A stretch of 64,000 nucleotides of DNA, taken from Chloroflexota bacterium. Its GTDB lineage: Bacteria; Chloroflexota; UBA6077; JACCZL01. Positions 1 to 64,000 of the stretch are shown one piece after another. The stretch lies in the NCBI GenBank assembly GCA_020850535.1, contig JADZEM010000079.1:1-64000 (forward strand), read 5' to 3'. The notes below the pieces were generated by a model. The model had not been told where the DNA came from, did no database searches, and saw nothing but the letters and a program-made list of their open reading frames with translations. How positions within the stretch are numbered: the stretch's first letter is position 1; the number at the start of each line of letters is the position of its first letter. The translations under genes were made by a program, and so were the position numbers.

Positions 1-2
1 AC

Positions 3-1058
3 GTGATCGTCTCGGGGAACGGCGGCGAGCTGTCGGTCTTCCGCCACAGCGGCTCCGGCGGCACGGGCACCGCGACCCCCACCTCGCCGGTCTCGTCTAC
101 CGCCACCCCGACAGCCACCGTCACCGCGCCCGTTGCCACCGCTACCGCGACGCGCACGCCGACCGCGACGGCCACGGCCACCGGGCCCACTGCCACGGCG
201 ACCCGCACCCCGACGGCGACCCGCACCCCGACGGCGACCCGTACCCCGACGGCCACCAACACGCCCCAGCCCACCACGCCAACGGCGACGCGCACCCCGA
301 CGCGCACGCCAACGGCCACGCCCACCGCCACCCCTGACGCGGGTGGGTCGCTGATCGTTGACAGCTCCAGCGCCCAGATCACGTTCACGGGCTGGTGGCC
401 GACCCAGAACGACACGGCGGCCATCGGCGGCTCGGAGCGCGTCGGCGAGTTCGGCGGCTCGAGCGCCGAGCTCACGTTCACCGGCACATCGATCACCCTG
501 GTCTACCGCCAGGACACGAATCGCGGGCAGGCCCAGGTCAGCATCGACAACCTGGCAGTCGGCCTGATCGATCAGTACGGGACAGCGCAGGCCCAGAAAA
601 CCGTCACCTACTCGGTCTCGGCCGGCACCCACACGGTTCGGGTTGTCGTCAGCCGTGCCAAACAGGCCGCCTCGTCCAACTACTTCGTCGGCATCGACGC
701 GTTCGCGATCGGGTCGACGGCCTCAGCGCCGCAGAACCGAATCCGCCTGACCACGCAGGCCGGCGCGCCAGGACAGTTGCTCGTCACGGTCAGCACGCAG
801 GCCGCCTGCGGCGGTCTCACCCGGATCGACTTCGGCGGGGCTGGCGGCGCTGGCGTGGTCGGGTCGGTGCGGTTTGACATCAGCGGCGGCCCGACGAACC
901 TCGCACCGGGTCAGTCCTATGTACCGCCGGCCGGCGCGCTCCAGGTTTCATTTGTGTTGCGGCGGCTGAGTCCGGGGGCGGTGACGGTGCCGCTGACCAT
1001 CTCCGACGCCTGTGGCAGCTGGAAGACGTTCGTCGGTGGCGGGGCGTCGGCGTTCTAG
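3..1058 (+). CDS. Secreted multidomain surface protein, C-terminal part (5' end lies outside the window)
   Basis: The reading frame is open at the window edge, so only the last ~350 residues are visible. In order they are a Thr/Pro linker of TATRTPT-type repeats (about residues 20-115), one copy of the GWWPTQ beta-domain (about 118-238, with GSERVGEFGG, VYRQDTNRGQAQV and KQAASSNYFVGIDAF), and a ~100-residue C-terminal domain ending in FVGGGASAF. The same C-terminal domain closes the minus-strand protein at the other edge of the window. The beta-domain resembles galactose-binding-like domains with an 'ASSGxxVxVDAF' strand found in many secreted actinobacterial and Chloroflexota proteins; that is family knowledge. 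Surface location and glycan or cell-wall binding are inferred. No catalytic domain is visible in this part. Confidence 0.8.
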   Translation: MIVSGNGGELSVFRHSGSGGTGTATPTSPVSSTATPTATVTAPVATATATRTPTATATATGPTATATRTPTATRTPTATRTPTATNTPQPTTPTATRTPTRTPTATPTATPDAGGSLIVDSSSAQITFTGWWPTQNDTAAIGGSERVGEFGGSSAELTFTGTSITLVYRQDTNRGQAQVSIDNLAVGLIDQYGTAQAQKTVTYSVSAGTHTVRVVVSRAKQAASSNYFVGIDAFAIGSTASAPQNRIRLTTQAGAPGQLLVTVSTQAACGGLTRIDFGGAGGAGVVGSVRFDISGGPTNLAPGQSYVPPAGALQVSFVLRRLSPGAVTVPLTISDACGSWKTFVGGGASAF

Positions 1059-1351
1059 TGGCCTGTCAGTCATGAACGACCGAGTTGGACCTCTGCCGCC
1101 GCCTCACCGTCATCCCGAGCGACGTGAGGCTGCTCCCTCCCCCGTCATCCCGAGCGGAGTGAGCGTGCGAACGAAGTCGAGGGATCTTCCTCACGCTACA
1201 GAAGGAGAAGATCCCTTCACTCCGCTCGTTCCTCGCCGCGGTCGGGATGACGGCGGGGAGGTGGTATGTCGCCGCGGTCGGGATGACGAGAGGGGTGTGC
1301 TCGTAGCTCGCGTAGCTTGCCCTGAGCGTGCCGAATGGGGTCGGGATGACG
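1059..1351. repeat. Palindromic dispersed repeat, copy 1
   Basis: This copy starts directly after the stop codon of the upstream gene. It begins with TGGCCTGTCAGTCATGAACG and holds CGTCATCCCGAGCG modules at 1108 and 1143. It then has GGGATCTTCC and the complementary GAAGATCCC around a short loop, and three outward GTCGGGATGACG modules at 1241, 1278 and 1340. The arms can fold into a long hairpin that could also end transcription of the upstream gene. Related copies lie at 9478-9643 and 10320-10515. No coding capacity is seen here. Confidence 0.75.
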
Positions 1352-1552
1352 ACCGGTACTGAGCGACCCTGCGATTGACGCCAGACGAGCCACTAGCTGC
1401 GCGCAGACGGCACGATCCGGGGCGGCAGCGGGAACGAGATGTGCTCTATAGCGGGCGGTTACCAGTCGAATGTCACAATACTGACGGTGTCATGACTCAC
1501 CAGCATCGGCGCTCAGTAACGCAGGCTTCGGGGCGCCGCACCGGCCGTTTCC

Positions 1553-2785
1553 GTGCTCGCTAACACCAAACGGTCGTCCACCTGGCTCCGGACGCCGCTC
1601 TCACCAGAGCAGCGGTTCTTGCTGGAGTGCGTCCGGCGCAGTTGCGGTGTGGAGGCTCGTCCGCTGCCGGCCGTGCAGCAGTGGACCCTGCTCATCCAGT
1701 GCGCGACCACCCAGACCGTGTTGCCGGCGCTCGACGCCGTCCTCCAGGATGAGCAACAGGTTGCCCCAGACGACGTGCGCCGCCTGGTGCATCTCGGGGC
1801 GGCCCTCGCCGTGGAGCAGCGGCTGCGCGTTCAGGATCCAGGTGTCCGCCTGACGCTCCAAACCCTGGTTGACGCGGGCTGTGATCCCGTCGTCCTCAAG
1901 GGCGCCGCCCTGGCCTACACCCGCTACCCGAATCCGGCCTCGCGCCTCTTCTCCGATGTTGACGTGCTGCTGCCGGAGCACCAGATCGGCAGGGCGGCAA
2001 CGTGCCTGGCGCAGGCGGGCTATACGTTGGTCCCGGGGCCGGCGCTTCCTGCTGCTCATCAGCACCTGCCGCCGCTCCAGCCGCCCGACCACTCGATTGC
2101 CGTCGAGCTGCATCGTGGGCTGGTCGAGGACACCGCTCCGTACCGCGTAGAGATCGGTGCGATGCTCCAGCGCGCCCGCCCGGTGAGCATCCTCGGCGTC
2201 CCGGTCCGCGAGCTCGATCCGGTCGACGCGCTGATCCACGTGAGCGTGCATCTCTCCTACGGGCATCGCTACACGCGCATGCCCATCCGCTCGCTCGCCG
2301 ATATCCTGGCCCTCACCAGCCACGATCGCATCGACTGGCCCGAACTGGTCTCGCGGGCGCGAGCGGCGCACGTCAGTGGCGCGGTGATCTGGCCGCTGGC
2401 CCTGGCGCGCGGCTGGCTCGGCGCGCCGGTCCCGCACGCGGTGCTGGCGCAGCTCGCACCGCCGCGCCCCCTCACCAGGGTGTTGACAGCCCTCTTGCGG
2501 ACCGGTTCGATCCTTGACCCCTCGCTCGTGCCAGACGACGGCAGCCGTGTCCTGCACGATACGGCCGTCGAGCTGTCGCTGGTCAGCGGCTGCTCGGCAC
2601 GCACGCAACTCGCCACCCTCGCGCAACGGCTGCTGCCGGGGCCACACCGCGTGACCCATCTCCAGCCCGTCGAACAGACATCCCCAACGGCGTATCTTCG
2701 CGCGATGTTGCGACCGGAACGTCTTTCAAGGGGCGTGCGAGCAGCGCTCGACACGGTGCGCGCAACACGCGAGCGACTGCGCTGA
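1553..2785 (+). CDS. Nucleotidyltransferase family protein (NTP_transf_5 type)
   Basis: This 410-residue protein carries the signature of the uncharacterised NTP_transf_5 nucleotidyltransferase family: LKGAALA (about 115-121) followed by SRLFSDVDVLLP (about 130-141), where the two Asp residues of DVDVL would bind metal. The rest is a helical region with a conserved HxSYGHRY-like stretch near residue 240. Such proteins often occur beside PqqD-like carriers and HprK-related kinases in peptide-modification loci, which matches the next three genes. The substrate is unknown. The start is a GTG at 1553 without a clear ribosome binding site, but the family usually begins shortly before an LSPEQRFLL-like helix, which fits. 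A gap of 164 bp separates it from the next gene. Confidence 0.8.
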   Translation: MLANTKRSSTWLRTPLSPEQRFLLECVRRSCGVEARPLPAVQQWTLLIQCATTQTVLPALDAVLQDEQQVAPDDVRRLVHLGAALAVEQRLRVQDPGVRLTLQTLVDAGCDPVVLKGAALAYTRYPNPASRLFSDVDVLLPEHQIGRAATCLAQAGYTLVPGPALPAAHQHLPPLQPPDHSIAVELHRGLVEDTAPYRVEIGAMLQRARPVSILGVPVRELDPVDALIHVSVHLSYGHRYTRMPIRSLADILALTSHDRIDWPELVSRARAAHVSGAVIWPLALARGWLGAPVPHAVLAQLAPPRPLTRVLTALLRTGSILDPSLVPDDGSRVLHDTAVELSLVSGCSARTQLATLAQRLLPGPHRVTHLQPVEQTSPTAYLRAMLRPERLSRGVRAALDTVRATRERLR

Positions 2786-2949
2786 CGGCGCCGCGCTGGC
2801 GACTGGCGTTGTGACGGGCAGTTTTCTAACAGTCTTGTGAAAAGTCACCGAAAATCACCCATTTTGCCACCTTGAGTTGTGCATGACTACGACGAGCGCG
2901 CTAGACTTGAAGGGTAAATCACGAACTCTGAGTAGCGGGGAAACTGATC

Positions 2950-3261
2950 ATGAGTTCAGACCAGCCGGCATCGACGGATCACTCGGGCGGTTCGGCGGAC
3001 AACGCCGCCAGGCCGGAGGGCAAGTCCAGGCGAGGCCGTCGAGCCGTCCTGAAGGGGACGCTCGCAGCGACGGGCGGCCTCCTTGCCGCGAGCTACGTTC
3101 AGCCTGAGTTGCGGACATTCGGCAGCGCCACCGCCCATGCTGTTGGGTCGATCGACCGCTCCCATGGCCGGGTCGCACCGATCCAGCAAGAGCATGCCCC
3201 AGACAAGCCGCGACGCCGCGCCGATGTGCCAGGGCTTCCGCTGCCCCCTCGCGGCCACTAG
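2950..3261 (+). CDS. Small Tat-signal protein, candidate modified peptide or exported partner of the PqqD/HprK unit
   Basis: The 103-residue product has a twin-arginine type leader: a polar N-terminus, GRRAVLKG, a hydrophobic stretch LAATGGLLAASYV, then PELRTFGSATAHA with a plausible signal-peptidase AxA site near residue 65. The remaining ~38 residues are rich in Arg, Pro and His, contain no Cys, and end in LPLPPRGH. Codon third positions are strongly GC throughout, so the tail is a real coding frame. A purine-rich site (CGGGGAA) sits 7-8 nt before the ATG. Its position between a nucleotidyltransferase and PqqD/HprK-like genes makes it the natural candidate substrate of that unit; this is inference. 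It has no obvious lasso-peptide ring pattern. It could instead be an unrelated small exported protein. Confidence 0.7.
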   Translation: MSSDQPASTDHSGGSADNAARPEGKSRRGRRAVLKGTLAATGGLLAASYVQPELRTFGSATAHAVGSIDRSHGRVAPIQQEHAPDKPRRRADVPGLPLPPRGH

Positions 3262-3387
3262 TTCGGCCGGGGTGCTCGTCGCCCCGCCAGCCATGAGATT
3301 CTCGCGCGCCGGTGCGTTGACGCGCCGATGCCGCCTGGATGTCCCCCCCGCGGGACGCAACGGACACGGAGACGCGAACGCCCGCGC

Positions 3388-3663
3388 ATGCTCGATCCAC
3401 GACGACGCTCCGAGATCGAGACGGCGACGCTCGATGACCACGTCATCCTGATCGACGTCACGTCCGGCGCATATCACACCCTCAACCACACGGGCGCGGT
3501 CATCTGGGACTGGTGTGATGGCACACACTCTGTCGAGGAGATCGCGCGCGGCCTCGCCGCGACGTACGGGATCGGCGTCGAGCTTGCCCAGGTTGACGTG
3601 CTCCATGTGCTTGCACAGTTGAAGCGGGCAGGACTTCTTGAAGATGCCAGGGCGTCCGCGTGA
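3388..3663 (+). CDS. PqqD family peptide-binding protein
   Basis: The 91-residue product has the PqqD fold signature: a strand pair around VILIDVTSGAYHTLNHTG, then VIWDWCDGTHSVEEIA, a helix ending in YGIG, and a C-terminal helix VLAQLKRAGLL. PqqD-like proteins bind leader peptides and present them to modifying enzymes, both in PQQ synthesis and in many RiPP systems (lasso peptide B1 proteins, HPr-rel-A systems). An in-frame ATG at 3328 would add 20 residues with poor codon bias, so the ATG at 3388 is preferred; neither has a strong ribosome binding site. It lies 21 bp before the HprK-like gene and is probably co-transcribed with it. The likely client is the Tat-leader protein just upstream. 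Confidence 0.8.
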   Translation: MLDPRRRSEIETATLDDHVILIDVTSGAYHTLNHTGAVIWDWCDGTHSVEEIARGLAATYGIGVELAQVDVLHVLAQLKRAGLLEDARASA

Positions 3664-3684
3664 TGCGGGCCCCCGCCTGACGCG

Positions 3685-4563
3685 GTGACGGCCAGCCATT
3701 CTGGGGCGACGGCCGAGCACGAGCCGGGGCGCGTCACGCTGGCCCTCTTGAGCGCCCGCGTGGACGTCGTCGGCCCATCACCCATGGTGCAAGGCGTGGC
3801 CGCGCTGTTTCCGCCGCCGCCACCGTGGCTGATCGAAGCGCCGGCGGGCCTGCGCACCACGGTGACCGTCGAGCGGGACGCCGACACCCACGGCCGGTAC
3901 CATGTGCGCTCCGGCGACGATCAGTGGCTCCTCACGAGCATCGGCGACGCACAGGCGAGTGCCGAAGCGCTCGTCACCACGGCGCTCGCCGAGCAGCTAC
4001 GTCACCGGCTGCTGCTCATCCATGCGGGAGCGGTCAGCAACCAGGACGCCTGTATCCTGTTTCCTGGGCCGTCAGGCAGCGGCAAGAGCACCCTGGTCGC
4101 GGCGCTGGTCGCCAGCGGGATGCGCTGCTTCGGGGACGACGTGGTCCTGTATGACCGAGAGCGCCAGCAGTGCCTGCCGTTTGTCCGGAGCATCACGCTG
4201 AAGGCGGGCAGCCCGACGCTGTTGAGCCAGCAGTGGGGCCAGCAGATCGAGGAACCGGCCGCCGCTCGTTTTGGCGAGACGCCGGTCACCTTCCTGACGC
4301 CATCGGCGGATGCGTGGCCGGCTGCGCCGCTGCCCGTGCGCTTCGTGGTCGTGCTGGAGCGGCAACGGGGCGTGACGGCGCACCTGCGTCAGCTCTCGCG
4401 CATCGAGACGCTGACGCTCCTCCTGAGCCAGTGTTTCAACCACGGCACCCTGGGAGCAGCCGCCGTCCACGCCGCGCTCGATCTCCTGCGGGGCTGTGCC
4501 TGCATGGCGCTGACCTACGACGACCTCGGCGAGGCCGTTCGGCTCGTTCGCCGGCTGTCGTAG
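3685..4563 (+). CDS. HprK-related serine kinase-like protein
   Basis: The 292-residue product contains an HPr-kinase-like P-loop: HAGAV (about 113-117), Walker A GPSGSGKST (128-136), and DDVVLYD (151-157) at the position of the metal-binding acidic segment. The C-terminal half has the beta/alpha layout of HprK-related proteins, with FVVVLERQ and CFNHG segments. True HprK phosphorylates Ser46 of HPr in sugar control, but no HPr or PTS gene is present here. HprK-related kinases next to PqqD genes belong to peptide-modification systems; in some lasso pathways they phosphorylate the precursor. Start is GTG at 3685, 21 bp after the PqqD stop. The substrate is unproven. Confidence 0.8.
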   Translation: MTASHSGATAEHEPGRVTLALLSARVDVVGPSPMVQGVAALFPPPPPWLIEAPAGLRTTVTVERDADTHGRYHVRSGDDQWLLTSIGDAQASAEALVTTALAEQLRHRLLLIHAGAVSNQDACILFPGPSGSGKSTLVAALVASGMRCFGDDVVLYDRERQQCLPFVRSITLKAGSPTLLSQQWGQQIEEPAAARFGETPVTFLTPSADAWPAAPLPVRFVVVLERQRGVTAHLRQLSRIETLTLLLSQCFNHGTLGAAAVHAALDLLRGCACMALTYDDLGEAVRLVRRLS

Positions 4564-4565
4564 AC

Positions 4566-4613
4566 GCGGCAGGAACGACGGGCGGCAGGAACGACGGGCG
4601 GCAGGAGCGAGGG
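4566..4613. repeat. 16-bp tandem repeat, three units
   Basis: Two perfect units of GCGGCAGGAACGACGG (4566 and 4582) are followed by a third unit with two changes. They sit just after the HprK-like stop codon in the short space before the converging small gene. No coding role is seen. Confidence 0.8.
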
Positions 4614-4623
4614 TCGGTCGGAA

Positions 4624-4812
4624 CTAGGCTGGCCGCTGGCGCGTGGCCCAGCCGGCCTCGCTCAGCTCGTACCCCGGCTCGTCCGCGCCGATCTCGTGCA
4701 GTTCTTCACGAATGCCACGCACCGCTCGGTCGTTCTGGTGCAGGCGAGACCAACCGGCAAGAATGGCGCCAATCGCGAGCGCCCAACCTACGATGAGTCC
4801 ACCGATCAGCAT
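4624..4812 (-). CDS. Small single-pass membrane protein of unknown function
   Basis: The 62-residue product begins MLIGGLIVGWALAIGAILA, a clear membrane segment, followed by a charged helix (NDRAVRGIREELHEIG) and a polar tail. The ATG at 4812 is preceded by GGAG with about 8 nt spacing, so this start is chosen over a longer frame whose upstream residues look non-coding. It converges on the HprK-like gene. No family is recognised. The topology suggests the charged tail lies in the cytoplasm, which is inference. Confidence 0.5.
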   Translation of the reverse strand: MLIGGLIVGWALAIGAILAGWSRLHQNDRAVRGIREELHEIGADEPGYELSEAGWATRQRPA

Positions 4813-5043
4813 GGCCTGCTCCGCATGGAGGATTTGGTCAGATAACGTACAGCACCCCTGAAATGTGATGGGTGCGCGCCTGCCTCGCCGAAACGACGCA
4901 CATGCCGGCGTGGATCGAGCAGTATGGCGCGGGGCGCACCATCGACGTGCGGCGCGGTCAGCTCCGACCATACTATGTTCTCGCAGGAATGGGGCCAGGC
5001 GCTGTCACACTGGCGACACGCCCGCGGGAACCCTCAGCACACA

Positions 5044-5093
5044 AAGACGCCCCCGGGAGGCTGCTGGATCGAGCAGTCTCCCGGGGGCGTCTT
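5044..5093 (-). terminator. Intrinsic terminator of the LamG surface-protein gene
   Basis: Perfect 16-bp arms (5044-5059 and 5078-5093) enclose a short loop with extra pairing (CTGCT/AGCAG). On the minus strand the stem ends in GGGGGCGTCTTTGTGT, a short T-rich tail. It lies 20 bp after the stop codon of the gene ending at 5114. Confidence 0.8.
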
Positions 5094-5113
5094 GCAGCGG
5101 TGAGGCGTTCGGC

Positions 5114-8100
5114 CTACGGGGTTGGGTAGGTCGCCGGCAGGCCGAGCTTGAAGCGGCGAATCGAGTAGGCCGTGGTGTCGATGGTCACGGACGACGCCGT
5201 ATGGAAGCCATCGGTGTAGTCGATGCCGGCGAGGCTCGTCGGATTCACCGTCAGATCGATCACGTCGGTGTACCATTGGGCCACGCTGGCATCGTAGTAG
5301 CTGGCGCGGACACGCAGCTGCGTGGCGGACACCTGGTCCCAGCGCGTACGGATGATGTCTCCCGCCTCCGGGATGTGGCTCCCGCCGCCGATTGAGGCCG
5401 TTGGCAGCGGCCACTCGGCCAGGATCGTCGGGCCGCTGCCGTTCCAGGCCTCGAAGACCAGCCCGACGTTGCCGCCCCCGCGACCGATGGGGATGATCTC
5501 AAGGTTCTGCTCGCGGTTGATCTCCTTGCGGAAGCCAACCATCGGCCCGAAGTAGGTCCCGTTTGCGGGCTGTGTCGGCGGCGTCCCGTTCGGCCAGCCG
5601 ATCTCGATCTCCGCCCAGCCGCTGGTCAGCGTCGGCATGCGGTCGATGTTGCGCCCTGACTGCAGTCGGTCCGTCGCGCTGTACAGGCCATGCGTACCGA
5701 CGAGCCGCAGGTCGTTCGCCCAGGTCGTCCAGTCGATCTGCCACTGGACGCCGCTCTGCGTTCGGTAGTCTTGCTCCTGCACGTTGGCGGTGGACCGCCC
5801 ATCCGGACCGGTTGGCAGTGCGGCAGTCCCGGCCGGCCGCCACTCGTCCACGTACACGGAGAGCGCATCCGCGCTGTTGGTCTCAACGATGCCGATGGCG
5901 GACTGGTCGTAGGTCTCGGATTGCATCCGCCCCTGGTGGTACCAGCCGTAGAACGACCCGTCGATCAGGAAGGCAAAGGCGCGCTTGACGCCAGGGCCAG
6001 ATTGCGTGTGCAGGCCCAGCTCCAGGTCAAACCAGCGGTCGCGGGGGACCTGGCCGTACACGCGGAACTCGATCGGCTGGTTGTCCCAGTCACGCTGGCC
6101 CACGGCGTACAGCTCGCCGCCCTGTCGTACCCGCAGCGACCAGCCGTAGCCGGCCCCACTGGCCCACATGCGGCCAACGGTCAGGTACTCGGAGGCCCCG
6201 AGCGCGTTCACGGTCGCCGATGGCACGTACACGCTGGCGCGCTGCCACCGCCAGGTGCCCGGCCGCTCTTGCCAGGTGTGGCTGCCCGCGGCATCGGTGA
6301 ATCCCACGCGGACGGAGGCTGTGCTGCCGCTGCCACTGGTGGTGGCCAGGGCCGAGAAGCTGCCGCCGGCCGCCGGGATCGCCGAGCTTCGCTGGACCGC
6401 GCCGGTCCCGCTGACACCCGTGGTCACCTGCCAGCCGCTCGCCGCCTCAAAGCCTTCGAGCACCGTCCCGCCGCCACCGGTGGGTGTGTTGGTTGGCGTG
6501 GCGACCGTGGTCGGGGTTGATGTGGCCGTGGGGGTCCGTGTCGCGGTCGCGGTTGCGGCCGGCACGCCGGTGGCCGTGGGGGTCCGTGTCGCGGTCGCCG
6601 TGGCCGGGGCGGTCGTCGGCGTCACGGTTGCTGCTGCGCCACCCACCACGAAAGCGTCAACGCCGACAAAGTAGGCGCTGGACGCTGCCTGCTTGGTGCG
6701 GGTGACGCCCACGCGGATCGTGTGCGCGCCCGGTGCGACGGTGTAGGTCGCCAGCTTTTGCGCCTGGGCCGTACCGTACTGATCGAGGACCGCTACCTGA
6801 TTGCCGTCGATCAGGATCTGCGCCTGTCCCCGGTTCGAGTCCTGGCGGTACATCAGCGAGATCGTGGTCCCCGTGAACGAGAAGGACGCCGCATCGCCGC
6901 CGAACTCGCCCGCGCGCTCCGAGCCGCCAAATGCGGTGGCATTGGTCTGGGTCGGCCACCAGCCGGTGAAGGTGATCTGCGCGCTGGTGCTGTCCACCGT
7001 CGTGCCCGTCGCTGGCGTGGCAGTTGCGGTGGCTGTCGCCGCTGTCGTGGCCGTCGCCGTTGGCGTACGGGTGGCAGTGGCGGTGGCCGCAGGCGGCACG
7101 GTGTTGCTTGGCGTGGGTGTCCGCGTTGCCGTCGGCGGTACAGCGGATGTGGCCGTCGCGGTGGGGGGCGCGGTGTTCGTCGCTGTCGCCGTCCTGGTCG
7201 GCGTCCGGGTTGGCGTCGCAGTCGCCGCCGGCACCGTCGTGTTGGTGGCCGTCGGCGTGCGCGTCGCCGTGGAGGTGGGCGCGGTCGTCGGCGTTGGCGT
7301 CGAGGTCGGCGCGGCGCCTCCGGCGACCCGGAAGGCGTCTACGCCGACGAAGTAGCCTGACGACGCGGTCTGCTTGGTCCGCTGTACGACCAGGCGGAGC
7401 GTGTGCGCGCCCGAGGTGACGGGATACGTCACCGCGGTCTGGGCCTGGGACGCGCCGTACTGGTCCAGCGTTCCGACCGCCGTGCCGTCGATCAGCACCT
7501 GTGCGCGGCCCCGGTTCGTGTTCTGTCGATACACCACCGTCACGGACGAGCCGGTGAATGGGAACGAGACGGCGTCACCGCCGAACTCGCCGACCCGCTC
7601 CGAGCCGCCGATAGCCGCCGCATCCGTCTGAGTGGGCCACCAGCCGGTGAAGGTGATCTGCGCGCTGGTGCTGTCCACGGTGGTGACCGGCGGCGGCGTC
7701 GCCGTGGCCGCCGCCGTCGCGCCGCCAAATGGGGTGGACACGCTGGCCCACGCCGGGTCAGCCGCCTCGGTGGCGGACGTGAGGCCGAGCGTCAGCGGGC
7801 CAGCGTTCCCAGATGCATCGGCGGCCGCCTGCCCCGTTCCCTCATCGAAATGGTAGAGCGCGAGGGTCGTCGCATCGGGATCAAACGGCCCGGACAGCGG
7901 GGTGAACGCCGCCGTGTAGCGCAAGCCTGAGGAGATCCGCAGCTCGTCTACCTGCCCGCCAAAATACGGAAATGACGCATAGCCGCCCATGCGGAGTGGC
8001 AGGCAGTTGCCGCAGGTGCTGATCTGGCCGACATCGCCGGCCGCACCGGGCGTGCCGTTGACGTAGACCTGGCCGAGCCGCGTCGTCGGATCGTATGTCG

Positions 8101-8578
8101 CGGCGACGTGATACCAGGAGCCGGCCAACAACGTCACGGCCGTATTCGTGACCGAGCGATCCGTCGTGCCATCGGCCACCCAGAGCGTCACCTGGCCGTT
8201 GGACAGCTCCAGCAACCAGCCTTGATTGTCGGCATCATTTCGCGTAAAGACGATGGTGCCATTCTCGGTGCTTGTAGCGGGCGAGACCCATACTTCGACG
8301 GTCTGACGACCCTCTTGACCGGCAAAGGCAGATCCGGTCGCACGGGATGTGTTGCCATCAAAGATCAGCGCACTGTCGGACGATGTCTGATAGACCGCGC
8401 TGGAGCTGCTTCCACGAAGTGCCAGCCGTGAGTCGATGTGCGCACCGGATGCCCCGCGATTGAGCGCTGAGGCGTCTGCGTCAGCTTGCCCGAACACCAG
8501 CGCCCCAAGCGTAACGACCACCATCACCGCAAGGATCCGTTGATACACGAGCAATACACCCACGCTAGCCCTCCACAT
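5114..8578 (-). CDS. Large secreted LamG-domain surface protein with two GWWPTQ domains
   Basis: This protein of about 1,150 residues starts with a signal peptide (VYQRILAVMVVVTLGALVFG then ADADA). A LamG/concanavalin-A-like domain follows (about 70-270; TVEVWVSP, WYHVAATYD, VDELRIS). Two GWWPTQ beta-domains lie at about 297-420 and 525-645, each followed by a Thr/Pro linker. A C-terminal region of ~450 residues (about 700-1154) has many beta-strands and Trp residues (WRWQRASVYVP, RDRWFDLELGLHT) and may hold one or two further jelly-roll domains; I do not recognise it firmly. No catalytic motif is seen. The ATG at 8578 contains the ribosome binding site GGAGGG for a GTG at 8563, so translation may start there. 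It is transcribed alone and ends at the terminator at 5044-5093. Confidence 0.85.
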   Translation of the reverse strand: MWRASVGVLLVYQRILAVMVVVTLGALVFGQADADASALNRGASGAHIDSRLALRGSSSSAVYQTSSDSALIFDGNTSRATGSAFAGQEGRQTVEVWVSPATSTENGTIVFTRNDADNQGWLLELSNGQVTLWVADGTTDRSVTNTAVTLLAGSWYHVAATYDPTTRLGQVYVNGTPGAAGDVGQISTCGNCLPLRMGGYASFPYFGGQVDELRISSGLRYTAAFTPLSGPFDPDATTLALYHFDEGTGQAAADASGNAGPLTLGLTSATEAADPAWASVSTPFGGATAAATATPPPVTTVDSTSAQITFTGWWPTQTDAAAIGGSERVGEFGGDAVSFPFTGSSVTVVYRQNTNRGRAQVLIDGTAVGTLDQYGASQAQTAVTYPVTSGAHTLRLVVQRTKQTASSGYFVGVDAFRVAGGAAPTSTPTPTTAPTSTATRTPTATNTTVPAATATPTRTPTRTATATNTAPPTATATSAVPPTATRTPTPSNTVPPAATATATRTPTATATTAATATATATPATGTTVDSTSAQITFTGWWPTQTNATAFGGSERAGEFGGDAASFSFTGTTISLMYRQDSNRGQAQILIDGNQVAVLDQYGTAQAQKLATYTVAPGAHTIRVGVTRTKQAASSAYFVGVDAFVVGGAAATVTPTTAPATATATRTPTATGVPAATATATRTPTATSTPTTVATPTNTPTGGGGTVLEGFEAASGWQVTTGVSGTGAVQRSSAIPAAGGSFSALATTSGSGSTASVRVGFTDAAGSHTWQERPGTWRWQRASVYVPSATVNALGASEYLTVGRMWASGAGYGWSLRVRQGGELYAVGQRDWDNQPIEFRVYGQVPRDRWFDLELGLHTQSGPGVKRAFAFLIDGSFYGWYHQGRMQSETYDQSAIGIVETNSADALSVYVDEWRPAGTAALPTGPDGRSTANVQEQDYRTQSGVQWQIDWTTWANDLRLVGTHGLYSATDRLQSGRNIDRMPTLTSGWAEIEIGWPNGTPPTQPANGTYFGPMVGFRKEINREQNLEIIPIGRGGGNVGLVFEAWNGSGPTILAEWPLPTASIGGGSHIPEAGDIIRTRWDQVSATQLRVRASYYDASVAQWYTDVIDLTVNPTSLAGIDYTDGFHTASSVTIDTTAYSIRRFKLGLPATYPTP

Positions 8579-8882
8579 CGCCGCTCAATCCGTTTCCCAC
8601 ACGTCCAGCAGGATGCCATGCCGATACAAAATGGATCATCCTTCGGGCGTCGATGGTCATACTGGCGCCCATCCCATCACTTGACGCCATGTCTCCACGT
8701 TGGGAACGGAAATTCCGGCCCGGAAGTGATGAGTGGAACCTGAGTGAAGTACGCGCGGAGCGCTTACTCGGGTTTTCAAGATGTCATGCAAATCACCTGT
8801 CGATCATACTGCACCAGATGGCAGAGAAGTCCATGCTTCCCGAACAAAAACATGTCAGCTTTCTTGTGCGACTTCTGAACGC

Positions 8883-8920
8883 AAAAATGGGCAGCAATCC
8901 TGCAAAGCAAGACGCTGCCC
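8883..8920 (-). terminator. Intrinsic terminator after the small hypothetical gene
   Basis: On the minus strand GGGCAGC and GCTGCCC form a 7-bp stem around an 18-nt loop, directly followed by ATTTTTG. It lies about 90 bp after the stop codon of the small gene ending at 9012 and supports that gene being real. The rest of 8579-9011 is less GC-rich than its surroundings and shows no convincing gene or promoter. Confidence 0.5.
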
Positions 8921-9011
8921 AGGACACATCAGTGTCAGACATATGTTCTATTCTAGAGCCGATCATGCGGCCGCACATAGGCGCTATGCGGCCGGCCTAC
9001 CGGAGAGGGGG

Positions 9012-9293
9012 CTATTCGCGGAAGTCTGGCCGAAGTATCGAGCGCCGCGCATCAAAGTCGATCATGACCGACTTTTCCAGGGCATGCCTTGCACTCGTGC
9101 ACCAATCGTCGTGCACATTATGCGGAAATCGCACGCAGAAGCATGGGAGCGGGTCGCCCGGCAAGTATCGCTCAGCGACGCCTCTGAGCGCGTCCCGCAG
9201 GATACACACGGCTTCGGACAGGCGCGCTTCAAGGCTCGCCTGGGGCCACGCTGCCATAGCGCGATCCAATTCCGAGGTGTCATGTTCGTCCAT
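9012..9293 (-). CDS. Small hypothetical protein
   Basis: This 93-residue frame starts MDEHDTSELDRAMAAWPQ and is preceded by GGAG about 10 nt upstream. The middle (LSEAVCILRDALRGVAERYL) looks like an amphipathic helix, and the end is charged. A terminator-like hairpin with a T run follows it downstream. A longer frame reaches back to 9413, but the added part has a less protein-like composition. No family is recognised, and the assignment rests only on codon pattern and context. Confidence 0.4.
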   Translation of the reverse strand: MDEHDTSELDRAMAAWPQASLEARLSEAVCILRDALRGVAERYLPGDPLPCFCVRFPHNVHDDWCTSARHALEKSVMIDFDARRSILRPDFRE

Positions 9294-9477
9294 ATCCACA
9301 CCACTCCGACGCCAGCATAGGCAGAGCTCGCTTCCGCAGCGCGATGTGTGTCGTGGTACTGTTCGCGCTCTACGTGCAAAATCGACGATCTTGTTCACGG
9401 TCACCGCGTCCATTCGGGGCTGGGGTCAGCGTGGCAGGTCGCAGCTAGTACGTTGCCATGCTGGATGTGACGGGTCT

Positions 9478-9643
9478 GTCATCTCGACCCCATTCGGCAA
9501 GCTCAGGGCAAGCTACGCGAGGAAGGAGCGGAGCGGAGGGATCTTCCTCGCAGGGGTGTCCAGGGGAAGATCCCTCGACTGCGCTCGCACGCTCGCTCCG
9601 CTCGGGATGACGGGTACGACGCCGCCTTCTGCGTGGTGGAGTA
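9478..9643. repeat. Palindromic dispersed repeat, copy 2 (left arm of a 61-bp inverted repeat)
   Basis: This copy begins GTCATCTCGACCCCATTCGG, has GGGATCTTCC facing GGAAGATCCC around a short loop, and ends in CTCGGGATGACG plus GGTACGACGCCGCCTTCTGC. Bases 9583-9643 are the exact reverse complement of 10320-10380, so this copy and copy 3 flank the YdjM-like gene as a perfect 61-bp inverted repeat; similarity continues inward with a few mismatches. Confidence 0.8.
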
Positions 9644-9794
9644 CGAGCCCGCGTACGCTCGGGACGGTTCGCGCCTGCAAGCCGGGCTGCATGCTCTCGC
9701 CAGACGGGGCTGCCGGGGGGCTGCCCGATCTCTGTTGCACTGTCACCTGCCGGTGCAGGTGCGTCACTACTATCCATTCACCGGAGGGATGCTC

Positions 9795-10319
9795 ATGTTT
9801 CGTGCGCGCGCGGCTTTGCCGCTGGCCGGCCTCGCCTCGGTGCTGGTCATCGACCGGTTCCGCCAACGACGGTGGCCGCTCGTCATCGCGGGGCTGTTGG
9901 ACGAAGCGGGACACGTCGTCACCGCGCTGCTCACGCACTGCGCGTTCGCGCTGCCACGCTCGCGGATGAGCGTCGGCGGCACGCTGGCCGGGGCGACGCT
10001 CCTCGACGCCGATCACGTTCCGCACCACCTCGGGTACCGCATCCTCACGTCCACGACCGAACGGCCCTTGACCCACTCAGCCGTGTCGGTCGGCCTGGTT
10101 GCGGTCACCGCCGCGCTCGCTCCGCGTCAGCTCCGCTGGCCACTCGCCTGCGCGGCCATTGGCGCGGGAACCCAGCTCATCCGGGACATGGGCACCGGAT
10201 CGGTCCCGCTGATCTGGCCCGTCTCGCGGTCCGAGTTTCGCACGCCGTATCTGGTGTACATCGCCTACCTCCTGCTGTGCGTTTGCCTGATCGTGCGGGG
10301 CGAAAAGACGACGAGCTAA
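9795..10319 (+). CDS. YdjM-like (DUF457) membrane-bound metal-dependent hydrolase
   Basis: The ~174-residue protein has three to four membrane segments and the His/Asp pattern of the YdjM/DUF457 family: LLDEAGHVVTALLTH near residue 35, LLDADHVPHHLGY near 75, and ERPLTHSAVSVG near 95. These residues would bind a metal near the membrane face; the reaction of the family is not known. The ATG at 9795 has GGAGG with 7 nt spacing, better than the ATG 6 nt earlier or the GTG at 9633. The gene is enclosed by a perfect 61-bp inverted repeat, so it may have moved as a cassette. It has no obvious partner among its neighbours. Confidence 0.7.
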   Translation: MFRARAALPLAGLASVLVIDRFRQRRWPLVIAGLLDEAGHVVTALLTHCAFALPRSRMSVGGTLAGATLLDADHVPHHLGYRILTSTTERPLTHSAVSVGLVAVTAALAPRQLRWPLACAAIGAGTQLIRDMGTGSVPLIWPVSRSEFRTPYLVYIAYLLLCVCLIVRGEKTTS

Positions 10320-10515
10320 TACTCCACCACGCAGAAGGCGGCGTCGTACCCGTCATCCCGAGCGGAGCGAGCGTGCGAGCAGAGTGGAGGGATCTTCCCC
10401 GTTGTGGCTACGTGAGGAAGATCCCTCCACTGCGTTCGCACGCTCACGTCGTTCGGGATGACGGGGGAAGCGTCGAGTAACCCGACCCGGTCGTTCATGG
10501 CTGACAGGCCACTGG
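10320..10515. repeat. Palindromic dispersed repeat, copy 3 (right arm of the inverted repeat)
   Basis: It starts at the last base before ACTCCACCACGCAGAAGGCG and contains CGTCATCCCGAGCGGAGCG at 10351, GGGATCTTCC, GGAAGATCCC and TTCGGGATGACG. It ends with GGTCGTTCATGGCTGACAGG, the reverse complement (one mismatch) of the beginning of copy 1 at 1059. The bases 10516-10642 after it hold no gene. Confidence 0.8.
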
Positions 10516-10608
10516 GCTACGCCCGTCAGGCCACCGCGTATCAGCGGGCGACGCCCCGCACAGGCGCCGCCGCCCGGCGAACAGTTGCCCATTGCCGCCA
10601 GCGACGCA

Positions 10609-10626
10609 GCCGGCCGCTCGGCCGGG
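10609..10626 (-). terminator. Possible GC-rich terminator hairpin after the copper-oxidase gene
   Basis: CCGGCCG and CGGCCGG pair around two bases, 17 bp after the stop codon at 10643. There is no T run, so this is only a weak terminator candidate. Confidence 0.3.
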
Positions 10627-10642
10627 TATCCCGGCGCGACGC

Positions 10643-13429
10643 CTACAACCCGCGGCCAGAGTACTGGCGTCTCCCAACGCTCGGTTCGTCGATCGGTCCG
10701 GCCGCGACGGCGGTGGCCGTTGGCATGCGCGTCGCCGTGGGTGTAGCGGCGGGCGTGGAGGCGAGGGTAGCGGTGGGCGTCTGCGGCGCACCGTCCACGA
10801 TGACGGCGTCAATACCGACGAAGTAGCCGCTCGACGTGGTCTGTTTGGTGCGATTGATCACGATGCGCAACGTGTGCGGGCCGGGCGCCACCCCGTAGGT
10901 CGCCGTCTTCTGCGCCAGGGATGGGCCGTACTCGTCCAACATCGCCACCGCCACGTTGTCGATCCGAATCTGTGCGCGTCCCCGGTTTGTGTTCTGGTGG
11001 TAGACCACCGTAACCGACGATCCGGTAAACGTGACAGCCGCTGCGTCACCCCCGAACTCTCCCACACGCTCCGAGCCGCCGATGGCGGCGCTGTCGGTCT
11101 GCGTGGGCCACCAGCCGGCAAACGCGATCTGGCTGCTGGTGCTGTCGATGGTGACGCCTGGAGCCGGCGTCGGGGTCAGGGTCGGCGTCAGCGTGATGAT
11201 CGGCGTCAGCGTCAGCGTCAGCGTCTGGGTTGGGCTGGGAGCTGGCGTCGCCGTTCGTGTGGCCGTGGCGGTTGCCGGCGGTGTGGCAGTCGCCGTGGGC
11301 GTCGATGTCTCCGCCGGGGCGACGGTCGCGGTCGGTGTGGCCGTGGCCGTCGGCACTGTCGTGGGGGTGGTGGTTGCCGTGAGCGCCAGTGTCGCCGTCG
11401 GAGCAGCCATCAGCGTTGGTGTTCTCGTGCTCGTCATGGTTGGCACTGTCGTTGCCGTGGGCGTGCTGGTCCCGACCGGCGGGCCGCTCGCCCCGAGGAT
11501 CACCGCATCCACGCCGACGCCATATCCTGATGAGCCGGCCTGTTTGGTGCGGTTCACGACTACCCGCAGCGTGTGGACGCCTGGGCCGGCGCTGTACGTC
11601 GTGGCTCGCTGGCTCTGCGCCCCGCCGAACTGATCCAACATGTCGATGGGCTGTCCGTCCAGCCAGATCTGTGCCTGGCCTCGGTCGGTGTCCTGGCCGT
11701 AGACCAGCGTGACAGACGTGCCAGTGAAAGCTACGGTTGCGCTGTCGCCGCCGAACTCGCCGATCCGCTCCGAGCCGCCGATGGCGCTCGTATCGGATCG
11801 TGTCGGCCACCAGCCTGCGAACACGAGCTGGCTGTCGGTGCTGTCGATGGTGGTGACCGGTGGAACGGTCGGTGTGGGGCGCTCGGACACGACGATGGCG
11901 CCGGTCATGCTCTGGTGGATCTTGCAGACGTAGGTGTACGTGCCGGGCGTCGTGAACGTCTGGCTGAACGAGCTGTCCGGCGTGAGGAACCCGGAGTCCC
12001 AGAATCCTCCGCTGCTGGTGGCGGAGTGGGTACGGTCGTGCTGATTCGTCCAGACGACGGTGTCGCCCACGAACACGTTTTGCGTCCGCGGTTGGAACGC
12101 GAAGCTGGCGATGGTGACGCCCACGGTGCTGCCCGTTGGCCCTGTCGGAACGGTCGCCGTCGCCGAGGCGGTTGGCGTCACGGTCGGGGTTGTGGGCGGC
12201 GTCGCCGTCAAAGGGCTGGTCGGCGTTGCCGTCAGGGGGCTGGTTGGCGTCGCAGTCGGGAAGACGCCGCCGGCGGGATCGCCGTCGAAGACGCTCACGT
12301 CGTCGAACACGACGGCCCCATTGTTCTGCATCCATGACACCGGCGCGAACCCGAGTGCCAGCGACGCCGGCAGGTCGGTGTGGGTGCCCGCGCCTGCATC
12401 GAGGACCGAGTGGACTTCCACGCCGTTGATGAAGAACGTGAGGCGCGCATCCTCATGCCGACCGTCGAAGACGATGGCCAGGTCGTACCACTGCCCCGCC
12501 TGATAGGCGACCGGCGTCGGCATCGTTCGCAGCACGCCGTCTCGCGTCGTGAAGATGGCGCTGAAGGTGCTTGCGCCGAGTGCGAAGCCGGCACGTGTCA
12601 CCCAGGCGTTTGGCCCACGGGTGTTCAAGGCCATGATGCGGGCCTGGGACTGGATCCGGGTGGCCTCGGGCGTGAACCGGGCGCGCGCGTACAGCACGTG
12701 CGAGGCCGGCCACGTCAGCGGCCGCTCGACCAGCGCCTGCTGTCCCGAGGTCTGGGTCTGGGTCGCCATGCGGGCGGCCTGCGTACCCGCGCCGACCGGG
12801 GCGTGTACCAGCTCGACGACCGCGCCGCTGCCCTGCATCACTGGCGTCCAGCCACCATCGGCAAAGGCCGTCGCCTCGAAACCATCGGCGATGGTGGCCG
12901 GCCCGGTCGCGGCCGGCGCCTGTGCGTCGCTGGGCGGCGGGGGCGGTGAGGTCGCCGTGCCACCGGAGATCTGGAGGATGCTGGCGACGGACGGCACGCC
13001 GCGATCGCTCATCAGGAACAGCATGTAGGCGCCCGGCGGTGCGACGTGCGGATTCGCGGGCACGGTGAACTGGACGCCGCCGGCCACCTGGGTCAGCGCG
13101 ACAGGCAGCCGCACTTGATCCGAGTTGATCGAGTGCGTCACCGACGCCATCCGGACCAGCACCGCGCCCGACAGGCTCGCCGCGCTCGGCGTCTGAACCT
13201 CCACCGCTTGCCCGTGCACGGCTGCACTCGGCGCGCTGGCAATCGTCGGACGGGGTCCTTGGAAGAGGTACGCCGGCGAGTAGAGCTGCGCCGTTGGGTA
13301 GTCCACCGCTGGCGGAAACCGCCCGCCACCAGCACCCGGCCATCCTGCAACAAGCTGGCGGTGCTGTGATACATCCGCAGATCCTGCAGCGACGGCAAGG
13401 TCGTCCAGGCTTCGGTGGCTGGATCCCAC
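10643..13429 (-). CDS. Distal part of a frameshifted galactose-oxidase-like protein with LamG-like, cupredoxin and two GWWPTQ domains
   Basis: The true coding part begins near 13330, where the oxidase continues from the other frame: DYPTAQLYSPAYLFQGPRPT, then the galactose-oxidase C-terminal domain with SVTHSI (the His is the fourth copper ligand) and VAPPGAYMLFL. Then come a LamG-like jelly roll (about residues 195-400), a Thr/Pro linker, a cupredoxin domain (about 437-517), and two GWWPTQ domains (about 525-648 and 760-880) with linkers. The cupredoxin shows a type 1 copper set: His in RTHSAT, then Cys, His and Met in YVCKIHQSM. Fusion of a copper-radical oxidase with a blue-copper domain suggests electron transfer or copper supply at the cell surface; this is inference. 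The first ~33 residues of the frame are out-of-frame sequence. Confidence 0.8.
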   Translation of the reverse strand: MGSSHRSLDDLAVAAGSADVSQHRQLVAGWPGAGGGRFPPAVDYPTAQLYSPAYLFQGPRPTIASAPSAAVHGQAVEVQTPSAASLSGAVLVRMASVTHSINSDQVRLPVALTQVAGGVQFTVPANPHVAPPGAYMLFLMSDRGVPSVASILQISGGTATSPPPPPSDAQAPAATGPATIADGFEATAFADGGWTPVMQGSGAVVELVHAPVGAGTQAARMATQTQTSGQQALVERPLTWPASHVLYARARFTPEATRIQSQARIMALNTRGPNAWVTRAGFALGASTFSAIFTTRDGVLRTMPTPVAYQAGQWYDLAIVFDGRHEDARLTFFINGVEVHSVLDAGAGTHTDLPASLALGFAPVSWMQNNGAVVFDDVSVFDGDPAGGVFPTATPTSPLTATPTSPLTATPPTTPTVTPTASATATVPTGPTGSTVGVTIASFAFQPRTQNVFVGDTVVWTNQHDRTHSATSSGGFWDSGFLTPDSSFSQTFTTPGTYTYVCKIHQSMTGAIVVSERPTPTVPPVTTIDSTDSQLVFAGWWPTRSDTSAIGGSERIGEFGGDSATVAFTGTSVTLVYGQDTDRGQAQIWLDGQPIDMLDQFGGAQSQRATTYSAGPGVHTLRVVVNRTKQAGSSGYGVGVDAVILGASGPPVGTSTPTATTVPTMTSTRTPTLMAAPTATLALTATTTPTTVPTATATPTATVAPAETSTPTATATPPATATATRTATPAPSPTQTLTLTLTPIITLTPTLTPTPAPGVTIDSTSSQIAFAGWWPTQTDSAAIGGSERVGEFGGDAAAVTFTGSSVTVVYHQNTNRGRAQIRIDNVAVAMLDEYGPSLAQKTATYGVAPGPHTLRIVINRTKQTTSSGYFVGIDAVIVDGAPQTPTATLASTPAATPTATRMPTATAVAAGPIDEPSVGRRQYSGRGL

Positions 13430-14592
13430 AGCTCAGTCGGCAGGATGCCCGTGGTCGATGTCAGGTCTTCGTTGTCAGAGCCGCCGAGGGCCATGATCTT
13501 GCCGTCGGGCAAGAGCACCAGATTGAACTGGTGCCGTGGATACGCCATCGGCGAGGTCTCGCGCCAGCGTGGCTGCGCCGCCGTCATGTCGATGACGCCG
13601 GTGGCCGTCGCGCGGGGGAGGTTGCCGGCCGTCACGATCTTGCCCGGGGCGTACTCCACCGACACGCCGTTCGGGGACGGCGAGAAGCCGACGCTCTGCC
13701 AGTGCTCGCGCCCGACATCAAAGGTCATGCTCTGACCGTCAGGCCCGGCCACCATGAACACCAGGCCGGACGGCAGGTTGTGCAGCCCCGGGTAGTTCCA
13801 GGACTCACGGGCCGCGCCGGTGAGCTGCGTCCAGCGGTTGGCCGTTGGCGAGTACACCTCGGGCACGCTCACGTACACGTTTGGCTCGCGCTCGCCGCCG
13901 ATGGTCAGCACGCGGCCATCGCCCAGCGTGAGCGCCGTGGGGTACCAGCGCGGGTAGGCCATGTCCGCCGCCCGAGACCACTGGCCGGTGGCGCCGTCGA
14001 AGATGTTGGTGTCACGAATGCCGAACGACGATTCGATGTACCCGCCAACGGTGATGGTGCGGCCGTCGGCCAGCATCGCCTGCCCGGCGCAGAAGATCTG
14101 GGCAAGCAGATTCGGCACGGCGTGGAACGTGTTTCCACCGGGCGTCCAGAGCTGCGCCGTGGGCGCGCCGTTCTTCTCCCAGGCGTCGAACGCCAGCAGG
14201 TCGCCGTTCGGCAGGTGCGCCAGGTGCACCGCGACAATCGGCCAGGATGCGACGGGTGACCACGCTCCGACCTGCGCCGGATCGTTCGGGGCCAGGGCCA
14301 TACGCTGCCAGACAGCCGCCGACCCGCCGTCCGTGCTGACGGCAGCGTACTGTGGCGCGGCGAGGGCGCTGGCGGTGCGGGTGACCGGCCCCTGTGCCGT
14401 CTCCAGGCCCCGATACGGCCAGCGCTCGGCCTTCGGATCGTCGGGGATATGGGCCGACGCCGCTGACCGATCCAGCAGGCCCAGACACAAGGCCAGGAGC
14501 ACGACGATACCGCTGCGCGCGAACGGCAGCCCGCCAGGACGGCCAGGACGGCGCAGCGCTCGGATGGCCGTGATCCAGGTCGGTGTCCGCAT
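13138..14592 (-). CDS. Galactose-oxidase-like (GlxA family) kelch copper radical oxidase, N-terminal part, frameshifted
   Basis: A signal segment (GIVVLLALCLGLLDRSAASA) precedes a seven-bladed kelch propeller. The residues expected for a Tyr-Cys radical copper site are present: Cys168 in IFCAG, Tyr217 in PRWYPT, and Tyr408-His409 in RMYHST. The frame matches the family until LVAGGFR near 13320; beyond that the residues are Arg-rich and non-homologous, while the correct sequence continues in the other frame. A single-base change in the G-rich GTGGCGGGCGG run would join both parts into one protein of ~1,310 residues (10643-14592). It may be a real frameshift, a phase-variable tract or a sequence error. 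GlxA-type enzymes oxidise primary alcohols or aldehydes of glycans; the preceding GT2 gene fits that role. Confidence 0.8.
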   Translation of the reverse strand: MRTPTWITAIRALRRPGRPGGLPFARSGIVVLLALCLGLLDRSAASAHIPDDPKAERWPYRGLETAQGPVTRTASALAAPQYAAVSTDGGSAAVWQRMALAPNDPAQVGAWSPVASWPIVAVHLAHLPNGDLLAFDAWEKNGAPTAQLWTPGGNTFHAVPNLLAQIFCAGQAMLADGRTITVGGYIESSFGIRDTNIFDGATGQWSRAADMAYPRWYPTALTLGDGRVLTIGGEREPNVYVSVPEVYSPTANRWTQLTGAARESWNYPGLHNLPSGLVFMVAGPDGQSMTFDVGREHWQSVGFSPSPNGVSVEYAPGKIVTAGNLPRATATGVIDMTAAQPRWRETSPMAYPRHQFNLVLLPDGKIMALGGSDNEDLTSTTGILPTELWDPATEAWTTLPSLQDLRMYHSTASLLQDGRVLVAGGFRQRWTTQRRSSTRRRTSSKDPVRRLPARRVQPCTGKRWRFRRRARRACRARCWSGWRR

Positions 14593-14670
14593 CGGCGAGG
14601 ATCCTTCCCAGGCGAGATGGCATGAAAGGGTGTGAGCGGGCCAGTGATCGGCGGCCCGCCCGGCGCGGCT

Positions 14671-15486
14671 CTACCGGGCGGCGGTCCCGGGCCGGACGGA
14701 CGTCGCCCGGTGCGCGTCAGACACGAGCTGACGGTCCAGGCTCCACCAGAGCGCGAACAGCTCGCGGAACGCCCGCACGATGACGGCCGGCCGGGCCCCG
14801 GTCGCGCTGCCGGAGGTGCGTGGGAAGTGCTCTACGGGCAGCTCCTGCACCCGGAAACCCAGTCGGCGCGCCTTCACCAACAGCTCCGCACTGAACGTTG
14901 CGCCGCGCGCTTGCACCTGGACGCCGCGCCAGACGTCCCGGCGGAACAGCTTGAAGGCGCAATCGACGTCCTTCGCCGTGTAGCCAAAGAGGCCGTTGAC
15001 CAGCAGCTTCCAGCCGAAGGCGTTCAGCAGCCGCATCGGCGGATCGGCCCGCTTGCGCCGCCAGCCGATCACCATGTCGGTCTGGGCATCCATCCGTGGG
15101 ACGAAGCGGGCCAGTTCGCTCACGTCGAACTGCCGGTCGCCGTCCGTCAGAAAGATGAGATCCTTCGAGGCGGCGTCGAATCCGCTGGCCAGGGCCGCGC
15201 CATAGCCCCGGTTCGTCGGATGGGTGACGACGCGCAGATGCAGATCGGCCTCCTGGCTCAGGCGGGCCAGGACGTCCCCGGTCCGGTCGCGCGAGCCATC
15301 ATTCGTGACAATGACCTCAAAGTCAGAGACCAGCGAGCGCAGCACCGACGACATCTGCCGCACCGACTGCTCGATGGCCGCCTCTTCGTTGTAGGCTGGG
15401 AGCACGGCCGAGATGCTGACGGCGGGCTCCAGGTGAATCGTGCCGTTCGGCTTGGGGTTCGCGGGACGGCTCTCGACGACGACCAT
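14671..15486 (-). CDS. Family 2 glycosyltransferase (DPM1/polyprenyl-phosphate type)
   Basis: This 271-residue soluble GT-A enzyme has AVLPAYNEEAAIEQSV at the nucleotide-binding start, IVTNDGSRDRTGD, NRGYGAALASGFDAA, LTDGDRQFD (DxD-like) and the acceptor-side KLFRRDVW motif. It lacks C-terminal membrane helices and belongs with dolichol/undecaprenyl-phosphate mannosyltransferase-like proteins that charge a lipid carrier. AGGAG lies before the ATG. It lies between the His-rich secreted protein and the copper oxidase. This resembles the GT-plus-GlxA pairing (cslA/glxA) known from Streptomyces, although this GT2 is shorter than CslA and has no synthase channel. Confidence 0.8.
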   Translation of the reverse strand: MVVVESRPANPKPNGTIHLEPAVSISAVLPAYNEEAAIEQSVRQMSSVLRSLVSDFEVIVTNDGSRDRTGDVLARLSQEADLHLRVVTHPTNRGYGAALASGFDAASKDLIFLTDGDRQFDVSELARFVPRMDAQTDMVIGWRRKRADPPMRLLNAFGWKLLVNGLFGYTAKDVDCAFKLFRRDVWRGVQVQARGATFSAELLVKARRLGFRVQELPVEHFPRTSGSATGARPAVIVRAFRELFALWWSLDRQLVSDAHRATSVRPGTAAR

Positions 15487-15668
15487 GGCTTCTCCTCGCG
15501 CCGGTGCAGCAACAACGCTGCATGCGTGATCTGTTCAGAGGTGATGACCGCGGAGAACGGAACGGCATCCTTGCCGTGGGGACACCCGGGCAGGGCCAAC
15601 AGGGCGGGCGGCGCGCCCGACCTCCAGCAGCAGGATGGCCCTGCGCGCCGGCGCCCCACCCATCCCCA

Positions 15669-16784
15669 CTAGTTCGGAGCGTGCGCTCCGGCGGTGTCGA
15701 AATCCTTCTGGACGGCGTTGTTCGGGAACTTGACCGGGCTCATGCTCGGCGCGATGAACTGCTCCAGGCAGACGTTGCCGTACGACTGTCCGGCCCGGAC
15801 GGTCTGGCCTGTGCACTCCGGCGCCTCCGGCCCGTCGACGATCTGGCCGAACTGGGTGGCCCAGAAGACGCCGGTGGGGTGGTCGCGCCCTGGCATCGAT
15901 GCGCCGTACCACGCGGCCTCCAGACGACGCACGCCGCCCACGCCCGGCCCGTCTGGCGGCGCCTTCCAGAACGCTCGGTCCTGTTCAAGGTGCTCGCCGG
16001 GATAGAACAGGGCGTTGATGCCGCAGATCGTCCAGCCGAAGTCCCAGCCCCAGGACGCGGTGGTGGCGTACCACTGCTCGCACTTGACGCCGTTGTCCCA
16101 GCTTGCCCGGTCGACAACCAGCATGATCGGCCGGCGGCCGGGATCGGACTGGGTGCGGGGGATGCGGTCGGCAATCGGGTCGCCCGTATCGTACCAGCCC
16201 TGCCAGTGCGACACGCCGCCAGACGGGTCACGCGCCCAGACCTCGTACGAGTGGAAGCGCGCCGCACGGTCGAGCACATTCGACGAGGCGTGGACGCGGA
16301 AGTAGATATCCACGTCGTTGAACCGCGCGAGGAACCCCTTCATGCCGGCGTGCTTGTGGGTGTTCTCCATGGCGCTGGTGTTGAACGCGCCATGAAACGA
16401 CACGCTGTAGCCGGCGTCGGTCAGCCAGGCGGGCGGCGCATCGCCATGCTCGTGGCCGGTCGAGCATCCGTCGACGGTCGGCGGGTGCCAGGCATCCATC
16501 GACTCGCCACACAGGCCAACCGCCGCAGCCGGCTCGTGCTCGTGGGATTCGTCGGCCTGGATGGCGCCGGTCGTTGGACCCACGCTCCCGCCCACCATGA
16601 AGGTGGCCAGCAGGAACGCCGACAGCGCAAGGCGGAACAACAGCCGCCCCGCCCGGCGCTGCGCGAGATGACCTGATGCGGACGCTCGGCGGCCCGGACG
16701 AGCAGCCGCCGTCGTTGCCGCGCCCCGTCCAGCGGAGACACCACGCATCGTCTGTTCCGTGCAGCCCTGCTCCGTGCAGTCCAT
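15669..16784 (-). CDS. His-rich secreted protein of unknown function
   Basis: The 371-residue product has an Arg-rich start and a membrane/signal segment (LFRLALSAFLLATFMVGGSV, about 50-70). The mature part begins with many His residues (ESHEHEP, TGHEHGDAPP, ENTHKHAGMKG), followed by a Trp/Tyr-rich region (VSHWQGWYDTGDP, ASWGWDFGWTICG) and six to seven Cys residues. I do not recognise a family. The His clusters could bind metal; given the copper oxidase two genes downstream, copper handling is possible, but this is only inference. The gene starts 11 bp after the gmhA stop, so it is in the same operon. The first 12 residues may be untranslated if the second ATG is used. Confidence 0.7.
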   Translation of the reverse strand: MDCTEQGCTEQTMRGVSAGRGAATTAAARPGRRASASGHLAQRRAGRLLFRLALSAFLLATFMVGGSVGPTTGAIQADESHEHEPAAAVGLCGESMDAWHPPTVDGCSTGHEHGDAPPAWLTDAGYSVSFHGAFNTSAMENTHKHAGMKGFLARFNDVDIYFRVHASSNVLDRAARFHSYEVWARDPSGGVSHWQGWYDTGDPIADRIPRTQSDPGRRPIMLVVDRASWDNGVKCEQWYATTASWGWDFGWTICGINALFYPGEHLEQDRAFWKAPPDGPGVGGVRRLEAAWYGASMPGRDHPTGVFWATQFGQIVDGPEAPECTGQTVRAGQSYGNVCLEQFIAPSMSPVKFPNNAVQKDFDTAGAHAPN

Positions 16785-16795
16785 GATCGGTTCGC

Positions 16796-17452
16796 CTATC
16801 CCTCGGTTCGAGCCTGGACGGCAGCAGCCACGTCGCCGGCGAGGCGCACGAGCATATCGCTGCGTTCAGACTCCAGCGCGGCACGCACCGCCGCCGTGAT
16901 CGCGTGGCCGATGGCTGCGTGCGCGTCTTCGGCCAGTCCGTAGTGGCGACAAGGCACATGCAGCGCGATGTCGGCGTAGCGCTGCGCCTCGCCGCCGTCG
17001 AAGCCGAGCAGGGCGATAGTTGTCGCGCCCTGCTCGCGCGCCGCGACCAGGCCCCGCACGACGTTCGGCGAGTTGCCGCTGGCGCTGATCGCGATGACGA
17101 CGTCGTCCGGCTCGACGTACGTTTCGACCAGCCGTGAGAACGTCTCGTCGTAGGCGCAGTCGTTGGCGATGGCGGTGGTCAACGGGGTGTTGTCGGTCAG
17201 GGAGAAGGCGCGCAGTGGACGGAATCCAGGCACAGCAGCCGTCTTGACCAGATCGCACACGAAGTGACTGGCCGTCGCCGCGCTCCCCCCGTTTCCGAAC
17301 ACGTAGACACGCCGTCCCAGTTCACGCGCTGCAAGCACACACTCCACCGCCTGGCTCAAGGCGTGCGATGGCACGAGCGCCAGCGTCTCGCGCAGGCTGC
17401 TCAGGTAGTCCACGGCGGCAGCGCCAGCATCGCGGGCATCGATACTCTGCAT
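16796..17452 (-). CDS. gmhA: Sedoheptulose 7-phosphate isomerase (SIS domain)
   Basis: GmhA converts D-sedoheptulose 7-phosphate to D-glycero-D-manno-heptose 7-phosphate, the first step of activated heptose synthesis. The 218-residue length is normal for the family. The SIS motifs are YVFGNGGSAATASHF (about 50-64), ISASGNSPNVVRG (122-134) and the C-terminal AEDAHAAIGH (174-183), with the acidic and His residues used in catalysis and zinc binding. The ATG at 17452 has GGAAGG 6 nt upstream; a frame running back to 17884 is Arg-rich and non-coding. It follows the NusG-like gene by 125 bp. The later heptose enzymes are at 19.6, 18.8 and 58.0 kb. Confidence 0.9.
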   Translation of the reverse strand: MQSIDARDAGAAAVDYLSSLRETLALVPSHALSQAVECVLAARELGRRVYVFGNGGSAATASHFVCDLVKTAAVPGFRPLRAFSLTDNTPLTTAIANDCAYDETFSRLVETYVEPDDVVIAISASGNSPNVVRGLVAAREQGATTIALLGFDGGEAQRYADIALHVPCRHYGLAEDAHAAIGHAITAAVRAALESERSDMLVRLAGDVAAAVQARTEG

Positions 17453-17577
17453 CAGCGACCTTCCGTCACAGGCAAACAGCCCCCACCGCGCAAGCGGTCG
17501 GCGGCTCCGGAAGCGACATGAAGCACGCCATGCCGCCGAAGGGGCATGGCCGCGGGGAGACAGGCGGGCCGAACGAG

Positions 17578-18078
17578 TCAGCCGGCTCTGGCGAGCTGCA
17601 CCAGGTCGAGGTCGACGGGCACGAGCCGCTGGACGATCTCCAGCAGGACGCGCACGCGACCGCGTGCAGTCAGGCAGCCGTCGAAGACTGCCTCCAGGCC
17701 CGAGAACGGCCCATGCTTGATCACCACGGACTCGCCTCGCTGAAACGGGGAAAGCTTCCGCTGGCCACGTCGGAGATCGACGCGCGCACGGATCTCGTCG
17801 ATCAGCTCGGCAGGCAGCGGCGAAGGCCGCTCGCCATCCCCGAGGAAGTACGCCACACCGGGCGCGGAGCGGGCCAGCAGCCACTGCTCCGTCTCCACCG
17901 CGAGACGCACGAAGATGTAGCCCGGAAAGAGCGCTTCGTGTCCTGCCAGCGCGGCGGCGCTTCGGCCCGAGGCCGGAGCCGTCGGGAAATAGACCTCAAT
18001 GCCTCGCTGCTGAAGAACCGCCGTAGCCGCAGCCTCACGTCGTGACTTGGTCTTTGCCACGAACCAGCCGTCCACCAT
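17578..18078 (-). CDS. NusG-family specialised antiterminator (RfaH/LoaP-like)
   Basis: The 166-residue protein has an NGN domain (WFVAKTKSRREAAATAVLQQ, then ALFPGYIFVRL, the RNA-polymerase-binding strand) and a C-terminal KOW domain (FQRGESVVIKHGPFSGLEAVF). Its length and divergence suggest a specialised paralogue such as RfaH, LoaP or UpxY, which act on long polysaccharide or antibiotic operons, rather than housekeeping NusG. The ATG at 18078 has GGGGGA 9 nt upstream. It is the first gene after a leader of about 580 nt containing a strong hairpin. Its likely targets are this operon and the 43-kb cluster next to it; that is inference. Confidence 0.85.
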   Translation of the reverse strand: MVDGWFVAKTKSRREAAATAVLQQRGIEVYFPTAPASGRSAAALAGHEALFPGYIFVRLAVETEQWLLARSAPGVAYFLGDGERPSPLPAELIDEIRARVDLRRGQRKLSPFQRGESVVIKHGPFSGLEAVFDGCLTARGRVRVLLEIVQRLVPVDLDLVQLARAG

Positions 18079-18659
18079 CGTTCCCAATCCCCCGCTAGGT
18101 GGCGGATAGCCGCACCATCCGCCATGGGTCGGGCACCGAACTGGCTTCAGCGTCTTATGACCACGATCGCAGGATCGGTAAACTCAGCACGGCCCTCAAC
18201 CCACCCACACCCAGGCTGGGAAAGGAACCGGGGGCACGGCGTCACTGCCGAACGCGAATTGCCGCGTCAACATCCCAGACGTTGAGCGCGCCAAACTCCC
18301 CTTGCTATAGTTCTCCTCTTGGTTGGAGGAGGGTCACCAGCCGCCTCTGCCGCAGGTCTCAGTGGGTGTCAGCCACTGAGACCTTTCTCATTCTGTGCCG
18401 ACGTTGCCGTCGTCCGCCCGCGCCAGACTCCTTTACCCCGCGAACGCCGGGTGCTCACTGCCTGCTGTCTCGCCCGCACAACGCCGATGCCCACCACATC
18501 GCACCCGCTCGTTGCACACCGAGACCGTCAGGCGCCCACCCTGGCCCATCCCGTTCCACCCACAATATGGTGGCGCTACACCCGTCGCCCCCGCCCCACC
18601 CGTCCTGATTCGTCGTTCGTCTCAAAAAGTCCGAATTGGGACGATGCGGCGGTGCAGAT
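18079..18659 (-). promoter_or_regulatory. Long leader of the NusG-like operon
   Basis: About 580 nt separate the proposed promoter from the first start codon, and no convincing gene lies in them on either strand. The region contains a perfect 12-bp hairpin at 18354-18384 and a CCTCC/GGAGG pair just beyond it. Such leaders are typical where antiterminators or attenuators act. I find no match to a riboswitch consensus that I know. Confidence 0.4.
18354..18384. other. Perfect 12-bp hairpin in the leader
   Basis: AGGTCTCAGTGG and CCACTGAGACCT pair around a 7-nt loop. On the minus strand it would form in the leader RNA about 275 nt before the NusG-like gene. On the plus strand it is followed by TTCTCATTCT and could end plus-strand or antisense transcription. 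Which strand matters cannot be decided from sequence. Confidence 0.75.
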
Positions 18660-18689
18660 AATGTACGCCCTTCGTCGTATATTAGTCAA
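18660..18689 (-). promoter_or_regulatory. Sigma70-like promoter of the NusG/gmhA operon
   Basis: On the minus strand TTGACT (18684-18689) and TACATT (18660-18665) are separated by 18 bp. The box scores are 5/6 and 4/6, and the surrounding DNA is AT-richer than average for the window. No competing promoter of this quality was seen in 18088-18793. Confidence 0.5.
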
Positions 18690-18793
18690 GCCGTACTAGC
18701 CCACATGCAACACGTACCTATCCCGTAGTTGGGCTGATTTGCATCTCCGCATCTGGGGGAGTGGCCCCGCAGGCGTTGAGGCGTCGTGGCGTC

Positions 18794-19555
18794 TCAATTG
18801 GGCAGTCTACTGCGCCCTGCTGCGCCGGCTCCGGCGGCAGACAGGCTGCTCGCTCGTCGGTAGGATGACGGCGTCCCGATGTCGATCAGGTACTCCTGCT
18901 CGTGCAGTGGCACGCCGTACACGGGCACGCCGTCGGCGAGCAGCGCGGGCAGCTCGTCGCGCCCGAAGTCCCAGACCGCTGCATCGGGAATGCGCTCGAG
19001 CAGCGCGCGCTCAAGCACGAGCACGCCGGCGCTGGCGAGATCGCCGAACACGTCTTCCCGGGCTGGCTTCTCCACGAACCGCACCACGCGGTCGTCTCGA
19101 TCCAGCGCGACGATGCCGCAGGCCGTTGGATCCGGCACGTGATAGAGGACCATCGTCATGTGGGGCGTCTCGGCACGCCGGCGCGCGGCGTGGTACTCCA
19201 GCACGCGGCCCAGGTCGAGATTGGTGTACCCGTCGCCATAGACCACGACGACCGGCCCCGTGAAGTGCGGCGCCAGCTTCCGAGCGGCGCCAGCCGTGCC
19301 CAGCAGCTCGCGTTCGTAGGAGTAGGTGACGCTGACACCGAACCGCCGGCCATCGCCCAGGAACGAGGTGATGGTCTCGGGCAGGTAGTGCAGGTTGACC
19401 GCGATGTCGTCAATCCCGTGCTGGCGCAGCCACACTACGAGATGCTCGATGAGGGGCGCGTCGCCGAAGGTCAGCATACACTTGGGACGGTCGGCGGTCA
19501 GCCCGCCGAGCCGTGTCCCCAGGCCTGCCGCGAGAATCAATGCTTGCACAGTCAC
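18794..19555 (-). CDS. hddC: Heptose-1-phosphate nucleotidyltransferase (HddC-like)
   Basis: HddC joins D-glycero-alpha-D-manno-heptose 1-phosphate to GTP, giving GDP-heptose. The 253-residue protein has the sugar-nucleotidyltransferase start ALILAAGLGTRLGGLT with ADRPKCML (Lys25 and Pro24 positions), VYGDGYTN for metal and substrate binding, VEKP (about 163) and a final YLIDIGTP. By sequence alone it could also be a mannose-1- or glucose-1-phosphate enzyme; the neighbouring HddA-type kinase makes the heptose assignment likely. A GTG at 19549 has GAGGAG at better spacing than the GTG at 19555. It is the last gene of the long minus-strand cluster. Confidence 0.8.
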   Translation of the reverse strand: MTVQALILAAGLGTRLGGLTADRPKCMLTFGDAPLIEHLVVWLRQHGIDDIAVNLHYLPETITSFLGDGRRFGVSVTYSYERELLGTAGAARKLAPHFTGPVVVVYGDGYTNLDLGRVLEYHAARRRAETPHMTMVLYHVPDPTACGIVALDRDDRVVRFVEKPAREDVFGDLASAGVLVLERALLERIPDAAVWDFGRDELPALLADGVPVYGVPLHEQEYLIDIGTPSSYRRASSLSAAGAGAAGRSRLPN

Positions 19556-19625
19556 TCCTCACCGACGTTCCGGGCTACGGGACTCTCTCAAGAAGCGCTG
19601 CAGGCCCGGGAACCTGAGATCGTCT

Positions 19626-20672
19626 CTACGCGCTCGCCCGCGACGCGCCGAACTCTTCGGTGTCCTGCCAGTTCAAGGACGACACCAGGACGCCGCGCGG
19701 CTCGAAGCAGAAATCCATCTGGCGCAGCCCGCGCGCGGTCATCGCTGAGATCACGTCGGCCTTCCGCCCCTGTCGGCAGTAGAGCAGCAGGAATCCGCCG
19801 CCGCCGGCGCCGGTGATCTTTCCACCCAGCGCGCCGTGCGCCAGGGCCGTGTCGTACAGCTCGTCGATCTGACCGGTGGTGATGCCTGAGGTCAGCGACC
19901 GCTTACGCATCCACCCCTCGTGCAGCAGCTCGCCGATGGCGTCCACGTCGCCCTGCTCCAGGAGGCCACGGCAGACCGTGGCAAGCCCACGAATCTGGTG
20001 GAGCCCCGCCAGGGCTTGCGGATCGCCGCTGGCGCTGGCGGCCTGCTGGGCGCGCAGGATCGTCGCCGAGCTGCGTGCGGTCCCCGTGAAGAAGAGCACC
20101 AGCCGCCGGCTGAGACGGTCGAGCAGGCCCGGCGGCGTCCGCACTGGCTCGACTTTCACCCCGCCCCGCTCGAACTGGATGGCGTTGAGGCCACCAAACG
20201 CCGCCGCGTACTGATCCTGCTTGCCGATGGGCGCGGACAGCTTCTCGATCTCGATCCTGCACGCCAGGTCGGCTACCTGCTGCCGGGTGAGTGGCGCATC
20301 GCGGTACATCGCCAGCACTTGCACCAGCGCGACAGCCATCGCGCTGGACGATCCAAGGCCGGTCCCTGGTGGCACTTCGGACGCCAGAAAGACCGACACG
20401 CCGTCATGCAGATCCATCTCGTGGAGCACCGCGCGCGGCAGCGAGAGATCGCCATCCCAGCACATCGGCGTCCCCCGTCCGTGCAGATAGGACGTCTGGT
20501 AGTCCGCCGACACGATCTGTGCGCTGCGAGACGCATTCGAGGCCACGCGCGCATAGACGAACTTGTCAATGGTGGTCGAGATGACCAGCCCACCATGCTC
20601 TTCGTAGTACGCAGGGAGATCTGTCCCACCGCCGGCGAGACTGATGCGGAGTGGGGCGCGAGCAATGAGCAT
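19626..20672 (-). CDS. hddA: D-glycero-alpha-D-manno-heptose 7-phosphate kinase (GHMP family)
   Basis: HddA phosphorylates C1 of heptose 7-phosphate to give the 1,7-bisphosphate. The 348-residue GHMP kinase begins ARAPLRISLAGGGTDLPAYY, has the ATP loop PPGTGLGSSSAM (101-112), IGKQDQYAAAFGG, and the C-terminal KITGAGGGGFLLL. The start 'RxPLRISxxGGGTDLP' is typical of HddA and of fucose/heptose kinases. GGGAGG precedes the ATG. It lies 70 bp before hddC, so the two are likely co-translated from one message. Confidence 0.87.
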   Translation of the reverse strand: MLIARAPLRISLAGGGTDLPAYYEEHGGLVISTTIDKFVYARVASNASRSAQIVSADYQTSYLHGRGTPMCWDGDLSLPRAVLHEMDLHDGVSVFLASEVPPGTGLGSSSAMAVALVQVLAMYRDAPLTRQQVADLACRIEIEKLSAPIGKQDQYAAAFGGLNAIQFERGGVKVEPVRTPPGLLDRLSRRLVLFFTGTARSSATILRAQQAASASGDPQALAGLHQIRGLATVCRGLLEQGDVDAIGELLHEGWMRKRSLTSGITTGQIDELYDTALAHGALGGKITGAGGGGFLLLYCRQGRKADVISAMTARGLRQMDFCFEPRGVLVSSLNWQDTEEFGASRASA

Positions 20673-20750
20673 GTGGATGCCTCCCGGTGCAGGGAAATCA
20701 AGGGAACCACCGCCGCCCTGGGCAGCGGCAGTGGTGCGATGAGGTGCGTG

Positions 20751-21950
20751 CTAGACGGCCTGGGCTGAGCGCCCGCGCAGGGCCATGGCCTCGGAGTACA
20801 GGCGCGCGAAGGCGTCTGCCGCGGCCGCCCACTGATGGTGCCGCTCGACGTACCGGCGGCCGGCGCGCGCGAGGCGCTCGCGCTCGGGCGGGTTCACCAG
20901 GAGGCCCACCAGGTGCTCTGCGAGGGCCGGCGCCCCCCGCCCGACGAGCAAGTCCTCGCCTGGCCGAGCCTGCAGCCCGAGCGCACCCTGCTCCGACGCG
21001 ACGACCGGTACTTCCAGCGCCATCGCCTCCAGAATCTTGTTCTGAATGCCAACCTTGACCGTGACCGGGCAGACGGCCACGGTCGCCGTCGCGATGGCGA
21101 GACGGAGATCAGGCACCCAGCCTGTGACCGTGATGCTGGGATCCTGCGCCAGTGCCCGGACGATGGGCGGCGGGTCGCTTCCGACGATGCGCAGGCGCAC
21201 GTCTGGGATGCGAGCCTTCACGAGCGGCAGGATGTCTCGTGCGAGGTGAAGGGCCGCCGTCACGTTCGCGTGGTAGGACATCTTGCCGGAGAAGACGAGC
21301 GTGTTCGAGAGGGTCTGACGCTCGTGCATGGTGAAATAGCCGAGATCGACGCCGTTGGGGATGACCTCGACCGGCGCATCCGCTCGCAGAGCCCGCAGCG
21401 TGTCGGCGTCCTCCGGCGAGGTCACGGCGACCCGGTCAAACCTGGACATCAGGTACGACTCGTAGCGGCGCGTCGGGCTCAGCTCGACGGCGGCGACCGC
21501 CCGCTGCATCATGCTGTGGCTGTTGTCCCGCGTCCGCTCCCACAGCAGTGAGATCGCGTCAACCGAATCAAAGATGCGCGGCATCTCCGGCGGGAGCGCG
21601 GCTTCGATGAACGCCGCCCGCAGATGCTCCACATGCACCACGTCGAACGGCTCGGACGCGAGCATGGCTCGCAGCTCACGGGCAGCCGTGGGGGCCGCTC
21701 CAACGACGCTCTGAAGCGACGCCCGCTGGACCACCGCGGCGCCGCAATTCACGACGGCGCGCAGTCTGGTTTGCGGCGCGACCCGCACCGTGCGAACAAA
21801 CGGAGCGATCTCGGCAAGCTCCGCCGTCGATGGGCTGGCGCCGACGATCAGCAGCGACACGGCGTGATCTCGCGCCAGTTCCCGGATCAGGTTGTACGGC
21901 CGCACGCGGATGAGCGACGGCGCATACGGGAGAACCATCAGCATCTTCAT
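20751..21950 (-). CDS. Family 4 glycosyltransferase
   Basis: The 399-residue GT-B enzyme begins MKMLMVLPYAPSLIRVRPYN. The donor-binding domain has VIPNGVDLGYF, LVFSGKMSYHANV, and KVGIQNKILEAMALEVPVV, the E-x7-E type segment of GT4 enzymes. It probably adds a hexose or related sugar to the lipid-linked repeat unit on the cytoplasmic side. The layout matches the PEP-CTERM/exosortase-type 'sugar transferase' GT4 proteins. Donor and acceptor cannot be predicted. It is 51 bp from the next glycosyltransferase gene in the same direction. Confidence 0.85.
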   Translation of the reverse strand: MKMLMVLPYAPSLIRVRPYNLIRELARDHAVSLLIVGASPSTAELAEIAPFVRTVRVAPQTRLRAVVNCGAAVVQRASLQSVVGAAPTAARELRAMLASEPFDVVHVEHLRAAFIEAALPPEMPRIFDSVDAISLLWERTRDNSHSMMQRAVAAVELSPTRRYESYLMSRFDRVAVTSPEDADTLRALRADAPVEVIPNGVDLGYFTMHERQTLSNTLVFSGKMSYHANVTAALHLARDILPLVKARIPDVRLRIVGSDPPPIVRALAQDPSITVTGWVPDLRLAIATATVAVCPVTVKVGIQNKILEAMALEVPVVASEQGALGLQARPGEDLLVGRGAPALAEHLVGLLVNPPERERLARAGRRYVERHHQWAAAADAFARLYSEAMALRGRSAQAV

Positions 21951-22001
21951 GGCACGCTCACCTGATCCTGACTGCAGTTGAGGCGACGCGGCAGGCGGAC
22001 A

Positions 22002-23246
22002 TCAGCCGGCGCTTCCGCATGTGATATCGACAGGCCTGCTCGCGCGGGCCTGCCCGAGCTCATCCTGGTAGAGATCGTCGAGCTTTCCCAACGCCGTTTG
22101 CATGTCGTAGCGGTCCTCGACGAGCCGCCGAGCGGCCTGTGCCCGCTCCCGGGCCTCGTCCGGCTGGGAGACGGTCCGTACCACGGCCTGCGCGAACGCC
22201 TCCGGCGTGTCTGCCACCAGCAGGTGCTCGCCGTGGCGGGCCTCGATCCCCTCCACGCCGATGGTGGTCGACACGACCGGCACGCCCCGCGCAAACGCCT
22301 CAAGGATCTTCACGCGCATCCCGCTGCCAGAGTGCAGCGGGACGACCAGCACGGCACTCTTGTCGAGATACGGATTGAGGTCGGGAACGTACCCCGTCAC
22401 CTCGATGCCTGGCTGGGCCGTGGCAAGCTCGCGAATGTGTTCTGGCGGCTTGCTGCCGACAACGTAGAACGTACTGTCTCGAAGCTCTTGCCGAACCAGC
22501 GGGTACACATCGCGCGCAAACCAGGCGACCCCCTCGGCGTTCGGCGGGTAGAACATCGTCGCCATGCTCACGATGTGCCGCGCCCGATCGGTGCGCGGCT
22601 TGAAGGCGAACGTGTCGGTGTCGACGGCGATGGGCACGACCGTGGCCCGGATCGATGCATTTGCAGCCGCTTCCAGATCACGCAGGTCGCCGTCGCTGAC
22701 CACCAGCACCCCATCGAACGCCCGACAGAGCGCCCCTTCGTACGACCGCACACGCCGCCATTCGAGCTCGGCGACCAGCCGCCGCGCACCCCACGGCTCG
22801 TGACGGGCCACCCGCTTGACGATCGTCCAGACGGCGTTGTGCTCGTCCAGCACGCGGACGCGTACCGGCAGGTCGACGGCAAACTGTCCCATCGTCAACT
22901 GGTCGGCATGTACCGCGTCGATGTTGTGCAGGTAGAGCAACTGCTGGACGCGGCACCGGAAGATGTCGGAGTCGTCACGCTCGACCAGGAAGGGCCGACC
23001 GCTGCCCCACGACGTCAGGAGCGACGCGACGTCCCGCAGGGTCGACCGCTGAATGCGGACCGTATCGACCGTCTCGCACCACTCCTTGAGGGCTTCGGCG
23101 TCGCGCTCCTCCGCCTCCGAGCGGACGAAGGAGACGAGATGCAAGGTGTGCTTGCGCGCCAGGTGACGCAGCACGTTGAAAGTCTTGATCTTGGGGCCGC
23201 TGTCAGCGGGAAATGGCAGGACTTGCGTCAAGAACAGGATACGCAC
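22002..23246 (-). CDS. Family 4 glycosyltransferase
   Basis: This 414-residue GT-B protein begins MRILFLTQVLPFPADSGPKI. It has DEHNAVWTIVKRV in the acceptor domain and VVPIAVDTDTF, MATMFYPPNAEGVAWF and SGMRVKILEAFARGVPVV in the donor domain. It is related to the neighbouring GT4 at 20751 and the one at 38899 (all begin with the VLFLSRWFPYPADNG pattern), so local duplication is likely. GGAGGGAGG lies before the GTG start. The donor sugar is unknown. Confidence 0.85.
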   Translation of the reverse strand: MRILFLTQVLPFPADSGPKIKTFNVLRHLARKHTLHLVSFVRSEAEERDAEALKEWCETVDTVRIQRSTLRDVASLLTSWGSGRPFLVERDDSDIFRCRVQQLLYLHNIDAVHADQLTMGQFAVDLPVRVRVLDEHNAVWTIVKRVARHEPWGARRLVAELEWRRVRSYEGALCRAFDGVLVVSDGDLRDLEAAANASIRATVVPIAVDTDTFAFKPRTDRARHIVSMATMFYPPNAEGVAWFARDVYPLVRQELRDSTFYVVGSKPPEHIRELATAQPGIEVTGYVPDLNPYLDKSAVLVVPLHSGSGMRVKILEAFARGVPVVSTTIGVEGIEARHGEHLLVADTPEAFAQAVVRTVSQPDEARERAQAARRLVEDRYDMQTALGKLDDLYQDELGQARASRPVDITCGSAG

Positions 23247-23322
23247 AGCCGCCTCCCTCCACGTGGTTGCGTCATTGCGAGGAGCGCACGGCGACGCCAG
23301 GGCCGCTCAGCGCCAGGACTGC

Positions 23323-24888
23323 TCAGCGGGCGCCGTGCAGGCGGTAGAGGTCGTAGTCGCCGATCGAGCGGATCAGCTCCGGCCGCGTGTGGTGTATGAA
23401 CGCACGGTAGGCATCGGTGTACTTTCCAAAGCGGCCGACGAGCAGGTACTCGGGCGAAGACACCTGCATGGGGTCGTACTCTTGCTGTGCGCTGCCACCC
23501 AGCCACTTCGCACGAACGGCACGGTCGAGCCAGCCGGACGGCGGATAGTGAAAGGCGTGGTCAGACAGGAACCCCATCTCAGGCTCCCAGGTCTCGACGA
23601 TGGTCTCCTGGGGGACGGTCTCGTTCAGGAACGCGGCCATTCGCTGCGGCGAGTCATCACGCGCGGTCACGACGCTCCGGGCCGTTTCAGCCAGCCCCAT
23701 GCCGATGGGGATGACCACCACGGCCAGGACGGCGATGGCCCGGAGCCGTGTCCGCAGATTCCCGACCCGGTCGAACAGCGGGCGCAGCACGTCGGCGATG
23801 AGCCGGGCGCTCAGCAACGTGGTCAGGGCCAGCGCGGGAAACGCGTAGCGCGGCCAGCCGATGGAGCCAAACGCGAACCACGTCAGGCCGCACACGGCGA
23901 AGAGCATCAGGAAGGCGTGCGGCAGTACCCGTGAGGTGTCCCGGCGCACGAAGGCCAGGCCGTACAGCAGCGACGGCAGTACCCAGAAGCCGGCGTTCTC
24001 GGCGCTGAACAGGAACTTCAGGCTGCTGAAGATCCGCTGCGGGACGAAGACAAAGATCGCGCCGGCTGAAGCATCGCGCGCCAGCGCCAGCGTCCGGCCA
24101 AGCTCGTCGGTCCCCAGCAGGGGCAGGAGCGGCGTCAACTGGCACAGCCCTGCGCCGCCGAACACGGCGGCGAGTGGCAGCACCGTCTGCCTCCAGGAGA
24201 GCGCGCGGTAGTACAGCCGGTCCACGGCCCAGAGCAGCAGCAGCGTCGGCACGAGGATGAGGGCGAACTGATTCTTGGTCAGCGCGGTCAGCCCGAACGC
24301 GACGCATGCCAGCAGGAGGCAGCGCAGCTCACGCGCGCCCGCCTCGACGCTCCGGGACCAGGTGAGGAGTGCGAGCGACAGGAAGGCGAGCGCCGGAACC
24401 TCGCCCAGCACCTGCCGCCCGAGGTACAGCAGATTGATGCCGGGCATGCTGACCAGGAGCGCCAGGGCCAGGGCCGCGATCCGCCAGCCGTACAGATAGC
24501 GGGCGAGCGCGCCGAACGCCGCCAGCGCCAGCAACAGGTACGCCACCATCACCAGCCGCGCCTGCACCAGCCCGATGCCCGCGAGCTTGAAGACGCCGGC
24601 GATCGGCAGCAGGACGGTCGGCCCGACGCCCGTCGTGGGGCCAAAGAAGCGGTAGCCCTCAGCGCTGCGGTCTGCGTAGACGCCGTCCACCACCAGCGTC
24701 TTCGGCACGTGCAGGTGCGACCCTTCGTCGAACCACGTCACCGGATACCGTTCCAGGTTGAACAGCGACAGCACGGCAATGCCGCCAACCGCGCAGAACA
24801 GCAGCAGCCCGCCAGCGTACCGCCAGAGGGTGTCAGTTACCCGCGGGCGCGCCTGCGCTTTCGTACGGAGCATCTCGACCGCCGCCAT
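23323..24888 (-). CDS. PMT/ArnT-type membrane glycosyltransferase (GT-C, family 39-like)
   Basis: The 521-residue protein has about ten membrane helices. The first extracytoplasmic loop contains TWFDEGSHLHVPK with the Asp-Glu pair typical of GT-C catalysis (DE in the first loop), and LGRQVLGEVPALAFLS resembles the PMT_2 core. The C-terminal soluble tail ends in RSIGDYDLYRLHG. GT-C enzymes transfer sugars from polyprenyl phosphate outside the membrane to lipids, glycans or proteins. It overlaps the upstream membrane gene by one base (TGATG), so the two are translationally coupled. The acceptor could be the Thr/Pro-rich secreted proteins in this window; this is inference. Confidence 0.75.
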   Translation of the reverse strand: MAAVEMLRTKAQARPRVTDTLWRYAGGLLLFCAVGGIAVLSLFNLERYPVTWFDEGSHLHVPKTLVVDGVYADRSAEGYRFFGPTTGVGPTVLLPIAGVFKLAGIGLVQARLVMVAYLLLALAAFGALARYLYGWRIAALALALLVSMPGINLLYLGRQVLGEVPALAFLSLALLTWSRSVEAGARELRCLLLACVAFGLTALTKNQFALILVPTLLLLWAVDRLYYRALSWRQTVLPLAAVFGGAGLCQLTPLLPLLGTDELGRTLALARDASAGAIFVFVPQRIFSSLKFLFSAENAGFWVLPSLLYGLAFVRRDTSRVLPHAFLMLFAVCGLTWFAFGSIGWPRYAFPALALTTLLSARLIADVLRPLFDRVGNLRTRLRAIAVLAVVVIPIGMGLAETARSVVTARDDSPQRMAAFLNETVPQETIVETWEPEMGFLSDHAFHYPPSGWLDRAVRAKWLGGSAQQEYDPMQVSSPEYLLVGRFGKYTDAYRAFIHHTRPELIRSIGDYDLYRLHGAR

Positions 24889-26414
24889 CAGAGGCTCACC
24901 ACCGTGGGATGTGCCGTCGGCTCTGACGGCAGCGCGCGGGACGGGACGTGAACCGCCTCAGTGGCCGCGGTGCGCCCGAACCCCACCGCCAGCAGCAGCC
25001 CCCCGAGCACGGCCAGCGGCGCGAGGCTCCACCACCCGCGCAGGCCGGCCAGCGTTCCGAGATTGCGCGCCACATCGCCGGCCAGCAGTGCCGGCCAACT
25101 GTGCATCCAGAGCGGATACGGCTCGAAACCCGGGAACGCCTGCCCGCCGATGGTCATGCTCCACACCGCCACAAGCGACCAGGCCACCGTCACGGCGAAC
25201 AGGGCCTGCACCAGGCGCACCTGCCCGAACCGCGCAAGCGCCACGCCGATACCCACGGCCAGGAACGGGAGCATCGGCACCAGGTAGCGCGGCCCGACGC
25301 CAAACCCGCCAGACCACATGCCCGAGGAGCTGTTGAACGCCACGAAGCTGCCGACGCTCCAGGCGCAGACCAGCCCTTCCGGCCAGGATCCGCGGTCTCG
25401 GAGCATGAGCGCCAGCCCCACAATGCCGAAGAGCAGGACCGGGGAGAGGCTGAACAGGCCGCGATACAGCCCGAACGTGACCCCCCAGAACGCCTCCCAG
25501 GTCGGTGCGGACAGACTGTAGAGCCCCGCCTGGTGCTCGTTCTGCCAGAGCGCGGAGTAGGAGTAGCCGACCGGCAGCGGCGTCCCGAAGATCAGCTGAT
25601 TGTGGATGGCCATCACCAGCAGCGGCGGCAGCGCCCCCAGCGCGATGACGAACCCGGTTGACAGGCGGCGCGTCATGCCCAGGGCGTAGAGACCAAGGCC
25701 GCCGATGATGAGCGCCGTCGGATACTCGCTGATGAGCGACAGGCCCATGAGCAGCCCGACCGTCAGCAACCGCAACGCGCCGGGGGCCTGTTCGCGCCAG
25801 AGCAGGGCAAAGCTGCCGAACAGCAGCGCGGCCGTCAGCTGATGGCTGTACAGCGCGCCAGCGTAGGGGAATGCGCTGGTGGCCAGACCGTAGACCAGCG
25901 TCACCAGCAGACGCAGCGGGGCCGGCGCTCCCAGCCGCCCGAGGACGCGATACAGCACGACGCCGAGCACGGCCGAAGGAATGGACACGACGGCCCACGT
26001 CGCGATGGCCTGCGCGATCGCCATTGTCACCTTCTCGCTGGCCGCCTCGCCGGGCTTGAGCGTCTGCCGCAGCGCCTCACCCTGGGCGAGCCGCTCGACG
26101 ATCCGCTGCCCGGCGCCGGTGTCGAGGATCGCCTTCGCCAACGCATAGGGCGGCACGCCGAGCAGGGCCGGCCCAGGCGCTTTGTCGCTGTAGCGGTGGC
26201 CGCGCAGCTCGGCATAGTCGCCCGTCGTGCCGATGTACGAGTCGATCTCCAGCCGCCCCTCATGCACAATCGCGAGGATCAGGGCCACCCGTGACGTCTG
26301 GCTCCAGTCCGCGTAGCGGGGCAGGAAGTAGGCGTAGCACAGGAGCAGCAGCAGGAGCATGCACCACTCGGCTCGACTCAGCCGCGTCAGGAGATGCGTA
26401 CGAAACGTGCTCAT
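24888..26414 (-). CDS. Polytopic membrane protein, GT-C glycosyltransferase-like
   Basis: The 508-residue protein has about ten membrane helices with an extracytoplasmic loop after helix 1 (HEGRLEIDSYIGTTGDYAEL, then RYSDKAPGPALLG). That loop, with its Asp/Glu pairs and 'SDKAPG' motif, is known from GT39-like or DUF-type dolichyl-phosphate-mannose glycosyltransferases in Chloroflexota. Another motif, GGFGVGPRYLVPMLPFLA, is common in the C-terminal half of PMT_2 proteins. Substrate is unknown. The gene shares a base with the next GT-C gene and follows the BY-kinase by 9 bp. Confidence 0.75.
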   Translation of the reverse strand: MSTFRTHLLTRLSRAEWCMLLLLLLCYAYFLPRYADWSQTSRVALILAIVHEGRLEIDSYIGTTGDYAELRGHRYSDKAPGPALLGVPPYALAKAILDTGAGQRIVERLAQGEALRQTLKPGEAASEKVTMAIAQAIATWAVVSIPSAVLGVVLYRVLGRLGAPAPLRLLVTLVYGLATSAFPYAGALYSHQLTAALLFGSFALLWREQAPGALRLLTVGLLMGLSLISEYPTALIIGGLGLYALGMTRRLSTGFVIALGALPPLLVMAIHNQLIFGTPLPVGYSYSALWQNEHQAGLYSLSAPTWEAFWGVTFGLYRGLFSLSPVLLFGIVGLALMLRDRGSWPEGLVCAWSVGSFVAFNSSSGMWSGGFGVGPRYLVPMLPFLAVGIGVALARFGQVRLVQALFAVTVAWSLVAVWSMTIGGQAFPGFEPYPLWMHSWPALLAGDVARNLGTLAGLRGWWSLAPLAVLGGLLLAVGFGRTAATEAVHVPSRALPSEPTAHPTVVSL

Positions 26415-26423
26415 CTCCGTGCC

Positions 26424-28118
26424 CTACGGTCCGTGCTGCTTCGGCACGGCAGTGTCGGAGGTCGAGCCGCGGGCTGACCCTGGCAGGGCCGGCATCCGGC
26501 CAGCGCCCCAGGCGCCCATCGAGCGTAGGCCGGCCATGAAGCCACGCTGCTGCGGCACGAAGTAGTAGCCGTACAGGTTGAGCTGCTCCCACGGCACCGC
26601 GTTCAACACCACGGCGCGCAGCCGCGTCGGCAGGCCGTTCAGGATGTCCAGGGCTGCCCGCAGGTCACGGCCGTTGGTCCGCTCGTACCGCGCGACGAAC
26701 AGGGTGTCCGGGACCGACCCGGTCAGCACCGCCGCGTCCGCCACCGCGAGCAGCGGCGGGCCGTCCACAATCACGTAGTCAGCGTTGCTCCAGGCCGCCA
26801 GCACCAGCGCCTCGGCGGAGCGACTGAGGATCTCTGTCGGGTTGCCAACGGGAGTCCCGGCGGGGATCAGGCGCAGGCGCGGCAGGGCCGTATGGACGGC
26901 GTACCGGTCGATGTCGTAGTTGGCCTCGCGCATCATGGCGCTGGCGCCCTCGCGGTTTGGCAGGCCGAACAGCGAGTGGAGCACCGGCTTGCGCAGATCG
27001 AGATCGATCAGGATGACGTTCGAGCCGCCCAGTGCCAGCGCCGAGGCGAGGTTGGCCGCCGTGGTTGACTTCCCCTCGCCGTTCGTCGCGCTGGTCACCA
27101 GCAGAATGTGGGAGCCGTTTCCGAGCACTCCGAACCGGAGTTGTGCGGCCAGCAAGCGGTACGCCTCTGCTGCCAGCGAGTCCGGCTCCGTCAGAACGGC
27201 GACGGCGGTGTCGCTGGCGCCAAGCCGGGGGATGTACGCGACGAGCCCATCCAGCGCCGAGCGCATCGCCCCTCGGATGTCGTCACCCGAGCGCACGCGC
27301 CGGCCGAACATCTCCGCCGCGACGATGCCCGACGACACGACCAGCACGCCGGCCGCCGCTGCAAGCGCGACGAACCAGGTGGTACGCGGGCCGGCCGGGC
27401 TGGTGGGGATGGCCGCCGGCTCGATGATCGACAGACTGTTCGGGTCGGAGCGCCCTTCGAGCGCGCCGAGGACGTCGTTGTAGTTGTTGCGCCAGGTGGA
27501 CAGGTTCAGCTCGATGGCCTTGATCTCGTCCTGCCGGTCGAGCACGCCCCGGGCCGTCGTCTCCTGGCCGAGCGCGGCCTGCTTCTTCGCCAGCTCGGCC
27601 CGCCCCTGCTCGATCTTGGTCTGGAGCGTGGCCAGCTCGTCACGGAGAAACTGCTGCCGCTGATCGAGCTCCTGCTTGCGCGCGCGGGTCGGGCTCGCCT
27701 CGACGAGCTGATCGGCGATGGACGCGGCGATGTCCCGCGCACGCACGGGGTTCGTGTCCATCGCGCGGATCTCGATGGTCAGCGCGCCATTCGGGTGAAT
27801 GACGACGATCCGCTGCCGCAGATCCTCCCAGGTCGTCTGCAGCCCCAGCGAGCGAACGGCGCCGTCCAGGATCGGCTGGCGCTGCGCGATCTGCGCGTAG
27901 CCCGTCGCCAGATTCTGGGCAACGGAGAACTCGTTCTCGCCGGGCTTCGGGCTACGCAGCACGTCGCCGACCATCAGCGTCGTCGATGCGACGAACGTTG
28001 GCGGCACCTGGCGTATCGCGTGATAGGTCAGCAGCCCGGCCATCCCACCCACGGTGAGGACGAGCCACCAGAGCCGAACCAGAGCTTCAATCGCGCCGTT
28101 GAGATTTACCATTGTCAC
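26424..28118 (-). CDS. Polysaccharide co-polymerase with bacterial tyrosine kinase domain (Wzz/BY-kinase)
   Basis: This protein controls glycan chain length and export. The 564 residues show a Wzz domain with membrane segments at about 15-34 and 246-270, a periplasmic part with a coiled coil (about 145-200), then a cytoplasmic ATPase: Walker A SATNGEGKST (343-352), A' ILIDLDLRK (369-377) and Walker B VIVDGPP (449-455). Tyrosines near residue 516 (NLYGYYF) and few others could be autophosphorylation sites; the tail lacks the usual dense Tyr cluster. The fused Wzz-kinase layout is the Gram-negative (Wzc) arrangement. It sits between the GT-C pair and a secreted BNR protein. Confidence 0.9.
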   Translation of the reverse strand: MTMVNLNGAIEALVRLWWLVLTVGGMAGLLTYHAIRQVPPTFVASTTLMVGDVLRSPKPGENEFSVAQNLATGYAQIAQRQPILDGAVRSLGLQTTWEDLRQRIVVIHPNGALTIEIRAMDTNPVRARDIAASIADQLVEASPTRARKQELDQRQQFLRDELATLQTKIEQGRAELAKKQAALGQETTARGVLDRQDEIKAIELNLSTWRNNYNDVLGALEGRSDPNSLSIIEPAAIPTSPAGPRTTWFVALAAAAGVLVVSSGIVAAEMFGRRVRSGDDIRGAMRSALDGLVAYIPRLGASDTAVAVLTEPDSLAAEAYRLLAAQLRFGVLGNGSHILLVTSATNGEGKSTTAANLASALALGGSNVILIDLDLRKPVLHSLFGLPNREGASAMMREANYDIDRYAVHTALPRLRLIPAGTPVGNPTEILSRSAEALVLAAWSNADYVIVDGPPLLAVADAAVLTGSVPDTLFVARYERTNGRDLRAALDILNGLPTRLRAVVLNAVPWEQLNLYGYYFVPQQRGFMAGLRSMGAWGAGRMPALPGSARGSTSDTAVPKQHGP

Positions 28119-28227
28119 GACATCCCGGGAGGATGGGCCGCCGCAAGGAACGATGGGCAGCGGTGGAGAGGTTCCCCACGCTGGTCTGCACAGTGCACCC
28201 AGCGCACGATGGTCACACGCATGGTCG

Positions 28228-29841
28228 TCACCGCCTGACCAGGAATCTGCGAGCCACGAACAGCAGCGCCAGCACGCTGGTACTGCCGACGATACCTGCC
28301 ACCACGGGCCATGGAGACGGCTGAAGCGACTCCGCGGGCGCGAGCGGCTCGCCGGCCCATTGACCAGATGCTTGACCGACCGTCGGCGCAGGCGCGACTG
28401 GCGTCGGCACGAGCAACGCCGGGTTGGCAGTGTCGGGCTGGGGCGCCGCTCGGTCCGGCAGGGCCACTGGAGCGACGTGCGGCGCTGATGTCACCTTCGA
28501 GCTGTACCAGATGCCCGTCGGCACCCGATCCACCGAGGCCGAGCTGCCTCCGAACCACGCCACGTGCAGGCGGTTGCCCTCGCCCACCGCCACGCGTGGC
28601 CACTCCGGGAAGGGCGCAATCGAGGCCCGTGTGATGATCTCCGGATTCGCCCAGCTGTAGCCAAGCCATTCGAGGTGGACGAGCGACATCGTTGTGGTGG
28701 ACGCGCTGGTGTAGGCGACCGCGACGAGGTGCAGGCGGCCGGCGCTGTCCGTCGCCATGTCGTACCGGTCGAATGGGCGCGCCACGCCTCGGACGATGCC
28801 GCCGATGCGGGCCGGCGGCGACCACGTCTGGCCGTCATTCGAGCGCTGGAAATAGACGGTGTCCGTCTCGTACTCGCGCCAGACCAGCACGATCTGTCCC
28901 CGCCCGTCCACCCCAACGGCCGGCTGAACCCGCCACCGCGTCCCCTCAAACTGCTTCGGGTAGAGGACGCCCGCCTTGGCGGGGGCGAAGGTGGTGGTCT
29001 TCCAGGTCGCGCCACGGTCCGTCGAGCGCGCGTACACGAAGCCAACCGGCACGCGGGAGGATGGATCTTCCGGATCGACGACCTCCCAGACGGCGTGGAG
29101 ATCGTCGTTCTGTCCCAGCTTGAGCTGCAGCCGCCAGCGCGACACGGCGAGCGCTGTCTCGATAGCGACTGGCGAAGACCAGGTCCGGCCGCCGTCGTCC
29201 GAGCGCCGATAGTACGGCGCGTACTGCTTGTCGTCGCCGGGCTCGGTCATCAGCGCGTGCAGGCTGCCCTGGCTGTCGGTCACGATGTCCGAGAAGTAGG
29301 CGGGCTTATGGTGGCTGATGGCAATGCCAGCGGACCAGGCATTGGGCTTCGTGCCGTCCTGCACGTTCACGGATGCGTAGCGGATCGGCTCGTTCTCCGC
29401 GCCGCCGACAACCGGCTCTCGGAGGTTGAGGCCACGGTAGAGCATGTGCAGTTTGCCGTACTGATCGGTCGTCAACGAGGAGCGCAGCGCGTCCCCTTCG
29501 TCGCCAATCGCTGCGATCTCGTTGGGAGGCGTCCAGCGCTGCCCGTTCAGCGATGCGTAGATGAGCCATCCAGCGGCGTCGCTGGCGCGCTGACTGTCCT
29601 CCATGGACGTGGCCGCGGGCCGCTGGGGCGCGCGCCCGTTCCAGACGATGTGGACGCGGCCCGAGGGATCCACCGCGATGGACGGAAACCACCCCCCGGC
29701 GCGCGGGTCCGGCCCGGAAACCGGGAACGGCGTGCTCCAGCGCTCGTCGTCGGCCGCGGATGCTGCCGGGGCGTCCACGGACAACAGCGACACGCCGAGA
29801 CAGAGCGCGAACGTGACCAGCAGTACCAGACGTCGCACCAT
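28228..29841 (-). CDS. Secreted BNR/sialidase-fold protein with C-terminal membrane anchor
   Basis: The start at 29841 gives a clean signal peptide (MVRRLVLLVTFALCLGVSLL, cleavage near ASA-A). The mature part repeats BNR/Asp-box-like units across a beta-propeller (DDGGRTWSSP, STDRGATWKTT, SNDGQTWSPP) without the catalytic Arg triad that I can identify. A Pro-rich spacer leads to a membrane helix (VVAGIVGSTSVLALLFVA) and RRFLVRR, so it is probably anchored with the propeller outside. This tail looks like a sorting or stop-transfer signal. It is embedded in the polysaccharide operon, 7 bp after the upstream gene, and may bind the glycan product. Glycosidase activity is not supported. Confidence 0.75.
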   Translation of the reverse strand: MVRRLVLLVTFALCLGVSLLSVDAPAASAADDERWSTPFPVSGPDPRAGGWFPSIAVDPSGRVHIVWNGRAPQRPAATSMEDSQRASDAAGWLIYASLNGQRWTPPNEIAAIGDEGDALRSSLTTDQYGKLHMLYRGLNLREPVVGGAENEPIRYASVNVQDGTKPNAWSAGIAISHHKPAYFSDIVTDSQGSLHALMTEPGDDKQYAPYYRRSDDGGRTWSSPVAIETALAVSRWRLQLKLGQNDDLHAVWEVVDPEDPSSRVPVGFVYARSTDRGATWKTTTFAPAKAGVLYPKQFEGTRWRVQPAVGVDGRGQIVLVWREYETDTVYFQRSNDGQTWSPPARIGGIVRGVARPFDRYDMATDSAGRLHLVAVAYTSASTTTMSLVHLEWLGYSWANPEIITRASIAPFPEWPRVAVGEGNRLHVAWFGGSSASVDRVPTGIWYSSKVTSAPHVAPVALPDRAAPQPDTANPALLVPTPVAPAPTVGQASGQWAGEPLAPAESLQPSPWPVVAGIVGSTSVLALLFVARRFLVRR

Positions 29842-29848
29842 CCGTATC

Positions 29849-31591
29849 CTACTGCCCTGTCGCCGCGGCTGTAGCCTGCCGCACCCGATAGACGGTCGTT
29901 TCGGCCTGGACATAGGCCGGCTCCAGGTAGGCTGCCCGGCGCGGGTCGAACGCCCCGATGGCGCGCTCGGCCGGCCCCAGGAAGACGAAGCGGACGTGGT
30001 AGCGTGCCAGTGTGCGCTGCCGCTCGGCGTCGTCGGAGCCAGCGGCGAAGAACCGGTTCACCATCTCGCGCTTCCCGAAGAAGTCCAGGGTGTTCGCACC
30101 GTGCCCCAGGAAGGCATGCGCTCCGGTGTAGCCTGGCACGTAGTGTCCGATGGACAGCGAGCTGAGCACGACATCGGACGGCGCGGCGTTGGCCTCCAGC
30201 CACCGGAGGGCGGACACGTCGTCGCGATGGAGGTAATCCGGATAGGTGTGGCGGTTCAAGTCCACGATGCGCCACGAGAACAGGTAGAGGTTCGTCGGGA
30301 GCACCAGCAGCACGATGGCCAGCGGTGTGAACCTGACCAGCCCGGCGAGCCGCCCCGGCAGGGTCTCGCGCAGCCAGGGCATCACATGGCGGTAGAGCCC
30401 GATGGTCGTGAGGATCGCGAGCGGCACCTGAATGCCGCTCAGCAGGTTGATCTGGAAGTTGAACGGGAGGTAGATGATGAGGGCGTTGACTGCCAGCCAG
30501 CCTGTGACGAACAGCTCCTCGACGCTCCGCAGGCGCAGCGGCACGAATCCCCGGAAGGTGAGCGCGGCCACGATGGCCGGCACGCCCAGGTAGATCAGCA
30601 GCTGCGCTGGCTGCGGGGTGAACACGCCCAGGTTGCGGTACTGCTCCAGCACTTGCCGCCACTCAGCGCTGCCGGCCGAGACCCACATCCAGTAGAGCAC
30701 GCTCGGGGCCGAGAGGCCGTAGAACGCGGCCAGCATCATGATCCAGCGCCAGCGCCAGCCGTCGCGCAGAACCGTGACGACGCCGAACGTCCCGACGACG
30801 GAGTAGGCCGTCACGATGTTGTACGGGTGGGCGAAGCCGAGGCCGCAGCACAACAGGCCGGCCAGCAGCGCCCGCCGTCCACACTGCCGGCGGTACGCAT
30901 CGAGCATCAGGCCGAGCGAGCCGATCAGCATCGAGGCCGACAGGATCATGTGTGGCACCACCATGATGCCGAAGAAGGAGTTCCCGGGGAACCCGTGCAC
31001 CAGCAGGGGCAGCGGCAGCTCGCCGAGCACCTGTTTCGCCAGCACCAGCACCCAGCCAAAACCCGAAGTCACGCAGGCCAGCGCCACGGCGACACGCCGC
31101 TCCCTGCCGGGCAGCACCAGCCCCGTGAACGCCCCGAGCACCAGCACGAACGTCATGCCAGCCAGGACGCGGAACCCCTGGTTGATCGCCGCGAAGCTCC
31201 AGCCGGTCCAGGCCTCGATGCGCCCAACCAGCCACCACACGGGGTTGAAGAACGTCGCCGGGCCCGGCTCGGGGGTCAGCTTGTTCTCGACGAAGACGCG
31301 GTCACGGGACTCGCGCGCCCAGGACATGTACTGCGAGTAGTCATGGGTGGTGAAGGTGATACCCATGAACTGACGGTCGGCCGGCGCTGACGCGTACGCC
31401 CAGGCGTAGGGCGCCGTCGTCACCACCAGGAGCAGGGCCGCCAGCGACAGCAGGAACGGCAGATCGGCTCGCCAGACGCTGATGCGAGCGGGGCGCGCGA
31501 CGACGCGGGCGAATCCCCCGGTCCGTGCAGCAGTCGTCGGCGTGAGGGGCGCCGAAGCCTCCCGCACGGCGGCATGGTCGATGATGGCCAT
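29849..31591 (-). CDS. Polytopic membrane protein, probable GT-C type glycosyltransferase
   Basis: The 580-residue protein has about 11 membrane helices. After helix 1 comes a loop with TTHDYSQYMSWARESRD, an Asp-containing first loop as expected for GT-C catalysis, and later GFPGNSFFGIMVVPHMI and GLGFAHPYNIVT motifs. The C-terminal soluble domain (LRWLEANAAPSDVVLSS) resembles the tail of PMT-like enzymes. It is about the length of other GT-C enzymes in this cluster. I do not recognise a named family. GGGAG precedes the ATG, and the next gene begins 8 bp later. Confidence 0.7.
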   Translation of the reverse strand: MAIIDHAAVREASAPLTPTTAARTGGFARVVARPARISVWRADLPFLLSLAALLLVVTTAPYAWAYASAPADRQFMGITFTTHDYSQYMSWARESRDRVFVENKLTPEPGPATFFNPVWWLVGRIEAWTGWSFAAINQGFRVLAGMTFVLVLGAFTGLVLPGRERRVAVALACVTSGFGWVLVLAKQVLGELPLPLLVHGFPGNSFFGIMVVPHMILSASMLIGSLGLMLDAYRRQCGRRALLAGLLCCGLGFAHPYNIVTAYSVVGTFGVVTVLRDGWRWRWIMMLAAFYGLSAPSVLYWMWVSAGSAEWRQVLEQYRNLGVFTPQPAQLLIYLGVPAIVAALTFRGFVPLRLRSVEELFVTGWLAVNALIIYLPFNFQINLLSGIQVPLAILTTIGLYRHVMPWLRETLPGRLAGLVRFTPLAIVLLVLPTNLYLFSWRIVDLNRHTYPDYLHRDDVSALRWLEANAAPSDVVLSSLSIGHYVPGYTGAHAFLGHGANTLDFFGKREMVNRFFAAGSDDAERQRTLARYHVRFVFLGPAERAIGAFDPRRAAYLEPAYVQAETTVYRVRQATAAATGQ

Positions 31592-31603
31592 GGACGGCTC
31601 CCG

Positions 31604-32515
31604 TCAGATGTGGCTCAGAAGGTACCGGTACGAGGCGACGTTGTTGCGCGCCCGCTCTCGGGCGGGCGGCCCGGCAACTGCGCTTGCGCCGGCCCAGGCG
31701 AGCAGCTTCAGCAGCGACAGCGAGCGGACGAGGCCGAGGAAGACGGCGCTCTGCAGCGTCCCGTGGTTCTTCCGAAAGTAGAGCCACTTGCTCCGGTAGA
31801 TCTGTTCCCGCCGCCGGGTTGCATCCCGACGATAGCTGCCTGCGACGAGGTGGACGGCGCGGGCTTCCGGCAGATAGCTCGTCGTCCAGCCGGCCTGTCG
31901 TGCGCGGAAGAACCAGTCCACTTCCTCGGCGTACATGAAGTACGCCTCGTCGAGGCCGCCGATCTGCTCGACGGCGGCCCGCCGCAGCAGCACGAACGCG
32001 CCGCAGACCCAATCGACAGGACGGGCCTGCTGGCTCTCTGCTTCGGTGTGGCTCGGAAAGGTGGGCGGCAGCAGCCAGCGCGACAACCCCGAGAGGAGCA
32101 GCACCTCGCTGTACAGCGTTGGAAAGTCGGCGTAGGAGCCTTGAAACGAGCCGTCTGGGTTGAGCAGCGTGCCGCCGACCGCTGCGACGTTCGAGTGCTC
32201 GTCCAGGTGCTGGCACATCCGCTCAACGGCGTCAGGCTCCAGGGTTGCGTCGCTGTTCAGCAGCAGGAGGTAGCGGCCCGTGCTGGCCTCGATCCCCTGA
32301 TTGACGGCGGCCGCGAACCCGCGATTCTCGGCGTTCCGGACCAGCACGACGTTCGGAAACCGCGCGGCCACGTGCTCCGCGCTGCCGTCGGACGAGGCGT
32401 TGTCCACCACAACAATCTGGTGGCTGCGCGCGCCGATTCGCTCGCCGACCGTTTCGATACACGAGGCCAGCAGCTCTCGCGTATTGAAGCTGACGACGAT
32501 GACGGAAAGCTCCAT
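31604..32515 (-). CDS. Family 2 glycosyltransferase (rhamnosyltransferase-like)
   Basis: The 303-residue GT-A enzyme has SVIVVSFNTRELLASCI, IVVVDNASSDGSAEHV, NRGFAAAVNQGI, LLLLNSDATLEP (metal-binding DxD-like), and GLDEAYFMYAEEVDWFFR, the conserved acceptor-side segment of rhamnosyltransferase-type GT2 proteins. The start at 32515 has AGGAG 6 nt upstream; the frame continues back but that part is not homologous. The gene lies 13 bp after the polymerase gene. The donor is probably a dTDP- or GDP-sugar, which cannot be decided here. Confidence 0.85.
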   Translation of the reverse strand: MELSVIVVSFNTRELLASCIETVGERIGARSHQIVVVDNASSDGSAEHVAARFPNVVLVRNAENRGFAAAVNQGIEASTGRYLLLLNSDATLEPDAVERMCQHLDEHSNVAAVGGTLLNPDGSFQGSYADFPTLYSEVLLLSGLSRWLLPPTFPSHTEAESQQARPVDWVCGAFVLLRRAAVEQIGGLDEAYFMYAEEVDWFFRARQAGWTTSYLPEARAVHLVAGSYRRDATRRREQIYRSKWLYFRKNHGTLQSAVFLGLVRSLSLLKLLAWAGASAVAGPPARERARNNVASYRYLLSHI

Positions 32516-32528
32516 GCTGGCTCCTGCT

Positions 32529-33917
32529 TCAGTGCGTGGTCTTGTGCGCCGCCCGTGCGGCGTACGCGGCCAGGAATCCGAGGAACACCCAGGTGTGCAC
32601 GGTGTAGCGGAACCCGGCGATGCCCTGGTTGTAGACAAAGGGGATGACCCAGTCGCCCAGGGCCATCGCGATGACCGCGCCGATCAGACCGCCGGCAGCG
32701 GCAGCCGTGAACCCGCCAGCAAACCCGGCCCGCCAGCTTCGGCAGGCCCGCCATGCGACGATGCCGAGCGCACCAAGCAGCCAGAGGAAGGCGACCACGC
32801 CGATGATCCCGGTCTGCGCCGCGATATCCACGTAGTTCGAGTGGGTGGACATCGACGATCCAGACCCCACGTACAGCGTCATGTAGTAGGCCGCGTAGCC
32901 GGCCGGCCCCGTTCCGAGCACGGGATACTGGCTCAGGAGATCCCACGCCTGCATCCAGATGTCCAGCCGCGAGTCCGATCCCTCGTCGATATTCGACTCG
33001 ACGACCGCGTCGAAGATGCGGTCGGAGAAGGCCACCAGGAACGGGGCCGCCACGATGATGCCGAGCCCGGCCAGCAGCCGTGACCGCACCAGCGTGATGA
33101 TGCCGACCGCCACCAGCGCCGGTATCCACCCCGAGAGCCAGACCGTCTGAAGAATCACCACCTTGAACAGGTACGCCCCTGCCAGGCCGATCAGCCCCAG
33201 CCGTCCGATGGGGCCGAGCCGGCGATTGAAGAGCGCCTGACCGTAGGACAGGGCCACGGCCCAGAGGGTGAACAGCCCGTTGGTGTTCAGGAAGGCCAAC
33301 CGGGTTTCCAGCCCCACGTAGTAGCTGGAGATCGCGACGACACTGACCGCCAGATACGCCCAGGTGGCGACGCGGCAGTACCAGTCCTCCTGGCCCAGGT
33401 TGGCGCCTAACAGGAGCAGGCCAAGCGAGATGACCGTGACGGTGACCGCCGCGACCTGCACCAGCGCGAACGAGCTACCCAGCCGCAGGGCGACGCGCGG
33501 ATCCACCAACACGTTCGATGCGATACACGCCAGCACCCAGACCAGACACAGGATGGCGACCGGCGCATTGAGCGGCGTCCGCACCAGGAACGCTCGGCGG
33601 CTGAAGACCAGCCAGCCGATCCAGAGCACGAACAGCGCGATGGAGATGGCGAGCGCCGCGACGATCGTGCTCTGCGTTCCCGTCCCCAGCGCAAACGGTA
33701 CGACCGCACCAACCGTCGGCACGGACGCCAGCCCGTACCCGAGGACGCGGGCGAACCGCTCGGTCGGTGCCATTGGCTGCCGTTCGCCCAGGCTGCGCTC
33801 GCTCCAGGTGGCGGCGGGCGAGGGCACAACATCCCCTCGATGCACCGGCCATACTGCCGCCGAGGCCACCGACGCAGGCCGCTGCAACGCAGCCGACTCG
33901 TGCTCCATCGCGGTCAT
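32529..33917 (-). CDS. O-antigen polymerase/ligase family membrane protein (Wzy-like)
   Basis: The ~462-residue protein has 11-12 membrane helices and the large extracytoplasmic loop of Wzy_C proteins, with SRLDIWMQAWDLLSQYPVLG and THSNYVDIAAQTGIIG, a well-known pattern in O-antigen polymerases and ligases. It likely polymerises lipid-linked repeat units outside the membrane. The ATG at 33917 has GGGGG close upstream; a longer frame to 34013 is Cys/Arg-rich and unlikely. Together with Wzx at 34868 and Wzz at 26424 it completes a Wzx/Wzy-dependent system. Confidence 0.85.
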   Translation of the reverse strand: MTAMEHESAALQRPASVASAAVWPVHRGDVVPSPAATWSERSLGERQPMAPTERFARVLGYGLASVPTVGAVVPFALGTGTQSTIVAALAISIALFVLWIGWLVFSRRAFLVRTPLNAPVAILCLVWVLACIASNVLVDPRVALRLGSSFALVQVAAVTVTVISLGLLLLGANLGQEDWYCRVATWAYLAVSVVAISSYYVGLETRLAFLNTNGLFTLWAVALSYGQALFNRRLGPIGRLGLIGLAGAYLFKVVILQTVWLSGWIPALVAVGIITLVRSRLLAGLGIIVAAPFLVAFSDRIFDAVVESNIDEGSDSRLDIWMQAWDLLSQYPVLGTGPAGYAAYYMTLYVGSGSSMSTHSNYVDIAAQTGIIGVVAFLWLLGALGIVAWRACRSWRAGFAGGFTAAAAGGLIGAVIAMALGDWVIPFVYNQGIAGFRYTVHTWVFLGFLAAYAARAAHKTTH

Positions 33918-33939
33918 GCACCCCCAGGGATCTGCGAGG

Positions 33940-34866
33940 TTACAGCGTCGCTGGCGGCGCGCCAAACCGCCCCAGCAGAAAGTCAGCGAGTGCTCGCAAC
34001 AGCACTGGGACATACATACGTCGCTGTCGATACCGTGGCCGGAGCGTCCAGCTCATCGCCGTCCGCAGGAGATCCAGCGCGGACCACGCGACCGTGCCGA
34101 ACGGAGCACGAGTACGGCGCAGGAACAGCAGTCGGTTCCGCGCCATTAGGTACAGATGTAGCGGGGACTCTCCACGCTCATTCGGCTCGATATTGTGCCA
34201 GGCACTTGCTGCGGGAACCCAGACCACTCGGAAGCCAGCAGAGACTGCCCTTCGGCACCATTCCGCCTCCTCGTAGTATGCGAAGAACGCCTCATCAAGC
34301 AGGCCAATCTGTTGGATGGCCGAGACCCGAACGAGCAACATGCACCCTGTCACATAGTCCACGTCGCGCGCGTGGGTCAGTTGTTCAAGGCCACTCAGCG
34401 TGGCATCTGCTCCGGGCTGGCTGGCGCGCCCGAAGCGATCAATGTGACCAGCCGATGACCAGACAACCAGGCGTTGAGCACCGTAGTAGATGGTCGGCCC
34501 GATCATCCCGATCGTCGCATCAGCTTCCGCCGACTGGTAGAGGCAGATGAGGTCTTGTTCGGAAATCCCCGCATCATCATTGTGCAAGAGCACATATGAT
34601 GCGCCATGATCTATCGCCCATCGAATGCCGACGTTGCAGCCGCCGGCAAATCCGAGATTCGTGCGGTTCCGGATGATGACAGCCCGCGGGCACGCCTCAT
34701 ACATCGCTGCATCACTCAGCGGGACACCGCCATTGTCCACCACCAGCACCGTGATGGGAACGGCTTGTAGAGCCTGCAATCGAGCGAGGCAGGCCAGCGT
34801 CTCATCGGCTCGCTTCCAGTGCAAGATGATGACGGCAATGGTGGATGCTTGAACGTGCTTGTTCAC
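33940..34866 (-). CDS. Family 2 glycosyltransferase
   Basis: The 308-residue protein has AVIILHWKRADETLACL, VLVVDNGGVPLSD, NLGFAGGCNVGIRWA, LLHNDDAGIS and GLLDEAFFAYYEEAEWCRR. It is similar to the GT2 at 31604, so these are paralogues. The nucleotide sequence from 34200 to 34860 is visibly less GC-rich than its neighbours and uses more A/T third positions, hinting at recent acquisition or different origin. It starts with GTG one base after the flippase stop codon. The donor sugar is unknown. Confidence 0.85.
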   Translation of the reverse strand: MNKHVQASTIAVIILHWKRADETLACLARLQALQAVPITVLVVDNGGVPLSDAAMYEACPRAVIIRNRTNLGFAGGCNVGIRWAIDHGASYVLLHNDDAGISEQDLICLYQSAEADATIGMIGPTIYYGAQRLVVWSSAGHIDRFGRASQPGADATLSGLEQLTHARDVDYVTGCMLLVRVSAIQQIGLLDEAFFAYYEEAEWCRRAVSAGFRVVWVPAASAWHNIEPNERGESPLHLYLMARNRLLFLRRTRAPFGTVAWSALDLLRTAMSWTLRPRYRQRRMYVPVLLRALADFLLGRFGAPPATL

Positions 34867-34867
34867 A

Positions 34868-36346
34868 TCAACTCACGAGAGGTTCCGATGTCGGGCGCGG
34901 GCGCATCGACGCGCCAACGGAGCGGAGCACCGCCAACTCGCCAGGCTGTACCACGCCCAGCAGAACCAGGAGCATGCCGTACATGACGGCGGCAAGCAGG
35001 ATCGTCACCACAGTTGGAAGCTCCTTCATGAGCAGAACGCCAACACCCATCATTCCCGTCGCGACCAGAGGAAGGATCAGCGTGCGCTGCCATGAGATCT
35101 GGGCCAGCGTCGCGCGGAGATACCAGACGTACTGGCCGACCAGCACCCCTTCCGTGACCACCGTCATCGTGGCCGCTGCGAACAGCCCGAACCACGGGAC
35201 CAGCACCAGGTTGCACAGGATGTTGATGCCCGTGCTCACCAGGACCGCCCGCGCCACCGAGCGCTCAGCGCCGCCGATCACCACCACGTACCCCAGCAGC
35301 TCGGACGCGAACATCAACGGCACGACCAGGATCAGAATGGCCAGCACCGGCCCCGCCTCCACGAAGCCCGCGCCGAAGAGCAGCGCGACAATCTGATCCG
35401 AGAGCACGAACCCGCCGACCGCGATGGGAAGGGAGACACTCATCAAGTAGCGCAGGGCCGTCCCGTAGATGGACGGTAGCGACTCCGGCGCCTGCGCAGC
35501 CTGCCGCGTCAGCGACGGGTAGAGCGCCGTGTTCAGCGCGTTCGAGAGGAACACCGACGCGAAGACCAGGCTGTACGCGGCGTTGTAATAGCCCGTCTCC
35601 GTATCGCCCCACGCGATGTTCAGCAGCACACTGTCGAACTTGTAGGACAGCCCGAGCGTGCCGGCGATCACGGCGAACGGCGCGCTCGCCCGCAGCAGCG
35701 GCAGCCACTGGTCTGGAGACGGACGCCCCGGCGTCACATCCAGGCGTCTGACACCTCGCCAGCACAGCCAGGCCATGATCGACACGCCGACCAGATTCGC
35801 AACGACCAGCCCGTGATACCCTGCCCCGACGATCAGCGCTATGGCGCCCAGCACCACAAAGGCCAGTTGATTCACGACCTTCGCCGCGGCGGCAACGTGC
35901 AGCCGTTCGAAGCCCGCCAGCACGGCCTCGCACGCGCCTTGCGCCGAGTAGACCATCAGTCCGACCGCCCCGACCGCCAGGGCCACCAGCATCGCCGTTG
36001 GACGGTCCGTCGCCCAGGCGGTCAGCACGATCAGCACCGCGGCGACGCATCCCAGCAAGACGCGGAGCACCACCACGTTGCCAAAGAACCGGTCGATGTG
36101 CGCCTTCCCGTCCTCCAGGGCACGCCACCGGCTGACCTCACGAACGGTGAAGACTCCGAGGCCCAGGTCTGCCAGGAACACAAACGTCGCGCCGAACGCC
36201 AGGACGGCCGCGTACTGGCCGAACTGCTCTGCGCCAAGCTGACGCACCACCAGCACCGAGAAGCCGAACGAGAGTACCTTGATGGCCGCCTGCGCCCCAA
36301 TGCCTGCGAACGAGTTCCGAAGCACCGTCGTCGCGAGGCCGCTCAT
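34868..36346 (-). CDS. Polysaccharide flippase (Wzx, MATE/MVF-like)
   Basis: The ~492-residue protein has about 12-14 membrane helices and begins MSGLATTVLRNSFAGIGAQA, a typical Wzx start. Internal segments LGAEQFGQYAAVLAFGATFV, SYKFDSVLLNIAWGDTETGY and GTALRYLMSVSLPIAVGG are characteristic of polysaccharide biosynthesis proteins. It would flip the finished lipid-linked repeat unit across the membrane. The ATG at 36346 overlaps the preceding stop (ATGA), so the longer frame to 36688 is not used. Confidence 0.9.
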   Translation of the reverse strand: MSGLATTVLRNSFAGIGAQAAIKVLSFGFSVLVVRQLGAEQFGQYAAVLAFGATFVFLADLGLGVFTVREVSRWRALEDGKAHIDRFFGNVVVLRVLLGCVAAVLIVLTAWATDRPTAMLVALAVGAVGLMVYSAQGACEAVLAGFERLHVAAAAKVVNQLAFVVLGAIALIVGAGYHGLVVANLVGVSIMAWLCWRGVRRLDVTPGRPSPDQWLPLLRASAPFAVIAGTLGLSYKFDSVLLNIAWGDTETGYYNAAYSLVFASVFLSNALNTALYPSLTRQAAQAPESLPSIYGTALRYLMSVSLPIAVGGFVLSDQIVALLFGAGFVEAGPVLAILILVVPLMFASELLGYVVVIGGAERSVARAVLVSTGINILCNLVLVPWFGLFAAATMTVVTEGVLVGQYVWYLRATLAQISWQRTLILPLVATGMMGVGVLLMKELPTVVTILLAAVMYGMLLVLLGVVQPGELAVLRSVGASMRPRPTSEPLVS

Positions 36347-37542
36347 GCTCGCTCCGACACGTGCACAGCCGTGGGGGCAACGGACCCTGCCTGCGCGCCT
36401 GGGTGCCGCCGCTGCCAGGCCATGTTGTACACCCCGAGAATCGCCCGGGCCGTGTTCTCCCAGGTGAACTGTGCCGCCCGCTCGTACCCCTGTGCCCTGT
36501 GCCGCTCGCGCGCGCCGTCGTCGGTCAGCACCAGCTCGATGTGCCGCGCGAACGCAGCGTCGTCCTCGGCATCGGCGAGCAGGCCAGCCCCGCCAAGCAC
36601 TTCCGGGAGCGCCCCTCGGTCTGACGAGATGACCGGCGCGCCGCAGGTCATCGCTTCCAGGACCGGGATACCGAAACCCTCGATCCACGAGGGAAACACG
36701 AACGCCGCTGCCAGGCTGTACAGACCGATCAGGTCAGGCCGCGTCGGTGCGATCAGCAGGTACGCCTCACCGCGCGCCTGCGCCTCGATCACCGCTGGCG
36801 CCACGTTTGGGCGTCGCGCGAAGAAGACGATGCGATGGGTGTCGCGCAGCGCCTGCGGCAGACGCCGCCACGCCCGAATCAGCGTGCCAGGATTCTTCAG
36901 CCCATCGGCCAGCACGAACGGCGTCTGGATGCCGTGTCGCCGCCGCACCTCGTCGAGCCGGTCAGGGTCCGTCACCCTCCTGAGATCAGGCGTCGGCGCG
37001 TGCGGCACCGCCACGATCTGTGACGCCGCCACACGCCCCGTTCCTGCGATCTCGCGGCGGGCGTGCTCCGAAACCGTCAACACCAGGTCGGCCCGCCGCG
37101 CCGCGTACTTGGTCCAGGCCTGCAAGTAGAGCATCTTCGCGATGGTGCCTGGCCGCTTCGGATGTCCCCGCACGATCTCGTAGATCGGCAAGAGGTTGAT
37201 CGCGTCGTGGATTGTGAGGACCGTCGCCGCGCCGCGCGGCCCGATGCCGTAGTTCGCCGGAAAGTGCACGACCTCCAGGCGGTCCGTCTGCATCGTGCGC
37301 CACATCCAGAGATCCTGCTGCACGGTGGAGAGCGCGCTGCGCCAGGGCAGGCGGCGCAGCGTCACCGAGGGCGGCAGATCGGCCAGCTCAAATGGCTGCT
37401 TCGTGTCCGCGTAGAGGATCACCTCGAACTCGCTGGCGAGATCCAGGAGGGCCGGCACGAAGTGGCGCACGTAGGTGTGCACGCCGCCCACAAGCCCGTG
37501 CGAGAGGTAGCGAACGTCGATGCCAAGTCGTCGGCGGGCCAT
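36343..37542 (-). CDS. Family 4 glycosyltransferase (mannosyltransferase-like)
   Basis: The 399-residue GT-B protein has GIDVRYLSHGLVGGVHTYVR at the start, TVLTIHDAINL and VLTVSEHARREIA in the acceptor half. The donor half has FVLADGLKNPGTLIRAW, AFVFPSWIEGFGIPVLEAM and CGAPVISSDRGALPEVLG. The EGFGIPVLEAM segment holds the two Glu residues that bind the nucleotide sugar; the layout matches WbaZ/MtfB-like mannosyl- or rhamnosyltransferases. It is coupled to the Wzx gene by ATGA and follows the next GT4 by one base. Confidence 0.88.
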   Translation of the reverse strand: MARRRLGIDVRYLSHGLVGGVHTYVRHFVPALLDLASEFEVILYADTKQPFELADLPPSVTLRRLPWRSALSTVQQDLWMWRTMQTDRLEVVHFPANYGIGPRGAATVLTIHDAINLLPIYEIVRGHPKRPGTIAKMLYLQAWTKYAARRADLVLTVSEHARREIAGTGRVAASQIVAVPHAPTPDLRRVTDPDRLDEVRRRHGIQTPFVLADGLKNPGTLIRAWRRLPQALRDTHRIVFFARRPNVAPAVIEAQARGEAYLLIAPTRPDLIGLYSLAAAFVFPSWIEGFGIPVLEAMTCGAPVISSDRGALPEVLGGAGLLADAEDDAAFARHIELVLTDDGARERHRAQGYERAAQFTWENTARAILGVYNMAWQRRHPGAQAGSVAPTAVHVSERA

Positions 37543-37543
37543 G

Positions 37544-38893
37544 TCAGGCGCTCACCGGGAGCGTGGCCCCACGATACAAGTCGAGCAAGGCCACGATCTC
37601 CTCGTCGATGGTTCGCACGGGCTGGATCCCCGCGCGAAGCTCGTCCAGCAGCCCCGGCTCCGTCGTCAACCGGACGATGGCCGCCGCGAGTCCCGCTGCA
37701 TCGCCACGCTCGAAGAGCAGCCCGTTCTTGCCGTGCTGCACGGCCTCGCTCATCCCGCCCAGGTTCGTGGCCAGGGCTGGCCGCCGCGCCGCGAACGCCT
37801 CGCTGATCACCAGCGGCGTGTTCTCGTACCAGAGCGACGGCACGACTATCGCATCCAGGCCAGCCAGCACCTCGCGCAGGTCGCGCGGCTGGTACGGTCC
37901 CACGAACTCGATGCGGGCATCCCCCTCGGCAAGCTCCCGAAGACGTGCCACGTACGACGGGTTCTTCTCCAGCGAGCCGAAGATCCGCAGGCGCACCGGC
38001 CGATCCGTGGGGAGTGCACGGACGGCGCGCACGGCCACGTCAACACCCTTGAGCGGCTCGATCTGCCCAAGGTATCCGAGCACGAGCTGGCCGTCGTCTG
38101 CGCGCCGGGCCGTCATCGGCCCCCACGAGAGATCCATGCCGTACGGTGACACCGTCATCGAGTCAGCCGAGTAGCCGCCGCGGACGAGCATCTGCTTCAA
38201 GAACCGCGACGGCGCGATAACCGCATCGGCCTGAGCGAAGGCCTGCCGCAGGTGGTCGAGGCGCGTCTCGGCATCGCCGACGTACCCGCGCAGCCCCGGC
38301 AGCCGTACCAGCGCCGGAGCGTGGCTCGCGGCCAGCAGCGCTCTGGCGACCAACTGCGGATTCGTTCGATCCATGATCCCCCGCAGCGAGGGAGAGCCAG
38401 ACGCCAGGCAGCGCTGGCAATCGGCCGCGGATGTCGGGCCGGCGCACAGCGAGCCGTCGCCGCGCAGGAGCGTGTGGCGAATACAGAGAAACCAGAAGTC
38501 CGTCAACGTCAGGATCGTGCGGCAGCCGGCCTGACGAGCGGCGCCCAGGATGTTGGCGCTCAGCGAGTAGCACGAGGTGACGTGGACGACGTCCGCGCCG
38601 ACCTCCCGCAGGTACGCGCTGAAGAGCGCCGTCGCCTCCGGGTTGTCGTAGAAGGTTCGGAACGGATGCGGTGCACGCACCCAGTCCCACGAGAGCCGTC
38701 GAACGGGGATGCCGTCGTAGGTGTCGTCCTCGGCGCGCGGCGGCCAGCCGTGCGCGGCGTCCAGCGAGCCGGCGCAGATCACGAACGGCTCGTGACCGCG
38801 CGCCCGCAGCGCCCGCGCCAGCCCGAGCGTGTACGACTCGGTCCCGCCGGACTGCGTCGGGAAGAAGAAGTGGGTCGCAAGCACGACTCGCAT
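37544..38893 (-). CDS. Family 4 glycosyltransferase with Cys-rich insert
   Basis: The ~449-residue protein begins MRVVLATHFFFPTQSGGTES and ends the acceptor domain with VIAPSRFLKQMLVRGG. The donor domain has LGYLGQIEPLKGVDVAVRAV and VVPSLWYENTPLVISEAFAA. A segment with three Cys near residue 150-170 (DFWFLCIRHTLL, LCAGPTSAADCQRCL) is seen in GT4 enzymes that bind metal in a small loop. It is 5 bp from the upstream GT4. Donor unknown. Confidence 0.87.
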   Translation of the reverse strand: MRVVLATHFFFPTQSGGTESYTLGLARALRARGHEPFVICAGSLDAAHGWPPRAEDDTYDGIPVRRLSWDWVRAPHPFRTFYDNPEATALFSAYLREVGADVVHVTSCYSLSANILGAARQAGCRTILTLTDFWFLCIRHTLLRGDGSLCAGPTSAADCQRCLASGSPSLRGIMDRTNPQLVARALLAASHAPALVRLPGLRGYVGDAETRLDHLRQAFAQADAVIAPSRFLKQMLVRGGYSADSMTVSPYGMDLSWGPMTARRADDGQLVLGYLGQIEPLKGVDVAVRAVRALPTDRPVRLRIFGSLEKNPSYVARLRELAEGDARIEFVGPYQPRDLREVLAGLDAIVVPSLWYENTPLVISEAFAARRPALATNLGGMSEAVQHGKNGLLFERGDAAGLAAAIVRLTTEPGLLDELRAGIQPVRTIDEEIVALLDLYRGATLPVSA

Positions 38894-38898
38894 GACCG

Positions 38899-40122
38899 TC
38901 AGTGCACTCCGGCGGCAACGGCCGGCCGCGCAACCTGCTCCAGCAGGTCGCACAGGCGCGGACCGATCGCGTCCCAGCTGTAACGCTCACGGACCAGCCG
39001 ACGGCCAGACGCAACCAGCCGTGCGCGCAGATCCGTATCCTGGAGCAGCGCCTGCACCGACGCCGCGAACGCATCCGCCGTGTCGGCGATCAGCAGGTGC
39101 TCGCCGTCGCGGACGTCCAGGCCCTGCGCGCCCTTCGAGGTCGAGACGACGGGCGTCCCGATGGCCAGGGACTCGAGGATCTTGAGGCGCGTGCCGCCCC
39201 CCACCAGCAACGGCACGACGGTCACCATGCTCCGCGCGATGACCGGCCGAATGTCCGGCACGTATCCCGTGATGGTGTAGCCGTCCATCTGGGGCAACTG
39301 GTTCAGGTCAACGCCAGCGGTCTGCCCGGTGATGTTCAGGCGACAGTCCGGCGCGAGGGTCTTGAGCTTCACGAACACCTCGCGCAGGAACCAGTCAGCC
39401 CCTGAGAGGTTGGCTGAATAGGTGAGGGCGCCAGGAAAGATCAACGCGCCCGGGACCGGCGTCTCACGCAGGTGGGCGTACTGGCCGAGATCGACCCCGT
39501 TCGGGATCACCATTGCCGGCCGATACTCCGGCGCCAGCGCCGCGACGTACTGCCGCTCCGGCTCTGAGACCACGGTACACGCGGCGAACAGGGGCAGCAC
39601 CCGTCGGAGGTACGCACGCAGCTTGATCCAGGTCAGCTGGTGGCGAAGCGTCTGGAGCGGCCGTTGCCATCCTGAGGCCGCGTCCCGGAAGAGCGCGATC
39701 TCCAGCTCTTCGAGCACCACGGGAACGCCTGTTGCCTGCGCGGTCTCGATGCCGTACGGGACCATCGATAGTTGCGATGCGAGCACCACGTCGAACGAAG
39801 TCGTCGCGAGCAGTTCGTGCAGTTGGCGGGAGAACTCGGGACGGTGCGTATCGACGAGGTAGCGCGGCTCGCTGGAGAATATCCCGGCGAGCGCCTTGCC
39901 GCTCCTCGGCTGAAAGCGGCGGTACGCCACCACCCGAACGTCTGCACACACGCTGCGAAGGTGCGCCAGCGCGTCGTCGTCGATGTGGTCCAGCTGCTCG
40001 GCGCAGGTGAGCAGCGTCACGTCGTGGACCCGCGCAAGCTGACGGAGCAGGTTGTAGATCCGCAGCTTCGCCCCGTTATCCGCCGGATACGGGAACCACC
40101 GCGACAGGAACAGGACGCGCAC
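38899..40122 (-). CDS. Family 4 glycosyltransferase
   Basis: The 407-residue GT-B protein begins VRVLFLSRWFPYPADNGAKL, has MVIPNGVDLGQYAHL, FPGALTYSANLSGADWFL, and GGTRLKILESLAIGTPVV in the donor domain. It closely resembles the GT4 at 22002 in order and motifs. The start is a GTG at 40122. Just upstream (40126-40222) lies the tail end of a lost GT-C gene, so the gene order here has been rearranged. Confidence 0.87.
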   Translation of the reverse strand: MRVLFLSRWFPYPADNGAKLRIYNLLRQLARVHDVTLLTCAEQLDHIDDDALAHLRSVCADVRVVAYRRFQPRSGKALAGIFSSEPRYLVDTHRPEFSRQLHELLATTSFDVVLASQLSMVPYGIETAQATGVPVVLEELEIALFRDAASGWQRPLQTLRHQLTWIKLRAYLRRVLPLFAACTVVSEPERQYVAALAPEYRPAMVIPNGVDLGQYAHLRETPVPGALIFPGALTYSANLSGADWFLREVFVKLKTLAPDCRLNITGQTAGVDLNQLPQMDGYTITGYVPDIRPVIARSMVTVVPLLVGGGTRLKILESLAIGTPVVSTSKGAQGLDVRDGEHLLIADTADAFAASVQALLQDTDLRARLVASGRRLVRERYSWDAIGPRLCDLLEQVARPAVAAGVH

Positions 40123-40125
40123 GAG

Positions 40126-40222
40126 TCAGGGCTCCCGTTGATACAGGTCAAAGTCGCCGTACGAAGCGATCTTCCGAAACCGGCCTTCAGAAAGTGCCTG
40201 GCGGTAGATGGCGCGGAGCCCA
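40126..40222 (-). pseudogene. C-terminal remnant of a PMT/GT-C-like gene
   Basis: Between the aminotransferase stop and the GT4 start, one minus-strand frame reads GLRAIYRQALSEGRFRKIA then SYGDFDLYQREP and a stop. This matches in pattern the tail of the GT-C enzyme at 23323 (YRAFIHHTRPELIRSIGDYD then LYRLHG). No upstream part of such a gene is present. I read it as a deletion relic; chance similarity over ~35 residues remains possible. Confidence 0.4.
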
Positions 40223-41350
40223 TCAGGACAGGGCAACTGTCCTGGGAGCCGCCACCGCTGACAGTGTCGTCGCCACGGCATCCAGCTCGTCGGTCGTCAG
40301 CCCCGGATGCACCGGCAGGGAGAGCACCTCGCGGCTGGCGCGCTCGGACTCGGGCAGGTGATCCTCGTACCCCATGTCGCGGTACAGCGGCTGCTGGTGC
40401 ACCGGCACCGGATAGTGGACGCCCGTGCCGATGCCCTGCTCGGCCAGGCGCCGCGCGACACCATCGCGGTCGTGCGGGATTCGCACGGTGTACTGATGGA
40501 AGACGTGCCGATACCCCGGCAGCACGACGGGTGGCCTCACGCCGGACAGGCGTGCTGACAAGCATGCCGCGTTCCGGATCCGTGCGTCGGTGAGCGCCTC
40601 CAGGCGGTCCAACTGCACCAACCCGATGGCCGCCTGCACGTCCGTCAGACGGAAGTTGTAGCCCAGGATCTCATGGTGGTAGCGCTCGCGCTGCCCATGA
40701 CTTCGCAGCAGGCGCAGGCGATCCACGATCTCGTCGTCATCCGTCGTGACGAGACCGCCCTCTGCCGTGGTCACGTTCTTCGTCGCATAGAACGAGAAGC
40801 AGGCCGTCCCCGTCGATCCGACGATCCGTCCGTCAATCGCCGCGCCATGCGCCTGCGCGGCATCCTCGATCACGGCAAGCTGATGGCGCGCCGCGATCTC
40901 GTGGATCGCGTCCAGCTCGGCCGGCTGGCCGTACAGGTGGACTGGCACGATCGCCCGTGTGCGCGGCGTGATGCTGGCCTCGATCTGGCCTGGATCGAGA
41001 TTGAACGTGTCTGGTCGGATGTCCACAAACACCGGGCGCGCCCCCACGTACAGCGCCGCGTTCGCCGAGGCGATGAACGTGAAGGGGCTGGTGATGACCT
41101 CGTCTCCGGCGCTGATGCCGTGTGCCAGCAGCGCCAGGTGCAGCGCGGCGGTGCCGTTCGACAAGGCCACGGCGTGCCGCGCTCCGAGCATCGCTGCGAA
41201 CCGCCGCTCGAACTGCTCGACCAGCGCGCCTTGCACCAGGTGGCCCGAACGCAGGACCCGTGCGACCGCCTCGATCTCCTCCTCGCCAAGCATCGGTCTG
41301 GCGACCTGAATCGACCACTTCGCTGGCGCCTCAATCTGTTGCGAGTGCAT
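40223..41350 (-). CDS. DegT/DnrJ/EryC1/StrS-family PLP aminotransferase
   Basis: These enzymes transfer an amino group from glutamate to a keto sugar nucleotide. The 375-residue protein shows the fold-type I pattern: SNGTAALHLAL (cofactor phosphate), VIEDAAQAHGA (Asp163 binds the pyridine N), FSFYATKNVTTAEGG with Lys191 forming the Schiff base, and GYNFRLTDVQAAIGLVQL. It probably makes an amino sugar for the glycan. With the Gfo/Idh/MocA dehydrogenase, hexapeptide acetyltransferase and WecB-like epimerase at 49-52 kb it would form a WbpB-E-D-I type set for a diacetamido sugar; that assignment is inference. Confidence 0.88.
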   Translation of the reverse strand: MHSQQIEAPAKWSIQVARPMLGEEEIEAVARVLRSGHLVQGALVEQFERRFAAMLGARHAVALSNGTAALHLALLAHGISAGDEVITSPFTFIASANAALYVGARPVFVDIRPDTFNLDPGQIEASITPRTRAIVPVHLYGQPAELDAIHEIAARHQLAVIEDAAQAHGAAIDGRIVGSTGTACFSFYATKNVTTAEGGLVTTDDDEIVDRLRLLRSHGQRERYHHEILGYNFRLTDVQAAIGLVQLDRLEALTDARIRNAACLSARLSGVRPPVVLPGYRHVFHQYTVRIPHDRDGVARRLAEQGIGTGVHYPVPVHQQPLYRDMGYEDHLPESERASREVLSLPVHPGLTTDELDAVATTLSAVAAPRTVALS

Positions 41351-41362
41351 GCAGCCGCTCCA

Positions 41363-41725
41363 TCAACCCAGTGCGACGACGGTCACGCCGAAACAAATCA
41401 CCAGCACCCCGACCAGCCGGGCCCACCCGATGGCCTCTCCCAGCACGATCCGCGAGCCGACGAGGATGAGCACGTAGCTCAGGCTCAGGAAGGGGTAGGC
41501 GTAACCAAGCTCCACGCGTGAGAGGCCGGCCATCCAGAACAGCATGCTCACCCCGTAGAGCGACATGCCGGCCCAGACGCCCGGGTTCAGCGCCATGGCC
41601 GACACGGCGACAATCGGGCCGCCGCGCAGGCCAAGTGGGCCGGACCTGGACATGGCCGATTTCAGCACCAACTGCCCGATTACGCCGATCACCACGCTGC
41701 ACACAATCAGCACAACGGCTGGCAT
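41363..41725 (-). CDS. Small four-helix membrane transporter (EamA/SMR, ArnE/F-like)
   Basis: The 120-residue protein has four membrane helices and the SMR/ArnE-F signature: GQLVLKSAMSRSG after helix 1 and RVELGYAYPFLSLSYVLILV between helices 3 and 4. ArnE/ArnF carry undecaprenyl-phosphate-linked aminoarabinose across the membrane. A relative lies 1.35 kb away at 43076, so the pair could form a heterodimeric flippase for a polyprenyl-phosphate sugar used by the GT-C enzymes. GAGGAG lies 7 nt before the ATG. Confidence 0.8.
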   Translation of the reverse strand: MPAVVLIVCSVVIGVIGQLVLKSAMSRSGPLGLRGGPIVAVSAMALNPGVWAGMSLYGVSMLFWMAGLSRVELGYAYPFLSLSYVLILVGSRIVLGEAIGWARLVGVLVICFGVTVVALG

Positions 41726-41750
41726 TGAGGACTCCTCACATCCGCGCCGG

Positions 41751-43079
41751 TCAGGACACGGCCACCGGTGACGGCGCCGCCCGGTGGGTGGCGATCAGTG
41801 GCAGCGCCTTCTGGGCATGGCGAACACTCGCCTGGCAGTTCGTCAGCTCGGGGTAGATCTGCCCGTTGTTGACCACGAACAGCCCACCGATCGGCGTCTG
41901 CATCGGTACCGTCGGCCGGGCCCGTCCGATCTGGTGCAGCGGCTCGACGAACCGCTCGCGGAACACGAACGCGTGGCGCACCGTGGACTCGCGGAACGCG
42001 GGCAGCATCTTCGAGAGATGTTCGATGTAGAGCTGTCGGAGCGCATCGTCGTCAAGCTCGTGGAACGGGCTGGACCGCGTCACGTACTTCGGCACATACA
42101 CCAGGTGGTGCCCGCCTACATCCTCCGGCGCGATCACGTTGGTGGTCTCGATGACGCCCGTAAACGGCACGTCGCGGTCGGCGATGTTCAACGTGTAGTA
42201 CGGAGACAACGGCCGATCCAGCAGCAGCAGCCCGCAGATCACGCCCAGAAACTCGGGCGGCGGCGGCAGGGCCAGCGCGCTGCGCGCCGGCTCCGGGACC
42301 AGCGCCGACAGCACCTGCAGCGGCGTCGTGACCACCACGCTGTCAAACGGCTGCTGCCGACCGTTGACGACGAGCCCGGTCACACGCTCGTCTTCAACCG
42401 TGATCTCGCTGATCCGGGCGTCCAGTTGAACGGTCCCGCCAGCCTGCTCGATCCGCTCCACCAGTCGATCGACCAGGACGCGGTAGCTCCCGACGACGTA
42501 GCCAAGCTGATCGCCGCGCCCGGCCGCTGCCTTCGTCGAGGACGTGCGCTTGATCCGCGACCAGATGTAGGTCGCCGGGGTCTGGTCAAAGCTCGCGTCG
42601 AACTTCGCGCGGAGCAGCGGCCGCCAGACCTTCTCGAACGCGCCTCGACCGCCCAGCCCCACCAGCCAGTCCTCGACCGGGGTCTCTTCGAGCCTGGCCC
42701 AGTCGTTGACGCGGAACGCACCGAGGATCGTGAGACCGAGACGAAACCGCTCGACCAGCGACAGCGGCGGGAACAGCAGCAAGTCCTTGCCGCTCGCCAT
42801 CGAGTAGAGACGCCCGCCGGAGTAGAAGCCCTGGCGCGCCGCCGTGAACCGGACCCGGTCACTCAGATCCAGCTCGTCGATCAGGGCGAGAAGGTCGGTA
42901 TCGCCGCCCAGGATGCAATGGTAGTACTTGTCGATAGCCACGCCGTCCACGTCGACGGTTTCGAGGAGGCCGCCAGCCTGGGGCTTCGCATCGAAGATCG
43001 AGACCTGGATGCCGGCTCGTGACAGGGCGTACCCGAGCGCCAGCCCGAGCATCCCCGCCCCAACGATGCCTACATTCAT
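41751..43079 (-). CDS. FAD-dependent oxidoreductase (amine oxidase / protoporphyrinogen-oxidase-like)
   Basis: The 442-residue flavoprotein begins with a dinucleotide-binding fold, VGIVGAGMLGLALGYALSRA, followed by FDAKPQAGGLLETV and DKYYHCI. The middle holds WRPLLRAKFDASFDQTPATY, and the C-terminus FVVNNGQIYPELTNCQASV binds the flavin again. This subgroup occurs in polysaccharide and carotenoid-like loci and is distantly related to UDP-galactopyranose mutase. The substrate may be a polyprenyl-linked sugar. It overlaps the upstream ArnE/F-like gene by four bases (ATGA) and is followed by the second one, so all three probably act together. Confidence 0.8.
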   Translation of the reverse strand: MNVGIVGAGMLGLALGYALSRAGIQVSIFDAKPQAGGLLETVDVDGVAIDKYYHCILGGDTDLLALIDELDLSDRVRFTAARQGFYSGGRLYSMASGKDLLLFPPLSLVERFRLGLTILGAFRVNDWARLEETPVEDWLVGLGGRGAFEKVWRPLLRAKFDASFDQTPATYIWSRIKRTSSTKAAAGRGDQLGYVVGSYRVLVDRLVERIEQAGGTVQLDARISEITVEDERVTGLVVNGRQQPFDSVVVTTPLQVLSALVPEPARSALALPPPPEFLGVICGLLLLDRPLSPYYTLNIADRDVPFTGVIETTNVIAPEDVGGHHLVYVPKYVTRSSPFHELDDDALRQLYIEHLSKMLPAFRESTVRHAFVFRERFVEPLHQIGRARPTVPMQTPIGGLFVVNNGQIYPELTNCQASVRHAQKALPLIATHRAAPSPVAVS

Positions 43080-43522
43080 AGGGACTGCCTCACGGAGAGC
43101 GAGGGCGCGGCGATCTGCGGTGAGCGCTCGACCGCCGGCACCTCGCGATGGACGCTCGACGTTCGGGCGATCAGGCAGACCCCGCCACAGATCGCCAGGA
43201 CGCCAAGCAGTCGGACTGGCGAGGGGCTCTCACCCAGCAGCAGCCAGGAGCCGACCAGGACGGCGACATAGTTCAGGCTCGCGAACGGATACGCAAAGCT
43301 CAGATCGACGCGTGACAGCGTGATCAGCCAGAAGAACGTGCCGGTGACCGTCACCACGAGGCCCAACACGACCAGCGGATTGAGGGCCAGCGCCAGCACC
43401 AGCTCTGGCAGTCGGGCCGGCGCGAGGGTCAGCGGCCCGATCTGGGCGAGACCCCACTTGAGGAGGATCTGGCCGAGCACGGCGAAGACGCCGCTCACCA
43501 GGATATACGGCAACGCATTCAC
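43076..43522 (-). CDS. Small four-helix membrane transporter (EamA/SMR, ArnE/F-like)
   Basis: The ~148-residue protein has four helices with GQILLKWGLAQIG and RVDLSFAYPFASLNYVAVLV, the same two motifs as the transporter at 41363. A C-terminal hydrophilic tail of ~30 residues is extra. The GTG at 43522 has GGTGGTGA upstream; other in-frame GTGs at 43531 and 43534 are possible, and the frame upstream to 43909 is antisense to the GT2 gene and not used. Its stop overlaps the start of the FAD oxidoreductase. Confidence 0.75.
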   Translation of the reverse strand: MNALPYILVSGVFAVLGQILLKWGLAQIGPLTLAPARLPELVLALALNPLVVLGLVVTVTGTFFWLITLSRVDLSFAYPFASLNYVAVLVGSWLLLGESPSPVRLLGVLAICGGVCLIARTSSVHREVPAVERSPQIAAPSLSVRQSL

Positions 43523-43635
43523 AGGAGTCACCACCTCGGGCGCGACGCCGCGCGGGCGTCGTGCCGGTATGTTCCAGAGGGAGAAGCCGCTCGCATCTGG
43601 CAGCGGATCGACAGCGCACCGGCCGTCGGCGTCAG

Positions 43636-44385
43636 TTAGGACGCATACTCCCGTGGCCGTTGCTCGCGCGGCGTGCTGCGCCGACGGCCCGCGAGCAGTC
43701 CCCACTGGAATCGCAGGTGCGAGCGGATGATCCGGGCCACCCGGGCCTTCGACTGCCCGTACCGGCGGGCGCGCAAGACGCAGGGCAGCTCGGCGACGAC
43801 GCGGCCGTCGCGGATGGCGTTCGCCAGGATCTCGGTGACGCCCAGGAAGCCATCGGACTCGAACTCGGCCCGGTCGATGACGTGTCGCCGATACGCCCGG
43901 AACAGGCACGTGTAGGTGTGCACCCGCCAGTCGAGCAGGACGCGATACATAAACGATGCCGACTTGCTCAGGAAGATCCGGTAGGCCGGCACATTCTCAA
44001 CACCGCCGTCCGGGTGGTAGCACGAGGCCGTGACGATGTCCACACCCGGCGTCAGGCGCTCGAGCAGCGGCGGAATCAGCGAGAACGGGTAGCTCGCATC
44101 ACAGTCAGTCGTGATGACGATCTCACCCGTGCTGTACGCGAACCCCGTCCGCAGCCCCGCGCCGAGCCCTCGGCCCGTCTCGTGGCGCACGACCCGCACG
44201 GCGGGATCGTCGGCGAAGGTGGCTTCCAGAAGATCGCCAGTCCCGTCGACGCTCCCATCATCGATAAACACCAGCTCAACCGAGTACTGCTGCCGCAGCG
44301 CCTCGACAACCGGGCGCAGCTCCTGCTGCAGCACCTGGACATTGTCAGCTTCATCGCGGCAGGGGATCACCAGGGAAATGTCCAC
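43636..44385 (-). CDS. Family 2 glycosyltransferase (polyprenyl-phosphate sugar synthase-like)
   Basis: The 249-residue GT-A enzyme has SLVIPCRDEADNVQVL, LVFIDDGSVDGTGDLL, GRGLGAGLRTGFAYSTG and TTDCDASYPFSLIPPLL. The layout fits dolichol/undecaprenyl-phosphate mannosyl- or glucosyltransferases, giving the lipid-linked donor used by GT-C enzymes. No C-terminal membrane helices are present, unlike GtrB. Being next to the ArnE/F-like pair, it likely makes the lipid-sugar that they transport (inference). Confidence 0.83.
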   Translation of the reverse strand: MDISLVIPCRDEADNVQVLQQELRPVVEALRQQYSVELVFIDDGSVDGTGDLLEATFADDPAVRVVRHETGRGLGAGLRTGFAYSTGEIVITTDCDASYPFSLIPPLLERLTPGVDIVTASCYHPDGGVENVPAYRIFLSKSASFMYRVLLDWRVHTYTCLFRAYRRHVIDRAEFESDGFLGVTEILANAIRDGRVVAELPCVLRARRYGQSKARVARIIRSHLRFQWGLLAGRRRSTPREQRPREYAS

Positions 44386-44470
44386 GACCCATCCTCACAA
44401 GATGCATCGCTCGAAGCGACAAGAGTTGCGTCATCGTTTGCACCGGCTGCGCCGCGTACTCAGGCAGGCA

Positions 44471-47400
44471 TCAGTTGATGACGAACGCGTCGATGGCGAC
44501 GAGGTAGCCGCTCGATGCTGCCTGCTTCGCCCGATTCACCGTCACCTGAATCGTGTGGGCGCCAGAGGCCACCGGGTAGGTCACGGACTGTTGCGCCTGG
44601 CTCGGCCCATACTGATCGATCGTGCCGACGATGTTCCCGTCGATCCGCACCTCAGCCTGGCCACGATTGGTGCCCTGGCTGAACACGACCTTCACGCTGG
44701 AACCGGTGAACGACAGCGTGGCCTGTGCCCCGCCAAACTCGCCGAGCCGCTCGGAGCCGCCAACGGCGCCTGCCGTGTTCTGGGTCGGCCACCAGCCTGA
44801 GAACGCGATCTGGCCGTTCGTCGAGTCGATGGTCGTGCCCGGCATCGGCGTGTTCGTCGGGGCCGGCGTGGTGGTGACGGTCGGGGTCAAGGTAATGGTC
44901 GGCGTCGGGGTGCGGGTGGGCGTCACCGTGGGCGTCTGGGTCGGGACGCCCGGCGGCGTGACGCCATTGACGACGAACGCGTCGATGCCGATGGCCCAGC
45001 CAGTCGCCGCGTTGTTCTTGCTGCCCGAGTTACCCACGACGACGGTGTGCGAGGTCAGCGCCGGGTTGACCGCGTAGGTCACCGTCTGCTGATAGGCCGT
45101 CGCCGCCGCGTACTGGTCCACGGTCGGCTGTGCCACGCCGTCCACCGTGACCGAGGCAATCGCCCGGTCGGCGGCCTTCGTGTACAGCAGCGTGATCTGC
45201 GAGACGCCCGTCCCGGAGATGTTCAGCGTCGCCGGTGCGCCCGGCCCGCTGACCAGCCGCTCCCCGCCGTTGTACGCCCCTGCTGCCGTGGTCACGTTCC
45301 AGAAGCCGCTGTAGGTGATGCCGTTCGTCGCCCCGATCACCGTATCGTCGATCGCCACCGGAGCGGGCGTCGGGGTCGGCGTCCCAACGGGCGTATTCGT
45401 GGCCGTCGGGGTGAACGTCGACGTCGGGACGGGCGTCGGCGTGTTCGGCGGCGGCACGGTGTTCGTCACGGTGGGGGTCAGCGTGTTGGTCGGCACCGGC
45501 GTGAGCGTCGCCGTCGGCACCGGAGTCGCCGTGGCCGGGGGCGGCGGCGTGACCCCGTTGACGACGAACGCATCGATGCCGATGGCCCAGCCGGTCGCCG
45601 CGTTGTTCTTGCTGCCCGAGTTGCCCACGACGACGGTGTGCGAGGTCAGCGCCGGGTTGACCGCGTAGGCCACCGTCTGCTGGTAGGCCGTCGCCGTCGC
45701 GTACTGATCGACGGTCGGCTGTGCCACGCCATCCACCGTGACCGACGCAATCGCCCGGTCGGCGGCCTTTGTGTACACCAGCGTGATCAGTGAGACGCCC
45801 GTCCCGGAGACGTTCAACGTCGCTGGTGCGCCCGGCCCGTTGACCAGCCGCTCCCCGTCGTCGTACGCCCCGGCCGCAGCCGTCTCGTTCCAGAAGCCGC
45901 TGTACGTGATGCCGTTCGTCGGCCCGATGTCCGCGTCGTCGATGACTACCGCCGCCGGATTTGGCGTTGGCGTGACGGCCGGCGTATTGGTGGGGCCAGG
46001 GGTCGGCGTCGCTGTCGGCGTGGACGTGTTCGTGGCCGTTGGTGTGCTGGTGGTCGTCGGCGTGCTCGGGACCGGCGTGCTGGTCGATGTGGGAGCGGAT
46101 GCGAGCCGCACCGTGACATCTGTCAGCTCAGGCGAAACCGTCGTATCGGCGGTGTTGAGCGTCACCTGGTAGCGCAGGTACCGGTCTGTTGGGGGCACCG
46201 GCGCTGCGCCGTTCTGCACCGTGTTCCAGGCGGACCACGCCTGCCCGTCCGCGGAGGTGCTGACCTGGACCGAGAGCACGGCGCCGGCCGGCGCGCTGCC
46301 GGTCCAGGCTACCGGGCCCCAGGCCGCTGCGCCAGCATCCTTGATGCACGAGGTGTACGTGACGGCGCCGGTCGTGTAGGAGCCGATGCGCAACCAGTCG
46401 AGCGACAGCGCGGCGGAGCCGTTGTTCGACGCGTAGACGTACATCGGCGCGGCGATGCTCACCTGATGACTTGCGACGGTGCTGCCGTCAACCACGTAGT
46501 CGACGCCGGTCGCCGTCCAGACGATGCGGACATCGTGGGGAACGCCGAGGGTCGCCGAGCCAATGACCGTAGTGGTCTCCTGCCCGTTGACCGCCGTGCG
46601 AGCGCGAATCGCCTGCCCGTCACTGCCCGTGCTCAGGATGGCGTACCGCGAGCCGAACCCATCGTCGGCGAAGCCGACGTGCTCCCAGGCCCCGGCCCCG
46701 AGCGTGACGCGGCCCTCGAGCGTCTGCTGCGTATAGGTGTTCTGTGACCGAAGCCAGGCGCCCGTATTGGCCGGGAGCGCCAGCGTGCCACCGTTTGGTG
46801 CGGGTGTAAACGGTCCGCCGCCCCAGGTGCCCCAGAGCCAGCTCTGGGCGCCCGGCGAGGCGTCAAAATACTCTTCCAGGCTGGCGCGCAGCCGCAGCTC
46901 GCCGCCGAGCACATTCGAAACCGAGATGCCGCTCGGCGCCGGGCAGGTGCTGAAGTCCGCAACGATCGTGTCGATCTGCTCGCCGGTGACCACGTTCGGG
47001 GTCGGCGTGGCAGCGACCGTCGCCGTGTTGGTCGCCGTTGCGCCCGGCGGCGGGGTCGCCGTCGCCGTGGAGGTCGGCGCCGGGGTGTTCGTGAGGGTTG
47101 GCGTCGGGGTGGCGGTCCCGGAGACGGCGCAGTTTGGACCCGAGATCGTGCCGGCCTGATAGCGAGCGCCAATCGAGTGCGAGCCGCTGCTGACCTTGAA
47201 CGCGCGGTAGTTGAACCCCTTCATCGAGAGGCTGGTGGTCGCGGCGGGCAGGCCGTCCACCACCAGTGTCTGGAGTCCCGTGCCGCCGTAGGACGCCGGC
47301 ACGAGCATGGTGACGGCGTTCTCGCTGCCCGGGATCTGAACGCAGTAGGTCAGCCCGCGCGTCGGCAGATTCCAGTCCCACTGGCTGACGGTTGAGGTCT

Positions 47401-49195
47401 GGCGGGCCTTGGTGAAGTTCAGCCAGCGCTCGGCGGTCAGCATCGGCACGTTGTTCTGCTGGGCGTGCGTCGTCATGCCGACGAGCCAGTCCGGCGCGTA
47501 GAAGTAGTCGACGTGAACCTGCGCCACGACCGCTGCGAGGTCGCCGTTGATGCTCCGGTCGATGAGCGCGTTGGACTCGGTCACGGCCTGTGCGTACGTC
47601 AGCCCGCAGGTCGTCTCGCCCGGTACGTCGAGCATCTGCTCGTCAACCAGCTGGGTCACCTGCTGGTAGGCGGGGATGATCGTGCCATCGGTGTCCACGA
47701 ACTTCATCGGCTGGCCGCTGCCCGTGGGATACCCCGAGCAGACCCACTGGCCGTTCGGCTTCTGCAGCCACGCCCCCCAGTGGTAGAAGTCCACACTCAT
47801 CTCGATGCCGTTGCTGGCGGCCACCTGCGCCGCGGAGGCCCAGCCCTGCCACTCAACCTGGTGGTTGCGCGTGGTGCGCGAAGGCTGCACGCCGGTGTCG
47901 CCGACGAACCAGTTGATCGCCTCGGTGTAGGCCGCCGCGAGCGACTGGTTCGCCTGCTGGCCAGTCGAGTGGACGCCAAACTCGTGTCCTCGGCTGCGGA
48001 GCACCAGCAGCTCCTGCGGATCGAGGTGGAACCAGCGCGACATGTAGAACGTAAGGCGGGCGCCGTTCTGCTCGGCGACGGTGGCCATCTGGTCGAAGAT
48101 CGGCGTTGACTGGCCGTGCTCGTCGCTCGTGAGCACCAGCACCGACTTGTTGGCTGCCTCAGGGAAGTACCAGAACTGCGGCACGGGCTTCGTCAGCTCG
48201 CCGAAGTAGGTCACGAAATTGCGGAGCAGCCGCTGCTGCTCATCCGCCTGGGGAACCTGCAGCCGGTCGAGGTCGGCCCACCCGACGAAACCGTCGATGG
48301 TCCGGACGACGCCGTCGCCGTCGTGATCGGTGCCAGCCCACGCCGGGTTGCCCTGACGCGTGTACGCGACGCTCTTTGCCAGATCGTAGGTGAAGGCGGC
48401 GGCGCGGCCCGTGCCGTAGGAGTTGATCACCGCGGCCGGCCGCCCCGTGTCCAGGGTCTGGCTCGAATACAGGGCGGCAACCTTCGTCCCGGTGGTCACC
48501 GAGTAGCGGTCGGCATCGCCGTGGATCTGCAGCGTCTGGCTGGACAGGCCACTGGCTGTCTGATGCGCGCCGGCCTTGAAGTACCCGTCTGACGTGACCC
48601 CAGCCACCGGCGTGATACCGAAGACGGCCGCCAGCTGGGCGTCCGGGCGCATCGCGATCAGCGAGCCGCCGGTGTTGACGTAGCTCGTCAGGAGAGCTGC
48701 CTGGGGCGCGCTCAGCGGCGTCTCGCTGAGGACGACCGTCGAGTACCCAGCAAGCTGACCGCTCGAGATGCCGCTCAGTTGGGCCACATCAAACGCCACG
48801 ATGCCCTCGACGCGAAGGATCTCGCCGAGGTAGTTGCCGAACTTGTTGGGGGATGCGCTGTTGACGATGAGCAGGATCGGCGCGACGGACGACTGCGCGG
48901 TCGTCGGGAATGGGTGCGGGACCGCCACGGCCAGGGCGAGCAGCGCCAGGATCGGCAGCAGCACCGCTCGGCTGACGCCCAGACGCCGCACGAAGCCCGC
49001 GCATACCACCCGTAGCTGGGCAGACTGCCGTCCCACCCATCCGGCCGTTTCGCGATCCGTCACCGAATCACCAGCGTGACGTTCACCGGATCGTCGCACA
49101 CGCACGCCATCCCTGGCGTCCGGTGGCGCCATCGTACCCCGCATCAGAAGCCCCTTCCCGCAAGCCGCGGCAACCGGCCAGACCCCGCGCCCCAA
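44471..49195 (-). CDS. Giant secreted protein: GATase-like and deacetylase-like catalytic region plus three beta-domains
   Basis: About 1,530-1,574 residues. A signal segment (AVLLPILALLALAVAV, about 76-92) is followed by a class I glutamine-amidotransferase-like fold (about 103-270) and a NodB polysaccharide-deacetylase-like domain (about 345-600). In the latter TSDEHG (356-361) stands where TFDDG is expected and GVHSTGQQ (407-414) has only one His of the HxxxH metal motif, so activity may be altered or lost. A LamG-like segment and a discoidin/sialidase-type beta region follow (about 740-1030). Two copies of a variant domain (NGITYSGFWN and GWAIGIDAFVVNG) and one typical GWWPTQ domain form the C-terminus. 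A GTG at 49063 with GGTGA upstream may be the true start. Confidence 0.8.
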   Translation of the reverse strand: MGRGVWPVAAACGKGLLMRGTMAPPDARDGVRVRRSGERHAGDSVTDRETAGWVGRQSAQLRVVCAGFVRRLGVSRAVLLPILALLALAVAVPHPFPTTAQSSVAPILLIVNSASPNKFGNYLGEILRVEGIVAFDVAQLSGISSGQLAGYSTVVLSETPLSAPQAALLTSYVNTGGSLIAMRPDAQLAAVFGITPVAGVTSDGYFKAGAHQTASGLSSQTLQIHGDADRYSVTTGTKVAALYSSQTLDTGRPAAVINSYGTGRAAAFTYDLAKSVAYTRQGNPAWAGTDHDGDGVVRTIDGFVGWADLDRLQVPQADEQQRLLRNFVTYFGELTKPVPQFWYFPEAANKSVLVLTSDEHGQSTPIFDQMATVAEQNGARLTFYMSRWFHLDPQELLVLRSRGHEFGVHSTGQQANQSLAAAYTEAINWFVGDTGVQPSRTTRNHQVEWQGWASAAQVAASNGIEMSVDFYHWGAWLQKPNGQWVCSGYPTGSGQPMKFVDTDGTIIPAYQQVTQLVDEQMLDVPGETTCGLTYAQAVTESNALIDRSINGDLAAVVAQVHVDYFYAPDWLVGMTTHAQQNNVPMLTAERWLNFTKARQTSTVSQWDWNLPTRGLTYCVQIPGSENAVTMLVPASYGGTGLQTLVVDGLPAATTSLSMKGFNYRAFKVSSGSHSIGARYQAGTISGPNCAVSGTATPTPTLTNTPAPTSTATATPPPGATATNTATVAATPTPNVVTGEQIDTIVADFSTCPAPSGISVSNVLGGELRLRASLEEYFDASPGAQSWLWGTWGGGPFTPAPNGGTLALPANTGAWLRSQNTYTQQTLEGRVTLGAGAWEHVGFADDGFGSRYAILSTGSDGQAIRARTAVNGQETTTVIGSATLGVPHDVRIVWTATGVDYVVDGSTVASHQVSIAAPMYVYASNNGSAALSLDWLRIGSYTTGAVTYTSCIKDAGAAAWGPVAWTGSAPAGAVLSVQVSTSADGQAWSAWNTVQNGAAPVPPTDRYLRYQVTLNTADTTVSPELTDVTVRLASAPTSTSTPVPSTPTTTSTPTATNTSTPTATPTPGPTNTPAVTPTPNPAAVVIDDADIGPTNGITYSGFWNETAAAGAYDDGERLVNGPGAPATLNVSGTGVSLITLVYTKAADRAIASVTVDGVAQPTVDQYATATAYQQTVAYAVNPALTSHTVVVGNSGSKNNAATGWAIGIDAFVVNGVTPPPPATATPVPTATLTPVPTNTLTPTVTNTVPPPNTPTPVPTSTFTPTATNTPVGTPTPTPAPVAIDDTVIGATNGITYSGFWNVTTAAGAYNGGERLVSGPGAPATLNISGTGVSQITLLYTKAADRAIASVTVDGVAQPTVDQYAAATAYQQTVTYAVNPALTSHTVVVGNSGSKNNAATGWAIGIDAFVVNGVTPPGVPTQTPTVTPTRTPTPTITLTPTVTTTPAPTNTPMPGTTIDSTNGQIAFSGWWPTQNTAGAVGGSERLGEFGGAQATLSFTGSSVKVVFSQGTNRGQAEVRIDGNIVGTIDQYGPSQAQQSVTYPVASGAHTIQVTVNRAKQAASSGYLVAIDAFVIN

Positions 49196-49211
49196 CGCGA
49201 CCGACTACCGC

Positions 49212-50336
49212 CTACACACGCCCCGCAGCGCTTGCCACTTCAGGCACGCTGCTCCCGCCGGTCCCCGCCGAGAACCGTGACGCCCCGGTCTCCAGGATCT
49301 GCACGATGCGCTCTGCCGCATGGCCGTCGCCGAACACCGGCGGGCGGATCGTCGTCGGCCTGAACGTGCGTACGGCATCCACGATACGTTCGGTGTCTGC
49401 CCCCGCAAGGCAGTTCCAGCCGACCGTCACCGTCTCGACGTGCTCGGTCTGCTCGCGCAGCGTCACGCAGGGCACGCCGAGCAAATACGACTCTCGCGTG
49501 ACTCCACCCGAATCCGTCACGATCACCCGCGCGCCGGCCTCGAGCATCAGCATGTCGTGGTAGCCGACAGGCTCGATGGCGAGGACACGGTCACCCAGGC
49601 CGAGCCGGAGCCGGTCGAGCGCCGCGCGCGTCCTCGGATGCACCGGGAAGACCACCGTGCCCTCGATGGCGTTGATGGCGGCGACGATGCTCCGCAGCCG
49701 GGCAGGATCGTCGGTATTTCCGGCCCGGTGCACGGTCGCCAACACGTAGTCCCGTTCTTGCACGCCAAGACGCGTCCGCAATGATGATGTCCGATGCGCT
49801 ATCGGCACATTTTGTAGGAGTGCATCATACATAACGTCGCCGACGTTGTACACGCCTTCGGTAATGCCCTCATGCTCCAGATTCGTGACCCCGTTCGGTG
49901 CCACGCAGAAGAGCAGCGACGACAGGTGGTCGACGAGCACCCGGTTCAGCTCTTCGGGCATCGAACGGTCGAAGCTCCGTGCCCCGGACTCGATGTGCGC
50001 GACAGGAATGCCGAGCTTCGCGGCGGCCAGCCCGCCCGCCAGCGTCGAGTTCGTGTCCCCGCGAACGATCACCCAGTCAGGCCGCTCGTGGAGGAGTACC
50101 CGCTCGATATCCGCCAACAGCTCGCCCGTCTGGCGGCCATGCGAGCCGGACCCGACGCCCAGGTTGTAGTCTGGCGCGGGGAGTCCCAGCTCGTGCAGGA
50201 AGATCTCCGACATCAGGTAGTCGTAGTGCTGGCCCGTGTGGAGCAGGACTTCCTGATGAGATCGTCGCAAGGCCGCCGACAACGGCGCGACTTGCACGAA
50301 CTCTGGCCGCGCACCGACGATGGAAACGATCTTCAC
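49212..50336 (-). CDS. wecB: UDP-N-acetylglucosamine 2-epimerase family protein (WecB/WbpI-like)
   Basis: The 374-residue GT-B-fold epimerase begins KIVSIVGARPEFVQVAPLS, has TGQHYDYLMS, VRGDTNSTLAGGLAAAKLG, HIESGARSFDRSMPEELNR and TDSGGVTRESYLLGVPCVTL, all hallmarks of the family. The enzyme inverts C2 of UDP-GlcNAc, giving UDP-ManNAc, or of the diacetamido-uronate analogue if it acts as WbpI. Neighbouring dehydrogenase and acetyltransferase genes fit the second option; sequence alone cannot decide. Start is GTG at 50336 with GAGAGG upstream. Confidence 0.88.
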   Translation of the reverse strand: MKIVSIVGARPEFVQVAPLSAALRRSHQEVLLHTGQHYDYLMSEIFLHELGLPAPDYNLGVGSGSHGRQTGELLADIERVLLHERPDWVIVRGDTNSTLAGGLAAAKLGIPVAHIESGARSFDRSMPEELNRVLVDHLSSLLFCVAPNGVTNLEHEGITEGVYNVGDVMYDALLQNVPIAHRTSSLRTRLGVQERDYVLATVHRAGNTDDPARLRSIVAAINAIEGTVVFPVHPRTRAALDRLRLGLGDRVLAIEPVGYHDMLMLEAGARVIVTDSGGVTRESYLLGVPCVTLREQTEHVETVTVGWNCLAGADTERIVDAVRTFRPTTIRPPVFGDGHAAERIVQILETGASRFSAGTGGSSVPEVASAAGRV

Positions 50337-50346
50337 AGCTGGCCTC

Positions 50347-51396
50347 TCAGACGGCCGCGAGCCGGGATGCGGTCAGCATCACCGACGGTTCCGCGGCGCG
50401 CACGTCATCGGTCGAGCGGTCGTGGCCGAGGCCACGGATGCGATCCGAGATCCCCGCGGCCACGGAGTAGGCGTTCAGCGCGTCCTGGGCCGTCACCCGT
50501 GGCCGGACCCCATCCCGCACGCAGCGGACGAAGTCGGAGAGTTCCAGGAAGAGCGGCTCGGCCGTCGGGATGTGGATGCACTCGACGAGGTTCTCCTGGC
50601 GGTAGCGCAGCGGGCGCTGATCGCCAGTGACGAACGACGGCATCGCACGGCGGTACACGCGGACGCTCTTGTTCAGCAGGTCCGTCGAGACGTACGCGCC
50701 CAGTGTCGTCACCTCGAGCAGCCGCACCTTCTGCTCGGTGATGCGTGAGGCCGTCAACGTCGCGAGCGGCCCCTCCGACATCGACAGCGTCGCGACGGCG
50801 TAGTCCACCGCCTCAGTGCGCGCCGCCCGACCGAAGGCTTGCAGGCGGTCGATGCCGCGCGGCATCAACGTCAGCGCCAGGTCGATGTCGTGGATCATCA
50901 GGTCGAACACGACATCGGCGTCCGTGCCGCTCGTGTCGAACGGGCTCAGGCGCTGCGCTGCAAACCCGACGACGTCCATGTCTTGCAGGATCGACTGCAG
51001 CTCCAGGAACGCCGGGTTGAACCGCTCGATGTGGCCAACCTGCATGATCACGTCCGACCGCTCGGCCAGCGCGGCAAGCTTCCTGGCCTCGGCCAGCGAG
51101 TTTGCGAGCGGCTTCTCCAGAAGCAGGCTGGTCTGGCGGGCGAGGCACGCAGCAGCGACCTCGAAGTGCGTGTGCGTCGGCGTGGCGACACTCACCGCGT
51201 CGACCTTGCCCAGCAAATCGTCGTAGTCGGGAAAGTACTGGGTGTCGTAGGTCTCGGCGACGGCCCGCCCGCGCTGCGGGTTCATGTCGCTGACGCCCAC
51301 CAGCTCCACGCCAGGCATATTGGCGTAGATCCGGCAGTGCCGCTCGCCCATGCGGCCTACCCCGATCACCCCCAGGCGCAACCGATTGATTGCCAT
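50347..51396 (-). CDS. Gfo/Idh/MocA-family sugar dehydrogenase (WbpB/WlbA-like)
   Basis: The 349-residue protein has a Rossmann start LGVIGVGRMGERHCRIYANM, AVSVATPTHTHFEVAAACL, LLEKPLANSLAEARKL (catalytic EKP) and DLMIHDIDLALTL with the His of the substrate site. WbpB/WlbA oxidise C3 of UDP-GlcNAcA to the 3-keto sugar for later amination. It is 10 bp from the epimerase gene and near the acetyltransferase; the DegT aminotransferase is 9 kb away in the same direction. GAGGGGG precedes the ATG. Other inositol/sugar dehydrogenase roles are possible. Confidence 0.87.
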   Translation of the reverse strand: MAINRLRLGVIGVGRMGERHCRIYANMPGVELVGVSDMNPQRGRAVAETYDTQYFPDYDDLLGKVDAVSVATPTHTHFEVAAACLARQTSLLLEKPLANSLAEARKLAALAERSDVIMQVGHIERFNPAFLELQSILQDMDVVGFAAQRLSPFDTSGTDADVVFDLMIHDIDLALTLMPRGIDRLQAFGRAARTEAVDYAVATLSMSEGPLATLTASRITEQKVRLLEVTTLGAYVSTDLLNKSVRVYRRAMPSFVTGDQRPLRYRQENLVECIHIPTAEPLFLELSDFVRCVRDGVRPRVTAQDALNAYSVAAGISDRIRGLGHDRSTDDVRAAEPSVMLTASRLAAV

Positions 51397-51443
51397 GGTG
51401 CCCCCTCACAGCGCGCAAGCCGCACAGCTCCGCGCCGCTGCCT

Positions 51444-52268
51444 CTAGAAACGCCCCACTCTCGCCGGCGCGGCGTACGCCGCCCGTCCCACGCGAGAGAT
51501 CTCTTCGAGCCGCGCCACGTGGTGCACGCCATCGGCGCCACGATTCGCTGACTCGATGACCCGAGCTGGAACGCCCACCGCTACACAGTTGGCTGGCACA
51601 TCCTTCGTCACCACCGCCCCAGCCCCGACGACGGCATTCCGCCCCACGCGGACCCCATCCAGAATCAAGGCGCCTGCGCCGATCCACGCCCCGTCCTCGA
51701 TCACGATGCCCTTGCAGGTGATGCCCTGATCGAGGATCGGCGTCTCAGGGTCGCCGTGGTTGTGATTGATGGCGAGAATCTGGGCGCGCGGGCCGATCAG
51801 GACCGCGGCCCCGATGTCGACACCGCCCTGCCCCCGGACGATGACCGACTCGCCGACGAACGACCTCGCTCCGATACGGATAAATGCGTCTCGAAGATTG
51901 CGGAAATTGAACACGTGAAGCTCGGCATTGTGCATGATAAACGCATCATCGCCAATGTCAATACCCCCGGGGCAGGCGTGCAAGTAGACCCCGTGGTCGA
52001 GATACACGTTCTTCCCGAGCGTGATGTTCTCCGCGAACGCGATACGCACGCTGTGCTCGATGGCGGCGAAGCCGTTCGAGCGGATGATGGCGCGGTACGC
52101 CACGGCCCGCAGGGCGATCCCCAGCAGGCTCGGCACCCCGCCGCAGACGCCCGTCACCAGCTCCTGGAGGATGTACCGTCCCAGGCTCGACGCCTGGCCC
52201 CGCGTGTAGTACCCGATCTCGTCCAGCAGCTTCAGGCTGGCCGGCCGGGCAGGACGCAACGTTGCCAT
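51444..52268 (-). CDS. Hexapeptide-repeat acetyltransferase
   Basis: The 274-residue protein has left-handed beta-helix repeats (about 85-215), such as IAFAENITLGKNVYLDHGVYL, split into LGKNV, IGDDAF, IGAGAL and VGRNAVVGAGAVVTKDVP, followed by a loop HNHGDPETPI holding the catalytic His (AINHNHGD). Members acetylate sugars using acetyl-CoA, as WbpD does on the amino group made by WbpE. The N-terminal ~70-residue helical part is an extra domain. The ATG at 52268 overlaps the preceding stop by one base. Confidence 0.87.
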   Translation of the reverse strand: MATLRPARPASLKLLDEIGYYTRGQASSLGRYILQELVTGVCGGVPSLLGIALRAVAYRAIIRSNGFAAIEHSVRIAFAENITLGKNVYLDHGVYLHACPGGIDIGDDAFIMHNAELHVFNFRNLRDAFIRIGARSFVGESVIVRGQGGVDIGAAVLIGPRAQILAINHNHGDPETPILDQGITCKGIVIEDGAWIGAGALILDGVRVGRNAVVGAGAVVTKDVPANCVAVGVPARVIESANRGADGVHHVARLEEISRVGRAAYAAPARVGRF

Positions 52269-53740
52269 CAGTACGCCCCCCTGCCCTTCACGACGGCCGG
52301 CACCGTCTGCATCAGGATCTGGATGTCCAGCCAGATGCTGTAGTTGCGGATGTACTCCGTGCTGAGGCGCACCCGCTCGTGATACGAGATGTCGGCGCGG
52401 CCCCGAACCTGCCACGGGCCAGTGATGCCTGGCTTGACGGTCAGGAGGTTGAGCTGCCACTTGCCGTACCGCTCGAGCTCGTCCGGGCTGACCATGCGCG
52501 GCCCGATGAGGCTCATCTCGCCGCGCAGGACGTTCACCAGCTGCGGGATCTCGTCGATGCTCGCCTTCCGCAGAAACCGACCGAACCGCGTGATGCGCGG
52601 GTCGAGCGACGACTTGTCAGGGCGGCGGCGGTCTGGAAACGTCGTCGGCAGGCTCGTCTTCCGACGATCCGCAACCATCGTGCAGAACTTGAAGGCGTCG
52701 AACGTCTTGCCCGACCGCCCCACAACACGGCGGCGGTAGAAGATCGGCCCGCCCGAGTCGAGCTTCACCGCGACGGCCACCAACAGCAGCACCGGGCTGA
52801 GGATGGTCAGCGCCGTCAGTGCGAACGTGTAGTCCAGCAGCGTCTTCAGCATCGCATCGACGCCGGTGATCCGCACCCGGTCGATCGTCATCAGCGGCAC
52901 GCACCCGGCGTGCTGCACGCGGACGCTCGTCGCCAGGATCTCGAAGAGCCCCGAGGACATCCGCAGCTCAACGTCCTGGCGGTGCGCGAACCGCCCATAC
53001 AGGTCGAGCACCTCATCGCGGGCGAGGGCGCCCGTTGCGATGACCAGCAGGTCCACGCCCAGATCGGCAATGCGCGCGTCGAGGTTCGTCAGCGAGCCCA
53101 CCACCGGCAGGCTGAACGCGCCGGTCTGTTCGAGCGGCTGGGATCCTTCCACGAACCCAACCACCTGGACGCCAGCGCCAGGGTCGCTCATCAGCTGCTG
53201 CGCCAGGGCATCGCCTTCGCCATTGGTGCCGATCACCAGGGCGCGGCTGGCGAGATACCCGTGCGTCCGCGCCCGCCGCACCAGCCGACGGACACAGAAG
53301 CGCTCGCCCCAGATGAGCATCACCGAGCCGAGCCACACCAGGAGGAGCCAGGCCCGCGCGATGTTCGGGGTGTCGTACAGGTAGCTGATCAGCACGATGG
53401 AGAGGGCGCCGGCCGTGCACGCACTCCCAATGCGCGCATACTCGCCGTACCCGGAGAAGAGCGTCCGGTGATCGTAGAGCTGCCACATCGCGAAGATCGC
53501 GATCCAGATGGGCAGCGCCCACATCACCAGCAGCGAGTAGAAGCCGACCGAGTCTGCCCCTTCCCGAAAGATGGGCAAGTCGCTCCGAAACCGAATCCAG
53601 TAGGCAGTCGAGAAGGCGGCGACCAGGGCGAGTGTGTCAAGCAGGACAAGCGCACCCGTCACCGCCGGCCAGGTCAGAAGCAATCGAGACCACCTGTCGC
53701 GCTGAAGCAACAGGGGTGGGAGAGTCGAGCTTGCTTGCAT
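52268..53740 (-). CDS. Polyprenyl glycosylphosphotransferase (WbaP-type initiating sugar transferase)
   Basis: This enzyme starts repeat-unit synthesis by moving a sugar-1-phosphate onto undecaprenyl phosphate. The 490-residue protein has about five N-terminal helices, a Rossmann-like CoA_binding_3 domain (SRALVIGTNGEGDAL) and the catalytic bac_transf domain: KTFDAFKFCTMV, LRKASIDEIPQLVNVLRGEM, SLIGPRM, and VKPGITGPWQVRGR. The Asp-Glu pair (IDEIPQL) is the catalytic centre. The sugar is probably glucose, galactose or N-acetylhexosamine. It lies next to the acetyltransferase, with which it overlaps by one base. Confidence 0.92.
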   Translation of the reverse strand: MQASSTLPPLLLQRDRWSRLLLTWPAVTGALVLLDTLALVAAFSTAYWIRFRSDLPIFREGADSVGFYSLLVMWALPIWIAIFAMWQLYDHRTLFSGYGEYARIGSACTAGALSIVLISYLYDTPNIARAWLLLVWLGSVMLIWGERFCVRRLVRRARTHGYLASRALVIGTNGEGDALAQQLMSDPGAGVQVVGFVEGSQPLEQTGAFSLPVVGSLTNLDARIADLGVDLLVIATGALARDEVLDLYGRFAHRQDVELRMSSGLFEILATSVRVQHAGCVPLMTIDRVRITGVDAMLKTLLDYTFALTALTILSPVLLLVAVAVKLDSGGPIFYRRRVVGRSGKTFDAFKFCTMVADRRKTSLPTTFPDRRRPDKSSLDPRITRFGRFLRKASIDEIPQLVNVLRGEMSLIGPRMVSPDELERYGKWQLNLLTVKPGITGPWQVRGRADISYHERVRLSTEYIRNYSIWLDIQILMQTVPAVVKGRGAY

Positions 53741-53793
53741 CGCGGCTCCGAGATCAGGTGAGGCCGCCCTCGACGAGCGGCCTGGCAGCGTCG

Positions 53794-55413
53794 CTAGCTC
53801 TTCGCCCAGGTCAGGTGGCGAACGCCGACCTCAAGTGCCGAGCGGAGCGCACCGGGCGTGGCGAGCATCTTCAGGTAGGTCATGGCCGGGCCGGGCCGGA
53901 ACGCCCACTCGCGCCACGCCTGCTTCTGCCACTTCTCGAGGTCTTCGGCCTTCAGGCCATCGTAGTCCAGGACCGTCGAGCGGTCCATGTCGACCTCTTC
54001 CCACTGGGTCTCTGGCCGGAACCAGCCGTTCTCCATGACCTGGAAGAAGAACGGCGTTCCTGGGTACGGCGCTGCAACGTGGAACAGGGCCAGGTCCAGC
54101 GGCAGCTGCTTGGAGAAGTCGATCGTCTGCCGGATCGTCTCCTCGGTCTCGCCGGGCAGCCCGATGATGAAGTAGCCCCAGTTCTTGATGCCGGCCGCCT
54201 TCGCCCAGCGCAGCGCCCGTGCGGCCTTCTGCGGGTCTGCGCCCTTGCGCGCCCGCTTGAGGATCTCCTCGTTGCCGGACTCGATCCCCCAGGAGATCAT
54301 CCAGCAGCCGGCCTGCCCCATCAGGCGCAGCATCTCCTCGTCGACGTAGTCAACGCGGCTGTTGCACGTCCAGCGGATCTTCAGCCCCTCTTGCAGGATC
54401 AGCTTGCAGATCGCCACCACTTGCTCGCGGTTGACCGTGAACAGGTCCGCGTACATGTGGATGTTGTGCACCCCGAGCTTCCCGAGGATCTTCAGCTCTT
54501 CGACGATCTTTTCCGGCGACCGCAGCCGCACGGACCACTGATAGCTGACGTGCTTGATGCAGTACACACACCCGGCCGTGCAGCCGCGCCCCGTCACGAT
54601 GAAGGTGTACGCCCCCTTGATCAGCGGGATGCGGTACTTCTCGAGCGGCAGCAAGTGGTGCAGCGGCATCGGCAGATCGTCGAGGCTCGGCACGAACGGG
54701 CGGTCCTCGTTGACGATGACCTCGCCGTCCTTCCGCCAGCCCAGCCCCAGGATGTGCGACAGGTCCGGCTGCGGCGCGTCGTCCGACTCGGCCTCCGGCC
54801 CCCTCCGTCCCAGGGTCTCGACCAGCTCCTTGAACGTGTACTCCGGCTCGCCCCGCAGCACGAAGTCCAGCGCCGGGAACGGCTCCAGCGTCTCGCGGAC
54901 CATCGGCGTGACGTGCGTCCCGAACGCCATCGTCCAGGCGCCGAGGCTCTTCGCCAGGAACGCGCCGTACATGTCGTTGGTGAGGGTCGGGGCCGTCACC
55001 TGGGTGATGTAGAAGCGCGGGCGCCGATCCCGCAGGAGCGCCTCGAACTGCTCCCAGGTCATCCGCTCGGCAATCGCATCCACGACTTCGACGGTGAACT
55101 CCGGGTGCACCATCGCCGCCAGCTGGGCCAGCGACACCTGCGGCCAGATCATGTTCTCGCGCGAGCGCCTGCCGACACGGTGCTGGCTGCGAATCCAGAT
55201 CGCCCCGTCTGGCGACGGCGGATTGACCAGCAGCACATCCACCTTGCGGACGATCTTCTTACGCGCCGCCCGAATCGCCGGTCCGGCGTCCGGGTAGCGG
55301 GCTGGGCGCGGCTCGCGGACGGGCCGGTTGCCAAGGTTCTCGTGCGTCCCGGCGCCGTTCCCATTGGTGTGGGGCGGCGCGGCGACCACCTTGAGGTCGA
55401 ACATCTTTGCCAT
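53794..55413 (-). CDS. B12-binding radical SAM protein
   Basis: The 539-residue protein has an N-terminal cobalamin-binding Rossmann domain (VDVLLVNPPSP at about 58-68, but without a clear DxHxxG His ligand), a radical SAM barrel with the cluster motif GRGCTAGCVYCIKH (Cys278, Cys282, Cys285) and GIESGNEEILKRARKG, and a C-terminal domain ending near RHLTWAKS. Class B enzymes of this type methylate or rearrange unreactive carbon centres in hopanoids, antibiotics and sugars. Its place next to a UGM-like flavoprotein and the initiating transferase suggests a role in the glycan or its lipid carrier. The ATG at 55413 has AGGAG 7 nt upstream; a longer frame to 55470 is not needed. Confidence 0.85.
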   Translation of the reverse strand: MAKMFDLKVVAAPPHTNGNGAGTHENLGNRPVREPRPARYPDAGPAIRAARKKIVRKVDVLLVNPPSPDGAIWIRSQHRVGRRSRENMIWPQVSLAQLAAMVHPEFTVEVVDAIAERMTWEQFEALLRDRRPRFYITQVTAPTLTNDMYGAFLAKSLGAWTMAFGTHVTPMVRETLEPFPALDFVLRGEPEYTFKELVETLGRRGPEAESDDAPQPDLSHILGLGWRKDGEVIVNEDRPFVPSLDDLPMPLHHLLPLEKYRIPLIKGAYTFIVTGRGCTAGCVYCIKHVSYQWSVRLRSPEKIVEELKILGKLGVHNIHMYADLFTVNREQVVAICKLILQEGLKIRWTCNSRVDYVDEEMLRLMGQAGCWMISWGIESGNEEILKRARKGADPQKAARALRWAKAAGIKNWGYFIIGLPGETEETIRQTIDFSKQLPLDLALFHVAAPYPGTPFFFQVMENGWFRPETQWEEVDMDRSTVLDYDGLKAEDLEKWQKQAWREWAFRPGPAMTYLKMLATPGALRSALEVGVRHLTWAKS

Positions 55414-55441
55414 CGACGACTCCTGAAATCCTGCGGCCGGC

Positions 55442-56851
55442 CTAGCCGAAGTAGACTTGCTCGTTGCCAACCCGGCTGACCATGGTGCCGATCTTGTCCG
55501 TCAGGATCTCCTCCGCGGCGCAGAAGCCCATCTCGATGGCGTGGTCCTGATTGACGTAGCGGAAAAGTCCCTGACGGCCGCAGACGATCAGGTTCGGCCA
55601 CGAGGCGAGGTGGTACGCGAGCTTTCCGAGGTTCGCCTCGAACCTGAGGTCGTACGTCGGATAGGCGTTGCGTGTCCGACGGAAGAAGTGCCCGACGACT
55701 TCGGACTCTCGGATCAAGCCGGCCTGCACGAGGCCGTCGACCGACCGGCGGTACAGCTCCTCTTCGCTGGCGTTCCAGATGTCGTCGTCAACATCGCACG
55801 AGATCTCGACGCAGAGTGACGTCTTCCCTTCCGGTACCGACGCCAGGCTGAAGTTCTTCATCTCCGAGATGCGGTTGAACACCGTGGACGGGTCCGGGAA
55901 GTAGATCCAGTGGTCCTCGGTCACCTGCTCGCGGTCCAGCTTGAGGAACAGGAAGACCATCGCGCGGAACTGGATCTGCGACGCGGCGTCCAGGACATCG
56001 GCGGGTGCCGGCGGCTGCAGCGCGCGCACCAGCGGCGAGATCGGGACCGTCGAGACGAAGTAGTCGCCACGGACCTCTTCCGTGCGTCCGTCGCGCTCGA
56101 CCACGACGGCTTCGACACGGTTCTCCCGGCAGATGACTTCCTTGACCCGCGTGTTGAGCGACACCGTGCCGCCGTACCGGACGATCTCGTCAGCCATCCG
56201 CTCGTAGATCGCGCCGACCCCCTGCTCGGGGTAGTAGAACTCGGCCTTGAACGGCGAGTGGTGGAAATCGTTGTCCTCGCGGCGGATCTTCAAGACGCGC
56301 AGGACGAGATCCCACAGATCGACCACGGCGACCCGCTGCGCGGCCCAGCTCGCCGCCAGCTTTGCGGGGTCACGCCCCCACACCTTCGCCGTGTAGGGGC
56401 CGAAGTAGACGTCGTAGAGCCGTTTTCCGAACCGGTTGACGACCCAGGCCTTGAACGACGTGTCCTCGGCTGGGCGGATCTTGTTGCGGACCCACGTCGC
56501 CAGGAAATCGGCGAAGCAGGTGACGGCCAGCCAGGGCGACAGGCTGGTGAGCAGGTTCCCCGCCGAGAGCGGGTAGGTGTAGAACTTGCCGCCAAAGTAC
56601 ACCTGCGTCTTGCAGATGCGCGTCGGCAGCGGCCCCATCAGCGCCTTGATCTCGGCGAGGATCGCCGAGTTCGCCGAGTGAAACCGATGAGGACCGAAGT
56701 CGAACAAGTAGTCCTCATGCTGCATGGTGTAGGCAAGCCCGCCTACGTACGAGTTCGCTTCCAGCACCTCGACATCCTGGCCGCTCCGGCTGAGCTTCCA
56801 GGCAGCGGCAAGGCCCGCTGGGCCACCCCCGAGCACAACGACTTTACCCAC
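55442..56851 (-). CDS. FAD-dependent oxidoreductase, UDP-galactopyranose-mutase-like
   Basis: The ~469-residue flavoprotein begins GKVVVLGGGPAGLAAAWKLS, with LEANSYVGGLAYTM and FDFGPHRFHSANSAI; 'GPHxFH' resembles the flavin-binding region of UDP-galactopyranose mutase and of polysaccharide-associated amine-oxidase-like proteins. GVGAIYERMADEIVRYGGTV and a final GRQGLFRYVNQDHAIEMG bind the cofactor. Many such proteins act as mutases or desaturases on nucleotide or lipid sugars. The GTG at 56851 has GAGGAGG at good spacing. It is 28 bp before the radical SAM gene. Confidence 0.82.
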   Translation of the reverse strand: MGKVVVLGGGPAGLAAAWKLSRSGQDVEVLEANSYVGGLAYTMQHEDYLFDFGPHRFHSANSAILAEIKALMGPLPTRICKTQVYFGGKFYTYPLSAGNLLTSLSPWLAVTCFADFLATWVRNKIRPAEDTSFKAWVVNRFGKRLYDVYFGPYTAKVWGRDPAKLAASWAAQRVAVVDLWDLVLRVLKIRREDNDFHHSPFKAEFYYPEQGVGAIYERMADEIVRYGGTVSLNTRVKEVICRENRVEAVVVERDGRTEEVRGDYFVSTVPISPLVRALQPPAPADVLDAASQIQFRAMVFLFLKLDREQVTEDHWIYFPDPSTVFNRISEMKNFSLASVPEGKTSLCVEISCDVDDDIWNASEEELYRRSVDGLVQAGLIRESEVVGHFFRRTRNAYPTYDLRFEANLGKLAYHLASWPNLIVCGRQGLFRYVNQDHAIEMGFCAAEEILTDKIGTMVSRVGNEQVYFG

Positions 56852-56964
56852 GTCACCCTCCTCAGCCACGGTGATTCAGCACCCACCGCCATACACGCCG
56901 TGACCGGTCACCCACAATGCGGAGCCGGCAGCCGCCAGAGACGCTTGTCGCCAGTTGATGAGCC

Positions 56965-57912
56965 TCAGCCGACGGTGAGCACCTTGCGCTCAGCCGCGAT
57001 CTGCTCTCGGAACGCCTGCACGGTGTCGGTCAGCCCCTGCTGCAGCGGCATCGTCGCGGTCCAGCCGAGCTCCTTGCGCGCCCGTGTGCAGTCGAAGTGC
57101 GCGTGTCGGAGGTCGCCGGGCCGGCGCGGCGAGTGCATCGGCTCCACGTCGCGGCCGGTCGCCTTGCACAGCAGCGAGAAGATGGTGTTGACCGAGGTGC
57201 CCTTGCCCGTGCCGATGCAGAACGCCCGGCCATCGCCACGAAACGCCGCCGCCAGGTTCGCTCGCGCCACGTCCTTGACGCTCACATAGTCCCGCGTCTG
57301 CTTCCCGTCCCAGTGGACCGTCGGGGTCTTCCCATCCAGCAGCTGCTGCGTGAAGATCGCCACCACGCCGGCCTCGCCGTGCGGATCCTGGCGGGGGCCG
57401 TAGACGTTGCCGTAGCGCAGCGCCGTGAACGCCACGCCTCGGTCCAGGGCGTAGTACTTGAGGTAGTGCTCGGACATCAGCTTCGTGATGCCGTACGGCG
57501 ACTCCGGCAGCTGCGGGTGGTCTTCGTCCATCGGCAGGTACTGCGGGTTCCCGTAGGTTGCCCCAGACGAGGCGAAGACGACCTTCCGCACGCCGCTCGC
57601 CGATGCCGCGTCGAGCAGCCGAATCAGCCCGAGGATGTTGATGTCGGCGTCACGGCGAGGATCGTCAGTCGAGACCTTCACCGAGCTCTGGGCCGCCTGG
57701 TGAAAGATGACGTCCGGGCGCTCCGTGCTGATGACGTCCTTGATCTCCTCAGAGCGGATATCGGCGAAGTAGAAATGCGCTTCGGGCAGGATGTTCGTAC
57801 GCTTGCCCGTCGAGAGATCGTCCACAATCGAAACGTCGTGACCTTCGGCGATCAGCAGCTCAACAAGATGCGAGCCGATGAAGCCCGCTCCCCCAGTCAC
57901 CATAGCCCGCAC
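56965..57912 (-). CDS. NAD-dependent sugar epimerase/dehydratase (GalE-like)
   Basis: The ~315-residue extended short-chain dehydrogenase has MVTGGAGFIGSHLVELLIA, VIFHQAAQSSVKVSTDDPR, and SSGATYGN with the YxxxK pair in SPYGITKLMSEHY, then ALRYGNVYGPRQDPHGEAGV. It probably interconverts UDP-glucose/galactose or the N-acetyl forms. The GTG at 57912 has AAGGAG 6 nt upstream. The order, with the phosphatase gene upstream and the flavoprotein downstream, supports a nucleotide-sugar role in the same cluster. Confidence 0.87.
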   Translation of the reverse strand: MRAMVTGGAGFIGSHLVELLIAEGHDVSIVDDLSTGKRTNILPEAHFYFADIRSEEIKDVISTERPDVIFHQAAQSSVKVSTDDPRRDADINILGLIRLLDAASASGVRKVVFASSGATYGNPQYLPMDEDHPQLPESPYGITKLMSEHYLKYYALDRGVAFTALRYGNVYGPRQDPHGEAGVVAIFTQQLLDGKTPTVHWDGKQTRDYVSVKDVARANLAAAFRGDGRAFCIGTGKGTSVNTIFSLLCKATGRDVEPMHSPRRPGDLRHAHFDCTRARKELGWTATMPLQQGLTDTVQAFREQIAAERKVLTVG

Positions 57913-58017
57913 GAGCAACTCCTTCGGGTGTGATCGCAGGATGACAAAGCACAGGGATCAGCAAGCCTCCCTCGCGGAACACTCGCTGCCACGCACACGC
58001 GGCGAAGGGGCTCCCGA

Positions 58018-58578
58018 TCAGGACCGGCCGACTGGCTGACGCAGCAGGAGATCGACGGCCGCCCCGAGGTCATTGGTCACCGTGACCGGTGTGGATGCGC
58101 GTTCACGAATAAGCGGCAGCTGGTGGCGGCCACGGCCCGTGAGCACCAGCACTGTCCTGGTGCAGCCGGCGGCGCGTCCAGCCTCGATGTCGGCGAAGGC
58201 GTCGCCGATCAGCACGGCAGACGCGAGATCGATGCTGTGGGTCGCGGCCAGCGCGGTCAGCAGGCCTGGCCGCGGCTTTCGGCACGGACAGGCCTCTTCG
58301 GGACGGTGCGGGCAGTAGGCCACATCGGTGACCGATGCGCCGTAGGACCGCAGCTCCTCCACCATGCGCGCGTTGATGCCTTCGACGACATCACGCGGAA
58401 CGATGCCACGGTTGATGATGGCCTGGTTGGTGATGACGAACACCCGGCACCCTGCATCCGACAGCCGCGCAATGGCCTCCGGGGCGCCGGGGAGAAACTC
58501 GAACTCGGTCCAGCTCTTGACGTGGTCTGGCCGGTTCTCGTTGATCACGCCGTCACGGTCGAGGAACACAGTCCACAT
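58018..58578 (-). CDS. gmhB: D-glycero-D-manno-heptose 1,7-bisphosphate 7-phosphatase (HAD)
   Basis: GmhB removes the 7-phosphate from heptose bisphosphate. The 186-residue HAD protein has the DxD motif FLDRDGVINEN (Asp7, Asp9), VITNQ, the zinc-binding loop YCPHRPEEACPCRKPRPG (Cys89, His91, Cys97, Cys99) and LIGDAFADIEAG. The Zn loop is the mark of GmhB and of histidinol-phosphate phosphatase; no histidine genes are nearby, and gmhA/hddA/hddC are. The ATG at 58578 has GAGGGG upstream and is preferred to GTG at 58602. Confidence 0.85.
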   Translation of the reverse strand: MWTVFLDRDGVINENRPDHVKSWTEFEFLPGAPEAIARLSDAGCRVFVITNQAIINRGIVPRDVVEGINARMVEELRSYGASVTDVAYCPHRPEEACPCRKPRPGLLTALAATHSIDLASAVLIGDAFADIEAGRAAGCTRTVLVLTGRGRHQLPLIRERASTPVTVTNDLGAAVDLLLRQPVGRS

Positions 58579-59001
58579 GGGCTTCCCCTCGGGTGCGGTC
58601 ACGGCATACGCGCGCAGGGCGCGGCTGCGACATCGGCATGCGTGCCGGGCCGCACATCCGTCCAGACGGAGTCAGGCCGCCCGATGGCGGGTCACGCTGG
58701 CGGATGGCGCACCGACGACGGTGGGATGGTGGGGACGATCGACCGGCCGGCGGCCACTGCGAGCAACCTGGGTGGTGGCAAGCTACCGCCATTTCGACAC
58801 ATCCGAGCCTCCCTGGAAGAGAGGCGATGCAGCGATTCGGCGCACGATCATCCCGGCGCCCCGTACGATCCCTCGCCGTCTCCGAGAGGAACCGTACGAA
58901 ACGCTCTTGCAATGCACGATACAAAGCCGGTGGTAGCGCGGATGTTACTCAGCGGTTGAGATTTCGTTACTGCCCGCTGCTCGCCATCCCCGCCCTCAAG
59001 G
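58579..59001. other. Intergenic space without a recognised feature
   Basis: About 420 bp lie between the membrane fusion protein and gmhB. Frames in it are Arg-rich shadows. There is a direct repeat CCGTACGA at 58860 and 58892 but no convincing promoter or terminator. Whether the operon is interrupted here cannot be told. Confidence 0.6.
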
Positions 59002-61167
59002 TCAGGACGTTGTCACCACGTTTGCGTCTGGCTCGATCCCGTTCAGAATCTCGGCCTCGCCGCCCGTAATCAGGCCGACATCCACCTGGACGGTCCGGCG
59101 CGCGTCCCCTTCGACGATCTGCACCGAGCGCCGGGCGCCGGTCCCGACGAGCGCCCGCTCGGGAACAATCACAACATCGGCGCGCTCGCGGGTCACCACG
59201 TCCACCGCCGCCGGCGCCCCGAATCCTGGCGCGGTCGGCCAGGATGGCCGCAGCCGCACGCGCACCTGGCCGGCGCCGAGATCGCTCACGTCTTCGATCG
59301 AGCCACGCACCTCGCCGCTGGTCGGGCCGCCGTACTTGACGGTCGCCAGCTGCCCCACCGACAGCCGCGCGCCCGTGATCGTCGGCACGTCGGCAATGAC
59401 GACCGGCGCCGCGTTCGTCGCGGCCAGCGTCAGGACCGCCCGGCTGGCGTCGATCCCCTGCTCGGGGCGTCCCGCCACGTTCACCACCACGCCGTCGAAC
59501 GGGGCCACGATCTGCGCGTTCAGCAGGTCGGCCTCAAGCGCGCGCACGGCGGACTGTTCCTGCTCCACGCTCTGCCGCAGGGGCTCCACCTCGCCAAGCG
59601 CCTCGTCGGCCGGCGGCGTGTCGAGCACCAGTTGTGCTTCGGCAGATGCCTGCTCCAGCGAGGTCTTCGCCGCGTACACCTGCTCGATGGCCTCGCGCAT
59701 CTCGTCCTGCGTGGGCCGGGCCAGGAGCTCAGATTGGACGGCCAGGGAGGATCGCAACGACGCCTGCGCCGTCTCATACGCCGCGATGGCCGGGTTCAAC
59801 TGGTCAGTGGGCGTCCCCGCACGCAACGCGTTCACCCGTGCCGTCGCTGCTTCGTAGACCAGCCGCGCGGAATCCGCGGTGATCTTCGCCTGGTCGAGCG
59901 TGCCCTGATCCGCGCCCAGCTTGACCACCTCGAGCCGCTCGCGGGCCGCGTCCAGCGTCGAGCGCGCGCTGACCAGATTGCGCTGTGCTACGGCCACCTC
60001 GCCGGGCGGCGGCCCGGCCCGCAGCCGCTCGTAGCGGTCAATCGCGTCCTGGAGGGCCAGCTTCGCGTTGTCGATGGCTGCCCGCCGCTCCGCCTGGGAC
60101 GCGCGCGTGTTGTTCGACTTGTCGGAGTTCGAGCCTCGGTCGTTCTGCTCGGCCAGCCGCAGCGCCGTCTGAGCCCGCTGCACCTCGCGCTGCGCGGACG
60201 TCAGCGCCACGGGGTCAGGCTGCACCACCTTCTCGAGGTCGAGCTGCGCCCGCACGACGGCGTTCTGCGCCGCCAGTACCTCGCGCTCGGCGATGCGAAG
60301 CTGGTTCGGATCCGGCCCGGACGCCAGCCGCTCACTGTCGGCAACGGCCTTCTGGTAGGCGGCCTGCGCCACGACAACCTGCTGCTCGGCCTGCCGCAGT
60401 TCGAGGTCATCCGGCCCCTGGCGCAGCCTGGTCAGATCCGCTTCGGCCCGGGAGAGCGCGGCGCGCGCCGTGCTCACGGCGATCTCGGCGGACCGGCGCT
60501 CGGCCGGGCTTGCGCCGGCCTGAACGCGCTCCAGGTTGGCCTCGGCCCGGCGAACGCCAGCCTCGGCGTCGGCGACGGAGCGGTCAGCCCGTGCCCGTGC
60601 GGCTGTCTGGCGCTGTTCCGCATTCCGAACCTTGGTCGCGAGCTGCGCTTCGGCTTGATCGAGCTTCGCCTTCGCTGTCTGGTACCGGTCGCGAGCGGCC
60701 GCGAGGCTCCGGGCCAGCTCGCGCTGATCGGCCTCCGCGAGCACCTGCCCCGCGGTGACGGCGTCGCCCGGGCTGACGCGCAGGGCGGCCAGCCGCTGGG
60801 CGGACTGGAAGGAGAGCGGCGTCTCCGTCTCAGCCCCGATGCGGCCGTTCAGTGTCAGAACCTCCGTCAGCGTCCCGCGCCGCGCCGAGACGACGCGCTC
60901 GGCCCCGCCGGGCTTCGCCGGCGGCTGAGCGGCGGTGCCTGAGGTAGCTGCACCGGAAGCGGCTCCGGGCGCGGCCGCCCCCGGAGCGGCGGCAGCAGCC
61001 GGGGCTGGCGAGCCCTGCACCTTTGGCGCGGAAGCCACCGGCGCCGGCTCAGAACGGCCTGCCGGACTCACCAGCACGTAGGTCGCCGTAGCGACCAGCA
61101 GCAGGATTGCCAGCGCAGGAGCAAGCCTGCGCACGCCGAAACCGATCGAACTCGTACTTCTCACCAC
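59002..61167 (-). CDS. HlyD/MacA-type membrane fusion protein with very long coiled coil
   Basis: The 721-residue protein has one N-terminal membrane helix (APALAILLLVATATYVLV), an Ala/Pro-rich spacer (about 45-88), a split biotinyl-lipoyl-like domain (RRGTLTEVLTLNGRIG to GDAVTAGQVLAEAD, then NAQIVAPFDGVVVNV), and between them about 370 residues of heptad-rich helix. The C-terminal beta-barrel and proximal domain end at VVTTS. Such proteins link inner-membrane transporters to outer parts of the envelope. No ABC ATPase, permease or outer-membrane channel gene is visible downstream, so its partner is unknown. GTG start with CGGGGG upstream; a promoter lies about 420 bp upstream. Confidence 0.82.
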   Translation of the reverse strand: MVRSTSSIGFGVRRLAPALAILLLVATATYVLVSPAGRSEPAPVASAPKVQGSPAPAAAAAPGAAAPGAASGAATSGTAAQPPAKPGGAERVVSARRGTLTEVLTLNGRIGAETETPLSFQSAQRLAALRVSPGDAVTAGQVLAEADQRELARSLAAARDRYQTAKAKLDQAEAQLATKVRNAEQRQTAARARADRSVADAEAGVRRAEANLERVQAGASPAERRSAEIAVSTARAALSRAEADLTRLRQGPDDLELRQAEQQVVVAQAAYQKAVADSERLASGPDPNQLRIAEREVLAAQNAVVRAQLDLEKVVQPDPVALTSAQREVQRAQTALRLAEQNDRGSNSDKSNNTRASQAERRAAIDNAKLALQDAIDRYERLRAGPPPGEVAVAQRNLVSARSTLDAARERLEVVKLGADQGTLDQAKITADSARLVYEAATARVNALRAGTPTDQLNPAIAAYETAQASLRSSLAVQSELLARPTQDEMREAIEQVYAAKTSLEQASAEAQLVLDTPPADEALGEVEPLRQSVEQEQSAVRALEADLLNAQIVAPFDGVVVNVAGRPEQGIDASRAVLTLAATNAAPVVIADVPTITGARLSVGQLATVKYGGPTSGEVRGSIEDVSDLGAGQVRVRLRPSWPTAPGFGAPAAVDVVTRERADVVIVPERALVGTGARRSVQIVEGDARRTVQVDVGLITGGEAEILNGIEPDANVVTTS

Positions 61168-61575
61168 AGCCCCCGAGCACGCCAGGAGTTTGCAACGTTG
61201 CGAGATGGCCGGTCAGCCCGCAGGGACGATCCGATTCTCGCTTCACTCTTCACCGCGCACACTACCACGTCGAGCGAACGCCAACGAACACAGCGACGAC
61301 GTCGGGCAATCGTGCCCACGTCTCCAAAAGGCGACACAGATGCCGTGCGGATTGCCCGGGGTTCGGCAGCCCTGGTTGTAGCCGGACCGGGCTGACGCCA
61401 CCACCCACCCCATGTGACGTGTGGGCGACCGTGGACGCGCCGATGCATCCCATGCTCCGCCCTCTGGCGCATCAGCCAGGAACGATCGACGCTCACAGAC
61501 TCTGCAGCAACCGGGTGGAAGCCGAGTGCTGCAGCGTCGTCGGTACAGGGCGCATCGTGCGGTTCAATTCCGCAA
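61168..61575 (-). promoter_or_regulatory. Long leader before the membrane fusion protein gene
   Basis: About 410 nt separate the promoter at 61583-61611 from the start codon. The RNA would begin with a hairpin (GGGGCGTTGCGG, loop, CCGCAC, then GCGCCC) and carry another one at 61502-61534 (CTGCAGCA/TGCTGCAG). No gene is visible in it. Confidence 0.4.
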
Positions 61576-61582
61576 CGCCCCT

Positions 61583-61611
61583 ATCATAGCGGTCACGCCC
61601 GCGAAACTCAA
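61583..61611 (-). promoter_or_regulatory. Sigma70-like promoter ahead of the polysaccharide cluster
   Basis: On the minus strand TTGAGT (61606-61611) and TATGAT (61583-61588) are 17 bp apart, matching 4/6 and 5/6 of the consensus. It would start transcription into the membrane fusion protein gene and the genes beyond it. Confidence 0.55.
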
Positions 61612-61685
61612 CAGGTTCTCGACCCATGTACATACTCTCTCCGACCACGAGGCAAGCATGTTCCGGCGAGGCGCTTGTTTCCGCA

Positions 61686-61725
61686 CAGGAGCCCGGCCCG
61701 ACCGGCCGGTCGGGCAGGGCTCCTG
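61686..61725 (-). terminator. Large GC-rich hairpin after the last surface-protein gene
   Basis: CAGGAGCCC and GGGCTCCTG pair around a perfect 20-nt palindrome (61696-61715). It lies 58 bp after the stop codon at 61783. No T run follows on the minus strand, so termination strength is uncertain; it also insulates the promoter just below. Confidence 0.5.
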
Positions 61726-61782
61726 GATGCTCGCGTCTGATGACGTGAACCGTCGCCGCTCTGGAGCGGCGACGGGTGGATA

Positions 61783-64000
61783 CTAGAAGGCGGACGCGCC
61801 TCCACCAACAAAGGTTGACCACTCGCCGCAGCCGTCCGTCACGGTGATCGGGACCGTGACCGCGCCGGGCGCGGTCCGGCGAATGTAGAACTTCACTTCA
61901 GCCGCTGCCGAGGTCGGGCGGTAGACCGAGTCGGCGCGCAGGCTCGACGGCCCGCCCGGGAAGTCAATCGCCACATTCGAGGCGCTCTCCCCCGCTGCCT
62001 GGAAGTCGATGGCCGTGATATCCCCGCACGAGTCGCCGCTGGCCGCGAGCGCAGCAGCGCTCTCCGTCCGCGCGGCCTCGGTGCTGATCGTGACGGCCAG
62101 CCGGCCGGAGCCTGCCGGGGCCGTGGTCACCTTGATCCGGGACGTGCGGGCCTTCTTCGTCGGCGTGGGTGTCGGCGTCGGTGGCGGAACCGGGGTCGAG
62201 GTCGGAACCGCTGTCGGCGAGGGCGCGGGAGCCACGGCCACCGCCGTCCCGGTGACGATGAATCCATCAACGCTCACGGCGTACCCAGACGATGCCGCCT
62301 GCTTGGCTCGGTTGACGACCACCTGGAGGGTGTGCGCCCCAGGCGTCACCGAGTAGGCCACGGACTGCTGGCTCGCCGACGAGCCGTACTGGTCGATCTG
62401 CCCCACGGCGACCCCGTCGATGTAGACGGTCGCCGTGCCGCGATCCGTGTCCTGTCGATACATGACCTGGACTGCCGAGCCCGTGAAGGTCAGCGCCGCG
62501 GTTGCGCCGCTGGTGCTGCTCAGGTGCTGCGACCCGGCCAGTGCCGCGCTGTCCGCCTGGGAGCCCCAGGTTCCGGCCCAGGTCAGCCAGGGGCTGCCAT
62601 CGTCCACCGTCGCCTTCAGCAGCGAGCCGATCGACGGCATGAAGTCGGCCGGGCTGTTGGCGACGATGAAGGCGTCAACACCCACGAAGTACCCGGCTGA
62701 CTGCGCCTGCTTGGTGCGGAGGACCCTCACCTGGATGGTATGGGTGCCGGGCGCGGTCACGTAGGTGATCGCGCGCTGGACCTGGGACGGACCGTACTGA
62801 TCGATCTGCTGGACGAGCTGGCCGTCGATCCTGACCTGCGCCTGGCCCCGGTCGATATTCTGGCGATAGATCAGTGAGATGGTCGCGCCCGTGTAGGTCA
62901 TGGAGACCGAGTCGCCACCGTACTGGCCGATGCGCTCCGTGCCGCCCGTCGCACCCGCGTCCGTCTGGGTGGGCCACCAGCCCGAGAAGCTCAGGCTTCC
63001 ATGATCGTCGTCAAACGTCGTGGGGGTTGCCGGGGCGACCGTTGGCGTCGCCGTGGCCGGGCGCGGGGTTGAGGTGGAGGTGGCCGTCGGCGGGACCAGC
63101 GTCACGGTAGCCGTGGCTGTTGCCGGAACCAGCGTCGCGGTAGTCGTGGCCGTCGGCGGGACCGTCGTCGCGGTGGACGTTGCCGTTGGGGGAACCGCCG
63201 TCGCGGTCGATGTAGCGGTTGCTGGGACCATCGTCGCGGTAGCCGTGGCCGTCGACGTAGCGGTTGCCGGAACCAGCGTCGCGGTAGCCGTGGCCGTCGG
63301 CGGGACCAGCGTCGCGGTAGCCGTGGCCGGCGATGTTGCCGTTGGCGGGACCGTCGTCGCGGTAGCCGTGGCCGTTGGCGGGACCGTCGTCGCGGTGGAC
63401 GTGGCCGTTGGGGGAACCGCTGTCGCGGTGGACGTTGCCGTTGGCGGAACCAGCGTTGCGGTCGGGGATGGCGTACGGGTTGCCGTGGCCGTTGGCGCAA
63501 GCGTGTTCGTCGGCGTCGCCGTTGCGGTTGGGGAGGGCGTTCGCGTCGCCGTGGCCGTTGGCAGAAGCGTGTTTGTCACGGTGGCCGTTGGCAGAAGCGT
63601 GTTTGTCACGGTGGCCGTTGGCGTCGACGTTGCAGGGAGCGTTGCCGTGACCGTCGGCGTGGACGTCGTCGCCGAGGTAGCGGTTGGTGTCGGGGCGCTT
63701 CCGCCGACGACGATGGCGTCAACACCGACGTAGTACCCCGTCGAAGATGTCTGCTTCGCACGGTTCACGATGATCTGCAGCGTGTGGTTTCCAGGAGTCG
63801 TCGTGTAGGTCGTGCTGGTCTGGGCCTGCGTCGTCCCGTACTGGTCGAGGATGCCGACGCTGGTGCCATCGATCTTGACGCTTGCCATGCCACGGTCGGC
63901 GCTGCGCTTGTAGACGACCGACACGGACGTGCCGCTGAAGGTGAACGAGGCGTTGTCGCCGGCATACTCGCCCACACGCTCCGAGCCGCCATACGCGCCG
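61783..64000 (-). CDS. Secreted surface protein with three GWWPTQ-type domains (5' end outside the window)
   Basis: The frame is open at the right edge, so the start is not visible. From its left side it has one domain cut by the edge ([19 protein letters not shown], then [11 protein letters not shown]), a ~210-residue Thr/Pro linker built of 12-residue units ([11 protein letters not shown]), a second domain ([20 protein letters not shown]), and a divergent third ([20 protein letters not shown]). A short linker leads to a C-terminal ~100-residue domain that ends in FVGGGASAF. This last domain is shared with the protein at the left edge. Function beyond surface display is unknown. A hairpin follows the stop codon. 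Confidence 0.82.
63020..63680. repeat. 36-bp minisatellite encoding a Thr/Pro linker
   Basis: Imperfect 36-bp units (core GCCGTTGGCGGGACC, GTCGTCGCGGT) repeat within the gene, coding for twelve-residue PPTATxTATxV units on the minus strand. The region is likely to change in copy number. Shorter linkers of similar DNA occur in the other four surface-protein genes. Confidence 0.75.

Follow-up and report, generated by a model that had tools for sequence, protein, structure and literature searches.

What might a nucleotidyltransferase, a PqqD-type recognition protein and an HprK-like kinase do together beside a protein that carries a twin-arginine (Tat) leader? The four genes lie on the plus strand at positions 1553-4563 of the window, the 64,000-nucleotide stretch of Chloroflexota DNA analysed here. 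A sequence-only reading had proposed a minimal peptide-modification locus that might phosphorylate or nucleotidylate the Arg/Pro/His-rich tail of the Tat-leader protein.

The window locus

The gene order is PF14907 nucleotidyltransferase, Tat-leader protein, PqqD/RiPP recognition element (RRE), HprK-related kinase. All four open reading frames (ORFs) were verified, and the family assignments of the sequence-only reading stand. Leader residues are counted from the Tyr (Y) of the YxxPxL motif.

1553..2785, plus strand: PF14907 nucleotidyltransferase, 410 residues (Pfam, 133 bits; cut-off 31.2)
1898-1972, plus strand: conserved KG...DVD stretch of the nucleotidyltransferase (motif position)
2950..3261, plus strand: Tat-leader protein, 103 residues, putative substrate (ORF; leader-profile match of 73 bits)
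3037..3051, plus strand: twin-arginine motif RRAVL of the leader (sequence; alignment of 14 leaders)
3094..3123, plus strand: YVQPELRTFG, fitting the lasso-type RRE-binding motif YxxPxL...G (PMC10368454) (sequence)
3094-3111, plus strand: YVQPEL, the YxxPxL part, as in lasso precursor leaders
3133..3141, plus strand: AHA, the AxA site predicted for signal peptidase (all 14 leaders have its last Ala, Y+15)
3148..3150, plus strand: Ser67 (Y+18), candidate phosphate acceptor (Ser at Y+17 or Y+18 in 12 of 14 leaders)
3388..3663, plus strand (ORF opens at 3328): PqqD/RRE, 91 residues (PF05402, 65.3 bits; cut-off 23.4; coding signal)
3685..4563, plus strand: HprK-related kinase, 292 residues (TIGR04352, below cut-off; motifs; tree)
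4066-4095, plus strand: kinase P-loop GPSGSGKSTL (sequence motif)
4132-4155, plus strand: kinase GDD motif GDDVVLYD (sequence motif)

Several curated models were matched below their thresholds. The kinase reached 109.9 bits against HprK_rel_A (TIGR04352; equivalog cut-off 200), PqqD 25.5 bits against PqqD_rel_X (TIGR04353; cut-off 35) and the leader 10.6 bits against TAT_signal_seq (TIGR01409; cut-off 16.7). The Tat leader is present even though it falls under the last of these cut-offs, with a twin arginine, a hydrophobic stretch and an AxA site. Four of its relatives (L112, L114, L113, L026) exceed the TIGR01409 threshold. As first described, the locus has no radical SAM enzyme, B2 protease or Asn-synthetase cyclase among the called genes at 1-10 kb, judged by eye. 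None of the four proteins matched the MNIO family in a Pfam scan of these four.

The leader, the kinase and PqqD from about 3388 have supporting coding signal; between about 3130 and 3360 the signal is weak. Since the signal begins near 3370, the PqqD start is most likely 3388 and not 3328. The 39-residue Arg/Pro/His-rich tail of the Tat protein has low coding signal in every frame. No meaning should therefore be attached to its composition, and the tail is a doubtful conserved product of the gene. As the target of modification it gives way to the Ser after the predicted cleavage site, which is the better candidate.

A repeated domain (ITFTGWWPTQ...) is common to large proteins with Thr/Pro linkers at 3-1058, 5114-8563 and 61783-63999. 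The first 127 bases of the window contig (1-127) equal the start of contig C77, which points to a repeated gene at which the assembly broke. Intergenic positions 1080-1370 hold recurring GGTCGGGATGAC-like units that resemble a dispersed repeat.

Recurrence in Chloroflexota

Six genomes have the leader adjacent to PqqD and HprK, and leader-PqqD-HprK is the usual order. The window kinase, used as a query, identified five positive genomes among 400 of the phylum, its own included. Three of these (G019, G199 and G168) have, upstream on the same strand, an ORF with a Tat leader that ends in Y(V/I)(K/T)P. Nine full-length matches came from 301 genomes searched with a five-row leader profile, and all other Tat matches stayed below 26 bits. 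Four of the nine had not seeded the profile; the window's genome has two of these, and G199 and G041 have one each. In G041 the leader adjoins PqqD and a kinase of divergent sequence, a PF14907-like gene follows after some 4 kb, and this cassette was first found by its leader alone. The cassette of G301 was first known by its kinase alone and the leader was found afterwards. There, an ABC transporter, the leader and PqqD occupy one contig end, the kinase and a sugar transferase occupy another, and the two ends overlap by 44 identical bases.

The 158 genomes of G168's class include four with leaders (G168, G301, G452 and G453); in the class of G199, as sampled, only G199 has one. A scan of genome contigs with the window HprK gave no match, a second scan returned the G301 locus only, and a final search of three genomes added nothing further. 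No relatives were found on plasmids. Judged from sequence, the cassette is real and recurrent in part of Chloroflexota, and its function is one that we infer. Two records deserve a remark. The G019 kinase gene (L024:5364-6206, minus strand) runs across two frames, an interruption due to decay or to a sequencing error. Locus L061 carries the public label Rubrobacter sp. and is the same contig as C195 of G301; as G301 is assigned to the phylum of the window, label and placement disagree.

The partners also occur apart. Tat proteins without PqqD or HprK in relatives, which the sequence-only reading named as counter-evidence, do occur in part: leaders lie far from the pair (contigs C143 and C211 of the window's genome, C52 of G199, C132 and C488 of G301), mostly in genomes that own a cassette. 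In the leader-bearing draft genomes G452 and G453 (89% and 78% complete), no PqqD was detected. PF14907 is found near a cassette only in the window and in G041. Sugar-transferase or glycosyltransferase genes are neighbours at several loci.

The window's genome, with four PF14907 and four PqqD matches, illustrates the range of related loci. Contig C223 (L010) encodes a complete lasso cluster with its own PqqD, B2 protease, cyclase, two precursors, kinase and transporter. Within that cluster (L010:295-8622), the two precursors are nearly identical and the PF14907 gene is divergent. We tried the idea that the window cassette is simply a truncated lasso cluster and discarded it, since B2 and cyclase are also missing from this cassette in distant relatives. 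One PqqD-HprK pair with no leader nearby is on C42, beside acetyltransferase-like genes, and another is on C5, in the order kinase-PqqD. Such leaderless pairs, at L012:976-4437 and L013:12728-14728 by acetyltransferase-like genes, may serve the orphan leaders or belong to other systems. Upstream of the C5 pair, a plus-strand ORF (L013:11453-12598) ending in YVAPLLVRHGPVQRHTLGGGSFNP resembles a lasso precursor.

Leader anatomy

Fourteen leaders from eight genomes were aligned. Thirteen leaders place the Tyr 19 residues after the twin arginine, and one places it 18 residues after. All 14 have the Tyr, a Pro at Y+3 and an Ala at Y+15; position Y+5 holds Leu, Met, Val or Ile, and Y+9 holds Gly in 11 leaders and Arg in three. 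Twelve of the 14 have a Ser past the predicted cleavage site, at Y+17 or Y+18; both G199 leaders lack it. This count was reached in 0 of 20,000 within-protein shuffles and, with one leader per genome, the mean p was about 5e-5 (largest 0.002), although the shuffles ignore kinship and the two positions were chosen after looking. Conservation of Tyr and Pro arises partly by selection, because the five leaders that seeded the profile were found with a YxxP pattern. That pattern does not demand the twin-arginine spacing, the Ala or the Ser; the later leaders, however, were found by profile. The motif is present in none of 24 matches of a generic Tat search, a set that includes several near-identical proteins and a few likely non-signals.

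The register recalls lasso leaders. Lasso precursors carry YxxPxL at -17 to -12 (PMC10368454), and the Tyr of the Tat leaders would stand at -16 if cleavage occurs after AxA. The lasso precursors of these same genomes carry the same block, and in the window's genome one pair agrees at 8 of 16 positions. By its alignment, the leader is a special subtype of Tat signal with the nearly fixed geometry RR / YxxPx(L/M/V/I) / Ala. The proposal that the Tat-leader protein is the substrate of PqqD and HprK is strengthened by the adjacency in six genomes and by this lasso-type RRE motif in nearly fixed register.

The YxxP block might instead be a lineage-specific form of Tat signal, with PqqD and HprK acting elsewhere, on a glycan or an unrecognised small peptide, and with a neighbourhood of merely historical origin. 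Orphan leaders, the leaders of G452 and G453 without detected PqqD, and the sugar-transferase and glycosyltransferase neighbours would fit such a history. The repeated adjacency in mostly one gene order, and a motif and spacing that agree with lasso leaders, would not, and we regard this explanation as unlikely while giving it real weight.

The mature parts vary and include Ser/Pro or Thr/Pro repeats, a GYW-containing domain and Cys-containing domains. Most leader proteins are long repeat or domain proteins with 150-500 mature residues; those of the window, L113 and L115 are short. The weak coding signal between about 3130 and 3360 could be read as decay, the system being real elsewhere and the window substrate gene having lost its mature domain, all the more as many relatives have mature parts of at least 150 residues and tightly packed genes. 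We think this decidedly improbable: the leader, PqqD, kinase and nucleotidyltransferase frames are open with motifs intact, and L113 and L115 share the short form. The short mature parts, together with RiPP-type enzymes, could also suggest a small secreted RiPP, in which the tail itself is the modified product and serves as a signal or antimicrobial. The predominance of long proteins and the absence of a dedicated leader peptidase or cyclase make this a very faint prospect.

Some leader proteins end in sequences resembling LPxTG/LPxAG sorting signals. Two proteins of the window's genome (L057:6127-7791 on C143 and L058:5788-6930 on C211) combine the same leader with long Thr/Pro repeats, an Asp run and a sortase-signal-like C terminus (LPVAGQAG plus a hydrophobic stretch), with no PqqD nearby. 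Similar C termini are LPSAGAGG (L026:9828-10772), MPNTGSGG (L113:3612-3944) and LPNTGAGG (L115:7454-7744), two of which have no hydrophobic stretch after the motif.

Recognition protein and kinase

The PqqD model is confident and adopts a winged RRE fold. Its closest structures are the lasso B1 proteins TbiB1 (5v1u/5v1v; TM-score by target length 0.85-0.86) and also 6jx3, all solved with leader peptides. AlphaFold2 models of in-frame leader-PqqD fusions through the TAG stop (window and L025) retained a confident RRE, with the leader undocked and its region of low confidence. A mixed alignment of leaders and PqqD misplaced the leaders and was excluded from folding.

The window kinase keeps the P-loop and the following acidic DD motif, as in HprK-like peptide kinases. 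In the kinase tree, its group (support 91/92) also contains the C42 kinase and four further leader-associated kinases; the three lasso kinases and a group of seven other kinases lie outside it. The long branch of the G041 kinase is placed elsewhere. Resolution in the PqqD tree is weak, and leader-associated PqqDs do not form a separate clade.

PqqD could be a mere chaperone of the Tat signal that delays export, with an HprK-like protein that does not phosphorylate the leader protein. The motif does sit within the signal peptide, and other exported RiPPs have been proposed to have their signal peptides masked (PMC12452194). Yet PqqD and HprK are paired beside the leader in 6 of 6 cassettes, a Ser is conserved by the cleavage site and the kinase motifs are intact, which leaves little room for this option.

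Proposed export-coupled modification

We suggest that the cassette is an export-coupled protein-modification unit, assembled from lasso-tailoring parts and acting on the Tat-leader protein, and we hold this to be somewhat better than an even bet. The proposal builds on the recurring cassette, the leader geometry, the conserved Ser, the RRE fold and the intact kinase motifs, all visible in the sequences; from these we infer binding, phosphorylation, sugar transfer and their order relative to export. Cytoplasmic PqqD would bind the YxxPxL...G motif in the signal peptide and thereby also mask the Tat signal. PqqD would then recruit the HprK-like kinase, which would place a phosphate on the Ser beside the future cleavage site (Ser67 in the window). 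Where a PF14907 enzyme is present, it may move a sugar (or nucleotide) onto the Ser phosphate. PqqD would finally depart, Tat would export the marked protein and signal peptidase would trim it. Given the restriction of nearby PF14907 genes to two cassettes, sugar transfer is an optional step at best.

Known chemistry makes this mechanism a natural one. PqqD-type BsfB1 strongly speeds phosphorylation of BsfA at Ser3 by the HprK-like kinase BsfK (PMC10368454), and a kinase with a nucleotidyltransferase yields phosphoglycosylated pseudomycoidin (PMC8498205). By the latter example, kinase action followed by sugar transfer is likelier than the nucleotidylation first suggested for the locus. Several observations argue against certainty. 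Joint mutation of Y, P and L to Ala in the lasso precursor BsfA did not abolish phosphorylation (PMC10368454), the fused models are undocked, and there are orphan leaders, leaders in G452 and G453 without PqqD, and leaderless PqqD-HprK pairs.

G168 is almost surely Thermobaculum terrenum, judging by its lasso PqqD, which matches TbiB1, and its GT41 protein, which matches PDB 5djs. The gene for this O-GlcNAc-transferase-type protein (L026:11862-13451, minus strand) matches 5djs over 529/529 residues, a structure that we take from this match to be T. terrenum OGT (TtOGT). Two Ser/Pro-rich leader proteins are encoded about 1.1 kb away, at L026:8958-9758 and 9828-10772. The T. terrenum OGT is a cytoplasmic enzyme that has been crystallised, and no in vitro activity was seen with the peptides tested (PMC4683255). 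The two proteins are suggestive candidates for its native substrates. The link is no stronger than that because G301 has no GT41 gene between its ABC transporter and leader.

A wider reading is conceivable, although we lean against it as a whole. The leader would be dual in function, a Tat signal of fixed length that is also the RRE-binding leader, and PqqD would be the export gate. Secreted or surface proteins of Chloroflexota would be phosphorylated, and some glycosylated, by the cleavage site before export, and TtOGT may act on the two Ser/Pro-rich T. terrenum leader proteins. If true, RRE-guided modification would extend from small peptides to exported proteins. There would be a concrete route for coupling modification to Tat export, a problem raised for other RiPPs that bear signal peptides (PMC12452194). 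Likely substrates would be named for a PqqD-HprK pair related to HPr-rel-A, and the crystallised T. terrenum OGT would gain native candidate substrates. A literature search covering few subscription journals returned no paper joining HprK, PqqD and nucleotidyltransferase, and none naming HPr-rel-A.

Comparison with known systems

TorD/DmsD-type redox-enzyme maturation chaperones offer one parallel, as cytoplasmic proteins believed to keep a Tat signal bound until maturation is complete. PqqD is of an unrelated fold, and the RRE of the cassette is paired with a kinase. Bufferins and other MNIO substrates, including the DUF2282 precursors of DUF2063-type RREs, resemble the cassette in carrying an export signal on the precursor. 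With such a signal on a RiPP precursor, modification must precede export (PMC12452194, PMC12710340). The MNIO/DUF2282 systems differ in using Sec signals and MNIO enzymes where the cassette has Tat, the YxxPxL motif and a kinase, and no RRE recognition motif is predicted for DUF2282 precursors (PMC12710340). HPr-rel-A (TIGR04352/TIGR04353), like the cassette, joins an HprK-related kinase to a PqqD-family protein, whereas both cassette proteins fall under the curated cut-offs and a Tat-leader substrate lies beside the pair.

The lasso B1, K and N module (BsfB1/BsfK, paeninodin kinase, pseudomycoidin kinase and nucleotidyltransferase) shares with the cassette a PqqD-type RRE, an HprK-like kinase and a PF14907-like nucleotidyltransferase, and the YxxPxL motif stands at a nearly equal distance from the cleavage site. 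Unlike the module, the cassette has no B2 protease (transglutaminase-like) or cyclase, both of which are present at C223, and its substrate is a putative Tat-exported protein with AxA cleavage that is often long. Under the tests that define these systems, the cassette qualifies neither as HPr-rel-A nor as a lasso cluster, but its make-up suggests that it would act on Tat-exported proteins in the manner of the lasso B1/K/N module.
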